A DNA stretch of 64,000 nucleotides from Butyricimonas faecihominis (lineage in GTDB: Bacteria > Bacteroidota > Bacteroidia > Bacteroidales > Marinifilaceae): assembly GCF_033096445.1 (NCBI RefSeq), contig NZ_AP028155.1, forward strand, positions 2,113,880 through 2,177,879. The letters run 5' to 3'. Of the stretch, positions 1 to 64,000 are shown in pieces. Below the pieces are notes generated by a model that saw only the letters and a list, made by a program, of their open reading frames with translations, was not told the origin of the DNA and did no database searches. Positions within the stretch are counted from its first letter, which is position 1. Every line of letters starts with the position of its first letter. Position numbers and translations under genes: made by a program.

Positions 1-100
1 ATATGATCTTCTCTATTTTATAAAGCGATCATGTACCACTTTACCGGGAATGAAGTAAAACTTGTTTTCATTTGCAAACTTCCTCCCAAGAACAGAGAGG

Positions 101-148
101 AAACCAATTTCAATTCACACGATCGGTTTCCCTCTGTTCTATTTCCCA
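101..148 (-). promoter_or_regulatory. Stem-loop downstream of the lipoprotein gene (copy A)
   Basis: On the minus strand an arm reading AGAGGGAAACCGAT pairs with ATTGGTTTCCTCTCT across an AT-rich loop. The same structure follows the copy-B lipoprotein gene near 9996-10040, where one arm carries CT instead of CC, so a G-C pair becomes G-U and the stem is kept. No run of T follows, so an mRNA-processing or stability element is as likely as a terminator. Confidence 0.45.
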
Positions 149-164
149 ATTTACTTAACTCCTT

Positions 165-1220
165 CTAGTGAAAAGATTGATAGGCAACACCGTTTGCCGC
201 ACAAAAAAGTTCAACTAGCTTTTTCATGTACAAACGTCGTTGAATACATTTTTCACTATACTCTACACCCGCGAAAAGATTCTTGAACTCTTCATCCGAA
301 AAGGCGTAAACAGAGGCAATATAATTCATCGCATCACAAGATTTCTCCAGAGCTTTTCGATGCACGATCCACCTGCTACTATCTTTAGGATCTATTTCAC
401 ACCACTCGGTATCTCCCCATTCCAGGAATCCCATACGCCAGTAATCCCATAACTCCGCACCGAAATACCAATCCGCATTCAAATCCATCTCCTCCCCGGT
501 ATCGATCATTCTATAAAATTTATAATCATGCAAATTATATAATGTTCGTGATTTTTTAGGTAAATCCGAATTTGTCATCTTATAAAAGACTGTCAAAGAA
601 TCCGAACAGTGACTGTTTAACCAATTATACACTTTAGAACTCAACACCATTCCCGCCCAAAATTTCAACGTGGGTTCATCCATGTTTTTTATATCAGCCA
701 ATTTACCCACGGGCGTTGTTTCAATCGATTCCTCAAAGACCCAAGCCGTTTTTCCTCCTTCTCTTATCGTATCACCGCCATAATCCTCCGTTAACAGGCT
801 ATCCACTAACAACAAAGATCTTATCCGATATTTACCGGAAGGGGGCAAACTAGGCAATACCCATTTCTCTATCGCATAGGCTGCTTTCAACATGGCAGCC
901 GTATCTTGTGATAAAACAAAACGAATATCTTTGGACACAGAACTATAAATAAGATATTTTTCACTTACCGTCTCATAGAACTTTACCGGATTACCGCCAG
1001 CATCAACCCCGTCTTCCGCGTATCCCAACGTATCGTTAACAAAAATTGAAACTCCCGTCTCTTCATATATTTCATGAAGTAAATGCCCCAGTTCTCCCGG
1101 TTTGTCCTGTATGGCAAACCAATCTATAACGGTACTTGCATCCAGTTTTATATCTTCCTTGTTACAAGAAGTCAATAACGTGAAGACGCATATACTATAT
1201 AATAAATAACTTTTCCACAT
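165..1220 (-). CDS. SusCD-associated lipoprotein of unknown function (copy A)
   Basis: 351 residues beginning with a signal peptide and a lipobox ending at Cys19 (LLTSC followed by NKED), so it should be an outer-membrane or periplasmic lipoprotein. It is last in the visible susC-susD run, 23 bp after susD. A paralogue lies at 10062-11117. The general layout (N-terminal LGHLLHEIY, a C-terminal NYIASVYAFSDEEF segment) loosely recalls the putative zinc metallopeptidase lipoproteins (Peptidase_Mx1) that often follow SusD. There is no HExxH motif, so protease activity is not supported. It could be a substrate-binding surface protein or an inactivated peptidase relative. Function is unrecognised. 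Confidence 0.8.
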   Translation of the reverse strand: MWKSYLLYSICVFTLLTSCNKEDIKLDASTVIDWFAIQDKPGELGHLLHEIYEETGVSIFVNDTLGYAEDGVDAGGNPVKFYETVSEKYLIYSSVSKDIRFVLSQDTAAMLKAAYAIEKWVLPSLPPSGKYRIRSLLLVDSLLTEDYGGDTIREGGKTAWVFEESIETTPVGKLADIKNMDEPTLKFWAGMVLSSKVYNWLNSHCSDSLTVFYKMTNSDLPKKSRTLYNLHDYKFYRMIDTGEEMDLNADWYFGAELWDYWRMGFLEWGDTEWCEIDPKDSSRWIVHRKALEKSCDAMNYIASVYAFSDEEFKNLFAGVEYSEKCIQRRLYMKKLVELFCAANGVAYQSFH

Positions 1221-1243
1221 ATAATTACCTTTTTAATACTCAA

Positions 1244-2770
1244 TTATTCTAATTCCCGATCCACTCGTTGAGGATTATCCACCAAATTACCCTGGTTATA
1301 CACGATCTCGTAACCGGGAATGGGTAGTACCCAAGCCGGGTCTTCGCCATACGGTTTTAACACGTAATCCCCTTCCAACTTACCTTTTATGTCATAAGCC
1401 GTATGTCTTATGGATTTTTTCTCCGGATATTTGGGAGACACCGCGTACCTGCGCAAATCAAACCATCGGTGAGCCTCAAAACAAAGTTCACGGCGTCGTT
1501 CATCCCGGATAAATGAAACCAAATCTTTTCCGCTCAAACCGTCCACATCGGGGATTCCACCTTCAAAACGATTATGCAACAAGGTTTTAATCGTCTGTAT
1601 CGCCTCCACTTTATCCAACATGGCTTCGGCTTCCGCCTTGTTCAAATATAACTCTACGCTTCGAATCGCGAAACAATCGTACACCTTCTCCCCCACTTTT
1701 GACACCCTGTATTGCTCGTCCCCATTATCCTCAAAAAAAGCATTCAGTCTCAAGTCTTTAATTACTTGGTCATCAAAACTATTATATAAAGAGATCAATT
1801 CTTCAGAACAACTAAAAGAACATATGGTAAAATAAGAGATATTTTTGTAGAATACATTAGTTGCACTGTATCCTTGGGTAAATATTATTTCCGGATTTTC
1901 AACATCTAATATATACCGATTCTCCTCCCTTCCCGGAAATGAATTTAAATCCATTAATTCCACATTTCCCAAATTCAATGCCTTTTGGCATTCATCCAAC
2001 GCCAATTGCCACTCTCCCATATATAAATATACCCTACTTAGTAGAATCCGTGCAGCAAGTTCATTCACCCTGTAAATAGTGGGTTGTGTAACCCCCTTCA
2101 ACTTATCGGCGGCAACATTCAGATCCTCAACGATTACACGATAACACTCTTCCATGGAATTACGATGATAATACTCATCTATAATATCCTCAGTAAGATT
2201 TAAAGGGACTCCCATATCCGTGGAGGCAGTTTCTTTCACATAGGGATTCGCATAGAGATTCATTAACAAATAGTAATAAGCACCTCGCAGGAAACGAGCC
2301 TCTCCTTCAATTCTATTTCGAATTTCAACGGAGTCATGTGTAAATTTTTTCACGTGAGCGATAATGACATTCAAATAGGCTATATGGCTATATATTTTTT
2401 CCCAATCATTGTCTTCCCACTCTTCGCCTGTTTTTGGATTAATCGTCAATTGATCAGACCAGTCATAGAAATTTTTAAAAGAAGCAATATCATTAATAAC
2501 ATCACCAGCTCCATCTCTTCTAAATATCGTCATTGCCATATCATCGTCCATCACATGAATGTAAGGATAGTACCCACCCCCATAAACACTCGCTTCCGCA
2601 AAATATAACGGTTGTTCCATGTATCCATTACCGATAAGAATCTCGTCCAAATCGGTACAACTTTCGGCATAAGCCAAATCCTGTGAAAATTCTTCTAAAA
2701 ATTTTCCACATGAAATAAAAGATAACACACCAAGTATCAAGATTAAATATCTTTTCATCTTTCTATTCAT
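1244..2770 (-). CDS. SusD/RagB-family outer-membrane nutrient-binding lipoprotein (copy A)
   Basis: 508 residues with a lipobox (LSFISC, then GKFLEEF), a TPR-like alpha-helical middle (ARFLRGAYYYLLMNLYANPY; LAARILLSRVYLYMGEW), and the C-terminal SusD signature DERRRELCFEAHRWFDLRRY followed by VLPIPGYEI. SusD proteins cap the matching SusC barrel and deliver ligand to it. The start codon overlaps the last base of the upstream susC, indicating translational coupling. It is very similar to the paralogue at 11139-12662; most differences lie in the N-terminal third and around residues 270-330, which may tune ligand choice. The substrate cannot be read from the sequence. Confidence 0.95.
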   Translation of the reverse strand: MNRKMKRYLILILGVLSFISCGKFLEEFSQDLAYAESCTDLDEILIGNGYMEQPLYFAEASVYGGGYYPYIHVMDDDMAMTIFRRDGAGDVINDIASFKNFYDWSDQLTINPKTGEEWEDNDWEKIYSHIAYLNVIIAHVKKFTHDSVEIRNRIEGEARFLRGAYYYLLMNLYANPYVKETASTDMGVPLNLTEDIIDEYYHRNSMEECYRVIVEDLNVAADKLKGVTQPTIYRVNELAARILLSRVYLYMGEWQLALDECQKALNLGNVELMDLNSFPGREENRYILDVENPEIIFTQGYSATNVFYKNISYFTICSFSCSEELISLYNSFDDQVIKDLRLNAFFEDNGDEQYRVSKVGEKVYDCFAIRSVELYLNKAEAEAMLDKVEAIQTIKTLLHNRFEGGIPDVDGLSGKDLVSFIRDERRRELCFEAHRWFDLRRYAVSPKYPEKKSIRHTAYDIKGKLEGDYVLKPYGEDPAWVLPIPGYEIVYNQGNLVDNPQRVDRELE

Positions 2771-5700
2771 TAAAATGTTACATTTAAGCTAAGACTATAA
2801 GTAGGACGGACAGATATATTAATCAACTCGGAAGAACCGAATTGAGAGGGATCTTGCCCTTTCAGTTTTTTACTACATATCGTAAATAGATTTGTTCCAC
2901 TCACGTTCAGATAAGCTGACTTCATATACATTTTCCGACAAATCTTTTCCGGGACAACATAACGTAAAGATAAACTTGTCAATTTTAGATAATCTCCCGA
3001 AGCCACACGTACATTGGAATTATCATACATATTCCAAATCGTCCCGGCAAATTCATAGGGTTTATCATTCCACCAAGGAGTTTTGGTTTTCTCGTAGCTC
3101 TTAGCATCCAACAAACCCGGAACATTCGTGTATTCTTCATCCCCGGGACGTTGCCAACGATGAACAAATTCTCTTCTCATATTCATCACCGGAGCCGGCA
3201 CAGCCGAATTATTATTTCCATACATTTGTAACAAGCGAATCTTTGAACCCACGCTATAAGCCAAATTGAAGGACAACCCCCAGTTTCTCCAACCCAAATA
3301 GTTACTGATACTTCCCTGTAAAAAAGGCTCCCTACAACCGGAATGTTCCATCACTTCCATGCAAACATCCCCCAACGTCATCAACTCGTATGATTTCTGA
3401 CGGGTAATCTCGTTACCGTCCGCATCCGTGTCCACAATCTCGTCTGCATCCGTTCCGTAAAAAGTAGGGCGTCCATCCTTGGGATCCAAACCCGTAAATT
3501 TATAGGAATAAAACGTGTTCACGGGACGCCCGGCAACTTGTACCCGACCGTCCAGATAATCCCCATACCTAATTTCATCCTGTAAAACTTTGTCTTTGGA
3601 TTTTATTTTATCCACCAACTGATTAAATACAGAACCGAAATTCGGATTTATACGCCACACGAAACCGCGCTTTTCCCCACCAGCTCCAAGATTCTCAATG
3701 GGAGTAAAATTAATATCAAACTCAAACCCTTGATTATTCAACGTTCCTTGGTTTACGGTATAACTGCTGACGCCATTAATTCTTGACACCGTTTTGGACA
3801 TAAATGCATCCGTCGTGTGGCGATAATAATAGCTGAAATTCCCGACTAGCTTGTTATTAAACAACGAGTATTCCAACTCGATATTATAAGTTGAGGTTTT
3901 TTCCCATTTTAAATGCGGGTTCGGGTAATACTTGATGGAAGAATACAATTCATTAAATGCCCAATGAGTACCCTTTCGCTGTATAATCAAATTCGGAGAA
4001 TCCTGGGCGGACATATTTCCTTGGTAACCAAACGAGGCTTTTAATGCCAAGGTATTAATCCACCATTTATCAGACAATAAATTTTCATGTATATTCCATC
4101 TACCGGAAACAGACCATATCGGGTTCAGTTTTTCATTGCTTCTATCTCCAAATTTATTACTTCCATCTATACGCATATTAGCATTAAAGATATACGCATC
4201 TTTATAAGCATAAAACAACGTTCCCACCAATCCTACTTGACGAGTCAAATTATGGGTTAAAATTCCTTTAGCAGAAGGATTACTTTTCAACCAACCATCA
4301 TAATTAGGAAATTCCAGGTATCCCCACGAATCAGGTAAATTTACGTCATCAAAAAGCATTCCCCGTTCCGGAATATATCCTCGCTTCGTTATAGCAAAAC
4401 CGGTATAAAGGGTTGAACTTAATTCTCCGATAACAGAAGCTTGAAATTGATGTGTATTTTCCTTATCCAGAAATTTATTGAATGATAGATTTGCCCGAAC
4501 ACTGTAATTCTCATTTTTAGTACTATTTAGACGCAATTCTCCACCCACAGGCATTTCTGACTCAGAAGAAAGATAGCCACTATTAGGAGAATCAGGAGCA
4601 TATTCTTTTTTCAAATTCGCAGCATACCAACTCTTTTCTCCAAAATAGACCCTTTCTTCAAAATTAGAGATTCCATAAGAAAATTGCATACCGGCCTTCA
4701 AACAAGGAATGAGTCGGTATTCTATATTCGCACTCATACTGATCGCATTACTTTGAATGTCATCATCTGTATTTTTTCTCTCATTAATTATACTGAAAGG
4801 CTTGGAATACGTGTGTGCCAAATCATTGTCTCTTTGATAAAACATCAAACTACCATCCTCATTATACGCACCCACGCTGCGGGCCGTGTTCAAGGCATAA
4901 GTCATCAATCCAACCTCTTGGGGTGTATATTCCTTTTTCTGCACGTTCCCGTTCAAGCTGAAAGACATGATAAACTTATTATAATTGATATCCACCTTGG
5001 CCATGGCACTATAACGACTGTTTTCTTCCCCTTTCAAGTTACCCTTCTCGTTCGAATACCCCAATGAAGTATAATATCGTACATTCTCCGAACCACCGGA
5101 AATACTTAAGGTGTGTGCATGAGAATAGGTATCTTGCATTAATAATCCTAACCAGTCTGTATTGACCGTCTCCATAAATTTTACTTTCCGAACAAATTCA
5201 TCGGAAGAGATTACTCCATTCACGTAATCGTTATAAGCAGCCTCATATCCCACGTAACTGGATAAATCCGGAATAACTTGTTTTTTCCGTACCACTTCCT
5301 TCGAGAAATCGATCCTTTCTTGAGAATTCATCACATCAACAGAACGATCCGTGTAACGGGGACGTTGCCGGAATGTACCCGATAAAGAATAAGAAACAGA
5401 GGGAGCCCCGACCTTTCCTTTTTTCGTGGTGATCACGATAACTCCGTTAGAAGCCTTAGGCCCGTAAATGGCCGTGGCAGAGGCATCTTTTAACACGTCC
5501 AATTTTTCAATATCCTCGGGATTCAATCCAGAAATAGCATTTCCCAACAAGTTCACGAAATCCAAGTCATTAATACTCGCCGGATCCACGTTTACAGGAT
5601 CTGTTAAAATGACTCCATCCAACACCCACAAAGGAGCGGTATTCCCCAACAAGGTTGTTGTTCCGCGTATTTTAATCTTGGGTGCGGCTCCCACTTGCCC

Positions 5701-6264
5701 GCTATTCTGCATAAAAATCATTCCCGGGATTCGACCTTCCAGCATCTGGTCCAACGTGCTGACTCCCGGTTGCATGATGTCATCCATCTTCAACGTGGTC
5801 ACGGAACTCGTCAAATGACGTTTATCCACTTTATAATATCCCGTGGATACCGTGACTTCATCCAACTCCATCAATTCCTCCTCCAAAACAATTCGTAATG
5901 TATCCGTTTTATCCGTAAAATTTACTAGTTGCTTTTTAAAACCGATAAAAGAAAACTCCAAAGTACCCCGTTGTATGGGTAAGGTTATCCTGAACCAACC
6001 TTTCACGTTCGTGGAAGTTCCTACCGACGTCCCGGCAACTTTCACCGTTACACCTGGCAAGACTTGATGGTTCTTATCATACACCCATCCCTGTAAGACC
6101 TTGGATTTTTCTTTCTTTGACGCGACTCCTTCCTGAGCTATTCCTCTAGCAGGCAAAAACATATACACAACAAACAACAAGATTCCGAATAATTTCGTAA
6201 ACATTAACATTTTGCGCCATGCTATCCCATAGCATGACCAAGCGTGATTTCGCTTTTTTTCCAT
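2770..6264 (-). CDS. SusC/RagA-family TonB-dependent transporter lacking the STN domain (copy A)
   Basis: 1164 residues: signal peptide ending near GIAQ (residues 41-44), a carboxypeptidase-regulatory-like domain (about 56-135), a TonB plug (about 140-275, with KIKIRGTTTLLG and GPKASNGVIVITTKKG), then a 22-strand-type barrel ending SLSLNVTF. It imports oligomeric nutrients across the outer membrane with its SusD partner. Compared with the paralogue at 12666-16385, about 76 residues (the secretin/TonB N-terminal domain) are missing exactly between the signal peptide and KEKSK, with the frame kept. No sigma/FecR genes precede it, so it should not be controlled by trans-envelope signalling. Barrel and plug look intact. 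Confidence 0.96.
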   Translation of the reverse strand: MEKKRNHAWSCYGIAWRKMLMFTKLFGILLFVVYMFLPARGIAQEGVASKKEKSKVLQGWVYDKNHQVLPGVTVKVAGTSVGTSTNVKGWFRITLPIQRGTLEFSFIGFKKQLVNFTDKTDTLRIVLEEELMELDEVTVSTGYYKVDKRHLTSSVTTLKMDDIMQPGVSTLDQMLEGRIPGMIFMQNSGQVGAAPKIKIRGTTTLLGNTAPLWVLDGVILTDPVNVDPASINDLDFVNLLGNAISGLNPEDIEKLDVLKDASATAIYGPKASNGVIVITTKKGKVGAPSVSYSLSGTFRQRPRYTDRSVDVMNSQERIDFSKEVVRKKQVIPDLSSYVGYEAAYNDYVNGVISSDEFVRKVKFMETVNTDWLGLLMQDTYSHAHTLSISGGSENVRYYTSLGYSNEKGNLKGEENSRYSAMAKVDINYNKFIMSFSLNGNVQKKEYTPQEVGLMTYALNTARSVGAYNEDGSLMFYQRDNDLAHTYSKPFSIINERKNTDDDIQSNAISMSANIEYRLIPCLKAGMQFSYGISNFEERVYFGEKSWYAANLKKEYAPDSPNSGYLSSESEMPVGGELRLNSTKNENYSVRANLSFNKFLDKENTHQFQASVIGELSSTLYTGFAITKRGYIPERGMLFDDVNLPDSWGYLEFPNYDGWLKSNPSAKGILTHNLTRQVGLVGTLFYAYKDAYIFNANMRIDGSNKFGDRSNEKLNPIWSVSGRWNIHENLLSDKWWINTLALKASFGYQGNMSAQDSPNLIIQRKGTHWAFNELYSSIKYYPNPHLKWEKTSTYNIELEYSLFNNKLVGNFSYYYRHTTDAFMSKTVSRINGVSSYTVNQGTLNNQGFEFDINFTPIENLGAGGEKRGFVWRINPNFGSVFNQLVDKIKSKDKVLQDEIRYGDYLDGRVQVAGRPVNTFYSYKFTGLDPKDGRPTFYGTDADEIVDTDADGNEITRQKSYELMTLGDVCMEVMEHSGCREPFLQGSISNYLGWRNWGLSFNLAYSVGSKIRLLQMYGNNNSAVPAPVMNMRREFVHRWQRPGDEEYTNVPGLLDAKSYEKTKTPWWNDKPYEFAGTIWNMYDNSNVRVASGDYLKLTSLSLRYVVPEKICRKMYMKSAYLNVSGTNLFTICSKKLKGQDPSQFGSSELINISVRPTYSLSLNVTF

Positions 6265-6304
6265 AAATTTGCGCTACATAATTTAATAAAACATTTTTGT
6301 TTTA

Positions 6305-6341
6305 GGAGAGTTCCAAGGTTTCCTAGGCGTTGGACTCTCTT
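6305..6341 (-). promoter_or_regulatory. Leader stem-loop ahead of susC copy A
   Basis: On the minus strand AGAGTCCAA pairs with TTGGAACTCT (one bulged A), with CCTAGG in the loop. It lies about 40 nt upstream of the susC start and is preceded by an A-run. Read on the plus strand it ends in T6 and would look like a terminator, but no plus-strand gene feeds it. Similar leader hairpins precede the susC genes at 12666 and 43184. Confidence 0.45.
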
Positions 6342-6345
6342 TTTT

Positions 6346-6599
6346 GTATAGAATTCAACCTTAGTTTCTACAAGCATTCAATCTTTTCATACGAATATTC
6401 AATTTTAATCATTGCCTCAATCATAAAAAGCATACCGTACAAGAAGACAAAAACATTGTTTAGAAACAGGTATAAAAGCATTCCAAGTTTCACCTTGTGA
6501 ATATGGCTAGATAAGTTTCTTTAATTTTTTACCCTGGCGATTTATTCATAGTGTAAATTTTAGTTTTACCCCAATCCCCAAAAGCAAAAATTATACAAT
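6346..6599. other. AT-rich upstream region of susC copy A
   Basis: About 250 bp without a recognisable gene. No clear TTG-N19-21-TAnnTTTG match faces susC. This is where the sigma/FecR genes would sit if the region were arranged like copy B. Confidence 0.5.
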
Positions 6600-6785
6600 A
6601 AAAAAGCGGGGACTGTGCTATTTGAACCTCGGTATCGCCAAACACCTGCACACAAATAGACAACAATCCACGCTTGCCAGCGTGAACATATGTCCATCCT
6701 GTGTGCTTTAAATTTGGCGATTTTAGGCTCAAGATGTAATAATTTCACAATATATTCAAGGTAGGCTCTCCTACCCATTTTTTCA
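6600..6785 (-). ncRNA. Candidate structured small RNA, long rod fold
   Basis: The predicted RNA runs leftward from about 6785 to a U6 run at 6600-6605. It starts with a perfect 6-bp hairpin (6760-6775, GGTAGG/CCTACC). A long rod follows: UUGAGCCU with AGGUUCAA, AUCGCCAAA with UUUGGCGAU, GCACACA with UGUGUGC, and an apical hairpin CACGCU-GGCA-AGCGUG. A full Bacteroidetes promoter lies just upstream (6792-6823). Short ORFs crossing it in two frames look spurious. A long rod with internal loops is the topology of 6S-like RNAs, but the family is not identified; a MITE-like repeat is the alternative. No strong terminator stem immediately precedes the U-run, so the 3' end is uncertain. Confidence 0.55.
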
Positions 6786-6791
6786 TTACGA

Positions 6792-6823
6792 CAAATATAT
6801 GAATACTTTTTTCATTCCCACAA
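6792..6823 (-). promoter_or_regulatory. Promoter of the candidate ncRNA
   Basis: On the minus strand TTG (6821-6823), a 21-bp spacer and TATATTTG (6792-6799) match the Bacteroidetes housekeeping consensus TTG-N19-21-TAnnTTTG. Expected transcription start is about 6785. Confidence 0.6.
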
Positions 6824-6911
6824 CTTTCAATTCATTTTATTTATCCATCTACAATTTTAATCTAACTAATATTCCTTTTGCATGAAGCTTGTATTTTTTC
6901 TAAAAATTCTA

Positions 6912-6951
6912 ATATTTAACATCCGTGTTAAATATCATTTTCGTACCTTTA
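6912..6951 (+). promoter_or_regulatory. Promoter and perfect palindrome ahead of the serine protease gene
   Basis: ATATTTAACA (6912-6921) and TGTTAAATAT (6926-6935) are perfect 10-bp inverted arms around TCCG. A -7-like TACCTTTA lies at 6944-6951, so the palindrome covers the -33 region and could be an operator. The promoter is downstream of the first in-frame ATG at 6882, which supports translation from 6984. Confidence 0.45.
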
Positions 6952-6983
6952 TAGAAAATATTATTTCAAATAAATACCTATCT

Positions 6984-8183
6984 ATGAAAACAATCCATAT
7001 ACGAATCTTGATAATCTCTTTTGTAATTTTGCTTGCGGCGTGTACAAACAAAGAAAAAACAAATTTACAAAAGGAACGTACAGACAATTTCCCCTCAATG
7101 AATGATGCTTCAAAAGCCAATCTTTCCGCAGGGGAGACATATCAAACTTTATTGCAATCATTCCGTATTTCTAGGTCGCAAACCGATTCTATAATTTATC
7201 CATCATATTATGGAGGAGCTTATATTAACTCCAATAATCAACTCGTTATTCTCTTAAGCGACACAACAAAAGAAAATAAAAGAAGTATCGAAAACATACT
7301 CGGGAGTGGAAATTTCATTCTAAAGAAATGTACTTTCACTTATGCATATTTAAAACAAATAATGAATACTGTAACTAAATCTTATCAGGAAAATTCTCAA
7401 CATCCCTCCATTATGCAAAACATTTCATACATCCGCTTCCAAGAAGATAAAAACTGCATTGTTATCGGGTTGTTAGAATTTTCGGAGAAAAGAATAAGTG
7501 AATTTAGAGAAAATATAAGCGATTCTCCTGCTATTAAATTTGAAGCTGCCTCTGGATACAATTCCATTGAGTCTAAATTTCAACTTTCCCCGGGAACCTT
7601 TGTTCGTAACTCAAAAAGTATATACCAAGATAGAATAAACACAACTGCATCATTAGGATACAGAGCAACGATGTCAGATGGAAGTAAGGGATTTGTCGTT
7701 TCTGGACATTTTCTTTGGGAAGGAGGTTCTTTATATTATCCTATCACAGAAGAAGGACCATTTGAATTCATTGGCTCATGTGTCAAATCTCAAACAAGTG
7801 GCAAAATTGATGCTGCATTTTGCACTATTGACACTGACATTTGTGATTTATTACAAATACCTCATACTAATGTACATATGATACCAGTACGATCTGTTCC
7901 TATTGGTTGTATTGTAAGAATGCACCGAGACCAATATGCAAATACAGGAAAAATTACAAGTGCAAATGTTTGGGTCACGTTCAAGAATGGTACCAAGATT
8001 GGCGAAATGTACACTGCTGATTATACAAGCGAACCTAGAGACAGCGGAAGCGCTATCTATGTTTCAACAGCTCATAATGAATCAGCTCTTGTTGGTATTC
8101 ATCAAGGTCGCAGTACATACAACGAAGCTTATATTGTACAAGCTCAATATATTAATGAAACTTTTAATATTTCATGTTATTGA
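6984..8183 (+). CDS. Secreted streptogrisin-like (S1 family) serine protease, lipoprotein
   Basis: 399 residues from the ATG at 6984; an in-frame ATG at 6882 exists, but only the later start puts the signal peptide and lipobox (ILLAAC) at the N-terminus. Numbering from the early start, residues 105-165 resemble the pro-region of alpha-lytic/streptogrisin proteases (YYGGAYINSNNQLVILLSD). The C-terminal half has the trypsin-like triad in order: His276 in SGH, Asp310 in KIDAAF, Ser388 in RDSGSA. Usual family versions are TAGHC and GDSGGP, so the serine motif is divergent. It probably acts at the cell surface or in the periplasm. It stands alone on the plus strand between two SusCD cassettes and is visibly more AT-rich than its neighbours, which fits acquisition by transfer. 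Divergence around Ser leaves some chance that it is inactive. Confidence 0.75.
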   Translation: MKTIHIRILIISFVILLAACTNKEKTNLQKERTDNFPSMNDASKANLSAGETYQTLLQSFRISRSQTDSIIYPSYYGGAYINSNNQLVILLSDTTKENKRSIENILGSGNFILKKCTFTYAYLKQIMNTVTKSYQENSQHPSIMQNISYIRFQEDKNCIVIGLLEFSEKRISEFRENISDSPAIKFEAASGYNSIESKFQLSPGTFVRNSKSIYQDRINTTASLGYRATMSDGSKGFVVSGHFLWEGGSLYYPITEEGPFEFIGSCVKSQTSGKIDAAFCTIDTDICDLLQIPHTNVHMIPVRSVPIGCIVRMHRDQYANTGKITSANVWVTFKNGTKIGEMYTADYTSEPRDSGSAIYVSTAHNESALVGIHQGRSTYNEAYIVQAQYINETFNISCY

Positions 8184-8192
8184 AATTTGTAA

Positions 8193-8309
8193 CTAGTATG
8201 CGCAACTATTGATTATAACTTGAGCCGAAATCTCGTTATCATTTCTAACAACCAACAAGGAAACATCAAAGTCAAATACACTGGTCTGCCTCATCCATTT
8301 TCCGGTTAA
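8193..8309 (+). pseudogene. Possible coding remnant resembling an NHL/beta-propeller repeat
   Basis: A stop-to-stop frame without a start codon encodes about 38 residues, including NLVIISNNQQGNIKVKYTG. This resembles one blade of an NHL-type beta-propeller (pattern: ILVVS..QGNIRF.YTG). It may be the stub of a lost gene downstream of the protease. The stretch is short and the match is by eye only. Confidence 0.25.
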
Positions 8310-8388
8310 CTTACGAACAAAACTCCCGTGCGACTATTCTACATTACTGTAAACTCGTATATAATTCCCTAACTTAAAATATCCAAGA

Positions 8389-8439
8389 ACTTATTCTGAC
8401 AGGTGGTTTCCTATCAAGCAAAAAGCTGTCAGAATAAGT
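8389..8439. terminator. Long inverted repeat between convergent genes
   Basis: ACTTATTCTGACAG (8389-8402) and CTGTCAGAATAAGT (8426-8439) are perfect 14-bp arms between the convergent serine protease and thioredoxin-like genes. There is no T-run, so it may act as a bidirectional barrier or protect 3' ends rather than as a classical terminator. Confidence 0.5.
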
Positions 8440-8458
8440 CTTGACTATTACAAATACC

Positions 8459-9901
8459 TCAAATCCCCTCCAACCCTTTCCGTAAAGAATCTCTAAAAGC
8501 TTGATCCTCCTCTATCATGCCTTCCCAAGAATATCTGACCTTACCCTCTTTATCCAACAAGAAATAAGCAGGGTAATTCGTTATTTCAAATCTCTCTTTC
8601 AAAAAAGCAACATCGGGATCATCCATGTCTATCCTCACGCTAACGCATAAAGAATCCAGATAATTCACCCGCTCGGGTAAATCCCACGCCCAATTCCGCA
8701 TAATAAAATAAGCATCACTACCTCTTACGCATTCCAACAACAAAGGCTTATTTTTTTCCTTTACTCTCTCCAAAGCATCACTCCAAAATTTCCCGTTACA
8801 ACTTATCGGAAAACCCAGGTACCTGAATTTTTGATAAAAATCCCATTGTTCCACGGGAGTTTTAGCAAATTCAAAGAGCATCTTGGAAGTAAACTGACCC
8901 ATTCGTTCCTTGTCTTCATCTTTTCCGTTCAATCCTACATATTGCATCGCGTGCCACAAGCAATCCCGCCACTCTTTTAGTTCCACCAGTTCTTGCATCC
9001 CTTCCACCATCCCCGGGATATCATTTTCTAGGAAAGCTTTTACTTCTTTTGCCCAAGCCAATACAACTTTTACTTTATCTTCCCCCGAGATAACAGTACG
9101 GTCTGGGGTGGACACTGCCATCGTAATTTGTTTTATCAAATCGAACGCCTCTGGAGAAGCTTGACTGCCATACATCAAACGCTGAATTTCTTGTTTATAG
9201 CCTTGAACCAGGTAATCATCAATTCGCTCTTTTCCTTGCTTTTCCCGGAACTTGTCACCATGTTTCACCACGTATTCAAAATATTGGCTTCCATATACCT
9301 CTTCGCTAAAAAGAGACCAACATTCTTTATCTGTTAATTTTTCAAACGGGGTCTGCTCAAACAAAACTGTCCGAAGGCTATCGGCATCATGCAATTTTCT
9401 TATATCTTTCAATACCAAATAATAATCAACTTTATTCTGCAAACTCATTTTTTGCTTTCGTTCAAGCAAACCATTCAAAAAAAACAATGATGACGTTTCA
9501 TTTACACCACGTTTAGCCCAGGCTAGAAAATCTTCCGGTCTTCTTGCTCCCCGCAAGCGATGTCTTACTGTGCCATCCTCTTGCAAAATAAAAAATGTCG
9601 GGATGGAGTTCACGCCGTACTTCTTTTTAAAGTCTTTCCCCTCCAATTTATCTACATCCATTTGTATACAAATAAATTGTTTGTTACAATACTCCCCCAC
9701 GTCTTTTCTACTCAACACTTCTTCAAGCATCACTTGACACGGCCCACACCAAGAAGCGGTAACATCAACAAAAACAAACTTTCCCTCCGCTCGTGCCCGT
9801 GAAAGAGCTTGATCCAAAGACAAGGTATCAAATTTTACACTTTGGGCAAATACACTACAATAAGTCAAAAGACTTATCACTAATAACATACTTTTTTTCA
9901 T
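8459..9901 (-). CDS. Secreted two-domain thioredoxin-like protein
   Basis: 480 residues counted from the MKKS start; an in-frame ATG lies two codons upstream. A signal peptide ends near SVFAQ. The first thioredoxin fold carries the active site CGPC (Cys54 and Cys57 counted from the upstream ATG) and the cis-proline segment NSIPTFFIL. A helical middle domain follows. A second thioredoxin-like fold at about 385-482 (KPLLLECVRG..., ITNYPAYFLLDKEGKV) keeps the cis-Pro region but has no CxxC, so it is probably structural or binding. It follows the SusCD-lipoprotein cassette after about 160 bp. Periplasmic thiol-disulfide proteins commonly accompany SusCD operons and may reduce Cys-containing substrates or chaperone surface proteins. 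Confidence 0.85.
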   Translation of the reverse strand: MKKSMLLVISLLTYCSVFAQSVKFDTLSLDQALSRARAEGKFVFVDVTASWCGPCQVMLEEVLSRKDVGEYCNKQFICIQMDVDKLEGKDFKKKYGVNSIPTFFILQEDGTVRHRLRGARRPEDFLAWAKRGVNETSSLFFLNGLLERKQKMSLQNKVDYYLVLKDIRKLHDADSLRTVLFEQTPFEKLTDKECWSLFSEEVYGSQYFEYVVKHGDKFREKQGKERIDDYLVQGYKQEIQRLMYGSQASPEAFDLIKQITMAVSTPDRTVISGEDKVKVVLAWAKEVKAFLENDIPGMVEGMQELVELKEWRDCLWHAMQYVGLNGKDEDKERMGQFTSKMLFEFAKTPVEQWDFYQKFRYLGFPISCNGKFWSDALERVKEKNKPLLLECVRGSDAYFIMRNWAWDLPERVNYLDSLCVSVRIDMDDPDVAFLKERFEITNYPAYFLLDKEGKVRYSWEGMIEEDQAFRDSLRKGLEGI

Positions 9902-9995
9902 ACACAATATTATTTAACAATACGAACATATACCACTTTACCGGGAATGAAGTAAAACTTGTTTTCATTTGCAAACTTCCTCCCAAGAACAGAGA

Positions 9996-10040
9996 GGAAA
10001 CCAATTTCAACTAGCACGATCAGTTTCCTTCTGTCCTATT
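9996..10040 (-). promoter_or_regulatory. Stem-loop downstream of the lipoprotein gene (copy B)
   Basis: On the minus strand AGGAAACTGAT pairs with ATTGGTTTCCT. Relative to copy A (101-148) the change in one arm keeps pairing through G-U. It lies between the lipoprotein and thioredoxin-like genes and may set their relative mRNA levels. Confidence 0.4.
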
Positions 10041-10061
10041 TCTTAATTTACGTAACTCCTT

Positions 10062-11117
10062 CTAGTGAAAAGATTGACAAGTAACCCCGTTTGCTTTACA
10101 AAAAAGATCAACTAACTTTTTCATGTACAAACGTCGTTGAATACATTTTTCGCTATACTCTACACCCGCGAAAAGATTCTTGAACTCTTCATCCGAAAAG
10201 GCGTAAACAGAGGCAATATAATTCATCGCATCACAAGATTTCTCCAGAGCTTTTCGATGCACGATCCACCTGCTACTATCTTTAGGATCTATTTCACACC
10301 ACTCGGCATCCCCCCATTCCAGGAATCCCATACGCCAGTAATCCCATAACTCCGCACCGAAATACCAATCAGGATTCCAATCAATTTCCTCCCCGGTATC
10401 GATCATTCGATAAAATTTATAACCATGTAAATTATATAATGTTCGTGCTTTTTTAGGTAAATCCGAATTTGTCATTTTATAAAATACTTTTAAAGAATCC
10501 GAACAGTGGCTGTTTAACCAATTATACACTTTAGTACTCAACACCATTCCCGCCCAAAATTTCAACGTGGGTTCATCCATGTTTTTAATATCCGCTAATT
10601 TACCCACGGGCGTTGTTTCAATCGATTCCTCAAAGACCCAAGCCGTTTTCCCACCTTTTCTTATCGTATCTCCCCCATAATCTTCTGTTAACAAACTATC
10701 CACCAACAATAAAGATTTTATCCGATATTTCCCAGAAGGCGGCAAATTCGGAAACACCCACTTCTCTATCGTATTGACCGCTTTTAACATCGCTACCGTA
10801 TCTCGCGATAAAACGAAACGAATATCTCTTGATACGGAACTATAAAGAAGATATTTTTCACTTACAGTTTCATAAAATCTCACCGGTTCCCCGTTAGCAT
10901 CAATCCCATCTTCCACGTATCCCAACGTATCGTTAACGAAAATTGAAACTCCTGTTTCTTTATATATTTTATGGAGTAAATGCCCCAACTCTCCTGGTCT
11001 ATCCGGCACTGCAAACCAGTCAACGACAGTACTTGCATCCAGTTTAATGTCTTCTTCGTTACAAGAAGTCAATAACGTGAAGACGCATAAACTATATAAT
11101 AAATAACTTTTCCACAT
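10062..11117 (-). CDS. SusCD-associated lipoprotein of unknown function (copy B)
   Basis: 351 residues, same length as the copy-A paralogue and very similar, with lipobox LLTSC then NEED. Differences cluster in residues 35-130, while the segment from about 145 to the end is nearly unchanged, so the C-terminal part is probably under stronger constraint. No HExxH or other catalytic signature is visible; for example the copy-A segment LGHLLHEIYEE reads LGHLLHKIYKE here. It lies 21 bp after susD and upstream of the thioredoxin-like gene. Probably an accessory binding or processing lipoprotein of the uptake complex. Confidence 0.8.
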   Translation of the reverse strand: MWKSYLLYSLCVFTLLTSCNEEDIKLDASTVVDWFAVPDRPGELGHLLHKIYKETGVSIFVNDTLGYVEDGIDANGEPVRFYETVSEKYLLYSSVSRDIRFVLSRDTVAMLKAVNTIEKWVFPNLPPSGKYRIKSLLLVDSLLTEDYGGDTIRKGGKTAWVFEESIETTPVGKLADIKNMDEPTLKFWAGMVLSTKVYNWLNSHCSDSLKVFYKMTNSDLPKKARTLYNLHGYKFYRMIDTGEEIDWNPDWYFGAELWDYWRMGFLEWGDAEWCEIDPKDSSRWIVHRKALEKSCDAMNYIASVYAFSDEEFKNLFAGVEYSEKCIQRRLYMKKLVDLFCKANGVTCQSFH

Positions 11118-11138
11118 ATCACTATTTTTTATGATCCG

Positions 11139-12662
11139 TTACTCCAATTCTCTTTCCACTCGCTGGGGATTATCAACCAAATTACCTTGATTATACACGA
11201 TCTCGTAACCGGGAATCGGTAACACCCACGCCGGGTCTTCACCGTACGGTTTTAACACGTAATCCCCTTCCAACTTACCTTTTATGTCATAAGCCGTATG
11301 TCTTATAGATTTTTTCTCCGGGTACTTCGGAGACACCGCATACCTACGCAGATCAAACCAACGGTGAGCCTCAAAACAAAGTTCACGGCGTCGTTCATCC
11401 CGGATAAATGAAACCAAATCTTTTCCACTCAAACCGTCTATATCGGGGATGCCACCTTCAAAACGATTGTTCAACAACGTTTTAATCGTCTGTATCGCCT
11501 CCGCTTTATCCAACATGGCTTCGGCTTCCGCCTTGTTCAAATATAACTCCGCACTTCGGATCACGAAACAATCGTACACTTTCTCCCCTACTTTTGACAT
11601 CTTGTATTGCTCATCTCCTATAACCTCAAAAAAAGCATCTAATCTCAAGTCCTTTATTTGTTGCTCTTCAAAACGGTTATATAAAGAAATCAAGTCTTCT
11701 GAACCACCAAAGGTGCATATGCAAAAATAAGACATCTGATCATAAAAAGTATTGGTCGCACTATACCCTTGCGTAAAGACGATTTCCGGATTTTTATTAT
11801 CCAACACGTATCGCTCTTTCTCTCTTCCCTGAAACGATTTTAAATCCATTAATTCCACACCCTCCAAAGCCAACGCCTTTTGACATTCATCCAACGCCAA
11901 CTGCCATTCTCCCATATACAAATACACCCTGCTCAATAATATCCGGGCGGCAAGTTCGTTCACTCTATAGATCGTAGGTTGTGTAACCCCCTTCAACTTA
12001 TCGGCAGCGACTTTCAAATCCTCCACAATAACACGATAACACTCCTCCATTGAATTTCTTTTATAATACTCATCTACTATGTCTTCTGTAAGATTCAATG
12101 GGACACCCATATCACTAGATGCTGATTCTTTCACGTAAGGATTCGCATAGAGATTCGTTAACAAATAGTAATAAGCACCTCGCAGGAAACGAGCCTCTCC
12201 TTCCACTCTATTCCGAGTCTCAACAGAGTCATGGGAGAATTTTTTCACGTGAGCGATAATAACATTCAAGTACGCTATATGGCTATACATTTTTTCCCAA
12301 TCCTTATCCTCCCACTCCTCATCTGTCTTTGGATTGATAGTCAACTGATCAGACCAGTCATAGAAATTCTTATAAGGAACCATCTCATTTATGAGATCCG
12401 TAACACCGTCTTTTTTAAATACTGTCATAATCACATCATCATCCATCACGTGAATATAGGGATAGTATCCATTACCGTAAATACTTGCCTTCGCAAAACC
12501 CTCCGGTTGCTCCATATATCCGTTTCCGATAAGAATCTCGTCTAAATCGGCACAACTTTCCGCATAAGCCAAATCCTGTGAAAATTCTTCCAAAAATTTC
12601 CCACATGAATTAAACAATAACACACAAAGTATTAAGATTAAATATCTTTTCATCTTTTTCAT
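11139..12662 (-). CDS. SusD/RagB-family outer-membrane nutrient-binding lipoprotein (copy B)
   Basis: 507 residues with lipobox LLFNSC then GKFLEEF, and the same C-terminal signature (DERRRELCFEAHRWFDLRRY) as copy A. It follows susC by 3 bp and should form the lid of that transporter. Variable blocks relative to copy A fall at residues 55-90 and about 265-325, where SusD proteins often contact ligand; this hints at different ligand preferences for the two copies. Confidence 0.95.
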   Translation of the reverse strand: MKKMKRYLILILCVLLFNSCGKFLEEFSQDLAYAESCADLDEILIGNGYMEQPEGFAKASIYGNGYYPYIHVMDDDVIMTVFKKDGVTDLINEMVPYKNFYDWSDQLTINPKTDEEWEDKDWEKMYSHIAYLNVIIAHVKKFSHDSVETRNRVEGEARFLRGAYYYLLTNLYANPYVKESASSDMGVPLNLTEDIVDEYYKRNSMEECYRVIVEDLKVAADKLKGVTQPTIYRVNELAARILLSRVYLYMGEWQLALDECQKALALEGVELMDLKSFQGREKERYVLDNKNPEIVFTQGYSATNTFYDQMSYFCICTFGGSEDLISLYNRFEEQQIKDLRLDAFFEVIGDEQYKMSKVGEKVYDCFVIRSAELYLNKAEAEAMLDKAEAIQTIKTLLNNRFEGGIPDIDGLSGKDLVSFIRDERRRELCFEAHRWFDLRRYAVSPKYPEKKSIRHTAYDIKGKLEGDYVLKPYGEDPAWVLPIPGYEIVYNQGNLVDNPQRVERELE

Positions 12663-12665
12663 TCA

Positions 12666-15600
12666 TTAAAATGTCACATTCAAACTAAGACTATAAGTCG
12701 GGCGAACAGATATGTTTATCAACTCCGAAGAACCGAATTGAGAGGGATCCTGCCCTTTCAATTTTTTGCTACATATGGTAAATAGATTTGTTCCACTCAC
12801 ACTCAAATAAGCTGACTTCATGTACATCTTCTGACAAATTCTCTTCGGGACAACGTAACGCAATGACAAGCTTGTCAATTTCAAGTAATCTCCCGAAACG
12901 ACACGGACATTGGAATTGTCATACATATTCCAAATCGTTCCGGCAAATTCGTACGACTTGTCATTCCACCATGGCGTTCTTGTTCTCTTGTAACTCTCTG
13001 CATCCAACATCCCGGGAACATTCGTGTATTTCTCATCCCCAGGACGCTGCCAACGATGAACAAATTCGCCTCTCATGTTCATCACCGGAGCCGGTACTGC
13101 CGAATTACTACTTCCATACATTTGTAACAAACGAACCTTTGCCCCCACGCTATAAGCCAAATTGAAGGACAACCCCCAGTTTCTCCAGCCCAAATAGTTA
13201 CTGATACTTCCCTGTAAAAAAGGTTCTCTACAACCGGAATGTTCCATCACCTCCATACAAACATCCCCCAACGTCATCAACTCGTACGATTTCTGGCGGG
13301 TAATCTCGTTACCGTTCTTATCCGTCCCGACTATCTCGCCTGCATCCGTGCCGTAAAAAGTAGGACGCCCGTCCTTGGGATCCAAACCCGTAAATTTGTA
13401 AGAATAAAACGTGTTTACGGGACGCCCGGCAATTTGAACCCGACCGTCCAGATAATCCCCGTATCTGATTTCATCCTGCAAAACCTCATCTTTGGCTTTT
13501 ATTTTATCCACCAACTGATTCAACACGGAACCGAAGTTCGGGTTTATTCGCCACACGAAACCGCGTTTCTCCCCGCCAGCTCCAAGATTCTCGATAGGCG
13601 TAAAATTAAAATTAAACTCAAACCCCTGATTATTTAAGGTACCCCTATTCACCGTATAAGTACTAACACCATTAATTCTTGAAACCGTTTTCGACATAAA
13701 CGCATCCGTCGTGTGACGATAATAATAACTGAAATTCCCGACTAGCTTGTTATTAAACAACGAGTATTCCAACTCGATGTTATAGGTTGACGTCTTCTCC
13801 CATTTTAAATGCGGGTTCGGGTAATACTTAATGGAAGAGTATAATTCGTTAAACGCCCAATGAGTACCCTTTCGCTGTATAATCAACTTCGGAGAATCTT
13901 GAGCAGACATATTTCCTTGGTAACCAAACGACGCTTTTAATGCTAAGGTATTAATCCACCATTTATCAGACAACAGATTCTCGTGCATATTCCATCGACC
14001 GGAAACAGACCATATCGGGTTCAGTTTTTCATTACTTCTATCTCCAAATTTATTACTTCCATCAATACGCATATTCGCATTAAGAATATACGAATCTTTA
14101 TAAGCATAAAACAACGTTCCCACTAATCCTACTTGACGGGTTAAATTATGCGTCAAAACTCCCTTGGCGGAAGAATTAGTTTTTAACCAACTATCATAAT
14201 TAGGAAATGGCACGTATCCCCACGAATCAGGTAAATTCACATCATCAAAAAGCATCCCCCGTTCCGGGATATATCCCCTTTTCGTTATTGCAAAACTAGT
14301 ATAAAGAGTTGAACTCAACTCTCCAATAACAGAAGCTTGGAACTGATGTCTACTTTCTTTATCCAAAAATTTATTAAATGATAGATTTGCCCGGACACTA
14401 TAATTTTCATTTTTAGTATTATTTAAACGCAGTTCTCCACCAACAGGCATTTCCGAATAAGAAGATACCCCCACATTATCTTGCCCAGGAGCATATTCTT
14501 TTCTTAAATTAGCCGCATACCAACTTTTTTCACCGAAATAAACCCTCTCTTCCAAATTAGAGATTCCGTAAGAAAATTGGACTCCCGCCTTCAAACAAGG
14601 GATTAAACGATATTCTATATTTGTACTTACATTAATAGCGTTAGTTTGGATATTATCATCCGTATTTTCTCTTTCATTAATAATACTAAATGGCTTGGAA
14701 TACGTGTGTTCCAAATCATCATCTCTTTGATAAAACATCAAACTGCCATCCTCGTTATAGGCACCGACACTCCGGGCAGTATTTAACGCATAGGTCATTA
14801 GTCCGACCTCTTGAGGGGTGTATTGCTTTTTCTGCACACTCCCATTCAAACTAAAAGACATCAGAAACTTCTTATGATTAACATCCACCTTGGCCATTGC
14901 GCTATAACGATTATTTTCCTCTCCTTTCAAGTTACCATTTTCCGCAGAATAACCTAAAGAAGTGTAGTACCGAACATTCTCAGATCCACCGGAAATGCTC
15001 AACGTGTGCGCATGAGAATAGGTATCTTGCATTAACAACCCCAACCAATCCGTGTTGACGGTCTCCATGTATTTTACTTTCCGAATAAACTCATCGGAAG
15101 ATATTACCCCGTTCACGTAATCGTTGTAAGCCGCTTCATACCCCACGTAACTAGATAAATCCGGAATAAGTTGTTTTTTGCGTACAACTTCCTTGGAAAA
15201 ATCAATTCGTTCCTTCGAATTCATCACGTCAACGGAACGGTCCGTGTAACGAGGACGTTGCCGGAATGTACCCGATAAAGAATAAGAAACAGAGGGAGCT
15301 CCGACTTTTCCCTTCTTCGTGGTGATCACGATAACACCATTAGAAGCTTTAGGCCCGTAAATGGCAGTAGCAGACGCATCCTTTAACACGTCCAACTTTT
15401 CAATATCCTCGGGATTCAAACCGGAAATGGCATTTCCCAACAAGTTCACGAAATCCAAGTCATTAATACTCGCAGGATCCACGTTTACAGGATCCGTTAA
15501 AATGACTCCATCCAACACCCACAAAGGAGCGGTACTTCCCAACAGTGTTGTTGTTCCGCGTATTTTAATCTTGGGAGCGGCCCCCACTTGCCCGCTATTC

Positions 15601-16385
15601 TGCATAAAAATCATTCCCGGGATTCTACCTTCAAGCATCTGGTCCAACGTGCTGACTCCCGGTTGCATGATATCATCCATCTTCAACGTGGTCACGGAAC
15701 TGGTCAAATGACGTTTATCCACTTTATAATATCCCGTGGATACCGTGACTTCATCCAACTCCATCAACTCCTCCTCCAAAACGATTCGTAATGTATCCGT
15801 TGCTACAGTAAAATTTACAAGCTGCTTTTTAAAGCCAATAAAAGAAAATTCCAAAGCGCCCTGTTGCATGGGTAAGGCTATCCTGAACCAACCTTTCACG
15901 TTCGTGGAAGTTCCTATTGATGTCCCCGCAACCTTCACGGTTACACCAGGCAAAGCATGACGATCTTTATCGTACACCCATCCTTGTATCACTTTCGATT
16001 TTTCTTTCTCCGATGTCACGTTTTTTTCTTTAATAACCACAACATTTCCATCAAAAGAATAGGTTAACCCTAAATCAGATAGCAACTTTTCTAGGACTCG
16101 CACAAGCTCTTCATTCTCAGCTTTTACACTGACCATTCCTTTCGTCTTCAGCAAGGCATAATTATAAAAAAAATCACACTTCGACTGTTTACCCAACTCT
16201 TCTAAAACTGTTGTCAAGAAGACATTTTTCAAATCAATTGTCACCTTTACATCCTGAGCTAATCCTTTTGCGTGCACTGACATACACACGCTAAATAATA
16301 AAACTCCTAACAATTTCATAAACATTAACATTTTGCGCCATGATATCCAATAGAATGACCAGACGCCATTTCGTTTTTTTTTCAT
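12666..16385 (-). CDS. SusC/RagA-family TonB-dependent transporter with STN domain (copy B)
   Basis: 1239 residues: signal peptide to about residue 44, STN domain 45-122 (KVTIDLKNVFLTTVLEELG through NVVVIKEKN), carboxypeptidase-regulatory-like domain, TonB plug with KIKIRGTTTLLG and the GPKASNGVIVITTKKG segment, and a large barrel ending SLSLNVTF. The STN domain is the periplasmic signalling part that contacts a FecR-type anti-sigma factor; the adjoining FecR and sigma genes complete that circuit. The polypeptide is close to copy A outside the STN segment. Substrate unknown. Confidence 0.96.
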   Translation of the reverse strand: MKKKRNGVWSFYWISWRKMLMFMKLLGVLLFSVCMSVHAKGLAQDVKVTIDLKNVFLTTVLEELGKQSKCDFFYNYALLKTKGMVSVKAENEELVRVLEKLLSDLGLTYSFDGNVVVIKEKNVTSEKEKSKVIQGWVYDKDRHALPGVTVKVAGTSIGTSTNVKGWFRIALPMQQGALEFSFIGFKKQLVNFTVATDTLRIVLEEELMELDEVTVSTGYYKVDKRHLTSSVTTLKMDDIMQPGVSTLDQMLEGRIPGMIFMQNSGQVGAAPKIKIRGTTTLLGSTAPLWVLDGVILTDPVNVDPASINDLDFVNLLGNAISGLNPEDIEKLDVLKDASATAIYGPKASNGVIVITTKKGKVGAPSVSYSLSGTFRQRPRYTDRSVDVMNSKERIDFSKEVVRKKQLIPDLSSYVGYEAAYNDYVNGVISSDEFIRKVKYMETVNTDWLGLLMQDTYSHAHTLSISGGSENVRYYTSLGYSAENGNLKGEENNRYSAMAKVDVNHKKFLMSFSLNGSVQKKQYTPQEVGLMTYALNTARSVGAYNEDGSLMFYQRDDDLEHTYSKPFSIINERENTDDNIQTNAINVSTNIEYRLIPCLKAGVQFSYGISNLEERVYFGEKSWYAANLRKEYAPGQDNVGVSSYSEMPVGGELRLNNTKNENYSVRANLSFNKFLDKESRHQFQASVIGELSSTLYTSFAITKRGYIPERGMLFDDVNLPDSWGYVPFPNYDSWLKTNSSAKGVLTHNLTRQVGLVGTLFYAYKDSYILNANMRIDGSNKFGDRSNEKLNPIWSVSGRWNMHENLLSDKWWINTLALKASFGYQGNMSAQDSPKLIIQRKGTHWAFNELYSSIKYYPNPHLKWEKTSTYNIELEYSLFNNKLVGNFSYYYRHTTDAFMSKTVSRINGVSTYTVNRGTLNNQGFEFNFNFTPIENLGAGGEKRGFVWRINPNFGSVLNQLVDKIKAKDEVLQDEIRYGDYLDGRVQIAGRPVNTFYSYKFTGLDPKDGRPTFYGTDAGEIVGTDKNGNEITRQKSYELMTLGDVCMEVMEHSGCREPFLQGSISNYLGWRNWGLSFNLAYSVGAKVRLLQMYGSSNSAVPAPVMNMRGEFVHRWQRPGDEKYTNVPGMLDAESYKRTRTPWWNDKSYEFAGTIWNMYDNSNVRVVSGDYLKLTSLSLRYVVPKRICQKMYMKSAYLSVSGTNLFTICSKKLKGQDPSQFGSSELINISVRPTYSLSLNVTF

Positions 16386-16460
16386 AAATTTGTTATTAAA
16401 TTATACATGATATACTTTTTCTTCCAGTGCAAATGACAAGAAAAGTATATTTCAATTCAG

Positions 16461-16491
16461 CAGATTGAAGATTTACCAGATTTTCAATCTG
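16461..16491 (-). promoter_or_regulatory. Leader stem-loop between fecR and susC copy B
   Basis: Perfect 9-bp arms CAGATTGAA (16461-16469) and TTCAATCTG (16483-16491) overlap the last codons of fecR and lie about 76 nt before the susC start. On the minus strand an A-run precedes it and no T-run follows, so it may be an attenuator, processing site or translation-control hairpin. Confidence 0.45.
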
Positions 16492-17638
16492 TTTTTCTTT
16501 TTATAATAATTGTGTTACCATGAATTATAAACTGAACATCTTGAGTTTCCTCCATCTTTTCCAACAAATAACTGATATCCTCATAGCGTTTCAAACGTCC
16601 ACCAAATTCCATATTTTTCAATTCCGGATTTTGGAAAAAGACATTCAAATTATACCATTTAGCTAACACATCCATTATTCTCTCCAAAGACTCCTGTTTA
16701 AAATAATAATAACCATCTTTCCAAGAAGTATAAAGCTCCATATCAACAGTACGTACATTTGCAGTCTTATCCTCTCGATCATACACAAATTGCATTCCCG
16801 GATCTAAATCAAAATTTTTCGATCCGTATCCAACTCTTACTTTCCCCTCGACCAATGTAGTTGCAACCACTTTCTCATCCGGATAAGCATTTACATTAAA
16901 AGAGGTCCCTAACACTCTCACGTCTACCTCCTCTGTTTTCACCACGAAAGGTCGCTCCTCGTCTTTTGTTACTTCAAAAAATCCCTCCCCAGTCAAAAAG
17001 ACTTCTCTAATATCTCCTGCAAACCTAACCGGATAGCGCAATGATGAACCAGAATTCAAATGCACTCGCGTATTATCTGATAGCTGGAGATTAAACTCCC
17101 CTCCTAATGGAACACGAATCGTATGAAAATCAATAGTCTCCACATTCATCCCTGCATCATAAATTAATGTATTTTTTACGCTTGCCACTTTCGATTGATG
17201 TTCGGCAAAAACAATCTCTTGAAAAGAAGAGTCCAACTCAATAACTTGTCCTTGAGGTAATATAAGTTCGGCCTTAGGAGATCCTGGACCTATATTTGCA
17301 ATCTCTATTATTTCATTTCCGTCTTCTTGAGAATATATGAAATATCCCATAATACCTAGCAAAAGCATGATTCCCGCAGCAACAGAACTCCAACGAATAA
17401 ATAATTGTTCTTTCCGTTGCTTTTGTACAATTCTTTCAATTCGCGCAAAAACAAAATCCTTGTTTTCTCGATATTTCAATCCCACACCAAGTTTCCGCAA
17501 TTCATGCAATTCTCCCTCAAACCGATTCCTACATTCATTCTCCCGTCTCCATTCTTCCAACAGACATTTCTCCTCCTCGGAAAGTTTTTCTCCGGTAAAA
17601 CTTCCTGCTAAAATTCGATCTATATCATTTTCTTTCAT
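16484..17638 (-). CDS. FecR-family anti-sigma factor
   Basis: 384 residues. A cytoplasmic N-terminal helix bundle (about 1-80) binds the sigma factor. One transmembrane helix follows (about 84-105, SSVAAGIMLLLGIMGYFIY). The periplasmic FecR domain (about 130-285) shows VPLGGEFNLQLSDNTRVHLNS, FLTGEGFFEV and VLGTSFNVNAY. A C-terminal DUF4974/STN-like domain (about 305-380) carries LERIMDVLAKWYNLNVFF. It senses the loaded state of the partner SusC through the STN domain and releases the sigma factor. It lies between the sigma gene and the STN-bearing susC. Confidence 0.94.
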   Translation of the reverse strand: MKENDIDRILAGSFTGEKLSEEEKCLLEEWRRENECRNRFEGELHELRKLGVGLKYRENKDFVFARIERIVQKQRKEQLFIRWSSVAAGIMLLLGIMGYFIYSQEDGNEIIEIANIGPGSPKAELILPQGQVIELDSSFQEIVFAEHQSKVASVKNTLIYDAGMNVETIDFHTIRVPLGGEFNLQLSDNTRVHLNSGSSLRYPVRFAGDIREVFLTGEGFFEVTKDEERPFVVKTEEVDVRVLGTSFNVNAYPDEKVVATTLVEGKVRVGYGSKNFDLDPGMQFVYDREDKTANVRTVDMELYTSWKDGYYYFKQESLERIMDVLAKWYNLNVFFQNPELKNMEFGGRLKRYEDISYLLEKMEETQDVQFIIHGNTIIIKRKTD

Positions 17639-17722
17639 CCTAATATTTATTTTCTATATATATATCACCACACTTTTCATTTAGGGTGAAAAGAAAAAGA
17701 TTTTTTTTTCTCAAATGCTTAA

Positions 17723-18295
17723 TTATTTCCCCGTAGACATAAAAAGTAGAATAGAAGAGAATGCATCCCGAGTTAGATTCTCACGCAAAAATCGCAAAGC
17801 AATTTTCATTTGAGTTTTAACCGTATTAATACTAATATTCAATACATCAGCAATTTCACGATACTTCATATCATCCAAACAAGCCATCAAAAATATCTTT
17901 CGGCATTCATCCGGAAGACGACTAATCGTGCGATATAGTAATTCCATCTCCTTCCCGACCTCCTCTTCCCCAAAATAAGCAGATAGCTCATACTCTCTTT
18001 CAGAAATGTTACTATACAATCGATCTTTTCGGCACTGATCACGCACATAATTAATCGCCCTAAACTTTATTGCTTGAAACATAAATCGATCCAATTCTCC
18101 TTCGAAATTTTCCAAACGTCTAGAACGCCAAATGTGTACAAAACAATCCTGTACGATATCCTCTGCACTCTCCAGATCTCGTATCAATCGGTAACAATAA
18201 AGCAAAAGAGGCTCATAATATACATCAAAAAGTTTCTGTAGAGCAACCCTTTCATCTTGTTTGTACAAAGATAATATCTCTCCCGAGTTTGCCAT
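17723..18295 (-). CDS. ECF-type RNA polymerase sigma factor
   Basis: 190 residues from the ATG at 18295. The open frame extends to a GTG at 18313, but the promoter -7 box occupies 18313-18320, so only the internal ATG (MANSGEIL) would lie within the transcript. Region 2 is seen in YYEPLLLYCYRLIRD and ESAEDIVQDCFVHIW; region 4 in LPDECRKIFLMACLDDMKYREIA followed by an HTH (LNISINTVKTQM). It should direct polymerase to the downstream susC operon once released from the neighbouring FecR protein. The gene ends about 85 bp before fecR. Confidence 0.93.
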   Translation of the reverse strand: MANSGEILSLYKQDERVALQKLFDVYYEPLLLYCYRLIRDLESAEDIVQDCFVHIWRSRRLENFEGELDRFMFQAIKFRAINYVRDQCRKDRLYSNISEREYELSAYFGEEEVGKEMELLYRTISRLPDECRKIFLMACLDDMKYREIADVLNISINTVKTQMKIALRFLRENLTRDAFSSILLFMSTGK

Positions 18296-18312
18296 TTCAC
18301 ACGCATTTGGCA

Positions 18313-18342
18313 CAAAAATAATACATATTTTCGAGTTAACAA
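18313..18342 (-). promoter_or_regulatory. Promoter of the ECF sigma gene
   Basis: On the minus strand TTG (18340-18342), a 19-bp spacer and TATTTTTG (18313-18320) match the Bacteroidetes consensus exactly. Expected start is about 18306, giving a leader of roughly 10 nt to the ATG at 18295. Confidence 0.65.
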
Positions 18343-18358
18343 GAAAAATAAGAAATGC

Positions 18359-19012
18359 CTACAAAACAACCCACTTCATAATCTCATAAGGTTCATCAGC
18401 TATATATTGTGCTCCGTTTTCCTGCAACTCTTTCCGATCCCGGAATCCCCACGTCACCCCAACCGATGTAACACCGCTATTCACAGCTGTTTGCATATCC
18501 ACACCCGAATCCCCCACGTAAAGGACTTCCTCCTTCGAGACTCCTGCTTCCTTCATGATATCGAAAACAATCGTGGGATCAGGTTTCACGGGAATCCCCT
18601 CCCGTTGACCATAAACGAAATCGAAAAGTCCCTCACCAAAATACTCCGGGATCAATTCCCGAGTAGCTGCATGATATTTATTGGAAGCCACAGCCAACAA
18701 TACATGATGACGTTTCAGCGTCTTCAACAATTCACAAATTCCATCATAAGGAGCCGTAAAGTCAGCTTTATGCTCGGCATAGTAAGCCATGAAATCTTCC
18801 CGAATCTTCAACATATTCTCATGTGTCCTCTCTTTCTCCGGCAAGGCTCGTTCAAGCAATTTGTTAATTCCATTCCCCACAAAATAACGAAAAGCAGGCA
18901 ATTCATGTGTCGGATACCCATGTTGCCGTAAAGCATAATTAGTACTTGCGGCCAAATCCTGCAAGGAGTTCAGCAATGTCCCATCCAGATCAAAAATCAC
19001 CAACTTTGTCAT
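18359..19012 (-). CDS. HAD-superfamily hydrolase, phosphoglycolate phosphatase-like
   Basis: 217 residues with the full HAD motif set: DLDGT (Asp8 nucleophile, Asp10), Ser110 in VASNKY, Lys143 in VKPDP, and Asp168 in VGDSGVD. The cap domain is the alpha-helical C1 type inserted after motif I (about 15-90). Length and motifs fit the Gph/PGMB-like subgroup, which dephosphorylates 2-phosphoglycolate or small sugar phosphates. Substrate cannot be assigned from sequence. It precedes the sigma gene by a short gap but is probably a separate housekeeping gene. Confidence 0.88.
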   Translation of the reverse strand: MTKLVIFDLDGTLLNSLQDLAASTNYALRQHGYPTHELPAFRYFVGNGINKLLERALPEKERTHENMLKIREDFMAYYAEHKADFTAPYDGICELLKTLKRHHVLLAVASNKYHAATRELIPEYFGEGLFDFVYGQREGIPVKPDPTIVFDIMKEAGVSKEEVLYVGDSGVDMQTAVNSGVTSVGVTWGFRDRKELQENGAQYIADEPYEIMKWVVL

Positions 19013-19065
19013 AATTCATTCCTATATTTCTTTTTATATCACAAAAGTATACATACATGGGAAAT

Positions 19066-19095
19066 AAAAAAGAGGCTGCAATAACAACCTCTTTT
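19066..19095 (-). terminator. Rho-independent terminator after tRNA-Trp
   Basis: On the minus strand AAAAGAGG and CCTCTTTT form an 8-bp stem around a 12-nt loop, followed by further T residues. It lies just 3' of the tRNA. Confidence 0.75.
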
Positions 19096-19098
19096 CGG

Positions 19099-19171
19099 CA
19101 CGGGAGGAGAGGTTCGAACTCCCGACCCTCGGTTTTGGAGACCGATGCTCTACCAACTGAGCCACTCCCGT
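19099..19171 (-). tRNA. tRNA-Trp (anticodon CCA)
   Basis: Cloverleaf on the minus strand: acceptor ACGGGAG pairs with CTCCCGT, D-stem GCTC/GAGC, anticodon stem TCGGT/ACCGA with loop CTCCAAA (anticodon CCA), variable loop GGGTC, T-stem GGGAG/CTCTC with one G-U pair and loop TTCGAAC, discriminator G. The 3' CCA is not encoded. Confidence 0.95.
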
Positions 19172-19182
19172 ATTTCGTGCTG

Positions 19183-19213
19183 CAAATTAAGGTAATTTAA
19201 ACGAGAAAAACAA
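19183..19213 (-). promoter_or_regulatory. Promoter of tRNA-Trp
   Basis: On the minus strand TTG (19211-19213), a 20-bp spacer and TTAATTTG (19183-19190), one mismatch from TAnnTTTG. The -7 box ends 12 bp before the mature tRNA 5' end. Confidence 0.5.
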
Positions 19214-19341
19214 GTCCCACCCGGAAGTACTCGTAAAAATATTACCTTAAAAATGCTTGCTATCCCACAAGTATCAGGAGTTCAAGCAACAAATTCATCC
19301 AACAAAATACAAAACCCTATGACAATTCTAAAATTAAACCG

Positions 19342-19349
19342 TATTTTTG
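19342..19349 (+). promoter_or_regulatory. Promoter -7 box of mnmA
   Basis: TATTTTTG matches TAnnTTTG and places the start about 20 bp before the mnmA ATG. No clean TTG is seen at the expected -33 distance. Confidence 0.45.
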
Positions 19350-19374
19350 TCCCCCGACTTCAATAAAAAAGGAC

Positions 19375-20421
19375 ATGGAAAAAGTTGTAGTTGGTCTCAG
19401 CGGAGGCGTGGATAGTTTTGTTACGGCACTCCTGTTACAACAACAGGGTTTTGAAGTTATTGGTGTCCACCTGCAATTATGGGCATCACGGGCCAGCTCC
19501 TCGCAAGAACCGGAAGTCGAGGAATTGTGTAAACAAACGGGCATCAAGCTCTACCGGTTAAATGGCAGGCAACTTTTCCAAAAACAAGTGGTCCAACCCT
19601 TCATCCAAGGCTACCTTTCAGGAATTACCCCCAACCCGTGCGCCACGTGTAACAGCTTTATCAAATGGAATCTACTTCGAGACTTGGCAAACGAACTAAA
19701 AGTACACCATGTCGCCACGGGACACTACATTCGGATTCACCCTTTTGCGAACCATTATTACGTCCATAAAGGAGTTGACCCGAATAAAGACCAATCGTAC
19801 TTCTTATGGGGCGTTCCGGAAGAGATCCTATGCCGGGCCATCACCCCATTAGGACATTACACGAAAACACAGGTAAAGGAAATGGCCAAAGAACACGGGT
19901 TTATCCGTCTGGCTGAAAAGCAAGAAAGCATGAGTATCTGTTTTCTTGAAAAAGGAGACTACCGGGCTTTCATCGCCAGCCAGCCGGGGACAGACTCTTG
20001 TTTCACACCCGGCCGGATCGTGGATGAATCCGGAAATCACGTGGGAGAACATACTGGAATCGTGAATTACACCGTGGGACAAAAGAGAGGAATCCCGTCC
20101 AAGGGACAATTCCCACAATATGTTTCACGCCTATCCCCGTCCACGAACCAAATCGTCGTGGGAGATAAGGCAAGCCTACACCGAACGACCTTTACTCTCG
20201 GGCAAATTCATTTAATTAATCCTGAAGAAATTCATTCACAAGACATAGAAGTTAAAGTACGGGGTATCGGGCTGAACCCGGAAGGATTCGCACAACTATC
20301 TTTCCAACCCAATCGGACATTACACGTACAACTTTCCTCTCCCGCGTGGGCCATTGCCCCCGGACAACCGGCTGTCTTTTATCGGGAAGACCGGGTAATC
20401 GGTGGGGGGATCGTCCTATAA
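19375..20421 (+). CDS. mnmA: tRNA-specific 2-thiouridylase MnmA
   Basis: 348 residues. The enzyme adenylates and thiolates U34 of the Lys, Glu and Gln tRNAs. The PP-loop SGGVDS is at residues 9-14. Catalytic Cys92 lies in NPCATCN, and the second cysteine, Cys189, in SMSICF. GQKRGIP and the C-terminal beta-barrel (VVGDKASLHRTTF, ... AIAPGQPAVFYREDRVIGGGIV) are typical. Length is near the family norm of about 360. Followed after 19 bp by a Crp-family regulator, with which it is probably co-transcribed. Confidence 0.95.
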   Translation: MEKVVVGLSGGVDSFVTALLLQQQGFEVIGVHLQLWASRASSSQEPEVEELCKQTGIKLYRLNGRQLFQKQVVQPFIQGYLSGITPNPCATCNSFIKWNLLRDLANELKVHHVATGHYIRIHPFANHYYVHKGVDPNKDQSYFLWGVPEEILCRAITPLGHYTKTQVKEMAKEHGFIRLAEKQESMSICFLEKGDYRAFIASQPGTDSCFTPGRIVDESGNHVGEHTGIVNYTVGQKRGIPSKGQFPQYVSRLSPSTNQIVVGDKASLHRTTFTLGQIHLINPEEIHSQDIEVKVRGIGLNPEGFAQLSFQPNRTLHVQLSSPAWAIAPGQPAVFYREDRVIGGGIVL

Positions 20422-20440
20422 CCTTTTAAAATATCATGAC

Positions 20441-21004
20441 ATGACATTTTCAGATATACTCCAACAACAATATAAACTATCCGAGGATAGTATCCACCTT
20501 CTCCTTAAAGATGTAACAACCATCTCTTTCAACAGAAAAGAACCCATCGTGCAGGAAGGGCAACGCAATGAGTATATTTATTTCGTGGAAAAAGGTTCTG
20601 TCCGAGGATTTATCGAACGGGAAGGTAAGGAGTTTACCCTATTGTTTGCATTCGAGGGAGATATGGCCGCCACCATGCCAAACCTGTCACAAACACCGAC
20701 AGCTAAATTCACGCTAGAAACCCTCGAATCTTCCACGCTCGTGCAAATCTCCCGTTCTCACTTGGAATACCTCTTCCTTCATTCCCTAGAACTGGCAAAC
20801 TGGGGACGCAAACTGATGGAAAAGACCATGCAGGAGTACGAGCATTATTTCATCGAGTACTACTGGGCCGACAAAGGCCACCAGTATCAAATACTGATAA
20901 AAGAATACCCGCAACTCTTACAACGAGTTTCGTTAAAAGAAATCGCCTCATACCTAAACATCACGCCTCAGTCATTAAGCCGGATCCGGGCTCACTTGAA
21001 ATAA
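20441..21004 (+). CDS. Crp/Fnr-family transcriptional regulator
   Basis: 187 residues from the ATG at 20441, chosen over an in-frame ATG at 20402 that would overlap mnmA and add a non-conserved tail. An N-terminal cyclic-nucleotide-binding-like beta-barrel (about residues 20-110: EGQRNEYIYFVEKGSVRGFI) is followed by a C-terminal helix-turn-helix (SLKEIASYLNITPQSLSRIRAHL). No Fnr-type cysteines and no clear cAMP-contact arginine are seen, so the ligand is unknown. This is the short Bacteroidetes type often adjacent to stress or metabolic genes. Confidence 0.88.
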   Translation: MTFSDILQQQYKLSEDSIHLLLKDVTTISFNRKEPIVQEGQRNEYIYFVEKGSVRGFIEREGKEFTLLFAFEGDMAATMPNLSQTPTAKFTLETLESSTLVQISRSHLEYLFLHSLELANWGRKLMEKTMQEYEHYFIEYYWADKGHQYQILIKEYPQLLQRVSLKEIASYLNITPQSLSRIRAHLK

Positions 21005-21024
21005 ATCTTACACGAGCATCACCG

Positions 21025-22686
21025 CTAAACAAAAAACAAAATCAGCATCTGTGCTGTCAGTACCCGCAAGAACATCGTGAGCGGGTACACCGTGGCATAA
21101 CTCACGGCGGGAGCGTCATTTCCCACGATACCATTGGAATAAGCCAATGCTGGCGGGTCTGTCATACTTCCAGCCATTAACCCCATCAACGTAAAGTAAT
21201 TCACTTTATATATGGAACGGGCAATAATCCCGATTATAATCAAAGGCACCACGGTAATAATAAAACCATAACCTACCCAAGCATACCCTCCGCCATCAAT
21301 AATGGTCGACACGAAACCTTCTCCGGCCCCCAACCCGACACTTGCCAAGAAAAGGGATATACCTACTTCCCGCAACATCAGGTTAGCACTCATTGTCGTG
21401 TAAGTCACCAAACCGTATTGGGGACCGAAACGACTGATCAAAATAGAAATAATCAATGGACCTCCCGCTAATCCCAGCTTTACCGGCTGAGGAATACCGG
21501 GGAAAGTAAACGGAATACTTCCCAGTAAAATACCCAAGAATATACCTAAAAATATGGCTACCAAGTTAGGCTCCCTCAAACGACGCAAAGAGTTACCCAA
21601 CACTTTCGCCACGTTCGTAACGGCAGCTTCCGGCCCAACAACCGTCAAGCGATCTCCAATCTGTAACTGCAAATTCGGTTTAGCTACCAAATCCACCCCG
21701 GCACGGTTTACCCGAGTCACGTTAACCCCGAAACAATTCCGCAACCGCATCTCTCCTAACATCTTCCCGTTCACCTCCCCCTTCGTAATTGCGATCCGAC
21801 GAGATACCAGTTGTTTATCCAATTGTTCCCAAGCAACGTTGACACGTTCCCCAAGAAAAGCTGCAATCGCATCAATGTCCTGTAAAGCAGCCACGACAAG
21901 CAATTTATCTCCTTCACGTAGACAAGTCTCGGAAGAACCGATTTCGATACGGTCATCCTCGTGGCAAACCCGTGAAAACACGAACTTTCGATTTATCAAA
22001 CGGGTAATTTCCATCAAATCCTTACCAAACAAAGCCGGATTTGTTACTCGCACGGAAAACTGTTGAGCCCCGTTCGCACGCTCCCCATCCTGTCGCTCCA
22101 AATCCTCGTTCTCCTTCTCGAACTTCACCCGGAAGATCACCCGCATCAGCAGAATCGACCCAATAATACCGATCACTCCCAAGGGGTAAGCCACCGCATA
22201 TCCTAAAGCAATCGTGGGGTCATTTACCCCTGCCATATCCGAATAAGCTTGTTGAGCAGCACCCAATCCCGGCGTATTCGTCACTGCTCCGGAAAGGATA
22301 CCGACCATCGTTGTAATCGGTAATCCGGTCACAACATGAATAATATATGTGGTCACCACGCCCAAGAACACGATGCCCGCGGCCAGCATATTCAAGGTTA
22401 AGCCTCCTTTTCTGAAAGAAGAGAAAAAACCGGGTCCTACCTGTAATCCCACAGAGTACACGAATAAAATCAATCCGAATTCCTTCATAAAATGTAAGGT
22501 ATGACCGTCCACCCGCATTCCCAAATGGCTACAAATAATCCCCACAAAAAGAATCCAGGTTATCCCCAAAGAAATCCCCCAAACCTTTACCTTTCCAAGC
22601 ACAATCCCCAGAGCGATAACGATTGCGAACATTAACACTGAATGAGCAATTCCCTGTCCAAAAAACAGTTCACTTAACCAAGACAT
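21025..22686 (-). CDS. YidE/AspT-family membrane transporter with two RCK-C domains
   Basis: 553 residues. The N-terminal half has five or more transmembrane helices ([31 protein letters not shown]), followed by two TrkA-C (RCK_C) domains at about 200-290 and 295-375 ([32 protein letters not shown]), then a second membrane half with the repeated GLxxG signature ([15 protein letters not shown]). This is the aspartate:alanine exchanger (AAEx) superfamily layout; in most genomes the substrate of YidE-type members is unknown. Last gene of a minus-strand run starting at lysS. Confidence 0.9.
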
Positions 22687-22722
22687 ACTTATTTTAGATT
22701 TTAAATTGAGAAACTCGTTATT

Positions 22723-23925
22723 TTATCCCTCTGAACTCTCTGGGTCTTTCACTTTTTTATCGATAGAACGGCAAAATTCAATATCATCCCGGAACAACTT
22801 ACGATAAGTAATATAAGTCTGGGATTGTTTTGCACCAATGTAATCCATCAAGTGCATCATCTGCGGGTTAAAATCTCCGACCCAACTCATATCCAACCAA
22901 TCATACGTCTTCTTTGACAAAATGATATTCTTACAGAAAGCATAAATCATAGCAGCCTCCACTCCACGCCCTTGGAATTCGGATGCAACACCAAAAATTA
23001 ATCCTAAGGCCACACGCCCCCGCTTGATATGACGATAATACAGGAATTTCAAAATACCCAACCCGCTAATCTTACCATTCACGTGTTTCACGATATAGTT
23101 CAATTCCGGAATCATGATAAAGAAACCGATAGGTTCCCCTTTATAGTAAGCAAAATACAATAAATCAGGATCAAGCACGGGTTTCAGGGTCTTGAATAAC
23201 ACCTCCACCTGTTCCTTATCCATCCCCCCGACACCATGCACGTTCAAGTTCCACGCCTTATTATAAATGGTCAGGAAAGAATCTTTCGCCTGCCGGGGAG
23301 TCATTTCACGATAGGAAATAATCCGGTAATCTTCATTTTTCAACAACCGTTCCGACTTCCAGACCACTACCTTGGAAAGACTTTCCTCCACCAAGCGAGT
23401 CCGGTAGATATATTGTTTGAAATAGTCACGGAACCCGTAGTTCTCGAAGAACGGAACATAATACTTATGCGTGTAGGGCATTTGGAATACAGGCGGTTTG
23501 AAACCATCGACCAGCAATCCCCACCACTCGTTACGCTCTCCGAAATTCACCGGTCCTTCCATGGACTCCATGCCTCGCTCCTCCAACCACGAACGACAAC
23601 GGTCGAACAGCATGAAAGCAGCTTCCTGATCATTAATACACTCGAAGAAACCCATTCCCCCCACCGAGTAGGAATCCAAATGGCAGGAACTTCTATCAAT
23701 AAAAGAAGCCACCCGACCAACACATCGACTTTTCTCATCCCGCAATAACCAGCGGGTACACTCGCCATGCTTGAAAAACGGATTCTTTGCCGGATCGAAA
23801 ACCTTCGTGATGTCATTATCTAAAGGCCGTACCCAATTCTCGTCATTCTTATAAAGGGATACAGGTAGCAACAAAAATTCTTTTGCTTGCTTTTCGTTCA
23901 AAACCTCTTCAATAGTGTATTTCAT
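22723..23925 (-). CDS. GNAT-like N-acetyltransferase family protein (YghO-like)
   Basis: 400 residues from the ATG at 23925 (MKYTIEEVL); the open frame reaches 23949 and would overlap the upstream membrane-protein gene. The N-terminal part has WVRPLDNDI and FDPAKNPFFKHGE. The C-terminal half looks like a GNAT core (PIGFFIMIPELNYI; GLIFGVASEFQGRGVEAAMIYAF, an acetyl-CoA loop-like segment). Similar proteins are annotated as hypothetical or YghO-like in many bacteria; acceptor unknown. It lies 36 bp upstream of the YidE-type transporter gene. Confidence 0.75.
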   Translation of the reverse strand: MKYTIEEVLNEKQAKEFLLLPVSLYKNDENWVRPLDNDITKVFDPAKNPFFKHGECTRWLLRDEKSRCVGRVASFIDRSSCHLDSYSVGGMGFFECINDQEAAFMLFDRCRSWLEERGMESMEGPVNFGERNEWWGLLVDGFKPPVFQMPYTHKYYVPFFENYGFRDYFKQYIYRTRLVEESLSKVVVWKSERLLKNEDYRIISYREMTPRQAKDSFLTIYNKAWNLNVHGVGGMDKEQVEVLFKTLKPVLDPDLLYFAYYKGEPIGFFIMIPELNYIVKHVNGKISGLGILKFLYYRHIKRGRVALGLIFGVASEFQGRGVEAAMIYAFCKNIILSKKTYDWLDMSWVGDFNPQMMHLMDYIGAKQSQTYITYRKLFRDDIEFCRSIDKKVKDPESSEG

Positions 23926-23929
23926 ATTT

Positions 23930-24886
23930 TTATAAACTAATATTTTCAACTTTTACCGGTGGGTGTACTCGCACCTGCAATAAATAAATGCCCCGACGAA
24001 TCCACACAACAATCACGGCTAACACGACACGGGGAAATATCAACCACCCCGCAGGTAATCCCATCACGGCAAACAACAGCGGATCCTCCAGTTGCGAATG
24101 AGAAATCGCCAAGTGATGATTCAGCAAATCTGCCTCCTGATGTCCCAGTTTTCCCGTCTTGGCATAATCCATCATGATCGCGGAACCGTAAGCCAATCCG
24201 ACCGTGTTCCCCACCAGCCACAGGAAAGCCACATCCGGATTCAGTCCGAACAAGCGCATTAACGGGGATAACATGGCAGACAATATTTTCAAAATGCCGA
24301 ACTCTTCCAACAACCGTTGCAATATCATCAACCCCGAAATCACCAGTACGATTTTCAGCCCCAGCATCACACTACTTTCCAGCCAATGCAACATCGTTTC
24401 CCAAAAACCGAGAGAAACCGCCGTTTCCGCCATCATCTTCCCACTCATTTCCGGCAACAACCAATTTAAACCGATGGCCGCAACAAAACTTCCCAAGACT
24501 CGCAAGATCACCATCCACACAGCAGACGAACCCGTCTTCTGCAACACGATCGTTTCCACGACAAAGTTATGGGAAATCAAACACATCGTTGCCATAATCA
24601 AACTTTCCCGCACGGAAAAATCAAGCGTAGAAAGCAAAGCGATCACGGTATATATATTCGTAAATATACTGGTAACAAAGACTAAGGCTGCATCTCCCGG
24701 CAAACCGATCAAGGTAAACAACGGGGATGCAAATGAAGAAATATAAGGCAGTATATTAAAGTATGACAACAAAGTCACGAACAAAGATACCGGTAGCATG
24801 ATTTTCAAAAACCATATTGATGTCTTTATCGCCACGGGTAAGGCCTTCTTCACACATCCCAAAACCCTCGCACTGTAATTTGACAT
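23930..24886 (-). CDS. Nucleoside-recognition (Gate) domain membrane protein
   Basis: 318 residues with about seven to eight hydrophobic segments and two Gate-like halves (SLFVTLLSYFNILPYISSF...GLPGDAALVFVTSI and MLSPLMRLFGLNPDVAFLWLVGNTVGLAYGSAI). Related proteins (SpmA/SpmB-like, FeoB Gate domain) are transporters or transport accessories of uncertain substrate. It lies within the lysS-gpsA run; its 3' end is directly followed by the GNAT-like gene. Confidence 0.82.
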   Translation of the reverse strand: MSNYSARVLGCVKKALPVAIKTSIWFLKIMLPVSLFVTLLSYFNILPYISSFASPLFTLIGLPGDAALVFVTSIFTNIYTVIALLSTLDFSVRESLIMATMCLISHNFVVETIVLQKTGSSAVWMVILRVLGSFVAAIGLNWLLPEMSGKMMAETAVSLGFWETMLHWLESSVMLGLKIVLVISGLMILQRLLEEFGILKILSAMLSPLMRLFGLNPDVAFLWLVGNTVGLAYGSAIMMDYAKTGKLGHQEADLLNHHLAISHSQLEDPLLFAVMGLPAGWLIFPRVVLAVIVVWIRRGIYLLQVRVHPPVKVENISL

Positions 24887-24893
24887 ACTTTTT

Positions 24894-24921
24894 AATTGAA
24901 AATTGAAAATTGAAAATTGAA
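24894..24921. repeat. Heptanucleotide tandem array (AATTGAA)x4
   Basis: Four perfect 7-bp units just upstream of the Gate-protein start. A second 7-bp array with another unit follows at 24957-24991. Confidence 0.9.
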
Positions 24922-24956
24922 AATGCTAAAACCTCAATTCCCCAATAATCAACATT

Positions 24957-24991
24957 AAACTCTAAATTCTAAACTTTAAACTCTAAACTAT
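24957..24991. repeat. Heptanucleotide tandem array (AAACTCT)x5, degenerate
   Basis: Units AAACTCT, AAATTCT, AAACTTT, AAACTCT, AAACTAT run end to end, the last overlapping the gpsA stop region. Same period as the array at 24894. Confidence 0.85.
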
Positions 24992-25992
24992 CTCAACTCA
25001 TCGGTTAACAATCTGATTTCCATTGTCGGACTGATTCGCTCGTAGAGAATGTTATAAACAGCCTCCGTGATGGGCATGTGGACTTTATACTGTTGATTGA
25101 TTTCATGAATTCCTTTCACGCCAAAGTACCCTTCGGCAATCATCAGCATCTCCATTTGTGCGGACTTCACAGAATATCCTTTCCCGATCATCGTACCGAA
25201 TGTCCGGTTCCGGCTGAACTGAGAATAGGCTGTTACCAACAAGTCTCCCAAGTACGCGGAAAATTTAATATCCCGTTGAATCGGATGCACGGCATTCACA
25301 AAGCGCTCCATTTCTTGGATGGCATTAGCAACCAACACTGCCTGAAAATTATCGCCATATCGCAATCCGTGACAGATTCCCGACGCAATAGCAAAAACAT
25401 TTTTCAGCACTGCGGCATACTCGGCCCCGTATATATCATCGGAAATCGTGGTTTTCACGTAGAAACACTCGAATAATTGAGCCACAGTCCGTGCTACCCG
25501 CAGGTTCTCACTGGAGAATGTCAGATAAGACAAACGTTCCAAAGCTATTTCCTCCGCATGACAGGGACCGGAGATAATTACAATCTGTCCTAGAGGTACC
25601 TCGTATTTCTGGTGGAAGAACTCCCCGATAAGTAGATTCTCATCCGGAATCATCCCCTTAATGGCCGAAACGATAATCTTATCTTTCAACGACACTTGCA
25701 ACCTTGGAGTTACCACGTTTTGTAGGAAAGCACTCGGGATGGCGAACACGATCACATCGGAATTCATGATCACCCAATCCAGATCATCCGAGAACGAGAT
25801 TTTGTCTATATCAAAATCGACACCACACAAATACCGCGGATTGTGTTTTAATACTTTAAAGGCCTTTATCGATTCAATGTTTCTCATGAACCAATTAATA
25901 TGCCCGTTATTTTCTGTCAGCATTTTAGCGATAGCGGTAGCCCAACTACCCCCACCAACTACTCCAATCCTTGGTTTTTCAACTATTTCCAT
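24988..25992 (-). CDS. gpsA: NAD(P)+-dependent glycerol-3-phosphate dehydrogenase
   Basis: 334 residues. Reduces dihydroxyacetone phosphate to sn-glycerol-3-phosphate for phospholipid synthesis, in the cytoplasm. The Rossmann motif is at residues 10-20 (GVVGGGSWATA). ISGPCHAEEIA, VSAIKGM, the catalytic lysine region EYAAVLKNVFAIASGI and GDLLVTAYSQFSRNRTFG are all present. Length matches the family. Lies between lysS and the Gate-protein gene, flanked on both sides by heptanucleotide arrays. Confidence 0.96.
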   Translation of the reverse strand: MEIVEKPRIGVVGGGSWATAIAKMLTENNGHINWFMRNIESIKAFKVLKHNPRYLCGVDFDIDKISFSDDLDWVIMNSDVIVFAIPSAFLQNVVTPRLQVSLKDKIIVSAIKGMIPDENLLIGEFFHQKYEVPLGQIVIISGPCHAEEIALERLSYLTFSSENLRVARTVAQLFECFYVKTTISDDIYGAEYAAVLKNVFAIASGICHGLRYGDNFQAVLVANAIQEMERFVNAVHPIQRDIKFSAYLGDLLVTAYSQFSRNRTFGTMIGKGYSVKSAQMEMLMIAEGYFGVKGIHEINQQYKVHMPITEAVYNILYERISPTMEIRLLTDELR

Positions 25993-26002
25993 GATACCAA
26001 TA

Positions 26003-26072
26003 AGTTACAAGTTTACAAGTTACAGGTTACAGGTTTTGTCCTACACGAACTTGTAACCTGCCAACCTGTAAC
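26003..26072. repeat. Inverted heptanucleotide-like array between lysS and gpsA
   Basis: Units AGTTACA, AGTTTACA, AGTTACA, GGTTACA (26003-26031) face complementary units CTTGTAA, CCTGCCAA, CCTGTAA (26050-26070) around a short spacer, so the transcript can fold into a long imperfect hairpin. It occupies nearly the whole lysS-gpsA gap. Confidence 0.75.
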
Positions 26073-26086
26073 CAGCAACGTTTATT

Positions 26087-27811
26087 TTAGTTAAACCAGC
26101 TTTTTACCTCATCCGGGGATAAAGTCTTCAAGCCTAATTTCATTTTTTTATTTAAACCGCTCAATTCCTGATGCAACTTGTTCGGGTTCTCTACCGCCTT
26201 CAAGGTTTCCACGGTCTGGTAACCAGCTTTACGAACCACGGCAACCCAATCAGCCGGGATTCCCAGCTCGATAAATTTCTCGTCAGCATCCACGGTAGCC
26301 ACTTTCTCCGGTTTCATCTGCGGGAACAACAACACATCCTGTATAGACGGACTATTGGTCAGGAACATACAAAGCCTGTCTATCCCTATACCCATTCCCG
26401 AGGTTGGGGGCATACCGTACTCCAAGGCACGCACGAAGTCGTAATCAATAAACATGGCCTCATCATCCCCTCTTTCCTGAAGTGCCAACTGATCTTTGAA
26501 ACGATTCAACTGATCGATCGGGTCATTCAGCTCAGAGTAAGCGTTAGCAACCTCCTTACCATTCACGAACAACTCGAAACGTTCCGTCAATCCGGGATCT
26601 GAACGATGCATCTTAGTCAGCGGAGACATCTCCACCGGGTAATCATAAATAAAGGTCGGCTGTATATAGTGACTTTCACATTTCTCTCCGAAAATTTCGT
26701 CAATCAACTTACCCTTACCCATCGTCTCATCCACGTTCAAGCCGATAGACAAACAGAATGCCCGAATCTCATCCTCGCTCTTACCCGTGATGTCAAATCC
26801 GGTATATTCTTGAATCGCCTCTGACATTCTCACTCGTTTGAACGGACGTTTGAAATCCACCTCGTTCTCCCCGAAAGGAGCTTTAGTTGTCCCGTTCACG
26901 GCCATTGCCGCCGCCTCAATCATTCTCTCCGTGCTATCCATCATCCACAAATAATCCTTGTACGGCACGTACACCTCCATACAAGTAAATTCCGGGTTAT
27001 GCGTCCGGTCCATTCCCTCGTTACGGAAATTACGGGAAAACTCGAATACTCCATTAAAGCCTCCCACGATCAAACGTTTCAGATACAGCTCGTTCGCAAT
27101 ACGCAAATAGAACGGAATATCCAATGCATTATGATGCGTGATAAACGGACGGGCCGAAGCTCCTCCCGGTATAGCCTGCAGCACAGGAGTCTCCACCTCC
27201 AAGCATCCCATTTCCGTATAGAACTGACGGATGGCGTTGATCATTTTCGTACGCTTGATAAACACATCCTTCACCTGCGGGTTCACGATTAAATCCAAGT
27301 AACGTTGACGGTATCTTAATTCCGGATCGGTAAAAGCATCAAACACTTTACCATCCTTTTCTTTCACAACCGGTAGCGGACGCAAGGACTTGGACAATAT
27401 CACCAGTTCTTTCGCATGAACCGAAATCTCCCCCATATTCGTGCGGAACACGAATCCTTTCACGCCCACGATGTCGCCAATATCCATCAACTTTTTGAAA
27501 ACGGTATTATACATCGTGCAAGCTTCATCCCGACTCACATCATCCCGACTCACGTAGACCTGAATCCTACCTTCGGCATCCTGTAATTCAAAAAATGAAG
27601 CCTTACCCATAATCCGCCTGCTCATCATTCGCCCGGCAATTACAACCTCTTGCAATTCCTCCGGTGATTTTTCAAATTTATCCAGAATCTCTTTAGAAAG
27701 GTGAGTTACTTTAAATTCCGGTGCCGGATAGGCATCTATTCCCAAATTTTTCAACTCGTTTAAAGAGTTCCGGCGAATAATTTCCTGTTCGCTTAATTCT
27801 GCAAGACTCAT
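26087..27811 (-). CDS. lysS: Lysyl-tRNA synthetase, class II
   Basis: 574 residues. Charges tRNA-Lys. An N-terminal OB-fold (about 60-150, [23 protein letters not shown]) is followed by the class II core: motif 2 [20 protein letters not shown] near 263 and motif 3 [14 protein letters not shown] near 490. A roughly 70-residue C-terminal extension after the core ([20 protein letters not shown]...) is typical of the longer Bacteroidetes enzymes. First gene of the minus-strand run with gpsA. Confidence 0.97.
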
Positions 27812-27895
27812 TTTTATATGCTTTAAAAGGTTATATAAAATCTATTTTATCACCGGGTATACGCCCGCTCTAAATTTTATTCAAAAATTAATGTG

Positions 27896-27903
27896 CAAAG
27901 ATA
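27896..27903 (-). promoter_or_regulatory. Promoter -7 box of lysS
   Basis: TATCTTTG on the minus strand matches TAnnTTTG, about 85 bp upstream of the lysS ATG. At the expected -33 distance there is only TTC rather than TTG, so strength is uncertain. Confidence 0.45.
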
Positions 27904-28131
27904 ATAAATAAAGTGCAAAGAAGAAAGTAAAAGGGGAGCTCTCCCTCGTTATTTACATTTCCCCTGCTTTTTGTTAAAATTTTATCACCCTAAATTCAAT
28001 CTTATTTTTATACAACTGAAACACAATCGCATAACCTTATTTAGAACAAACCTGTTAAAAAATATAATCCGTATTCTTTTGAAATCCCAAGGAATTTCTG
28101 CTTCTTTGTAGCAGAATAGGAGAAAGAGATA
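27904..28131. other. Divergent intergenic region lysS/recJ
   Basis: AT-rich spacer between divergent genes. No gene, long repeat or convincing recJ promoter was found. Confidence 0.5.
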
Positions 28132-29850
28132 ATGAAAAAAAGATGGGTCATCAACACCCCACCCGAGTGGGAAAAAATTGACAAACTATCCAAAGAACTT
28201 AACTGCAGTCATGTTATCGCGAACTTGCTTTTGCAACGCGGTGTGGACACTGCAGAAGAGGCCCATGCTTTCTTCAATCCAACCCTCAACATGCTCCATG
28301 ACCCGTTTTTGATGAAGGATATGGATAAAGCCGTTCTCCGGTTGGAAAAAGCAATCAGCACCGAGGAAAAAGTCATGATTTACGGCGATTACGACGTAGA
28401 CGGTACCACGGCGGTTGCTTTACTCTATAAATACCTAAAAAATAAATGCGAGTATCCTGAATATTACATCCCGGACAGATACACGGAAGGCTACGGAGTT
28501 TCCATCTTGGCTATCGATTATGCGGCTCGCAACGGGATTTCACTCATGATCGTGACTGACTGTGGCGTGAAAGCCGTGGAGAAAGTCCGTTATGCGAAAT
28601 CCAAAGGCGTGGATGTCATCATCTGTGACCATCACACCCCGGGCGACGAACTTCCGGATGCCGTTGCCGTCCTCGACCCGCAACGGAAAGATTGTCACTA
28701 CCCCTACCGGTGGTTAAGCGGTTGCGGGGTCAGTTTCAAACTGGCACAGGCATATAGCATGAAACACAACTTGCCGATGGCAGACCTGTACAAATTGTTG
28801 GATTTGGTTTGCGTCAGTATTGCCAGTGACATTGTTCCGATCACGGGAGAGAATCGTATCCTCGCCCATTTCGGTTTATTGCAATTAAATAGAAAACCCA
28901 GCCTAGGATTAAAAACGATATTAAGTTTTTCCGGAATAGGTAAAGACCTGACAATAAATGACATTGTTTTTCGCATAGGCCCCAAAATCAATGCGGCAGG
29001 GCGAGTTGAATCGGGAAACAAATCAGTAGAACTCCTGATAGCCGATGATGAGACCAGAGCCACGGAAGTCGCTGCAAGCATTAACAACTTTAACGACCAA
29101 CGCAAGAAACTGGATCACGACATCACCGAAGAAGCCCTTGAGTACATCAACCAGTCCCACTACGATCAATCCCAAAAAGCAACCGTACTTTACAACCCGA
29201 ACTGGCACAAAGGTGTCATCGGGATCGTGGCTTCTCGTCTAACGGAATATTATTACCGACCGACCGTGATCCTGACAGAGTCCAACGGTTTGGCAACCGG
29301 ATCCGCTCGTTCAGTGGAAGGATTTGACCTGTATTACGCCATTTCACAATGTAGCGAATTCTTGGAAAATTACGGGGGACACAAATACGCGGCAGGACTG
29401 ACATTAAGGCTTGAAAACATTGAACCTTTCAAGGCTAAATTCCAGAAAATCGTGAGTGAAACGATCACGGAAGAGATGTTGACACCCCAGATCAATATTG
29501 ATGCCCAAATCAAATTAAACGACATCACCCCGGATCTTTACGCCATGATTCAGAAGTTCGCCCCGTTTGGCCCCAACAACACGATTCCCGTGTTCATGAC
29601 TGAAAACGTGACGAATTTCATTGGTTCAAAACAAGTGGGACGTAACAACGAACACCTAAAACTGGTGGTCGTGGATGACACGAGAGTCTGCAACGACCGG
29701 AGTGGTATAGCTTTCGGCATGGGAGAGGCATTTTCCCGTATCAGTAAAGGTGAATATTTTGATATTTGCTACACCCTTCAAGAAAACGAATTCATGGGGA
29801 AAAGCGACATTCAAATGATGATTCGAGATTTAAAATTCAAAGAGGAATAA
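28132..29850 (+). CDS. recJ: Single-stranded-DNA-specific exonuclease RecJ
   Basis: 572 residues. 5'-3' ssDNA exonuclease of recombination and mismatch repair. DHH-family metal motifs: Asp86/Asp88/Asp90 in YGDYDVDGT, Asp143 in VTDCG, DHH 166-168, and the DHHA1 domain motif AAGRVESG near 286 with GGHKYAAG near 421. Length is near the RecJ norm. The stop is 3 bp before recR, so the two repair genes form an operon. Confidence 0.96.
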   Translation: MKKRWVINTPPEWEKIDKLSKELNCSHVIANLLLQRGVDTAEEAHAFFNPTLNMLHDPFLMKDMDKAVLRLEKAISTEEKVMIYGDYDVDGTTAVALLYKYLKNKCEYPEYYIPDRYTEGYGVSILAIDYAARNGISLMIVTDCGVKAVEKVRYAKSKGVDVIICDHHTPGDELPDAVAVLDPQRKDCHYPYRWLSGCGVSFKLAQAYSMKHNLPMADLYKLLDLVCVSIASDIVPITGENRILAHFGLLQLNRKPSLGLKTILSFSGIGKDLTINDIVFRIGPKINAAGRVESGNKSVELLIADDETRATEVAASINNFNDQRKKLDHDITEEALEYINQSHYDQSQKATVLYNPNWHKGVIGIVASRLTEYYYRPTVILTESNGLATGSARSVEGFDLYYAISQCSEFLENYGGHKYAAGLTLRLENIEPFKAKFQKIVSETITEEMLTPQINIDAQIKLNDITPDLYAMIQKFAPFGPNNTIPVFMTENVTNFIGSKQVGRNNEHLKLVVVDDTRVCNDRSGIAFGMGEAFSRISKGEYFDICYTLQENEFMGKSDIQMMIRDLKFKEE

Positions 29851-29853
29851 AAC

Positions 29854-30471
29854 ATGCAATCTTTATCTTCCAAACTATTGGAAAAAGCAGTAGAACAATT
29901 TGCTTCCCTTCCGGGAATCGGACGCAAAACAGCTTTACGTTACGTGCTACACATGCTGCGCCAAAGCCCCGAAGAGGTAAAGCAATTTACAGACAGTATC
30001 ACTGCTTTGAAAGAATCCATCAAAGAATGCCAATACTGCCACAACATTTCAGACAGTGACACTTGTGAGATTTGTTCCGACCCCAAACGGGATACCCAAA
30101 CGATATGTGTCGTGGAAAACATCAAGGACATCATGTCCCTTGAAGCCACCGGTCAATACCACGGGCTTTACCACGTTTTAGGGGGGATTATCTCGCCCAT
30201 GGACGGCATAGGTCCTTCTGACCTTCACATTAATTCTCTACTGGAACGAGTGGTCAATCCTTCCGTGAAGGAGGTTATTTTCGCCTTGCGAGCCACCATA
30301 GAAGGAGACACCACGGGATATTACATCTTCAAAAAACTCCCTCGCCGGGATGAAATCACGGTCAGCACCCTTGCCAAAGGTATCGCCATAGGTAATGACC
30401 TCGAATATACCGATGAACTCACACTGGGACGCTCCCTAGTAAACCGGGTAAAATTCAGTCTAAATGGATGA
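29854..30471 (+). CDS. recR: Recombination mediator RecR
   Basis: 205 residues. With RecO/RecF, RecR loads RecA at gaps. Helix-hairpin-helix at 18-30 (LPGIGRKTALRY), C4 zinc finger with Cys59, Cys62, Cys71 and Cys74, and a Toprim domain (about 80-175, ICVVENIKDIMSLEATGQYHG; LRATIEGDTTGYYI). Full length. Confidence 0.97.
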   Translation: MQSLSSKLLEKAVEQFASLPGIGRKTALRYVLHMLRQSPEEVKQFTDSITALKESIKECQYCHNISDSDTCEICSDPKRDTQTICVVENIKDIMSLEATGQYHGLYHVLGGIISPMDGIGPSDLHINSLLERVVNPSVKEVIFALRATIEGDTTGYYIFKKLPRRDEITVSTLAKGIAIGNDLEYTDELTLGRSLVNRVKFSLNG

Positions 30472-30485
30472 TTTTCCTACATATT

Positions 30486-30523
30486 AAAAAGAATCCGTCC
30501 GGAGTTCCGGACGGATTCTTTTT
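30486..30523. terminator. Bidirectional rho-independent terminator
   Basis: An uninterrupted 18-bp palindrome (AAAAAGAATCCGTCCGGA and its complement) with a GT centre, A-run on one side and T-run on the other, between convergent recR and the TlpA-like gene. Confidence 0.9.
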
Positions 30524-30549
30524 AAATTACACTTTGAACTACATGATAA

Positions 30550-31932
30550 TTATTTCACCAATTGTTCCAACTGCATTCGTAATTTAGGATCCGAGGGACG
30601 TTTGGCATTCGCATCCACAATTTTCCCCTCTTCGTCCACGATCACGATGCGAGGGACCCCATGAATCAAGTATTTCTTTACCAAATCCGATTTAAAACCT
30701 CCCGGCACGTTCAACTGCAACTCGGCACCCTTCTTATCTTTAACCATCTTTCTCCACAAAGCCATCAACTCATCACCTGTATCCACTGACATCGAAATAA
30801 ATACGATATTCTCCCCTTTCATATCATCAGCCAATTTCTCCATATAAGGCATTTCCGCACGACAAGGAATACATCCCGTGAACCAAAAATCCAACACCTG
30901 CACCTTTCCCTTGAAATCGGCAGAAGTATACTCTTTTCCCTTCACGTCAACCGCCTTAAATTCCGGAGCCATCTGCCCTCTTGCGATAGTTTTATGGGTT
31001 TCTTTAGACTCTTGGTAACGAGACTCCAAAGCCGGCAATGCCGCCAACGCCTCCGGATGGGTTATATATTGACGAACCCCTTCCAGATAAACCGGGAAAT
31101 CATCAGAATATCCTTTCTGTAATGTAAGATTCAACAATTCCACCAAGAACATAGAACGAACCTTCTCATCCCCGATCTTCTGCGCGTAAATTTCCATGTA
31201 TCTTTCCGGAGAAACCTCAATCCATCCCTTCTTTTCCATCTGTTCGAATGTCCCCAGCATCATGTTAAACCATTTCGGTATCTGCACGAGAGACGAATCC
31301 GAAAAGTTCACCTCTTTCATGAAATCATAAAAATTATCTGCCAGTTCAATCTTCAACTGAGGAGCAAACATCGCAGTATTCGCAGGTCCATTCAATCTTT
31401 GCAAGTAAAAATCACAACGATACTTCAATTTTTGCAGCCGAATAAAGTCCTGATCCAAACCGGAAGTTTCCAAATTTCCAATCAAGCGATTCACCTCCTC
31501 CGTGTTCAGTCTCACCCACTCTGCCGAGTAAAGCGGAACATCCTCAGGTACAGAACCTAAATATACATTTTCAGACAAAAACGTATTCTCGGCAACATGG
31601 TCTCCCGCAAACACAACACCATCCGCACCTTCTTGTATCTCCACCCGTGCTCCCGGAGTCAAATAAACCAAATAAAATTTCTTGTTCACCCCTACATAAC
31701 GGAAATAACTCGGTACATTCAAATCCACCTCATAAGCATAATTTCCCAAAGAATCCGGTTCCATTTTCGTATATCCGGCCGTAGACCCTTCCGGAATAAA
31801 AAAGAAGTTTCCTTCAATCGTATTCTTAAACTCCACTCTCGCCTTCGTAGACGATTCCGTCTTATCCTGACATCCAGTTCCGGCAAAAGCCAGAACCGTT
31901 AATATCAAAAATACACAACATATTTTATTCAT
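30550..31932 (-). CDS. TlpA/ResA-like thiol-disulfide oxidoreductase, exported
   Basis: 460 residues from the ATG at 31932 (MNKICC); the frame reaches 31944. Signal peptide with Cys in AGTGC, probably a lipoprotein. The N-terminal part (about 30-110) is the beta-rich DUF4369-type region, the middle is helical, and the C-terminal thioredoxin fold (about 320-464) has the active site CIPC (Cys358/Cys361 in the longer frame) and the cis-Pro motif HGVPRIVIVD. This SusCD-linked TlpA family is common in Bacteroidetes and acts in the periplasm on disulfides of imported peptides or partner proteins. The longer frame shares four bases with the susD stop; it is the last gene of the operon. Confidence 0.9.
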   Translation of the reverse strand: MNKICCVFLILTVLAFAGTGCQDKTESSTKARVEFKNTIEGNFFFIPEGSTAGYTKMEPDSLGNYAYEVDLNVPSYFRYVGVNKKFYLVYLTPGARVEIQEGADGVVFAGDHVAENTFLSENVYLGSVPEDVPLYSAEWVRLNTEEVNRLIGNLETSGLDQDFIRLQKLKYRCDFYLQRLNGPANTAMFAPQLKIELADNFYDFMKEVNFSDSSLVQIPKWFNMMLGTFEQMEKKGWIEVSPERYMEIYAQKIGDEKVRSMFLVELLNLTLQKGYSDDFPVYLEGVRQYITHPEALAALPALESRYQESKETHKTIARGQMAPEFKAVDVKGKEYTSADFKGKVQVLDFWFTGCIPCRAEMPYMEKLADDMKGENIVFISMSVDTGDELMALWRKMVKDKKGAELQLNVPGGFKSDLVKKYLIHGVPRIVIVDEEGKIVDANAKRPSDPKLRMQLEQLVK

Positions 31933-31940
31933 ATGGGACA

Positions 31941-33383
31941 TCATTTCGTATTTTGAACCAAATTACTCGTTTCCATCGCTTGCTGTGGGAAAGGCCACAC
32001 TAACAGAGGTGAATCCGGACGCAAAGAATACGTTTTAGTTTCTCCGGCCTCATTCACATAAGTCTTTGTCAACGTTTCATTAAATTCTGTACAGAAACGT
32101 CTCATATCAAAGAATCCGTTATAAGTCAAAACTAATTCTCTCTTTCTCTCCTCACGAACTAGTTTAAATGCCTCATCGGCATCAGCAGCGGTTAACTCTG
32201 CCGTTCCAGGAAACACCCGATTCCGATACAAATCATTCAGATATTTCATTGCGTTATCTTTATCATCCTTTCTTGCATAGCATTCGGCTATCATCAGGTA
32301 AACTTCTGACAAACGCATACCTCCCGGGTTCCACTTCACATTCGTACTACCAAACATAATTGCCCCAGTTTCTGCCGTAGGACGTGGAGGCATATAATAT
32401 CCCCAACAAGTGATATAACGTAAATCATTATTCTTGTCATACAAATCGAGCATTTCTTTCCGAGCATACTGCGGATACGGATCTGTATTAGTATGTCCAA
32501 ACTGATATAATAAATGTTCCGGATTCGAATCCTCAAGTTTTGCAGCGGTCATCCACATACTTGGCATTGTTGGAAGGAAAGGATATGTTGCAAGCGCCTC
32601 ATTATACATCTCATTCATATCCCAAAGTTTATGATAACTTGACTTTAAAGCATTCAACCCGGACTCCAAGGCTAGGTCGATCTCTCCTTTATACAGACGC
32701 ACCTTAGCTTGTAAAGCATATCCGAACCCCTTTGTCGGACGATATGAATTCAAAGCCTGTTCCGGCAGATCAGCTAAAGCCTCCTCTATATCCTGTTCTA
32801 TAAATTCATAAACTTCCTTAACCGTATATTGCTTACTTTCAGACTCCAAATCAAACTTTTTATGGATAATAATACCCATATCGGTTGCCGCAGTCTCTTT
32901 CTTATAAGGCTTTGCAAAAGTGTTCACCAAGAAAAAGTAATTATACGCCCGCATTATTTTAGCCTGAGCAATTCCCAACTTTTTATCCGTATCCGGTCCC
33001 TCTGCATCATTCATATGTTCTACTACAACATTGTACGACGCAATTCTGGAATAACAATCAGAATATAACTCTGCAATATCACCATCTACCATATAATTAT
33101 AACGATCAACACTCTCATCCCAAAAGAACCCGATAGAATACATCGGATACAAGTAAGATTCCAACTCTGCCTTTTTATAATAGGTAACTTCATTTGCCAT
33201 ATACCAGAAAGAAGTCATGGAAAATTTCGGATTAGCCGCTTCAATCAATCCCAAATAATCATCTGTCGAATTCAATACCGCTTCTCCCTTAGGTACCACA
33301 TCCAAATAGTTATCACAGGACACAAGTCCCATCACCAAAGATAACCATATAACAACTATATATTTTTTCATACGTCCACTCAA
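31941..33383 (-). CDS. SusD/RagB-family outer-membrane lipoprotein
   Basis: 480 residues with lipobox GLVSC then DNYLDVVPKG. Helical TPR-like segments (AKIMRAYNYFFLVNTFAKPY; ALQAKVRLYKGEIDLA) and the C-terminal signature REERKRELVLTYNGFFDMRRF identify it. Start is directly after susC. It should bind ligand for the STN-bearing SusC next to it; ligand unknown. Confidence 0.95.
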   Translation of the reverse strand: MSGRMKKYIVVIWLSLVMGLVSCDNYLDVVPKGEAVLNSTDDYLGLIEAANPKFSMTSFWYMANEVTYYKKAELESYLYPMYSIGFFWDESVDRYNYMVDGDIAELYSDCYSRIASYNVVVEHMNDAEGPDTDKKLGIAQAKIMRAYNYFFLVNTFAKPYKKETAATDMGIIIHKKFDLESESKQYTVKEVYEFIEQDIEEALADLPEQALNSYRPTKGFGYALQAKVRLYKGEIDLALESGLNALKSSYHKLWDMNEMYNEALATYPFLPTMPSMWMTAAKLEDSNPEHLLYQFGHTNTDPYPQYARKEMLDLYDKNNDLRYITCWGYYMPPRPTAETGAIMFGSTNVKWNPGGMRLSEVYLMIAECYARKDDKDNAMKYLNDLYRNRVFPGTAELTAADADEAFKLVREERKRELVLTYNGFFDMRRFCTEFNETLTKTYVNEAGETKTYSLRPDSPLLVWPFPQQAMETSNLVQNTK

Positions 33384-36300
33384 TTAAAAGTTAATATTCA
33401 AACCAAGACTATAGGTCGGCATCAACAACTCCGTACGAGTTCCCGCATTTGCATTGAATGATTCCGGATCAATGCCTTCCCCGTTACTTGCCCAATAGAA
33501 AGGATTATCCACTTGAGCCCGAAGACTAACATTTTGCAAATTCACCTTCTTAATCAAATCTTTGGGTAAAGAATAGGTAATTCCGATATTACGACATTTG
33601 ATAAAAGAAGCACTCAACACGTGTACATCAGCATATTTCCAAAGATAATTACGATCCTGATTTGCTCCGAAGGCTCCCATTGCCGGAATATCCGTGTTTT
33701 TATTTGTCTCAGTCCATCGGTTCGCCATATCTTTATGCATTCTGCCCGTAATATCTACGTAAGTTGAATAAAGAGGCGTTACATCATTTCTCAAAGAATG
33801 TCCCGTGTAATACACAAACTTCGTAAAGAATTCCAAGCTCTTCCATCTTAAATTGATCGTCAAAGCTCCGTTCCATTTCGGAGTTAATTGTCCGGCGTTT
33901 ACCAAGACTGCGATATCACGTACAGGCTCGTTCGATTTTACCTCTCCATTCTGGTCGTATACAGAAGGATCTCCAGTCTTTGTCAAACCTGCATAGCGAT
34001 AAGCGTACACCGAATTATAGGAATCTCCCTTTAAATAATTACTTCCCGGATACTGCAACATATCAATGGCATTAGAAGGCACGTAACCCACTTTTTTAAT
34101 CACATTCTTATTATTCGCCGCAGTCAACGTCGTGTTCAAAGCCCAATCCTTCTTCTTTAACCAATCGTATGACACGGAAATTTCCAAACCGGTATTTCTC
34201 ATGGCTCCATTATTTACTCTGGCCGTCTCGAAACCTAATGATGGGTCCAACGTCTTATTAGCCAACAAATCCGAGCTGTAGCGACGATAGAACTCCAATG
34301 ATCCGCTCAATCTTCCGATTAACGCAAAATCCATACCCACATTAAACGTGGATGTTTTTTCCCAACGTAACATCTTATTAGGAGCTTGCGTGATCAAAGT
34401 TATACTAGCCTGCGTGTACAGCGAGTTTGCATAAGTTCCCAGCAAGTAAGGAGAAGAAGACTGATCCACGTTACCCGTGATTCCATAAGTTGTACGCAAT
34501 TTCAACATATCCAGCCAAGCGATATCATTCAAGAATGATTCCCTAGTCATCAACCAACTTGCACCCACGGACCATAAAGGACGATAGCGATATTTCGGGT
34601 CCGTACCGAAAAGGTCTGCCTGATCCACTCGGATACTTGCATTCAGACTATATTTAGAATCGTAAGTATACCCCGCATTGGCATAAGCTGAAACATAACG
34701 GTGTTTCGTATTCGTCACATTCAACAATTCAGACTTTTTCTGAAGAGCATCTGTCAACTGTCCTTGTACACCATTCGTCATCAATGTTTCCCAGTTCACT
34801 TGCTTATAAGTCAACTTTCTATCATCATAACCGTAACGTTCACTTTGAGATTCACCCCATTCATCTTGACGAATTTCAGCTCCGGCAAGAACCGTCAAAT
34901 CATGCTTGTCGGCAATTGTCGTTTGGTAATTCAACTGCGCCCGGAAATTAAAGAACTCCGAATCGGAATGCTTTTCAGCCATATGTCCTCCTTGAGGAAT
35001 ATTATAAATAAAGTTATTGTTAGACTTAGATGCGTAACGATTCACCATGTCCCGCATAATATAAGAATCCGCCTCATCATATTGCTTAGCATCTGACTTA
35101 GTACGTTCATACTGGAATTTTACTCCTAAATCCAATCCTTTATACAACTTGAAATCAGCATTCGTAAACAAACGCACATACACACTCTTCGTGGTTAGCA
35201 TGTTTTTATACATCTCCTCTTTCAAATTATATCCCATAAACTCCAACCCCTCTGTTTCATTAATATCCATGGCACGATAATAATTTTCCTTGTATTGATA
35301 AACCGCATCCCCCTCATCAGACACCACGCACTCGTACGGCATCGCATCAAACCAAGATACGCCTGATTGAGATACTTCTGTCTTAGTAAGGTAAACATTA
35401 GATCCGTACGTCAATGTAAACCAATCCGCTAATTTCAACTCGTTTTTCAGATAAATACTATATTGATTAGCCGAATTTGATCTTAAATATTGTCCGTTAT
35501 CTTCATAACGAAGTGAAAAATACAAATTAGACTTTTCCCCTCCTTTTAATAACGACAAATTATAGTTTTGGCTCAAAGCTGTGTGAGTCAATATTTTTTG
35601 TGCTTCCCGACGATAGTCATTATCCCTCATTGCATTTATCGCCTGATTTACCTCGGCTTCTGTCATATTGCCGTCAAGCATTTCCCGATAATAACGCTCG
35701 ATACGAGTATATGCTTTAGGAGCATTAGAGGCATCCTTATTAGTAAAATAAGCACTAGGATCAGTTCCGTATTCCGTATAATTAAACAAAAAGTCTTGTT
35801 CGAAATCAATAATATCACTCGTGGAAGCATAATCCATATAACTCATTTTAGGAATTGGCTTTATATAAAAGCTAGCCGACAAATCAATACTCACTTTATC
35901 CCCTTTTCCTTTTTTCGTCGTGATCACGATCACTCCGTTAGAAGCACGTACCCCGTATAATGAAGTGGCCGCAGCATCCTTCAACACGGTTATCGTTTCC
36001 ACATCATCCGGGTTGATGGAACTCAAAGATTGATTCATCACGATTCCATCCACCACCAGCAATGGGGTTGAACTCACGGCAAAAGATGAAGCCCCCCGAA
36101 TCTCCAACTCATCTCCATAAGTAGACAAACCGGGAGTCAAACCTTCAATCTTGGAAACCAAACTCGTACTTTGTACTTTGCCTAAATCTTCCGCTTTCAA
36201 AATTGTCACGGAACCCGTTGAACGTTCACGAGAAATCGTCTGGTAACCGGTAGCCACCACTTCTCCCAGCATCTCAACCTCTTCCTCCATCGTCACGTCC

Positions 36301-36884
36301 AATAATTTATCCGAACCATCATACAACAATTCCTTCGTCTTCATTCCAACAAATGAAAATACCAAGGTAACGTTCTTTTCTGTTAATTTGAACTCGAATC
36401 TCCCATCCACATCGGTTGCAGCCCCAAACGTCGTACCTTTCTGAATCACCGCTACACCGGGTAGAGGCATCCCCGTCTCATCTTTCACCACTCCTCGAAC
36501 CGTATAAACCTTCTTCTCATCATTACTCTTATAAGAAATAACAATTAACTCCCCCTCTTGGCTATATTTGAAAGGCATGCCCTTTAACAAAATATCCAAA
36601 CATTCCTCCACACTCTTATTTTCCAACTTTGCAGACACCTTATAGCTGTTCAAGTCATCATAATTGAAGACAAACTTACAATTAGCCGCTTCACTCAAAC
36701 TTTTCAACGCTTTCGACAATTCCACATTTTCAAAGTCCAGGTTCACCACCCGATTTTGTGTCACACCGGATGCAATACTTGTGAAAAAACACAAGCAAAA
36801 CACGAATTGTATCAAAAACATTTTCACAATTCTTCTACTAACGTTCCTGTCAATGGAACGCTTCTTACTCAAAAGTATCGCCAT
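33384..36884 (-). CDS. SusC/RagA-family TonB-dependent transporter with STN domain
   Basis: 1166 residues: signal peptide, STN domain (about 45-125, RVVNLDFENVELSKALKSLS ... GELIVISYK), carboxypeptidase-regulatory-like domain (about 130-215), plug (ELEIRGASSFAV; GVRASNGVIVITTKKG) and barrel ending YSLGLNINF. The STN domain and the adjacent FecR/sigma genes form a complete trans-envelope signalling circuit. The downstream TlpA-like gene suggests peptide or protein-derived substrate, as in related Bacteroidetes operons; this is inference. Confidence 0.96.
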   Translation of the reverse strand: MAILLSKKRSIDRNVSRRIVKMFLIQFVFCLCFFTSIASGVTQNRVVNLDFENVELSKALKSLSEAANCKFVFNYDDLNSYKVSAKLENKSVEECLDILLKGMPFKYSQEGELIVISYKSNDEKKVYTVRGVVKDETGMPLPGVAVIQKGTTFGAATDVDGRFEFKLTEKNVTLVFSFVGMKTKELLYDGSDKLLDVTMEEEVEMLGEVVATGYQTISRERSTGSVTILKAEDLGKVQSTSLVSKIEGLTPGLSTYGDELEIRGASSFAVSSTPLLVVDGIVMNQSLSSINPDDVETITVLKDAAATSLYGVRASNGVIVITTKKGKGDKVSIDLSASFYIKPIPKMSYMDYASTSDIIDFEQDFLFNYTEYGTDPSAYFTNKDASNAPKAYTRIERYYREMLDGNMTEAEVNQAINAMRDNDYRREAQKILTHTALSQNYNLSLLKGGEKSNLYFSLRYEDNGQYLRSNSANQYSIYLKNELKLADWFTLTYGSNVYLTKTEVSQSGVSWFDAMPYECVVSDEGDAVYQYKENYYRAMDINETEGLEFMGYNLKEEMYKNMLTTKSVYVRLFTNADFKLYKGLDLGVKFQYERTKSDAKQYDEADSYIMRDMVNRYASKSNNNFIYNIPQGGHMAEKHSDSEFFNFRAQLNYQTTIADKHDLTVLAGAEIRQDEWGESQSERYGYDDRKLTYKQVNWETLMTNGVQGQLTDALQKKSELLNVTNTKHRYVSAYANAGYTYDSKYSLNASIRVDQADLFGTDPKYRYRPLWSVGASWLMTRESFLNDIAWLDMLKLRTTYGITGNVDQSSSPYLLGTYANSLYTQASITLITQAPNKMLRWEKTSTFNVGMDFALIGRLSGSLEFYRRYSSDLLANKTLDPSLGFETARVNNGAMRNTGLEISVSYDWLKKKDWALNTTLTAANNKNVIKKVGYVPSNAIDMLQYPGSNYLKGDSYNSVYAYRYAGLTKTGDPSVYDQNGEVKSNEPVRDIAVLVNAGQLTPKWNGALTINLRWKSLEFFTKFVYYTGHSLRNDVTPLYSTYVDITGRMHKDMANRWTETNKNTDIPAMGAFGANQDRNYLWKYADVHVLSASFIKCRNIGITYSLPKDLIKKVNLQNVSLRAQVDNPFYWASNGEGIDPESFNANAGTRTELLMPTYSLGLNINF

Positions 36885-36924
36885 AAATGATAGTTTTTGG
36901 TTATAAATTAAAATGATTACTTGT

Positions 36925-38088
36925 TTATCTTATTACTTCGGAAACGACCAATGTCTTTCCATTCACCTTTATTCCAACCCGATTCGTCTTCATCAACAAA
37001 TCAGTGATCACAGAGATTTCGCTGTCCCGGCTCGCCCACAATTCAAATCGATAGTCCCTGGCCTTGTTTCCTACATATACTACATCAAAACCATACCAAC
37101 GTTTCAAATCATCCATAATAGATTCCAGCGATTCATTTTCATAATAGAAATACCCGTCTTTCCAAGCTATATACCGATTCACGTTTACCTTCGTGATCTC
37201 CGGCACGCTCTCGACAAAGCGGGCATTTTCTCCCGGGTTTAAAGTATACTCCGAACCGTCCTCCGTTTTCTTCACCGAAACCCGGCCCTGTACCAATGTC
37301 ACGTGAACATCCTCCTCTTCGTAGGAACGTACATTAAATTCCGTCCCGTATACTTTTGTATATATATCGGAAGAAACAACAATAAAAGGATGTTGCTCAT
37401 CGTGTGCCACGGAGAAATAACCTTCTCCTTTCAAGAATACCTCCCGGCTTTCACCCGCAAAAGAAGTCGGATAACGCAATTCCGATTCAGAATTTAGCCA
37501 TACAATCGTTCCATCGTTCAAGGTCAATTTGTACTCTGCCCCTTTAGGTACCCGAAGCGTGTGATAACTGACCACTGCCCTCTCGGTTAATTTGTAATTA
37601 ATCCCCCTCAAACTATCATACTCCACGCTGACACCTTCACCCAATTCTCGACTTTCACTCCCGGATGCCCCCAACACAAGTTCCTCTCCGGATTCCGTGA
37701 TCAACACCGCCTGATTCCTTCCGGGCGCAATGTGTTCTGCCACCGGAATCACCTCTTGCTTTTTCGACGACAACGAATTTTCCAGTAACCACCAGCTAGC
37801 GGAAATAAGTATAACCACAGCCGCAGCCACAGACAACCAAGTCATTCGTCGAGACCGACCTCCGGATTTCATCTTTCGAGTAAAATTCCAATATTCCCCT
37901 TCAACATCCAACTGATCACCCACGGCTAGTCGAAGCCCCCCTTCCAAGTACCTCCGACACTCCTCGTACAACTCCTTGTTACGGGATTCTGCCAACCATT
38001 CCTGCACCCGAACTTCCTGCAACAATTCAGGATGATTCAGTAACTCGATGACAAAATTTAAGCGATCTTCTTCTTTCTCGAATTTCAT
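36925..38088 (-). CDS. FecR-family anti-sigma factor
   Basis: 387 residues. Cytoplasmic N-terminus (about 1-75), one transmembrane helix (about 80-102, SVAAAVVILISASWWLL), FecR domain (VPKGAEYKLTLNDGTIVWLNSES; FLKGEGYFSVAHDEQHPFIV; KVYGTEFNVRSY) and the C-terminal DUF4974 domain (LESIMDDLKRWYGFDVVY). Partner of the sigma factor at 38157 and the STN-bearing SusC at 33384. Spaced 40 bp from susC. Confidence 0.94.
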   Translation of the reverse strand: MKFEKEEDRLNFVIELLNHPELLQEVRVQEWLAESRNKELYEECRRYLEGGLRLAVGDQLDVEGEYWNFTRKMKSGGRSRRMTWLSVAAAVVILISASWWLLENSLSSKKQEVIPVAEHIAPGRNQAVLITESGEELVLGASGSESRELGEGVSVEYDSLRGINYKLTERAVVSYHTLRVPKGAEYKLTLNDGTIVWLNSESELRYPTSFAGESREVFLKGEGYFSVAHDEQHPFIVVSSDIYTKVYGTEFNVRSYEEEDVHVTLVQGRVSVKKTEDGSEYTLNPGENARFVESVPEITKVNVNRYIAWKDGYFYYENESLESIMDDLKRWYGFDVVYVGNKARDYRFELWASRDSEISVITDLLMKTNRVGIKVNGKTLVVSEVIR

Positions 38089-38156
38089 AACTTCACGTTC
38101 ATTTTACTATTACACGTAAAGCATGGCAAATGATGTGGGTCAAAAAACAATATTTT

Positions 38157-38687
38157 TTATTTTTTTAAGAAAAACGCATATAACAACATCAATTCGAGAT
38201 CTGATGTTTTCTCTCTTAATATACTGATAGCCTCCGTTATATGCCACCGAACCGTGTTAATCGAAATTCCCAGTTCATCCCCCGCCTCCTTGTATTTTTT
38301 CCGCTCGATGAAACATTTTTTGAACACGACAGCAGTCTGTTTAGGCATATTTTCAATAATATGCATCACTTTTTCGATGAGTTGTTCATACTCCACGTAT
38401 TCCTCCTCCTCTTCGGGAAAGGTCTTTTTATAGGCCAAAAACTTCTCTTTTGTTTTCTCCTTCCTCAAAAAATCAAGAGAACGGGAACGAACCAGAGAAT
38501 ATAAAAAGGGACGCAGAGAAACCGAAGAATCCAATTTTTCAAAATTCTTCCACACGTATTCATAAACATCCGTTACGATGTCTTTCGCTTCTTCTTCATC
38601 CCGGACAAAGCTTAAAGCATGAACATACAACTCTTTATAGTGAGTTTTATACAAAAACTCAAACGTGTCCCTCTTTTCTTTATCCAC
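38157..38687 (-). CDS. ECF-type RNA polymerase sigma factor
   Basis: 176 residues. Region 2 (FLYKTHYKELYVHALSFVRDEEEAKDIVTDVYEYVW) and region 4 (MPKQTAVVFKKCFIERKKYKEAGDELG with HTH ISINTVRWH). This is the short Bacteroidetes ECF type coupled to FecR and an STN-bearing SusC. A -7 box at 38748 gives a leader of about 55 nt. Confidence 0.93.
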   Translation of the reverse strand: MDKEKRDTFEFLYKTHYKELYVHALSFVRDEEEAKDIVTDVYEYVWKNFEKLDSSVSLRPFLYSLVRSRSLDFLRKEKTKEKFLAYKKTFPEEEEEYVEYEQLIEKVMHIIENMPKQTAVVFKKCFIERKKYKEAGDELGISINTVRWHITEAISILREKTSDLELMLLYAFFLKK

Positions 38688-38747
38688 TATTATCTTTCAA
38701 TTTGATCCATACTTTTGGCATCGATCCTTTTTCCTCATATGTCCGTT

Positions 38748-38755
38748 CAAAGATA
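38748..38755 (-). promoter_or_regulatory. Promoter -7 box of the sigma gene
   Basis: TATCTTTG on the minus strand matches TAnnTTTG about 60 bp upstream of the sigma ATG. No TTG at the ideal -33 spacing. Confidence 0.45.
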
Positions 38756-38867
38756 AATATTTTTATTTTAATCATAATCTTATTCAACAAACCTTCTTTC
38801 CACAAAAAATAAATCACTCTTCCACCACATTTTATTTACATCACATTCCCGGTTACAAAACAGATCA

Positions 38868-38992
38868 GGGGGAAATAAGGCCACACGCACAGATCATAGA
38901 CGTTTCGTCCTCGTTCGATAATCGCTCTCCTTGAACGTCTTTACACCGCCGGGGACACGCTTATCTGAAATCTGTATGCCCTTATTTCCCCC
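38868..38992. repeat. Inverted-repeat element upstream of the sigma gene
   Basis: GGGGGAAATAAGG (38868-38880) and CCTTATTTCCCCC (38980-38992) are perfect 13-bp inverted arms. Inside, AGACGTT (38898-38904) and AACGTCT (38934-38940) form a second stem. The segment is more GC-rich than its surroundings and has no ORF. It may be a MITE-like element or a structured RNA; no promoter of the TAnnTTTG type adjoins it on either strand. Confidence 0.55.
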
Positions 38993-39070
38993 CATTCTTG
39001 CGGAGACCTCTTCCCACACTCTAGCCGTAGACCGATCTCATGCCCAACAAAGTCTTATTAATTATTCGAT

Positions 39071-39198
39071 AAACTCCTCCGGCCTTCGGCCACCTCCTCT
39101 ATAAACAGAGGAGGAGTTGGTGATACTTCCCGAAAACAGGGAGTATTTCAACTCTCCCTCTGTTTATAGAGGGAGTACCCCGAAGGGGGGAGGGAGTT
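39071..39198. repeat. Cluster of palindromic (REP-like) repeats
   Basis: Three related hairpins in a row: CCTCCTCT/AGAGGAGG around ATAAAC (39093-39114), ATACTTCCC/GGGAGTAT around a short GAAAACA loop (39123-39146), and CTCCCTCT/AGAGGGAG around GTTTAT (39154-39175). The first and third are inverted relative to each other. It lies downstream of the PKD-like gene and may also end its transcript. Confidence 0.7.
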
Positions 39199-39221
39199 AA
39201 AAACAGAGCCACCTTCACTCG

Positions 39222-40832
39222 TTATCGCCGCTCACGATACACGACATCCTTTATTTTTGCAAAACCACTGTATTCCGCCCTTTTCGTCACACTATTATTC
39301 ACCCCATCCACCGGGTAGAACCCTAGCTTCCCACCATTGTTATCCGGGGCTGCCGTATTGTACGAACCCACCATCAACTCATACTGCCGAGCCATAAACT
39401 CGTCGGACTGGTTATTCAAATCATTCAATGAACATTGCCTGTACAAGTTAAATTTCAACATCGTAACCGTCTCGTTTTCCCCTAAAGCAATCGTATTCAT
39501 CGGGTAAGTCGTGTTTGTTCCTAAGTTATGCAAATACACCTTGTTCCCCACGGCATAAAACATATAAGGGAATAGAGAATGAAAAGCAAAAATCGTCGCC
39601 TTGTCAAAATCGGGTGCATTCAAATTCTCGTATTTCGCCTCCTGCACGAAACCGTTATTCGACATATTGATCCCGTAAATACAACGTTTCCCTTCGGCAT
39701 CCTGCAAAATAGAATATACCAAACCACCGGAATACCGGGTACTTTCCATGTACACCAATTCCATCCCCGTCTTGAAACTAAACAAACCGTCTTCCGTGTC
39801 TGCAACCGGGGTCAAAATCTGCATGGCATCAGCGACATAACCATACTTCCAGCCCACGAAACGTTTATTATCCGTGTCATACAGTAAAGCCGCACGTCCA
39901 TTTCCCGGACGAGCCATACTTACTCCCACGTAAGGAGCCACCTTATATTCCGGAGTCTTTCCCCTTTCCGACGTGTTGATCGGATATTCAAAAGCGGGAC
40001 CAGAATAATCCCTCACCTGTGCATAAGCGTTTCCGGCATCCGTCACGCAGAGATTAGCTAAAGCACCAGCTATACTTGTACCATTTACCGCCGTGTAATA
40101 CACGACATATTCATTTACCGGAGGAATGATAAAATCAACATTACCAATTTCTAAAGACTCATCCGTTTTAAACGTTTCCCGATCCAGCATATACGTTCCC
40201 TCTGCCGACATCACGTAAATCAAATCGGCAGGATTCGCATATCGATTAGGATAAAACCCAATTCCCTTGGCATGTTTCAACTCCGGTAATCCTAGTGAAG
40301 TCAACAAATCATAAGCCGGAATCACCCGTTCTGCCGAGATCACCGAAATCATATCCATCCGAACACGCTCTTCCTCCCCTTCATCACAAAGCACCATCCA
40401 TCCCTCATACGTCGGAGAAGACACTTTAATATCAAATGTCTTAGACGTCTGAACACCAGAACGCTTGTCCGTCACGGAGAACCATGCAATATACGTGTCT
40501 GCCGCAAAAGCTGCCAACGTGTCCAAATCCAATGAGCCCGAAGGATTCAGATCGACCCAGTGTTGCCCGGATACCAATACGCCACCTAACTTCTTCTCGA
40601 TCTTGTAACTAAATTCAAAATTAGCATTCTCCTTACCGATCTCTCCCTCTAGCGAAGAAACGACTTTCGGGTTCACAACAATATGGTCGGAATTTCCCAA
40701 CACCTCCACCACTTCGGGAATGTTCTCAATGGTTATTTCCGCCACCTCGTGATAGTCGTAATTCCCCTTATCGTCAAAACAACTACAAAAGGAAAAAACA
40801 AACAAAAACAGTATAATAGGATTTATTCTCAT
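39222..40832 (-). CDS. PKD-like family lipoprotein
   Basis: 536 residues with lipobox FSFCSC then FDDKGNYDYHEV. The N-terminal PKD-like beta-sandwich region has VVNPKVVSSLEGE and SYKIEKKLGG; the rest is beta-rich with propeller-like segments (IGFYPNRYANPADLIYVMS; KATIFAFHSLFPYMFYAVGNKVYLHN). This family regularly follows SusC, SusD and DUF4843 genes in Bacteroidetes and is presumed to be surface exposed and to bind ligand. Last gene of this operon. Function not established. Confidence 0.85.
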   Translation of the reverse strand: MRINPIILFLFVFSFCSCFDDKGNYDYHEVAEITIENIPEVVEVLGNSDHIVVNPKVVSSLEGEIGKENANFEFSYKIEKKLGGVLVSGQHWVDLNPSGSLDLDTLAAFAADTYIAWFSVTDKRSGVQTSKTFDIKVSSPTYEGWMVLCDEGEEERVRMDMISVISAERVIPAYDLLTSLGLPELKHAKGIGFYPNRYANPADLIYVMSAEGTYMLDRETFKTDESLEIGNVDFIIPPVNEYVVYYTAVNGTSIAGALANLCVTDAGNAYAQVRDYSGPAFEYPINTSERGKTPEYKVAPYVGVSMARPGNGRAALLYDTDNKRFVGWKYGYVADAMQILTPVADTEDGLFSFKTGMELVYMESTRYSGGLVYSILQDAEGKRCIYGINMSNNGFVQEAKYENLNAPDFDKATIFAFHSLFPYMFYAVGNKVYLHNLGTNTTYPMNTIALGENETVTMLKFNLYRQCSLNDLNNQSDEFMARQYELMVGSYNTAAPDNNGGKLGFYPVDGVNNSVTKRAEYSGFAKIKDVVYRERR

Positions 40833-40850
40833 AACCTTATGTTTTTAATA

Positions 40851-41684
40851 TTATTCATACCGGGAATAGTCAACCGAGTAAGAAGGAGCAAGTTGCATAT
40901 AACTTCCGTCCGAATCCAATTCCGGAGTTCCGGCATCTGCCTGTTCCTGTAAATATTTCTGTACCGTAGTAGTAAAAAAATTGAATCGTCCATACTGAAT
41001 TTTCGCTCCGGCATACCCGGCGTTATCCCAATCTGCAGCACTCAACCCGCAAACAGAATTAACAACAAGAAATTTTTTCGGAGTCCAATTCCCAAAGAAA
41101 CCATCCCCGAACATGGACCAATACCACGGCTCTGTGTACATCTCACTTAATGAAAAAACAAACTCATCCCCGTGAATCATCACCCCCGTGGCCGAATAAG
41201 CATTCGTATTCTTATACTCCGGGAAATAACATTTGAAATACTCGTTATCCTCCAGACGAATTGCCAGACGCACCGCTTTCTCCATCATATCATCCGTACG
41301 AAAGAAACGGACACGCACGTAAGCCGTACTTTTTCCCGCAGGTACAACTACCGTATCCAAATTCACTTCGTAATGTTTCCCCTCGATAGCTGTCGTACCC
41401 TCTTGATCCACCACCACTTTAAAAGGGCGATCGTAATCAACCACCTTCCCCATCGTCCGAATTGTCGCGGAAAGCACCACACTCTTCACCGAGGCCTTGG
41501 CAGAGGCGAATGAATAAGCCACCGAATCCCCGTAATATTCCGTGGTACTATTATAAATATAACTGGTCACCCGTTGAAAATAAATTCCGCTATCATCCGT
41601 AGTAAAGACCGAAATATCTTGCTTTTCACAAGCACAGAAAACAAGCGTCAAGCTTGAAACAAACAATATAATTTTCCATTTCAT
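40851..41684 (-). CDS. DUF4843-family lipoprotein
   Basis: 277 residues with lipobox VFCAC then EKQDISVFTTDDSGIYF, the characteristic start of DUF4843 proteins. The remainder is beta-rich (VVDYDRPFKVVVDQEGTTAIEGKHYEV; VPAGKSTAYVRVRFFRT). It lies 18 bp upstream of the PKD-like gene and 11 bp after susD. Presumed accessory surface lipoprotein of the uptake complex. Confidence 0.87.
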   Translation of the reverse strand: MKWKIILFVSSLTLVFCACEKQDISVFTTDDSGIYFQRVTSYIYNSTTEYYGDSVAYSFASAKASVKSVVLSATIRTMGKVVDYDRPFKVVVDQEGTTAIEGKHYEVNLDTVVVPAGKSTAYVRVRFFRTDDMMEKAVRLAIRLEDNEYFKCYFPEYKNTNAYSATGVMIHGDEFVFSLSEMYTEPWYWSMFGDGFFGNWTPKKFLVVNSVCGLSAADWDNAGYAGAKIQYGRFNFFTTTVQKYLQEQADAGTPELDSDGSYMQLAPSYSVDYSRYE

Positions 41685-41695
41685 AATCTTACAAT

Positions 41696-43171
41696 TTAAC
41701 GATTATCAACTTCTCCGGAAGGCAAGGGTAACACGTAACGTTCTTCCTTAGCTCCATACGTATTGGTATCATACCCATTCTCGTCACTGTTAATATTAAT
41801 ATACAGCCGTTTGTACATGAAAAATATCTGTCCCTCTCCGATAAACTCCCGCAAATATTCCGAACGCAAGCGTTTCATGAAATCATCCTCCGAAACAACC
41901 GTCAATTCGGGTAATCCTCTACGGGTACGCATCTGGTTCAGCCATCCATACCGATCTGACAACACGGGTTCACATTCTGCCGCAATATAATACACCTCGC
42001 TCAACCGAATCAACGACATGAAGACTGCATAGAAATATTCCGATTCCTTTGTTCCGCTAGGCTTATCTATCCCCTTGTATTTGATCAAAGAATGCCCGCT
42101 CTCCCCCACGCCGGAAGCAACTTGCCACCACGTTTGGAAACGGTAATCCTGTGTCTCTCCTGCGAAAAGACTCGTCCCCACGAAATCTTTTCTAGGGTGC
42201 AAGTAATTATTCCCCGCTTGCTCGGCACTGAAATAATTTGTATAAATGTCCACCCGGTCTTTTTTGTAAATCCCGGTCAACACTTCAGTGGAGAACACCC
42301 GGTCGGGATTACTTTGGTTTGCCAACAACTTATTCGGGTCCACCGCCGGGAAATGTTCATTCACTTTCGAGTCCGCCAACAGTTTCCGAGCCGCAACCAA
42401 TGCGTTCGCTTGTTCCCCCACGTACAAGTACACTCTAGCCTTCAACGCCAACACGGCATAATAATTCATTCGTAACTGGCGATAACGTAGATACACCTCC
42501 TCGTCTTTTTCAAGAGAAGCCATCGGTCCATTCTCTATTACCGGGTCACTATCCGCCAGTAACTCCTCTGCCTCATCCAAATCCCGCAAAATCTTTTCAT
42601 GCAGCACGGAATCTGCCGTCATCAACGGTAAAGCAACCACTTTCGACGATTCATTATAAGGAATAGCCTCCGCCTCCGGATGCAATTTATAGACCGGACC
42701 AAATAACCGCAACATATCAAAATGCAGGAAAGCACGTACCGCCAACATCTCCCCTTTCAACACCCGATACTCCTGTTCCTGTAACACACCCTCACTCTCG
42801 TCAATATTCTCCAACACCACGTTACAATTCAAAATCGTGTTGTAAGCCGTGGTCCATGTACTTTCCAACGTTTTTTTCACGTTCTCGTCCGTGTAAGCAA
42901 AGGTACTCAACGCTGTCAAGTACGTGTTCACCGGAAGAGGCTGGTAACGTTTCGAGATCACGTCCACCAGCTCGTAGGAAAGATTCTTCCCGTAAAGAGC
43001 CGGGGATGCCATCTTGTTATATATCCCGTTCACCGCGGTATAAAAACCGCCTCTCGTGGCGAATAATTGTTTCTCCGATTGCTTGTCTTTCGGCTGCACG
43101 TCCAGAAAACTCGAACACCCTACACCACACACGAGTACAACCCCGATCCAAATGATATTCCATAATTTCAT
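41696..43171 (-). CDS. SusD/RagB-family outer-membrane lipoprotein
   Basis: 491 residues from the ATG at 43171 (MKLWNII); an in-frame ATG lies two codons upstream. Lipobox CGVGC then SSFLDVQPKDKQSE is typical. The helical region has AVRAFLHFDMLRLFGPVY and ALKARVYLYVGEQANALVAA. C-terminal EYLREFIGEGQIFFMYKRL replaces the usual RRxEL...RWFDLRR, as in other DUF4843-linked SusD proteins. Partner of the SusC at 43184. Confidence 0.93.
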   Translation of the reverse strand: MKLWNIIWIGVVLVCGVGCSSFLDVQPKDKQSEKQLFATRGGFYTAVNGIYNKMASPALYGKNLSYELVDVISKRYQPLPVNTYLTALSTFAYTDENVKKTLESTWTTAYNTILNCNVVLENIDESEGVLQEQEYRVLKGEMLAVRAFLHFDMLRLFGPVYKLHPEAEAIPYNESSKVVALPLMTADSVLHEKILRDLDEAEELLADSDPVIENGPMASLEKDEEVYLRYRQLRMNYYAVLALKARVYLYVGEQANALVAARKLLADSKVNEHFPAVDPNKLLANQSNPDRVFSTEVLTGIYKKDRVDIYTNYFSAEQAGNNYLHPRKDFVGTSLFAGETQDYRFQTWWQVASGVGESGHSLIKYKGIDKPSGTKESEYFYAVFMSLIRLSEVYYIAAECEPVLSDRYGWLNQMRTRRGLPELTVVSEDDFMKRLRSEYLREFIGEGQIFFMYKRLYININSDENGYDTNTYGAKEERYVLPLPSGEVDNR

Positions 43172-43183
43172 AACCATTCATCT

Positions 43184-46100
43184 TTAAAAATTAAACGAAA
43201 GTCCTGCCTCCATACTCCGGGCAAAAGGATAGGCAATTCCTCGCTCGGACCGGATGGTCGATGCCCGGAACACGTCACGCATGGATGCTTGAATCTTCAA
43301 ACTACTTAACCCTAATTTTTTGATCCATCCGTCATAGAACTCGTATCCCACGTAGATAGATTCCAAGGTCAACACGTTCTCTTCCTGCACGAAACGGGAA
43401 GACATCGGGGTCGTCTCCGCACTGGCAATATCCTTGAAATGCACGATGTCCCCCACTTCCTGCCAACGCTCGTACAACGCCCGCTTGTCCTGATTCTTGT
43501 TCAGATCATTTCTCGAAATATTTTCCACCTTGTTATAAAGAACCTCGTTGAACACGTCAGCCCCCATCTGGTAACGGAAATTCAAGCTCACGGAAAATCC
43601 CTTCCAATTGAGCGATGAACCAATCACGCCCTCCACGTCCGGGCGGGTATTCCCGCAAATCACCTCGTCATCATACGAGAAATCGTACGTGTAACTCCCG
43701 TCCTTGGCATAAAACAACTCCTTCCCGTTCGAGGGATCAATCCCCGCGGACCTTACCGCCCAAATATCATCCGGGTCGGCCCCGTCATAATACCTCACCG
43801 TGTTTTCACCCTTTCCACTGGCATTCAGAGAGGAAAGCTTGTTCCCGATCTTGTCAATCCGGGTTTTCTGCGTCCGCACGTTCGCCCGTACCATCCACGA
43901 GAAGCGTTTCTCGAAATCTTGGAAAATAAAATAGGACACCGATGCCGTCAACCCTTGTGACACCTGTTCTCCCGCGTTCGTCATGTAAGTGGATGTCCCG
44001 GAAGAAAGCGGTGTACTCACCTTGATCAACAACGGGTCGGTCACCTTGTAATAGTAATCTGCCGTCAACGAAAAGCGTTTATTAAACAACGTCACGTCGA
44101 GACCGATATTCTTATCCACCGTGATCTGCCATTCCAAATCGGGGTTTCCGATCTGCGACAATTCCGCCCCGATCCCGAAGTAGTTCATGGAACCAAACTG
44201 GAACGAGTAAGTCAACAAGGATTGCGCGGAGTCAAAACTCTGGTTCCCCGGATTTCCAATAGAGGCCCGCAGTTTCAATATATTAATCCATGCCACGTGA
44301 TCCATGATAAACTTCTCCTTGTGCAAGTTCCAGCCCAACCCGACCGACCACGTCGTATTGTATCTCCGGGAAGTACCGAAAACCGATGAACCGCTCGTCC
44401 GCAGGCTGAAATCCATCAAGTAACGATCGTCAAAAGAATACCCCGCGTTGAAATAACCGTTCACGGAACGGGAAACCGACTCGTAGTATGCAGGAGTCCC
44501 GTATTCCGGGTAGCCGTTCGAAAAAGAGGGGTAAGAAAAATCTCCGTCCGGGAATCCTACCGCAGAATACCCCTGCGTAAGCGATTTATTGCTGGAAATA
44601 TTTCCCCCGGCAACCAAGTTAATCCTGTGTTTTCCCAGTACTTTCGCGTACGTGACACTTAACTCCGCCTCAACTTGATTTGTTCGGACGTTATTTGAAT
44701 GAAACTCTCCCTTTTTAGTAGTTTCCACGTTCTCATATCGGGTATCATTCCGGGAATAGAACTTCTCCGTGTCATCATTCCCGTAAGTCAATCCCAACCG
44801 GGCACGTACCCGCCATTCCGTCGTGGGGAAATATTCCGCCATGAAATAATTGTTCAACAAGAGATTACTTCCCTTATCCCGACTATTTTGGCTCGCGTTC
44901 CACAGCGGGTTCGAAGCTTTGAAGTAATCATTATATTCCAACCATTTATCCACCGTTCCCTCGTCATTATACTTTTTGTAATAAGGATTCGCCGCAGCAT
45001 ACGCGCTGAATGCCACGATCGGGTTCTTGAAATGAGTTGAGGTCAACGAGAATTTGTTAGAGAACTGGAATTTCGACATCCGGTAAATCAAGTCGATATT
45101 GCCACTGATCACATCCCGCTCCGACTTTTCCATCACCCCGGAAATCCCGTTGTATCCCGCTCCCAAGCCGAACAGGAAATTCCCCTCGCCTCCCTGCACG
45201 TAGAGTGAATGTTTCTGGTTCACTCCTACCCGTAAAGGTTCAGCCAACCAGTACGTGTTTACACCACTCTCGATTTTCTTCAATTTCTCGTTATACAAAC
45301 GGGTTAATTCCACCTCGTTCGTCGTGGACCAATTCACCGGATCATACCTCCCTGCCAATAATTCAAATTCCAGCTTTTCCCTTGAATTCATCAAGTTATA
45401 ACTCGACAAATCGGGCATCGAGAGATTCATGTTTCCGGTATAACTTACCTGCAATTTCCCGGCCTCCGGTTTCACCGTTTCCACCACGATCACCCCGTTA
45501 GCCGCCTTCGAACCGTAAATGGCCGTCGACGCCGCGTCTTTCAAGATCGTGATCGAGGCCACCCGGTTTATATCCAAATCATTAATCGCTGCCAACGTTG
45601 ACTCAAACCCATCAAGGATAAACAACGGCTGGTTCGGGTCGGCATCTAGCTCGTCCCGTAAACCTAACATACTCGACTTTCCCCGGATTTCCATGTTCGG
45701 CAAACGGTTCGGGTCCGACCCGAACTGGTTATCCTCGATAATGGCGAAAGCCGGGTCCAGCGTCTTCAAACTTTGCAGCACGTTCTGCGTACCCATCGTT
45801 TTCAACTCGGCAGCCGAGTAAGTGGATGCCGATCCCGTGAAACTTTCCTTCTTACGCGTGAAGATACCCGTCACCACCACGTCTTCCAGTTTCACGTCCT
45901 CTTCCCGCAACACGATCGTCAACTCCTTCTGTTCCACGCCCGCTTTCAACCGGGGAATCCTCACGTCCTCCGTCTTCATCCCGATAAAGGAAACGACTAG
46001 CGTGGCCGTGTCAGCCGGGATCAATAACTTGAACTTCCCATCTACATCAGTGGCTGTTCCCATTGATGTTCCTCCCAGACGTACCGAAACTCCCGGAATG

Positions 46101-46294
46101 GGCTGCTTTTTCTCGTCTATCACCTTTCCCCTCACTTCCCGGTTTGCCACACGAGTGGAATCCACCGTCCCGGCCCTCGTCAATAGCGGAAAGCCCAACA
46201 ATAAAATCATAAATAACCGGATTGTCACGGTTACCGTACTTCGATCCGACAGTAACTTTCGCTTAAAAACTTTCCTGTCATAAGTTTTTTTCAT
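43184..46294 (-). CDS. SusC/RagA-family TonB-dependent transporter without STN domain
   Basis: 1036 residues: signal peptide (to about residue 42), a carboxypeptidase-regulatory-like domain at about 50-135 (VRGKVIDEKKQPIPGVSV), plug (MEIRGKSSMLGL; GSKAANGVIVVET) and a barrel ending AFARSMEAGLSFNF. There is no STN domain and no sigma/FecR pair nearby, so control must differ from the 12666 and 33384 transporters. Its operon carries SusD, DUF4843 and PKD-like genes. Substrate unknown. Confidence 0.95.
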   Translation of the reverse strand: MKKTYDRKVFKRKLLSDRSTVTVTIRLFMILLLGFPLLTRAGTVDSTRVANREVRGKVIDEKKQPIPGVSVRLGGTSMGTATDVDGKFKLLIPADTATLVVSFIGMKTEDVRIPRLKAGVEQKELTIVLREEDVKLEDVVVTGIFTRKKESFTGSASTYSAAELKTMGTQNVLQSLKTLDPAFAIIEDNQFGSDPNRLPNMEIRGKSSMLGLRDELDADPNQPLFILDGFESTLAAINDLDINRVASITILKDAASTAIYGSKAANGVIVVETVKPEAGKLQVSYTGNMNLSMPDLSSYNLMNSREKLEFELLAGRYDPVNWSTTNEVELTRLYNEKLKKIESGVNTYWLAEPLRVGVNQKHSLYVQGGEGNFLFGLGAGYNGISGVMEKSERDVISGNIDLIYRMSKFQFSNKFSLTSTHFKNPIVAFSAYAAANPYYKKYNDEGTVDKWLEYNDYFKASNPLWNASQNSRDKGSNLLLNNYFMAEYFPTTEWRVRARLGLTYGNDDTEKFYSRNDTRYENVETTKKGEFHSNNVRTNQVEAELSVTYAKVLGKHRINLVAGGNISSNKSLTQGYSAVGFPDGDFSYPSFSNGYPEYGTPAYYESVSRSVNGYFNAGYSFDDRYLMDFSLRTSGSSVFGTSRRYNTTWSVGLGWNLHKEKFIMDHVAWINILKLRASIGNPGNQSFDSAQSLLTYSFQFGSMNYFGIGAELSQIGNPDLEWQITVDKNIGLDVTLFNKRFSLTADYYYKVTDPLLIKVSTPLSSGTSTYMTNAGEQVSQGLTASVSYFIFQDFEKRFSWMVRANVRTQKTRIDKIGNKLSSLNASGKGENTVRYYDGADPDDIWAVRSAGIDPSNGKELFYAKDGSYTYDFSYDDEVICGNTRPDVEGVIGSSLNWKGFSVSLNFRYQMGADVFNEVLYNKVENISRNDLNKNQDKRALYERWQEVGDIVHFKDIASAETTPMSSRFVQEENVLTLESIYVGYEFYDGWIKKLGLSSLKIQASMRDVFRASTIRSERGIAYPFARSMEAGLSFNF

Positions 46295-46334
46295 AACTTT
46301 GATTGTTAATTAATTGATAAAATTGATTTACACA

Positions 46335-46373
46335 AGGGGGTGATATTCAACGTTTCTCAGGCATAGAATACAC
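46335..46373 (-). promoter_or_regulatory. Leader stem-loop ahead of susC (43184)
   Basis: On the minus strand GGGGTGTATTC pairs with GAATATCACCCC (one bulge) about 40 nt upstream of the susC ATG, preceded by an A/T-rich run. Position and layout resemble the leader hairpins at 6305 and 16461. Confidence 0.45.
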
Positions 46374-46561
46374 CCCTCTTTTATTTTTCAGTTGCTTTGC
46401 GCACCGTGTTTCATGTTCATTATTCCATTTTATTCTTTTCTTTTAACCAAAACTACAACCACTCCACTCTATTGTGTCATGCCAATTATGGCATAACAAA
46501 CTACCTCCTTGTCATTCAAAACAAAGATTCTATAAAAACTGATGAAGAAATACAAAGATCT

Positions 46562-46591
46562 GAACATTCCCGGCTCACAACACGAATGTTC
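46562..46591 (-). promoter_or_regulatory. Hairpin in the long susC leader
   Basis: GAACATTC (46562-46569) and GAATGTTC (46584-46591) are perfect 8-bp arms with a 14-nt loop, inside the roughly 390-nt leader expected from the promoter at 46694. Short ORFs in this stretch look spurious. Confidence 0.35.
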
Positions 46592-46693
46592 GTCACGCCG
46601 ATCTCGTTACAAGCACATGATGATACCTTTATACCATCCCTTTAAGACTAAAAATCAAAAGAATTATCGAAGCCGAACTTCTCCCTTTACACG

Positions 46694-46725
46694 CAAAGAT
46701 ACAATTACGATTCCCTCCCATAAGC
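46694..46725 (-). promoter_or_regulatory. Promoter of the susC operon (43184)
   Basis: On the minus strand TTA, 19 bp, then TATCTTTG (46694-46701); the -7 box is exact and the -33 box is one off TTG. It implies a leader of about 390 nt containing two hairpins. Confidence 0.45.
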
Positions 46726-46747
46726 CTTTTTGTTTAAAGATTAGGAC

Positions 46748-46907
46748 GAAAAAAAACGGTTCCGTCTGTCCCGTTGCATAACACCACTCAACGGCTGTGG
46801 GTGCATTAACACTCCACACGGGGGTACGGAACCGCCGTATGGAGTTAACAGGCAAAAAAAATGCCTGCTACACTGTGGCAGGATTCCCCGCCGTTGAGTA
46901 TGTTATG
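46748..46907 (-). ncRNA. Candidate structured small RNA with its own promoter and terminator
   Basis: About 160 nt, transcribed leftward. Near-perfect closing helix: TGCATAACA + CTCAACGGC (46775-46795) with GCCGTTGAG + TGTTATGCA (46890-46909). Inside are a stem ACTCCATACGG/CCGTGTGGAGT (46811-46845) and a CAGGCA/TGCCTG hairpin across the T-run near 46852-46866. The apical loop sequence GGUUCCGU (46826-46833) is fully complementary to ACGGAACC in the 3' tail (46758-46765), allowing a pseudoknot. The 3' end is AACGG/CCGTT followed by U8 (46749-46756), a terminator-like end. The branched fold does not match 6S, SRP or tmRNA as far as can be judged by eye; the family is unidentified. Confidence 0.7.
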
Positions 46908-46912
46908 CATTG

Positions 46913-46942
46913 CAAATATATAAACATTTTTACAGAAAGCAA
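46913..46942 (-). promoter_or_regulatory. Promoter of the candidate ncRNA
   Basis: On the minus strand TTG (46940-46942), 19 bp, TATATTTG (46913-46920): an exact Bacteroidetes consensus match a few bases before the closing helix of the RNA. Confidence 0.7.
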
Positions 46943-47131
46943 ATATTTCTTTATTATTTTATAGTTGTAAATATTGCTGGATAGCAGATTTATCACTTGG
47001 ATTCAGCCTATTCCATGCTCCATTATTTCTTTCACCCTTTCAAGCCTATCACCAAGCAATAAAATAACCACCACTCTATTTGCTTCTTCTTTATCTTTTC
47101 TCTAATTTTACAACAAATATACTAGAACGAA

Positions 47132-47338
47132 ATGGAAGCAAGGAAGATTAAGCAGATCGAGATTACTAAATTATTTGGTTACAAAGATATAAAATGGACC
47201 TTAAATGATGATATTTAGGTTATTAGAAAACTTAATCCAAATGTTCAATTAATCATTGCTACCCATTCTCCATTTATCGCAATGAATGGCTGGCTAGATA
47301 AAATCACAAATATTTCTGACATAACTAATAACCAATGA
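47132..47338 (+). pseudogene. AAA-ATPase remnant (internally deleted)
   Basis: Reading from the ATG at 47132, 28 codons encode a typical start of an AAA_15/AAA_21-type ATPase (KIKQIEITKLFGYKDIKWTL). Then a TAG occurs, and in the same frame 39 codons follow that match the far C-terminus of the same family (NPNVQLIIATHSPFIAMN, the Walker B-distal switch region), ending at TGA 47336-47338. The central roughly 300 or more residues, including Walker A and B, are gone. Such ATPases are frequent in OLD-like, Septu-like and retron defence systems. It is converged on by the large helicase gene. Confidence 0.75.
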
Positions 47339-47389
47339 TCGAAAGTATTCATAGTAGGTTTGACAATAACAATAATACAATCTTCTCCC

Positions 47390-50300
47390 TTACTTAGAAA
47401 GTTTTCTCAAGATAAGTTCTGGAAGTATAATCTTGATTTCTTTATTCTCATCACATCTCCAATACACGATAAAATTGACCTTGATCGTTTTAAACATATA
47501 CCCTTTTTGTTGTAAAATTTTCAATTTTTTCCAAAAGTCTTTCGAGAATTTCAATACAGGTTGTTTCTGTCGAGTAAAACAAGTATCTCCCTCAAATACT
47601 AACTCATCGCCACTCGTTAAACCATCAATATATTGTTGTTTGTAAATAAAATACCCCAGCCAGACATCCGTATGCCCCAAATGTAAACATAACTCATCAG
47701 GTTCTCCATAATCATTACTATTCACAATTTTCTCAGCAATTTCCATATTTACATGATTCCAATACGACCAGTTCGAATGAATGTATAAATTTTGTTTTGC
47801 CCTAGTCATTGCCACGTAAAGCAATCTTTTTTCTTCATCAGAAGAAAAGGGGAACCCCTCCAAATGTAAAAAAACATTATCAAATTCCCGTCCTTTCGCT
47901 TTATGCATCGTTGACACAAAAATAGTTTCCCCATCTTGTTCCAAAAAATCTTCAAGTTTGGATTCTCTTATAAACAATTCTAAATCCGATTTATATCTAC
48001 CGGATTTATTTGTTTCTTCAAAATCTTTAAGAAGTCGATTAACGATTTCAATCTTAGAACTCTTCCCATACATTTTTTGCAATTCCAACTTGGCATACTT
48101 CCACTTCTCATCACTTATTTTAGGTGCATAAAATTCAGAATGAAATTGTCCCACAAAATACCTTATCTCTTGTAAATCGTACAAATTAAATTGATCATTA
48201 GACTGTATAAGTTTTGCACGCAAGCCTTTTCTCAACAACAATCCGGCAATCTGTGCCGCATCCTCATTCTTCTTCGTAAGCACGCAAGTTGTACCCATAA
48301 GTCCCGTACCATACACCTCTTCAACCAAGGGAACAATAAGATTATTGGTATTATTATAGTAGGTGATTTTTATTTTTCCGTTATCTCGTTGAACGGCAAC
48401 AATGGGTTCTTTCTTCAATCGACCTTGAATACATCTGACAAATTCATTCGAAAACAGTACCAAATTATTTTTACTCCGATAATTCTCTATCAATTCATAT
48501 TTAATGGCATCATTCTCCGTGATCAATTTTTCCAAATATTTAGAATCAGCATCCCTATCCCTGAATTCATAAATATTTTGATCATCATCGCCAACCGCAA
48601 TAACACGCATCTCTTCATTAAAACCCATCAATGCTTTCACCAAGGCAAATTCATCCTTGTCCATATCTTGGGCCTCATCAATCACCAAGACGGTCTTGGT
48701 GATCTTGCACAACTCGACCTCCCGACTACTGATTTTTTCGATTGCAACACGAATTATATTCTTGGATTTCTCCAAATCACCGACAAATCCCAATAAATCA
48801 AAGCAAAAAGAATGAAATGTCTTTATCTCTACAAAACTTGCAGCATTACCGATCAGTTTAATTAATCGTTTCTTAAACTCGGTTGCGGCAGCTCGAGAGA
48901 ATGTAAGCATTAATAATTGTTCGTGCTTTACATCCTCCATAAGGAGCAATGACGCTAATTTATGAACCAACACCCTCGTTTTTCCGCTCCCCGGACCAGC
49001 CGCAACAACAATATATTTAGATTTATTGTCCCTGATAATTTTTAATTGTTCAATGGATAGTTCTCCAAAAAGCTGCTGAAATTTAGACGGTGTAATATTC
49101 CTTGCCAACTCTTTCTGCCTGCTACTGCTAAAATATTTGTTTAAAAAAGAAGTATGATTTAAACGGAAATAATCATCCACGAATTGTAAAGCTTCCTTGT
49201 AACCACTAATCATCTTTTTCGCATACTCTCCGACAATATGGATCTGTTCTGTCTTATTTTTATAGAATTGATCGAGTTTCCCGTAATCATTACTCGTGTA
49301 CTGTTTATAATTATTCTTTTCTAATCTCTCAATAGTTAGCTTGTTATAAACGACCAAAAATCCACCTTCAATTTTAATTGCCTCTATACGAGAAAGATAA
49401 AACAAAGCATTTTCCACGTCAGCAAGTCCCACGTTCACCTTAAAAAGAGCTTGCTGTTTCTCGTACGCATTTTTCAGTTCAAGAACAGAGAACTCTATCA
49501 AGACCTCATCATTCGAGGATTCTAATATGATTTTTTTATTCTTCTCGTAAATATACTCCAAAATGAATTTTGCCAACTGTTGCCGCTTTTCCAACCACTC
49601 CTCGATCTTCTCTTTAGGCTGTTTAAGCGCCAAAACAACATGATTTTTAGAATAATTACTACTATCATATCGTTTTCGATTCAGCCACTTCTGTATATCC
49701 CAAAAATTAATAATCGTTTTTATTTTATCAAGAGTAACATTTTTATCCTGCCCCCCTGATATTCCTTCATTAAGTTCTTTTAAATTATACGTGTTTCCCT
49801 CTTCATTTAAAACCGATTGCAAGTAATTTTCTACTTTACAATATGTTTCAAGGATGGAAAGCGAGCGATTACATTTTTCTCCCTTTTTTATAAAAGCGGT
49901 AAGATCCTTTGCATCTGACAGTATTTGCTCTTCACGCATCAAGTTTATAATGTGAATCACGTCTTCCCGTGCAATGCCTAAATGATCGGAAATATAATCA
50001 ACCCGGGATTCCGCAATTTCATCGTTAGTATGCCTGCGACTTCTCGTCGAAAACAGTTTCTTTATGATCCGAGTTGCATATTCTTTTTGTTTATCATCGA
50101 AACGGAACGACTTTCTAATTTTCGTGATTGCCTCTTCCGCATTTCTCGTTAGAATACTATTTGCAAAAACCCGAGGCGTATTCTGACCTCGTTTCAAGTA
50201 CCCTGCTTCCTCAAGTGCCGCAATGGCAGATTTCACTCGCGTTTCTATTTCATTCAGATTATCATCCCAACCCGCTTTTCGGGCAATTTCTATTGCCGAA

Positions 50301-52201
50301 TTAGATATTTTTGACCTGAACCCAGTAAGATTTTTAATAGCCTTCCAGATTTGTTGAATCTCTTTCTGGTTCAATCGAGTCTGGTTAAGTAACGTGAAAT
50401 GCTTGTCCAAATCCTGTTCATTAAACAAGACATAACAATCAGCCGTTATGTTTTCATCCCTCCCTGCCCTTCCCGCTTCCTGTACGTAATTTTCAAGAGA
50501 GTCGGAAATCTCATAATGAATAACCATCCCCACATCCTTTTTGTCAACCCCCATTCCAAAGGCAGATGTAGCCACGATAATTCGAACTTCCCCTGCCATA
50601 AAAGCATCTTGATTTTCTTTTTTCTGCTTCACATCCATTTTCCCGTGGTACGCACGCGCATCAAATCCATCTTCTCGAAGTTGTTCCGCAAGCATTGCTG
50701 CCCTATGTGTTCTGGACGTGTACACGATGACCGGACAATCCTTAGATTCTAGCAGATTACGCAACACATTGTACTTTTCTTCGTCACTTCCATTATTATA
50801 AACTTCATAATGAAGGTTCGTCCTAGAGGTATTGGCAGCAAAAAGTTCAAGTTCCACCGAAAGCCTATCTTTGAAATACGCCTTTATATCTCCTATTACT
50901 TTTTGCTTTGCCGTGGCTGTAAAACACGAGATCGGTATGGGTTCATTAAGCTGTTTTTCCTCCTGTATCAATTTTATAAAGTCCGCGATATACATATAAT
51001 CCGGTCTAAAATCCTGTCCCCATACCGAAAAACAATGTGCTTCGTCAATCACAAACCGGGCGATTTTACGTCCAAGTAATAAACGTTCAATGGTTTTAGA
51101 ACGTAACGATTCCGGGGCAATGTATAATACACAAGCCGAACCATTTTCGACTCTTTCGATAGATTTAGCTCTTTCAATCGGATCTAATAAACCGTTAATT
51201 GTCACAGCGTCAGTAATACCACTTTTTTCAAGATTATCCACCTGGTCTTTCATCAACGACTGCAAGGGCGAAATCACAATCGTAAGCGCCTTCATATTCT
51301 CTCCAGCCATGAGTGCCGGCACTTGAAACGTCAGAGACTTTCCTCCACCAGTTGGAAATATTGCCAATATTGATTTATTGGTAACGGCAGCTTTCACGGC
51401 ATTTTCCTGCAAAGCCTCTTCCGCATATTTCCTATACGAGTCAAAATTAAAATAACGCTTTAATGCCACATGGATGTCCAGTGAACGCCTGCAATAAGAA
51501 CAGCCCGTTAAACAAGGATTACCTCGTAACAAATGCATGACGTTCTCCACCCCTGGATAGTTTTTAAGCACCCAACGTGGTGTTATTGAATAACGGTTTC
51601 GAGCGTGTATCAAAGCAAGACAATAAGCAAGTTCTACCGGATACTGATGTACAAAACACTCAAAATCAGCCTTATCACAAACTTCTCCATTGAATTTTTG
51701 CCTAATTAAAGTTTCTACCTTCAAAGAGCTTGCAGAATAATCCATGTACCGAAAGAAAGCGGAAAATTCTTCTATATCACTTAAAAGCAGATAATAAATT
51801 TGTTTCAATTCTTCATCCAGTTGCCTAAATGCATTTTCCTCATCATGAAACAATCGCTTTGCTTTTTGAGAATCATTAAGAGGGTTGTTATAATTTTCCG
51901 GATCAAGTTTATCATCTTTAACAAGATTGTGGTATGGTTGAGCAGGAAATAATAAAGGTGAAAAATAAAGTGTATCCACTCTATTGAAACTGTTTATTTC
52001 CGGCATCACTTTTTCCATATATTTCAAATCATGCTTGAATATATTATGCCCACATACATATCCCGTTCCATCTAAGAAATCCAAAAAATCTCTGATAGAA
52101 GTAGAATGAAATGTCTCTCCATTGCTTTTTATACCCCCTATATCAGCAATACCGTGACTATTAGCATCTATCTCAAGATCAAAAAAAGTGATGGATTTCA
52201 T
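47390..52201 (-). CDS. DEDD exonuclease - RecQ helicase - UvrD/Rep helicase fusion
   Basis: 1603 residues, three enzymes in one chain. Residues 1-150: DnaQ-like exonuclease with Asp8/Glu10 (FFDLE), GHNIFKHD (Asp58) and NPLND (Asp110). Cysteines 230, 234 and 237 form a small zinc-like knuckle. Residues 265-640: SF2 RecQ core with Walker A PTGGGKS 283-289, DEAH 386-389, FTATA 427-431, SAFGMGVDKKDV near 546 and QEAGRAGRD 574-582. Residues 640-1040 are helical, with winged-helix-like segments. Residues 1045-1480: SF1 UvrD core with AGPGSGKT 1068-1075, DEAQD 1175-1179, GDDDQNIYEFRD 1204-1215 and LLYVAMTRAKQNLYI 1460-1474. All motifs look intact, so DNA unwinding plus degradation is expected. DUF262 gene upstream on the same strand. 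Possible defence or repair role. Confidence 0.9.
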   Translation of the reverse strand: MKSITFFDLEIDANSHGIADIGGIKSNGETFHSTSIRDFLDFLDGTGYVCGHNIFKHDLKYMEKVMPEINSFNRVDTLYFSPLLFPAQPYHNLVKDDKLDPENYNNPLNDSQKAKRLFHDEENAFRQLDEELKQIYYLLLSDIEEFSAFFRYMDYSASSLKVETLIRQKFNGEVCDKADFECFVHQYPVELAYCLALIHARNRYSITPRWVLKNYPGVENVMHLLRGNPCLTGCSYCRRSLDIHVALKRYFNFDSYRKYAEEALQENAVKAAVTNKSILAIFPTGGGKSLTFQVPALMAGENMKALTIVISPLQSLMKDQVDNLEKSGITDAVTINGLLDPIERAKSIERVENGSACVLYIAPESLRSKTIERLLLGRKIARFVIDEAHCFSVWGQDFRPDYMYIADFIKLIQEEKQLNEPIPISCFTATAKQKVIGDIKAYFKDRLSVELELFAANTSRTNLHYEVYNNGSDEEKYNVLRNLLESKDCPVIVYTSRTHRAAMLAEQLREDGFDARAYHGKMDVKQKKENQDAFMAGEVRIIVATSAFGMGVDKKDVGMVIHYEISDSLENYVQEAGRAGRDENITADCYVLFNEQDLDKHFTLLNQTRLNQKEIQQIWKAIKNLTGFRSKISNSAIEIARKAGWDDNLNEIETRVKSAIAALEEAGYLKRGQNTPRVFANSILTRNAEEAITKIRKSFRFDDKQKEYATRIIKKLFSTRSRRHTNDEIAESRVDYISDHLGIAREDVIHIINLMREEQILSDAKDLTAFIKKGEKCNRSLSILETYCKVENYLQSVLNEEGNTYNLKELNEGISGGQDKNVTLDKIKTIINFWDIQKWLNRKRYDSSNYSKNHVVLALKQPKEKIEEWLEKRQQLAKFILEYIYEKNKKIILESSNDEVLIEFSVLELKNAYEKQQALFKVNVGLADVENALFYLSRIEAIKIEGGFLVVYNKLTIERLEKNNYKQYTSNDYGKLDQFYKNKTEQIHIVGEYAKKMISGYKEALQFVDDYFRLNHTSFLNKYFSSSRQKELARNITPSKFQQLFGELSIEQLKIIRDNKSKYIVVAAGPGSGKTRVLVHKLASLLLMEDVKHEQLLMLTFSRAAATEFKKRLIKLIGNAASFVEIKTFHSFCFDLLGFVGDLEKSKNIIRVAIEKISSREVELCKITKTVLVIDEAQDMDKDEFALVKALMGFNEEMRVIAVGDDDQNIYEFRDRDADSKYLEKLITENDAIKYELIENYRSKNNLVLFSNEFVRCIQGRLKKEPIVAVQRDNGKIKITYYNNTNNLIVPLVEEVYGTGLMGTTCVLTKKNEDAAQIAGLLLRKGLRAKLIQSNDQFNLYDLQEIRYFVGQFHSEFYAPKISDEKWKYAKLELQKMYGKSSKIEIVNRLLKDFEETNKSGRYKSDLELFIRESKLEDFLEQDGETIFVSTMHKAKGREFDNVFLHLEGFPFSSDEEKRLLYVAMTRAKQNLYIHSNWSYWNHVNMEIAEKIVNSNDYGEPDELCLHLGHTDVWLGYFIYKQQYIDGLTSGDELVFEGDTCFTRQKQPVLKFSKDFWKKLKILQQKGYMFKTIKVNFIVYWRCDENKEIKIILPELILRKLSK

Positions 52202-52263
52202 AAGTTACATTTACCTACATTTCTATTCAAAAAATATCTCTATCAATCCACAATGATCATTTA

Positions 52264-52271
52264 CAAATATA
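52264..52271 (-). promoter_or_regulatory. Possible promoter -7 box of the helicase fusion gene
   Basis: TATATTTG on the minus strand, about 60 bp upstream of the ATG, within the 117-bp gap after the DUF262 gene. No TTG at proper spacing. It suggests the fusion gene can be transcribed separately. Confidence 0.35.
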
Positions 52272-52318
52272 TTAAAATATATCACATTATTTTCCATAAA
52301 ACAAAGCATCGAGATTAC

Positions 52319-54064
52319 TTATAAAGTGCTAAACGCATCTTTCACCGTTTGAGCCATTAAACTCCTACGCTGTCTCAAAAACTCGAAGTAATTCATACGC
52401 TCCCAACCATCGGGTAAAGCATGCCAATAATACTGTTGCTTTTGTTGTTCCGGGGTTAATCGACTTAAATATTTAGGCAGATACTCGGCCGGGGCTGTAT
52501 CTGCTATTTTTATATTATCGCTCCATTCAACTAACGCATAATTCGCTATCTGATTGGTTTGCTGTTGCTCGGTAATGCCAATACTTATCAAATATGCTTT
52601 CGGAAATAAATGATGTATTTCAAGAGGTGACTTTTTAAATCTTAAACCTTCCTGCAACAAATCATGAACTTTCATTTTTGAAAACAACCCATCCGCATTC
52701 AATATATTTAAAGAAGCATAGTAGGCATACATAGAAGGACTTATCGCAGATGAAGTAGCTAAATTGTTCGGCAAAGTAATATTCCAAAAATCATCTGTAA
52801 ACTTCGTGTTTATAATATTTAAAAGAATATTTTTAAATTGTTCTGCAGAATAAACACCTCGCAATTGAGACAAGTCAAACTCCATCTGGGATTCAGGAGA
52901 TCCGGTATATCGTCCAGTTATGATACACATAAAAAACCATTGAGAAATGAGTTTCCGCAATTCAAACATATCCATCTTATACTCTTCCCGACCAATTAGG
53001 AACATCGTATAAACATAGATAATCGTCGTTTTCGAACTTATAATATCACCTTTTATGTATCCAGCTTGTTTGATACATTTCAAATATTCATGCCAATTGG
53101 TAACATCAAGAACCTTTTTATTAGCTTCTTTCAGTAATTCAAATTGTTTCTCCCTTCGTTCCTCACTAAAAGTACCTGTTTCTAAATCTTTTCCCCGAAG
53201 AATACTATATACATATTTCAATACAGCCCTCTTAAAGCATAATCCAACTGACACTCGCAACATTTGATCCGGACTAGGAGTTATGATATAATTAAACGCA
53301 GAAGCCGCCTGCAGGTTGGGAGTACGAGTTTCATGACAGAATCGTTCTAAATCGGTTCTTCCTTCATCCCAAAAAACAGACATCAGTGTCAATATAAAAT
53401 CAGCTTGATTCAAAGTTTTACCCTGGCTATTGATCCGCACGAAAATATCAGAAACTTCTTCTTCCGAAATATTCGCAGACAATTCCAAAGCCGAGAAAGA
53501 ATAATGTTCTAAATTTTTTACATTTTGAATCGTTTCCCATATTTTAGCTTTTTCATCTTCTGTTAAAGCACGAGAAGCCTCTAAATTTTTTATAAAATCC
53601 CCGATAAAAATATGCGCTTTAAAATCCGGTTGCCATAATTTTGAAATATCTTGCACATACTCGGGACTTCGTCGTGAAGCTGCATCAGGAATCTCAAATT
53701 TTTCTTCTAAAGGTTTAAATGAAATTATAATATGTTCTTTATTAAAATTTTCTCGAATCACCTCTTTTCCTTTCATCACAGCAAAAATTGATGTCAATCG
53801 CTGCTGCCCATCCACTATTAATAAATTTGGAATTTTCTGTTTCCCTCCCACACCTATATATTTACTATTATCAACATTTGCATTTGCCCATAACAATAAA
53901 TAACCGACAGGATACCCTTTATACATCGAATCAAAAAGATCTCTCACTTTAATATCTTTCCATACAAAAGGACGTTGTATGTCAGGAAGTCCAATAATTC
54001 CCATATCTATATCGTTCACAAGAGCTTGTAACTTATAGTTTACTTCACGAAAAAGAGTTGCCAT
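52319..54064 (-). CDS. DUF262/DUF1524-type (GmrSD-like) protein
   Basis: 581 residues. The N-terminal ParB/sulfiredoxin-like DUF262 domain (about 10-230) has LPDIQRPFVWKDIKVRDLFDSMYKGYPVG and the nucleotide-handling motif DGQQR (85-89), then VRINSQGKTLNQADF. The middle is helical. The C-terminal segment has an HNH/DUF1524-like pattern: EIHHLFPKAY (His484/His485), then NQIANYALVEWSDNIKI. This matches the GmrSD type IV restriction architecture, in which DUF262 hydrolyses nucleotide and DUF1524 cuts DNA; substrate specificity cannot be told. It lies 117 bp upstream of the exonuclease-helicase fusion on the same strand. Confidence 0.88.
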   Translation of the reverse strand: MATLFREVNYKLQALVNDIDMGIIGLPDIQRPFVWKDIKVRDLFDSMYKGYPVGYLLLWANANVDNSKYIGVGGKQKIPNLLIVDGQQRLTSIFAVMKGKEVIRENFNKEHIIISFKPLEEKFEIPDAASRRSPEYVQDISKLWQPDFKAHIFIGDFIKNLEASRALTEDEKAKIWETIQNVKNLEHYSFSALELSANISEEEVSDIFVRINSQGKTLNQADFILTLMSVFWDEGRTDLERFCHETRTPNLQAASAFNYIITPSPDQMLRVSVGLCFKRAVLKYVYSILRGKDLETGTFSEERREKQFELLKEANKKVLDVTNWHEYLKCIKQAGYIKGDIISSKTTIIYVYTMFLIGREEYKMDMFELRKLISQWFFMCIITGRYTGSPESQMEFDLSQLRGVYSAEQFKNILLNIINTKFTDDFWNITLPNNLATSSAISPSMYAYYASLNILNADGLFSKMKVHDLLQEGLRFKKSPLEIHHLFPKAYLISIGITEQQQTNQIANYALVEWSDNIKIADTAPAEYLPKYLSRLTPEQQKQQYYWHALPDGWERMNYFEFLRQRRSLMAQTVKDAFSTL

Positions 54065-54294
54065 ACCTTCGAATATTACAATTTACCAATCCTCATTTTT
54101 TACACACACAACAAATATCCCCTCTACAAATACGAAACGCTCGAACTAATTATACAAACTTAATAAATAAAACAAATATGTTAGCCTTTTTACAAAAAAA
54201 ATAATATTTCAATTGAAAGCCATCATGTTCACCTTTCAATTTGTCCCTCAACTTGGGAGACTATTCATAAAATTTCTTAATATATAGATTCTAA
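54065..54294. other. AT-rich spacer
   Basis: No gene or clear promoter; very AT-rich, as often seen at the edge of accessory segments. Confidence 0.4.
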
Positions 54295-54528
54295 TCTCCA
54301 AACTGTATATTAAGAAAAAACATCCAGAAAAACAGAACGCTTCAGCAACAAATAATTGATGCGATACAATCAAATCCAACTATCACAAGAAAGGAATTGA
54401 TCTATCTATTAAACAGTACCGAGAGAAGTGTAAAGTACCACTTATCTCAACTAATCAAAAAAGGAAGAATTAAAAGAGAAGGTTCTGATCGAACCGGCAC
54501 ATGGAGCGTGATTGAATATTTGGACTAA
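54295..54528 (+). pseudogene. 3' stub of a winged-helix (AlbA_2/RecG-like) regulator
   Basis: An open frame without a start codon, ending at TAA 54526-54528, encodes IIDAIQSNPTITRKELIYLL, ERSVKYHLSQLIKKGRIKRE and GSDRTGTWSVIEYLD. This is the C-terminal winged-helix tail common in AlbA_2-domain (Schlafen-like) DNA-binding proteins. The N-terminal several hundred residues are absent, so the gene was truncated, plausibly when the neighbouring DNA was exchanged. Confidence 0.65.
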
Positions 54529-54600
54529 AAAGCTACAATTAAAATTTAGTTTTCTCTCCTAATTCAAACCTCCCGAAGTGTTCTTTTGAGATTTATACCC

Positions 54601-54637
54601 TATATTTGTAATTAATAAAAAGTGGTTTTTATTAATT
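54601..54637 (+). promoter_or_regulatory. Promoter -7 box with adjoining perfect palindrome
   Basis: TATATTTG (54601-54608) matches TAnnTTTG. Immediately downstream AATTAATAAAAA (54610-54621) and TTTTTATTAATT (54626-54637) are perfect 12-bp inverted arms around GTGG, covering the expected start site. It could be an operator or a 5' mRNA hairpin of the dehydrogenase gene. Confidence 0.55.
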
Positions 54638-54666
54638 GTAATAGTAAAGTATAGATATACGCCCCT

Positions 54667-55716
54667 ATGTTAGCATACACCTACATCAGCAAGGGAAATT
54701 TCAAGCTCCAAGAGAAGCCGCTTCCCCAAATAGAAGATTCACGAGATGCCATTGTTCGCGTCACACTGGGAAGTATTTGCACCAGCGATTTACATATCAA
54801 ACACGGAAGTGTCCCCCGTGCTGTACCAGGAATTACCGTTGGGCATGAAATGGTGGGTATTGTAGAACAAACAGGAGCTGACGTGACGACCGTAAAGCCC
54901 GGAGACCGAGTAACCGTTAACGTGGAAACCTTTTGCGGAGAGTGCTTCTTTTGCCAAAAAGGATTCGTAAACAATTGTACCGATCCTCATGGCGGGTGGG
55001 CTTTGGGATGCCGCATTGACGGGGGACAAGCCGAATATGTACGTGTCCCCTATGCCGATAGCGGACTAAACCGTATTCCCGATACGGTTAGTGACGAACA
55101 AGCTCTTTTCGTGGGTGATGTACTTGCCACCGGCTTTTGGGCTGCACGTATTTCTGAAATCACGGAAGACGATACGGTATTGATCATCGGAGCCGGACCA
55201 ACCGGAATATGCACGCTACTTTGTGTAATGTTGAAGAATCCGAAACGAATTATTGTCTGTGAAAAATCCCCCGAAAGGATTCAGTTTGTCCGGGAACACT
55301 ATCCCGATGTATTAATAACAGAACCGGAAACATGCCAAAAATTTGTCCTTGAGCATAGCGATCATGGCGGGGCTGATGTCGTACTAGAAGTTGCCGGAAG
55401 CGATGATTCCTTCCATCTTGCATGGGAGTGTGCCCGCCCTAACGCCATTGTAACCGTGGTTGCGCTCTACGACAAACCGCAACTTTTGCCGTTACCCAAT
55501 ATGTATGGCAAAAATCTCACGTTCAAAACCGGAGGTGTAGATGGTTGCGATTGTGCCGAAATTCTTCACTTGATAGAAGAGGGCAAAATTGATACCACCC
55601 CACTTCTCACACACCGTTTTCCATTAAACGAAATCGAAAAAGCCTATCATATATTCGAAAACAAACTTGACGGGGTGATAAAAATAGCTATAACAAAAGT
55701 TCATCCGGTATTTTAA
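54667..55716 (+). CDS. Zinc-dependent alcohol dehydrogenase (MDR family)
   Basis: 349 residues. Catalytic zinc site: Cys38 in GSICTSD and the GHE motif at about 59-61. Structural zinc cysteines are in CGECFFCQKGFVNNC (about 95-109). NAD(P)-binding Rossmann fold with IIGAGPTG near 175. Related enzymes are secondary-alcohol, sorbitol or threonine-type dehydrogenases; the substrate is not determined. Single gene with its own promoter, convergent with the ABC permease gene. Confidence 0.9.
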   Translation: MLAYTYISKGNFKLQEKPLPQIEDSRDAIVRVTLGSICTSDLHIKHGSVPRAVPGITVGHEMVGIVEQTGADVTTVKPGDRVTVNVETFCGECFFCQKGFVNNCTDPHGGWALGCRIDGGQAEYVRVPYADSGLNRIPDTVSDEQALFVGDVLATGFWAARISEITEDDTVLIIGAGPTGICTLLCVMLKNPKRIIVCEKSPERIQFVREHYPDVLITEPETCQKFVLEHSDHGGADVVLEVAGSDDSFHLAWECARPNAIVTVVALYDKPQLLPLPNMYGKNLTFKTGGVDGCDCAEILHLIEEGKIDTTPLLTHRFPLNEIEKAYHIFENKLDGVIKIAITKVHPVF

Positions 55717-55731
55717 TTTTACCGGATGAAC
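55699..55731. terminator. Bidirectional terminator-like hairpin
   Basis: Perfect 12-bp arms GTTCATCCGGTA (55699-55710) and TACCGGATGAAC (55720-55731) around an AT-rich loop; the left arm lies in the last codons of the dehydrogenase gene. It sits between convergent genes. Confidence 0.6.
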
Positions 55732-55756
55732 CTTACACGTATTTAATCGTTCACCT

Positions 55757-58048
55757 TTACTTTCCTCTTCTTCTCACCCAAATGAACACGCTACATAGTA
55801 ACAACAAGATAGGCAATACTCCCAAGAATCCAACCTTCACCACTGACATTCCGTCCATACTCACGTGTACGGCATTATCCTTAGCCGGTTGCCGACGAAC
55901 ATCGATAGGTACTTCATTATCAGACAACCAGAAGAACATCGCATTTATAAAAGAATAGTTGGATGCTATTATATTCGACCTCTGACGGCTGATCTCTCCG
56001 TTGCTGATACAATCCGCATCACCAAGAATAATGATTTTCTGATCTTTATCCCCAACTTTACGATTCAACGCCAAAGCCGTCAAATTGGCTTGTTCTACTT
56101 CCCCGTCTTCCGGATTCAACTCGGCTTTGTCATCCACGAAATCCGTCGTCTTATATTCGATCCAGCTTCCTTTATTTTTAGTCACCAACAGAGGGGTTGC
56201 TGTAAATCCTTTAGTAGTGTCACATTCCAAAGCCACCGCATCCGGCATTGTAACAGTGTAAACATGGAACATATCTCTAAACATATAGTTTAAATCACAA
56301 CTTTCCCGCGTCACGTTCCCCACGATCAAATTAGCTACATGTTCCCCCGATTGTACCAAACGACCGGGTAGGAACTTCACTCCGAATGGAGCCACCACGG
56401 GATTCATAACCTCTTGCCTCTCGGCATCACCCGCGATCAACAAATTACCCCCTCTCTCAACATACCTGTTCAAACGTTCCAATTCTTCATCTGAGAACGG
56501 GGTCTTCATCTCGGCAATAACCAACACATTCACATCTTCCGGAACATCCTGATCCAATGTCAAGGCTGTCACATCAAAACCTTGATTCAACAACGAGTAA
56601 CGGAATATCTTATTATGAGCAAAATTATAATAATCCAAATCCCCTGTTTTCCATATATCACGCATCCCGTGTCCTTGCACAAAACCGACTTTCGGCAAAT
56701 CCATCACCAAACGTTTCATCGCCGCAGAAATCTCTCGTTCATGCGGATGTTTCTGATTATCTTCATATACCCGTAAAAAAGTTTTCTCCCCGCTGCCTCG
56801 CTCTAACACACGGATAAAACGATTGTACTCATCCGACAAATCTATAATCTTATGAAACTCTTCCGGTTTCATAAACATCTTCGGATTCAGATTCATCGTC
56901 TCGCACAATTTTTCCACAATCTCTTCATCACTCAATCCCGGATAACGCTGTTGCAATGCCGCATGATTATAAGTCCGGTCATAGTAATACACATACTTCA
57001 TTTTAATATCCGGTTTAAAACGAATATATTGTGCGAAGCGCCCAATATCCCCATTCCGGCTAACCGGAAGTCCCGACCAACAATTATCTTCCAACAAATT
57101 CACGTAAGTCGTTATCGTCAGATCACCGGTCATCTTATTCATGATATCCTGACTACTTTTAGTCAAAGTCTTTATTTTCGTGGCTGTAGAATCATGGAAG
57201 AATTTCAACGCCGGACGAGAACTCAAATAACCCAGAAATATCGCAATCAAGAAAACACCGACATATTTACTTAATGTCATATACCAAGTTGTCCTCTGTT
57301 TTCCGGATTGTAATTTAAGTATGCTAAAACCTAAAAAGACAGCTATAACAATGACAAAATACAACACATCTTCACTACAAATCAACCCGGCAATCAACTC
57401 ATCCGCACGACCGGATATAGAAAGCCAATACGTAATATCACGTATCAAATCAATCCCTTGCCACATCCCGCCAACAAAATTCAGTGCTGCCAATAAGGCC
57501 AATGTACCGATAGCTGCAACCACCTGGTAAGAAGTTAGACAGGACATAAACAACCCAATTGCCGCATAAGCACAAATCAGCAAGTAAATTCCCAGTAATC
57601 CAGTAAAGACTAACCCATAATCCATATTTTCAATCGTAAACAAATTGAATATGATCATCACACACAAAATACCAATCAACACTAACCCATAAATCACCAT
57701 AGCCAAATACTTCCCGAAAATAATCTGCCAACTGGTAACCGGAGACGAATACAATAACTTTATCGAACCACTACTTAACTCTCGGCTCATCAACCCCATC
57801 GTCAGCAATGGCATATAAAGATACAGGTAATTCTGGACATTCGAGAATACACCCGTCCAGCTCGCATACAAGCGGGAAGTAACACTATACACTCCGTAAC
57901 CAAGGGCTTGAGACCTTACATATCCTTCCATTTCCTGCACGAAAACCATACAAGTCTGGAAGGTGAACACGATAAGAATTAACCAAGCTATAGGGGAATA
58001 GAACAAGGTTTGCAATTCCGTTCTTGCTATTCTATATATTTTTCTCAT
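55757..58048 (-). CDS. ABC transporter permease fused to GldG-like auxiliary domain
   Basis: 763 residues. Residues 1-245 are an ABC-2/GldF-type permease with six transmembrane helices (SPIAWLILIVFTFQTCMVF; GKYLAMVIYGLVLIGILCVMIIF). One helix follows at about 262-280, then a large periplasmic GldG/ABC_transp_aux domain (about 290-720, VGFVQGHGMRDIW; LVIAEMKTPFSDEELERLNRYVERGGNLLIAG) and a final helix (LGVLPILLLLCSVFIWV). GldF and GldG are usually separate proteins; here they are one chain. The ATPase at 58060 is its partner. Substrate unknown; no other gliding genes are visible. Confidence 0.9.
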   Translation of the reverse strand: MRKIYRIARTELQTLFYSPIAWLILIVFTFQTCMVFVQEMEGYVRSQALGYGVYSVTSRLYASWTGVFSNVQNYLYLYMPLLTMGLMSRELSSGSIKLLYSSPVTSWQIIFGKYLAMVIYGLVLIGILCVMIIFNLFTIENMDYGLVFTGLLGIYLLICAYAAIGLFMSCLTSYQVVAAIGTLALLAALNFVGGMWQGIDLIRDITYWLSISGRADELIAGLICSEDVLYFVIVIAVFLGFSILKLQSGKQRTTWYMTLSKYVGVFLIAIFLGYLSSRPALKFFHDSTATKIKTLTKSSQDIMNKMTGDLTITTYVNLLEDNCWSGLPVSRNGDIGRFAQYIRFKPDIKMKYVYYYDRTYNHAALQQRYPGLSDEEIVEKLCETMNLNPKMFMKPEEFHKIIDLSDEYNRFIRVLERGSGEKTFLRVYEDNQKHPHEREISAAMKRLVMDLPKVGFVQGHGMRDIWKTGDLDYYNFAHNKIFRYSLLNQGFDVTALTLDQDVPEDVNVLVIAEMKTPFSDEELERLNRYVERGGNLLIAGDAERQEVMNPVVAPFGVKFLPGRLVQSGEHVANLIVGNVTRESCDLNYMFRDMFHVYTVTMPDAVALECDTTKGFTATPLLVTKNKGSWIEYKTTDFVDDKAELNPEDGEVEQANLTALALNRKVGDKDQKIIILGDADCISNGEISRQRSNIIASNYSFINAMFFWLSDNEVPIDVRRQPAKDNAVHVSMDGMSVVKVGFLGVLPILLLLCSVFIWVRRRGK

Positions 58049-58059
58049 AAGATTCTATA

Positions 58060-58989
58060 TTAATTGATTTTTTTACCCGATAATTTAGCAAAGATCACAT
58101 CCAAGGAACTCTTTTCCATATTGATCTCTTGCAAATGCCATCCGTTAGCCACGCTCGCTTCGATCACTTTTTCCGAAATAGCATCCATTGTGTCAAAGTG
58201 CAAACGGAAGCGCTTGTTTGTCAAATTTTCCACACCCACAATTCCCGGAATAGCCCGCAGTTCGTTTTCACTTGGCGGAGCATCCATCAACACGACTAAC
58301 GAATCCGGTTTGATGTAATTATTAAATTCATCCATCGTCCCCGCAAACACCATATGCCCGGACTCAATCATCCGGATCTGATCGCAAGTCATTTGCACCT
58401 CCGGCAAAATATGCGTGGAAAGCATCACGGCCCGATCCACGGCAATCTCCTTTACCAAATTCCGGATCTCCACGATCTGGTTGGGATCTAACCCGTTCGT
58501 TGGTTCATCCAACACCACGAATTTCGGATCATGCACGATAGCCTGCGCTATTCCCAAACGCTGCTGGTATCCCCCGGAAAGATTACGTACCAAACGCTTG
58601 CTGAAATGCATAATTCCACATTTATCCTTCGCCTTCTCCACGGCAGCTTTGATATGCTTGGGCTCCACGGAACGCAAATAAGCACAATGTGTTAAATACT
58701 CATCCACATTCAAATCCAGATGTAAAGGCGGTTTCTGCGGCAAAAAACCGATATGCTTCTTCGCCTCCACCGGGTTATCCCGCAAACTCACACCATTAAT
58801 ATACACTTCTCCCTTCGTCTGTTTCAACACGCCACACATGATATTCATCGTGGTCGATTTCCCGGCTCCATTCGAGCCCAATAATCCAAGGACTCCCGTC
58901 TGGTTAATCTCAAAACTAATATCCTGTATAGCCCACTGGGAACTATAGCGATGAGAAAGATTTTCTACTTTTACAATAGCGACATCCAT
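58060..58989 (-). CDS. ABC transporter ATP-binding protein (GldA-like)
   Basis: 309 residues. Walker A GSNGAGKST at about 38-46, Q-loop GFLPQKPPL, signature LSGGYQQRLGIAQA near 138, Walker B FVVLDEPTNGLD near 158, and H-loop STHILPEV. The C-terminal roughly 80-residue extension is typical of ABC-2 drug/gliding-type ATPases. It lies 11 bp before the permease-GldG fusion, and the two should form one transporter. Confidence 0.94.
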   Translation of the reverse strand: MDVAIVKVENLSHRYSSQWAIQDISFEINQTGVLGLLGSNGAGKSTTMNIMCGVLKQTKGEVYINGVSLRDNPVEAKKHIGFLPQKPPLHLDLNVDEYLTHCAYLRSVEPKHIKAAVEKAKDKCGIMHFSKRLVRNLSGGYQQRLGIAQAIVHDPKFVVLDEPTNGLDPNQIVEIRNLVKEIAVDRAVMLSTHILPEVQMTCDQIRMIESGHMVFAGTMDEFNNYIKPDSLVVLMDAPPSENELRAIPGIVGVENLTNKRFRLHFDTMDAISEKVIEASVANGWHLQEINMEKSSLDVIFAKLSGKKIN

Positions 58990-59015
58990 ACATTTAAATT
59001 TTATAATTTACACGT

Positions 59016-60482
59016 CTATTTTTCTCTCAGAACACCTTTGATTTTTACAATCTCCGGTAATGCCAGAAACAACATTCTGACCGCATCCTCCATAATTTCA
59101 GGAGTCAATGTTTCAGCCTGATCTCTCGGATCATGATAATACATCGGTTTCAACTCCTCGGTCGTGGCAATATATAAGGCCGGAATCCCCCGTTTGGAAA
59201 ATTCATCACCATCCGCCTGAGAATAACTCACGGCCCGCTCGTAAGGAGTTACCTCAAATTCCCGATGTAACCATCGATCGTTCACCTCAGCAAATATTTT
59301 TGCCACTGCGGGAAAGCTTTCTGCTCCCCAAACCGACAAACCGTTTCCATTTCCAACCATATCAATGTTCAGCATACACATGGTTTTGTCCAGTGGAAAC
59401 GTAGGATGATTCAAATAATGAATCGCTCCTTTTATGCCTCTTTCCTCCGCCCCGAAAAAAGCGAACACGATATTCTTCTCCGGTTTGATTCCACTAGCGG
59501 CCAAAGCCTTCGCCACGGCCAATTGTAAAGCAACTCCGGAAGCATTATCCAAAGCACCGGGAAATATCAGTCCATTGTTGCCCAAATGATCGAGATGTGC
59601 CCCCAATACAATGGAAGAAGTCGTATCCACGCCCTTGATCACGCCGATCACGTTACAGGTGGTCGCATAAGGATAGTGACGAGTCACAACATCCATATTC
59701 AAACGACATCCGGTATTAAAAGAACAGGGCTTTTGTTTCTCACTGATCTGTTTTTTCAACCCGTCCCGCGTATACCCGGCTTTTGTAACCAACTCATCCA
59801 CCATGGAAGGATCCACGTGGGTATAAATCATTCCTTTCGAAAAAGCGATTCCCGTGTGTGCCAGTTTTCCAACCAACAACACCGCTGCCGCACCTTTCTT
59901 CAAAGCCTGAGGCAATTTATAACTCTCGGAAGCATAGCGCATATAAAGATCAAAACGTTTCTTTTCATCCTTATCCCGGTATGGTATGCCCCGTTCAATG
60001 ATCACAATCTTTCCTTTTACATCTATCCCCTCGTAATCGTCATACCCGTATTCTGGGGCCGTGATTCCATACCCAGCATATACCACTTCTGCATTTTCCA
60101 CCTTCCCCGAATCCGAGTTCATCCCCGGATAAAAATCCCGCGGGAAGACATATTCTTGTTCATTTCCCACTTTTTTCAATCTACAATCGATCAAACTCGT
60201 CGTAGGCATCCGAAAATGTTGTAAATAAGAACCATCATCCCCCGCAGGTTCTAACCCGAAATCACACAATTGTTCTGCGCACCAAAAAGCACATTTCATA
60301 TATTCTCCCGTTCCGGCAAGCCGTCCGTTATATTCTTTCTTGCATAACTCATGAACATATTCCATGATTTCATCACTTGAAATGGAGTGAAACACATCCA
60401 TTATCTCCTTGGACATCTTTCCGTATTGGGCTTTCACCGAACAACACCAACCGACCAATAAAATCAAAATCCAATATCTCAT
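59016..60482 (-). CDS. M28-family zinc peptidase with PA domain, secreted
   Basis: 488 residues with an N-terminal signal peptide (ILILLVGWCCSVKAQ). A PA (protease-associated) insert at about 115-260 contains YAGYGITAPEYGYDDY and KGKIVIIERGIP. The M28 catalytic domain has GAHLDHLG, GALDNASGVALQL, FAFFGAEERGIKGA (Glu-Glu), LNIDMVGNG and a late His in YYHDPRD. These supply the two-zinc site of aminopeptidases. It lies 11 bp after the beta-galactosidase gene and 26 bp before the ABC ATPase gene. Expected to trim peptides in the periplasm or at the cell surface. Confidence 0.92.
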   Translation of the reverse strand: MRYWILILLVGWCCSVKAQYGKMSKEIMDVFHSISSDEIMEYVHELCKKEYNGRLAGTGEYMKCAFWCAEQLCDFGLEPAGDDGSYLQHFRMPTTSLIDCRLKKVGNEQEYVFPRDFYPGMNSDSGKVENAEVVYAGYGITAPEYGYDDYEGIDVKGKIVIIERGIPYRDKDEKKRFDLYMRYASESYKLPQALKKGAAAVLLVGKLAHTGIAFSKGMIYTHVDPSMVDELVTKAGYTRDGLKKQISEKQKPCSFNTGCRLNMDVVTRHYPYATTCNVIGVIKGVDTTSSIVLGAHLDHLGNNGLIFPGALDNASGVALQLAVAKALAASGIKPEKNIVFAFFGAEERGIKGAIHYLNHPTFPLDKTMCMLNIDMVGNGNGLSVWGAESFPAVAKIFAEVNDRWLHREFEVTPYERAVSYSQADGDEFSKRGIPALYIATTEELKPMYYHDPRDQAETLTPEIMEDAVRMLFLALPEIVKIKGVLREK

Positions 60483-60493
60483 ACTCGAACTAT

Positions 60494-63592
<3,099 letters not shown>

Positions 63593-64000
63593 CTATTTAT
63601 ACTCAAACATCATTAATAACAAATGTGCTGAAGACCAACCAAAATGCGGAGCATTCAAGGTCTCTCCGGTCAAGGGGTTATAATTTTCATGAACAGGCTG
63701 ATCCCCCAACAACCCCTGGCAATTATTTAATATTTTTAATGTCAATTCATTGGCCTCTTTATCATACCCGTAATTTCTCAACCCCCGAATACCGAAATAC
63801 GCCTGATCCAACCAAACCGGTCCCCTCCAATAGCCTCGTTCCGGTTCTAAACGGGGATGACTTAGATCCAAGGTTCCCAAAGGCACAAAAGAATTGAACC
63901 GATTCACATCCATCATAACATTCCTCACCCGATCCGCTTGTTTTTGATTGGCCACTCCGGCCCAAAGCGGTAACCAGCCCTCCGGTCCGTAAACTGGAAT
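63593..64000 (-). CDS. GH63-like (GH37/GH63 clan) glycosidase, C-terminal part
   Basis: The frame runs through the right edge of the window without a start; only about 135 C-terminal residues are visible (GPEGWLPLWAGVANQKQA ... YWRGPVWLDQAYFGIRGLRNYG ... ENYNPLTGE ... HFGWSSAHLLLMMFEYK). These are the (alpha/alpha)6-barrel end motifs of GH63/trehalase-like enzymes, with the general base probably in HENY. The start codon and signal peptide lie outside. It is the first visible gene of the minus-strand run with GH2, M28 and ABC genes. Confidence 0.85.
   Translation of the reverse strand: MPVYGPEGWLPLWAGVANQKQADRVRNVMMDVNRFNSFVPLGTLDLSHPRLEPERGYWRGPVWLDQAYFGIRGLRNYGYDKEANELTLKILNNCQGLLGDQPVHENYNPLTGETLNAPHFGWSSAHLLLMMFEYK

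Follow-up and report, generated by a model that had tools for sequence, protein, structure and literature searches.

A probable immune gene of Butyricimonas faecihominis that joins an exonuclease-like domain with RecQ and UvrD helicase cores in one chain

Within the window, that is the whole 64,000-nucleotide stretch of Butyricimonas faecihominis DNA analysed here, one gene on the minus strand encodes a protein of 1603 amino acids in which an exonuclease-like domain, a RecQ helicase core and a UvrD helicase core follow each other. Since its occurrence is scattered and it lies at a site where relatives carry anti-virus genes, this fusion is probably an immune gene that has so far escaped description, as judged from genomics alone. 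We hold with moderate confidence that it acts as a horizontally spread, stand-alone helicase-nuclease directed against phages or plasmids. Genomics speaks fairly strongly for defence, while the polarity of the motors, their substrate and the nuclease activity are what we infer from the domains. The sequence-only reading of this DNA had already proposed that the three parts belong to one chain, and the frame proved to be single and intact: it starts with ATG, has no internal stops, and all domains were located in it as follows.

47390..52201, minus strand: whole gene of the exonuclease-RecQ-UvrD fusion, 1603 aa (open frame and Pfam/NCBIfam profiles)
51797..52201, minus strand: DEDD-type exonuclease-like domain, residues 1-135 (D8, E10, D58 and D110 conserved; N105 at the position of the catalytic His)
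51491..51679, minus strand: four-cysteine site C175, C230, C234, C237 (conservation; probable Zn or Fe-S)
50348..51466, minus strand: RecQ SF2 helicase core, residues 246-618 (Pfam/NCBIfam and structure matches)
49082..50320, minus strand: helix-rich middle region, residues 628-1040 (predicted secondary structure)
47759..49069, minus strand: UvrD/Rep-type SF1A helicase core, residues about 1045-1481 (Pfam and structure matches)
47393..47758, minus strand: strand-rich C-terminal extension, residues 1482-1603 (predicted secondary structure)

Both motors were recognised by profiles and by structure. Residues 246-618 scored 267.8 bits with TIGR00614 (cut-off 219.8), and the UvrD core gave Pfam scores of 104 and 95 bits. 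Two AlphaFold models, for which 54 and 53 members of the family were used, reached mean pLDDT of 86.3 and 84.5; their best structural matches were 1oyy for RecQ (Z 27.4, 346 residues, rmsd 2.5) and 2is1 for UvrD (Z 33.9, 432 residues, rmsd 4.5). The fusion has the RecQ motifs, including the DEAH box with an aromatic-rich loop (DEAHCFSVWGQDFRPDY). In the family alignment of 104 members, one of which (L142) has no N-terminus, the checked RecQ motif residues were invariant with the exception of a single E387K row, and those of the UvrD motor were invariant or nearly so. From its predicted secondary structure the middle region between the cores would consist of tandem winged helices, and the C-terminal extension had no Pfam matches at E 0.1. 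The profile check suggested by the sequence-only reading was thus passed by the RecQ and UvrD cores but not by the exonuclease domain, for which Pfam gave nothing relevant in the window protein.

Assignment of the gene to known helicases was tried and rejected in several cases. As a housekeeping RecQ orthologue it falls far below the cut-off of the TIGR01389 equivalog (303.6 against 640.2 bits), and canonical recQ is present as a separate gene in the same genome. The cut-offs for orthologues of PcrA, UvrD and Rep are 911, 1144 and 951 bits; the protein scores 124.6, 113.7 and 92.3, respectively. Patchy distribution beside a canonical recQ present in all 59 relatives also speaks against both kinds of housekeeping orthologue. 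Filing under DpdF, PsyrT or GajB, to which PADLOC gave E-values down to 2.9e-96, was rejected because the best stretches span one motor each.

RecQ and UvrD belong to different superfamilies, both known as 3'-5' motors. The suggestion of two opposite helicase families is therefore right about the superfamilies but not about the direction: both motors are predicted to run 3'-5', without the opposite polarity of the RecB/RecD type.

The N-terminal domain needs more caution. Among 21 homologues Pfam found only scattered weak matches, with DNA_pol_B_exo1 in four of them. When the family profile was compared with exonucleases of the PDB, the best rows had whole-chain E-values of 0.001-0.006, single stretches being weaker; chains named exodeoxyribonuclease III and PolC-type polymerase III came first, followed by DnaQ and DEDDh. 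Strands and helices of this region are predicted in an order that agrees with an RNase H-like fold. When five related DEDDh proteins of sibling genomes were used in a profile-profile comparison, the domain went undetected (probability 0.4 percent, with a template Neff of 1.5); this failure counts against the assignment, but we weigh it lightly. In fold searches with the model of residues 1-630, RecQ chains took up the listed rows, and no exonuclease appeared among them. By sequence, the exonuclease assignment is weak.

Conservation adds to this picture. Rows with an N-terminal region have D8, E10 and D58 without exception (103 of 103), and D110 in all but one (102 of 103). The third motif of DEDDh enzymes is H-x4-D, where the His is catalytic. 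In alignment with chain 9l8b this His coincides with N105, a position occupied by N in 97, S in five and K in one of the 103 rows, and by His or Tyr in none. The earlier statement that all motifs are intact holds, therefore, for the helicase motifs and for the acidic quartet, but not for the His/Tyr position of the exonuclease. Asparagine in place of the general base suggests a nuclease that is slow or gated, or one that uses the invariant H91. H91 and K95, both present in 103 of 103 rows, lie in a block with a mean pLDDT of 52; this neighbouring, putatively flexible loop may complete or gate the active site.

The cysteine knuckle noticed earlier between the exonuclease and RecQ is real and larger than claimed, as C175 joins C230, C234 and C237. 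Each of the four is cysteine in 102 or 103 of the 104 rows, and they are mostly lost together: one of the four is left in the row of Aliarcobacter (L015), and none in that of Nostoc (L016). Such joint loss argues for one metal site, which probably holds Zn or Fe-S.

The N-terminal profile retrieved at least 95 homologous loci from collections of genomes and viruses, as a sample rather than a census. At 80 of the 95 listed loci, L142 included, a homologous frame of 1463-1763 aa lies open and clear of the contig edge, a recurrence beyond chance; the remaining 15 copies are truncated at the edge, partial or broken. The family occurs in six named phyla. Named hosts in the genome collection include Bacteroidota, Bacillota, Spirochaetota and a deltaproteobacterium; other Pseudomonadota, Cyanobacteriota and Campylobacterota come in through plasmid records. 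At a smaller scale the gene is accessory and patchy. Counting its own genome each time, it was found in five of 56 genomes of the same taxonomic family, one of six of the genus and 15 of 395 in the phylum sample. Canonical recQ is present in 59 of 59 relatives, in 58 of them over the cut-off.

Several features point to horizontal transfer. In genomes of other classes (G089, G346 and G212) identity over the exonuclease region amounts to 55-57%, about as much as in one genome of the same family (G037, 55%) and more than in three other same-family matches (41-45%). On a quick tree of 104 rows the window protein and that of G037 fall in one starred clade, which also encloses the deltaproteobacterial row L059, and the three other same-family rows fall in another. 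Bacillota rows require five label changes on this tree, at least three of them by starred branches. Phylum labels are nevertheless far more clustered than shuffled ones (five changes against a mean of 14.7), which implies that transfer between phyla was limited; what the tree can prove is restricted by the quick method, by long branches (L015, L016) and by metagenome bins. In the window, GC content is 36.8% for the fusion gene and 34.7% for the neighbouring DUF262 gene, against a mean of 43.0% (sd 3.6) for 33 other genes, only one of which is lower, at 33.3%.

The genes adjoining the fusion in the window encode a GmrSD_N (DUF262) protein and a TonB-dependent receptor. Comparison with genomes of the same genus showed that the fusion and the DUF262 gene lie in a block of variable content, with these features:

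46947..54549, no strand: variable block, replaced by other DNA in the same-genus genome G009 and, with slightly different edges, in G006 and G008 (flank comparison)
52319..54064, minus strand: GmrSD_N (DUF262) protein of 581 aa with DGQQR and HHLFPK stretches (Pfam)
54313..54519, plus strand: C-terminal remnant of an AlbA_2-type gene (69 residues at 43 percent identity to the AlbA_2 protein of G007)

In G009 a gap of 3.4 kb, which holds an AbiEi/AbiEii pair, separates the flank with the alcohol dehydrogenase gene (from window position 54550 up) from that with the TonB receptor (from 46946 down). The same flanks in G006 are separated by 3.0 kb with another AbiEi/AbiEii pair between them. In G008 the distance is 10.4 kb, and it is filled by a Dcm/Vsr cluster of C5 methylase, Vsr and GHKL ATPase together with an AbiE-like pair, the latter identified by near identity to the scanned pair of G009; an AbiH protein follows beyond the dehydrogenase gene. 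In G007 the same dehydrogenase gene has an AlbA_2/HATPase protein upstream and, on its other side, a Mokosh-like helicase; the best receptor-operon match of this genome is on another contig. For G010, inspection by eye of the near side of the dehydrogenase gene gave no recognised defence gene. The AlbA_2 remnant has the same orientation to the dehydrogenase gene as the intact gene of G007, and it represents what is left of a previous occupant. A frame fragment resembling the C-terminus of an ATPase (LIIATHSPFIAMNG), found just downstream of the fusion gene at window positions 47219-47335, is perhaps the remnant of another. The receptor operon with its leader, as far as the edge of the variable block (window 39222-46946), has a second copy, 86% identical, at another place of the genome (G000:C1:4693389-4701100), so that a match of the receptor flank alone is insufficient as proof of the same site; in G009, G006 and G008 this flank adjoins the dehydrogenase gene.

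The DUF262 gene, which is GmrSD-like, raises the question of whether it forms, together with the fusion, a two-gene restriction system. The two genes are on the same strand, 117 bp apart and both inside the variable block. Nevertheless, a BLAST search with the DUF262 protein at E 1e-4 gave no relative in the 1345 genes called at 103 other loci, and the PADLOC models Orf5 and HEC-06, which the DUF262 protein matches weakly, each match one sampled neighbour, giving at most a remote relative. Such a joint system is very improbable, and we regard the DUF262 gene as a neighbour at the site, not as a conserved partner.

The absence of a fixed partner is general. Across 99 loci no recurrent partner gene was found, the largest neighbour cluster spanning seven of them, and the adjacent gene shares its strand with the fusion in 57 of 99 cases upstream and 54 of 99 downstream, which is near one half. 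Two loci showed a RecQ-like gene nearby: one of about 680 aa is directly upstream of the fusion on the same strand at a distance of 5 bp (L127:7953-9995), and another is just downstream of a broken fusion gene (L122).

The neighbourhoods were also surveyed for defence genes. Among 144 sampled neighbours from 85 loci 95 PADLOC models gave matches at E 1e-20, this tally counting models rather than distinct proteins. Among the 25 listed of these 95 are restriction enzymes of types IV and II, methylases, Dsr2 and AbiEii, as well as a RecQ-like protein (DpdF/PsyrT models) and candidate systems. As a control, 114 neighbours of canonical recQ from 20 genomes, all relatives of the window's genome and so not taxon-matched, gave one model, mad3, in three proteins; the same model matches two of the 144 neighbours of the fusion gene. 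The survey thus favours defence by 95 models to one, but the control differs in taxa, and Pfam found many metabolic genes among the same 144 neighbours, which means that a dense defence island is not present everywhere. The sequence-only reading had named consistent housekeeping synteny with no defence enrichment as the observation that would speak against a defence role; this was looked for and not seen. Its general direction is supported by the patchy spread, by transfer, by the variable site with defence genes in siblings and by the excess of defence models over the recQ control.

The same observations bear on the alternative that the protein is an accessory enzyme of DNA repair or recombination: a bacterial exonuclease-RecQ of WRN-like type, extended by a UvrD motor, which would help to restart forks or process ends and was transferred without being immune. 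Domains typical of repair enzymes and the stand-alone character of the gene, with no recurrent toxin or partner, agree with it. However, the fusion is absent from most relatives, all of which have their canonical recQ, its site exchanges defence genes, and its loci share no synteny. Taken together this makes the repair role rather unlikely.

Mobile elements carry the gene as well. Copies were found on plasmids of Bacteroides, Aliarcobacter, Nostoc, Thiothrix, Rhizobium, Sulfitobacter and Cereibacter, and one of the plasmid copies is beside parA/parB partition genes. A plasmid search with the whole protein gave 553 records; among the 20 listed of them six cover at least 80 percent of it in one place. 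Fifteen fusion loci come from IMG/VR, and at 11 of them 98 neighbours were scanned: integrase models matched six, ParB-like models three and a terminase model one. In the 25 listed model tallies for these viral-collection neighbours integrases, methylases, helicases and ParB-like proteins come first. By their gene content these loci would be integrative elements or plasmids more than typical phages, with prophages possible at single loci. Partition genes, integrases and ParB-like neighbours would suit a maintenance factor of plasmids or integrative elements, serving replication, copy number or competition between elements; the copy in the window and several others lie, however, on contigs of 1-5 Mb, and the gene has no constant neighbour, so that we consider this role improbable. 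A phage-encoded or anti-host protein is hardly credible: to the presence in IMG/VR contigs and the single terminase match one can oppose the model tallies just given and 50,697 phage records, in which two exonuclease-region queries found no match at E 1e-5.

Defence by a stand-alone helicase-nuclease, the reading we prefer, invites comparison with known systems. Gabija, Hachiman, Druantia III and PsyrTA/RqlHI resemble the fusion most in kind, and WRN does so in domain order. WRN is a human RecQ helicase with an N-terminal DEDDy exonuclease, the exonuclease preceding RecQ. The fusion has the same order, and its RecQ core aligns to 6yhr (Z 24.6). Unlike WRN, it is bacterial and mobile, has neither Tyr nor His in the third exonuclease motif, and includes the four-cysteine site between the domains and the UvrD motor. 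With Gabija it shares the UvrD-like SF1A motor, as GajB profile and PDB matches show, but GajB is a separate subunit beside GajA, while here the motor is in one chain with RecQ. No recurrent partner comparable to GajA of the OLD family was found in the 99 loci, the neighbours in the window being the GmrSD_N gene and that of the TonB-dependent receptor.

RecBCD, AddAB and AdnAB combine two motors with a nuclease, as the fusion is predicted to do, and the UvrD core of the fusion aligns to AddA, RecB and AdnB. The fusion differs from them in being a single chain, in having RecQ instead of a second SF1 motor and, by its predicted domains, a DEDD-type instead of a RecB-type nuclease, and its motors share their predicted polarity, unlike RecB and RecD. 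A general Pfam scan at E 0.1 gave 14 families, none of them a RecB-type PD-(D/E)XK nuclease. The RecBCD-like mechanism suggested from sequence is thus weakly supported: the two motors are there, but they have the same predicted polarity, the exonuclease site is altered, and a RecB-type Pfam match was not obtained.

The accessory setting and a RecQ-like core bring the fusion near PsyrTA/RqlHI, although the PADLOC match to PsyrT extends over residues 246-631 only. Toxicity of RqlH is reported to come from its PRTase domain and to be held by the partner RqlI (PMC4670107). The Pfam scan of the fusion protein at E 0.1 has no PRTase family, and no RqlI-like partner was seen, which separates the fusion from RqlHI. 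Hachiman and Druantia III are reported to couple a helicase that senses the state of DNA to a nuclease (PMC12278908, PMC13192584). By its predicted domains the fusion would be of this helicase-nuclease kind; the two systems use other helicase proteins and more than one subunit, while the fusion is one polypeptide with two motors. A survey of the open-access literature, with most subscription papers outside its scope, brought up no paper that we recognised as dealing with the exonuclease-RecQ-UvrD triple fusion.

One can imagine the following course of events. The RecQ core and the winged-helix-like middle would load on junctions of single-stranded and duplex DNA in replicating, recombining or incoming molecules. 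The duplex would then be opened by the RecQ and UvrD motors, both predicted to move 3'-5', and the exposed 3' strand may be bound and trimmed by the N-terminal DEDD-type domain, as the exonuclease-RecQ order of WRN suggests, with the four-cysteine site fixing the exonuclease to the RecQ core. In its boldest form, which we put forward only tentatively, the protein would be a single-polypeptide immune machine of its own class, spread over at least six phyla. In its WRN-like exonuclease-RecQ head the nuclease, without the customary general base, would be completed or gated by the invariant loop residue H91 and the four-cysteine metal site would lock it to the helicase; a second motor, of SF1A type, would drive the head through the winged-helix middle, the whole acting alone against replicating or incoming foreign DNA. 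If true, helicase-nuclease immunity would gain a chain that holds RecQ together with UvrD, and a natural DEDD-type domain without the catalytic His would offer a test of nuclease gating.

Further defence genes of this genus may be sought at the variable site next to the alcohol dehydrogenase gene. At L206:4529-9091 a C5 methylase and Vsr have beside them a GHKL/HEF_HK ATPase and a companion of 550 aa that matches no PADLOC model, and these may possibly represent an undescribed defence or restriction-modification accessory cluster. Farther along the window, positions 39066-39204 are occupied by an intergenic element of about 130 bp, which has at least 40 copies in the genome, itself included (of 109 candidates 40 were scored, and the other 39 copies are 85-96% identical). 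Many copies have weaker matches on the reverse strand, as in an imperfect palindrome, and many copies are found in G009 too.
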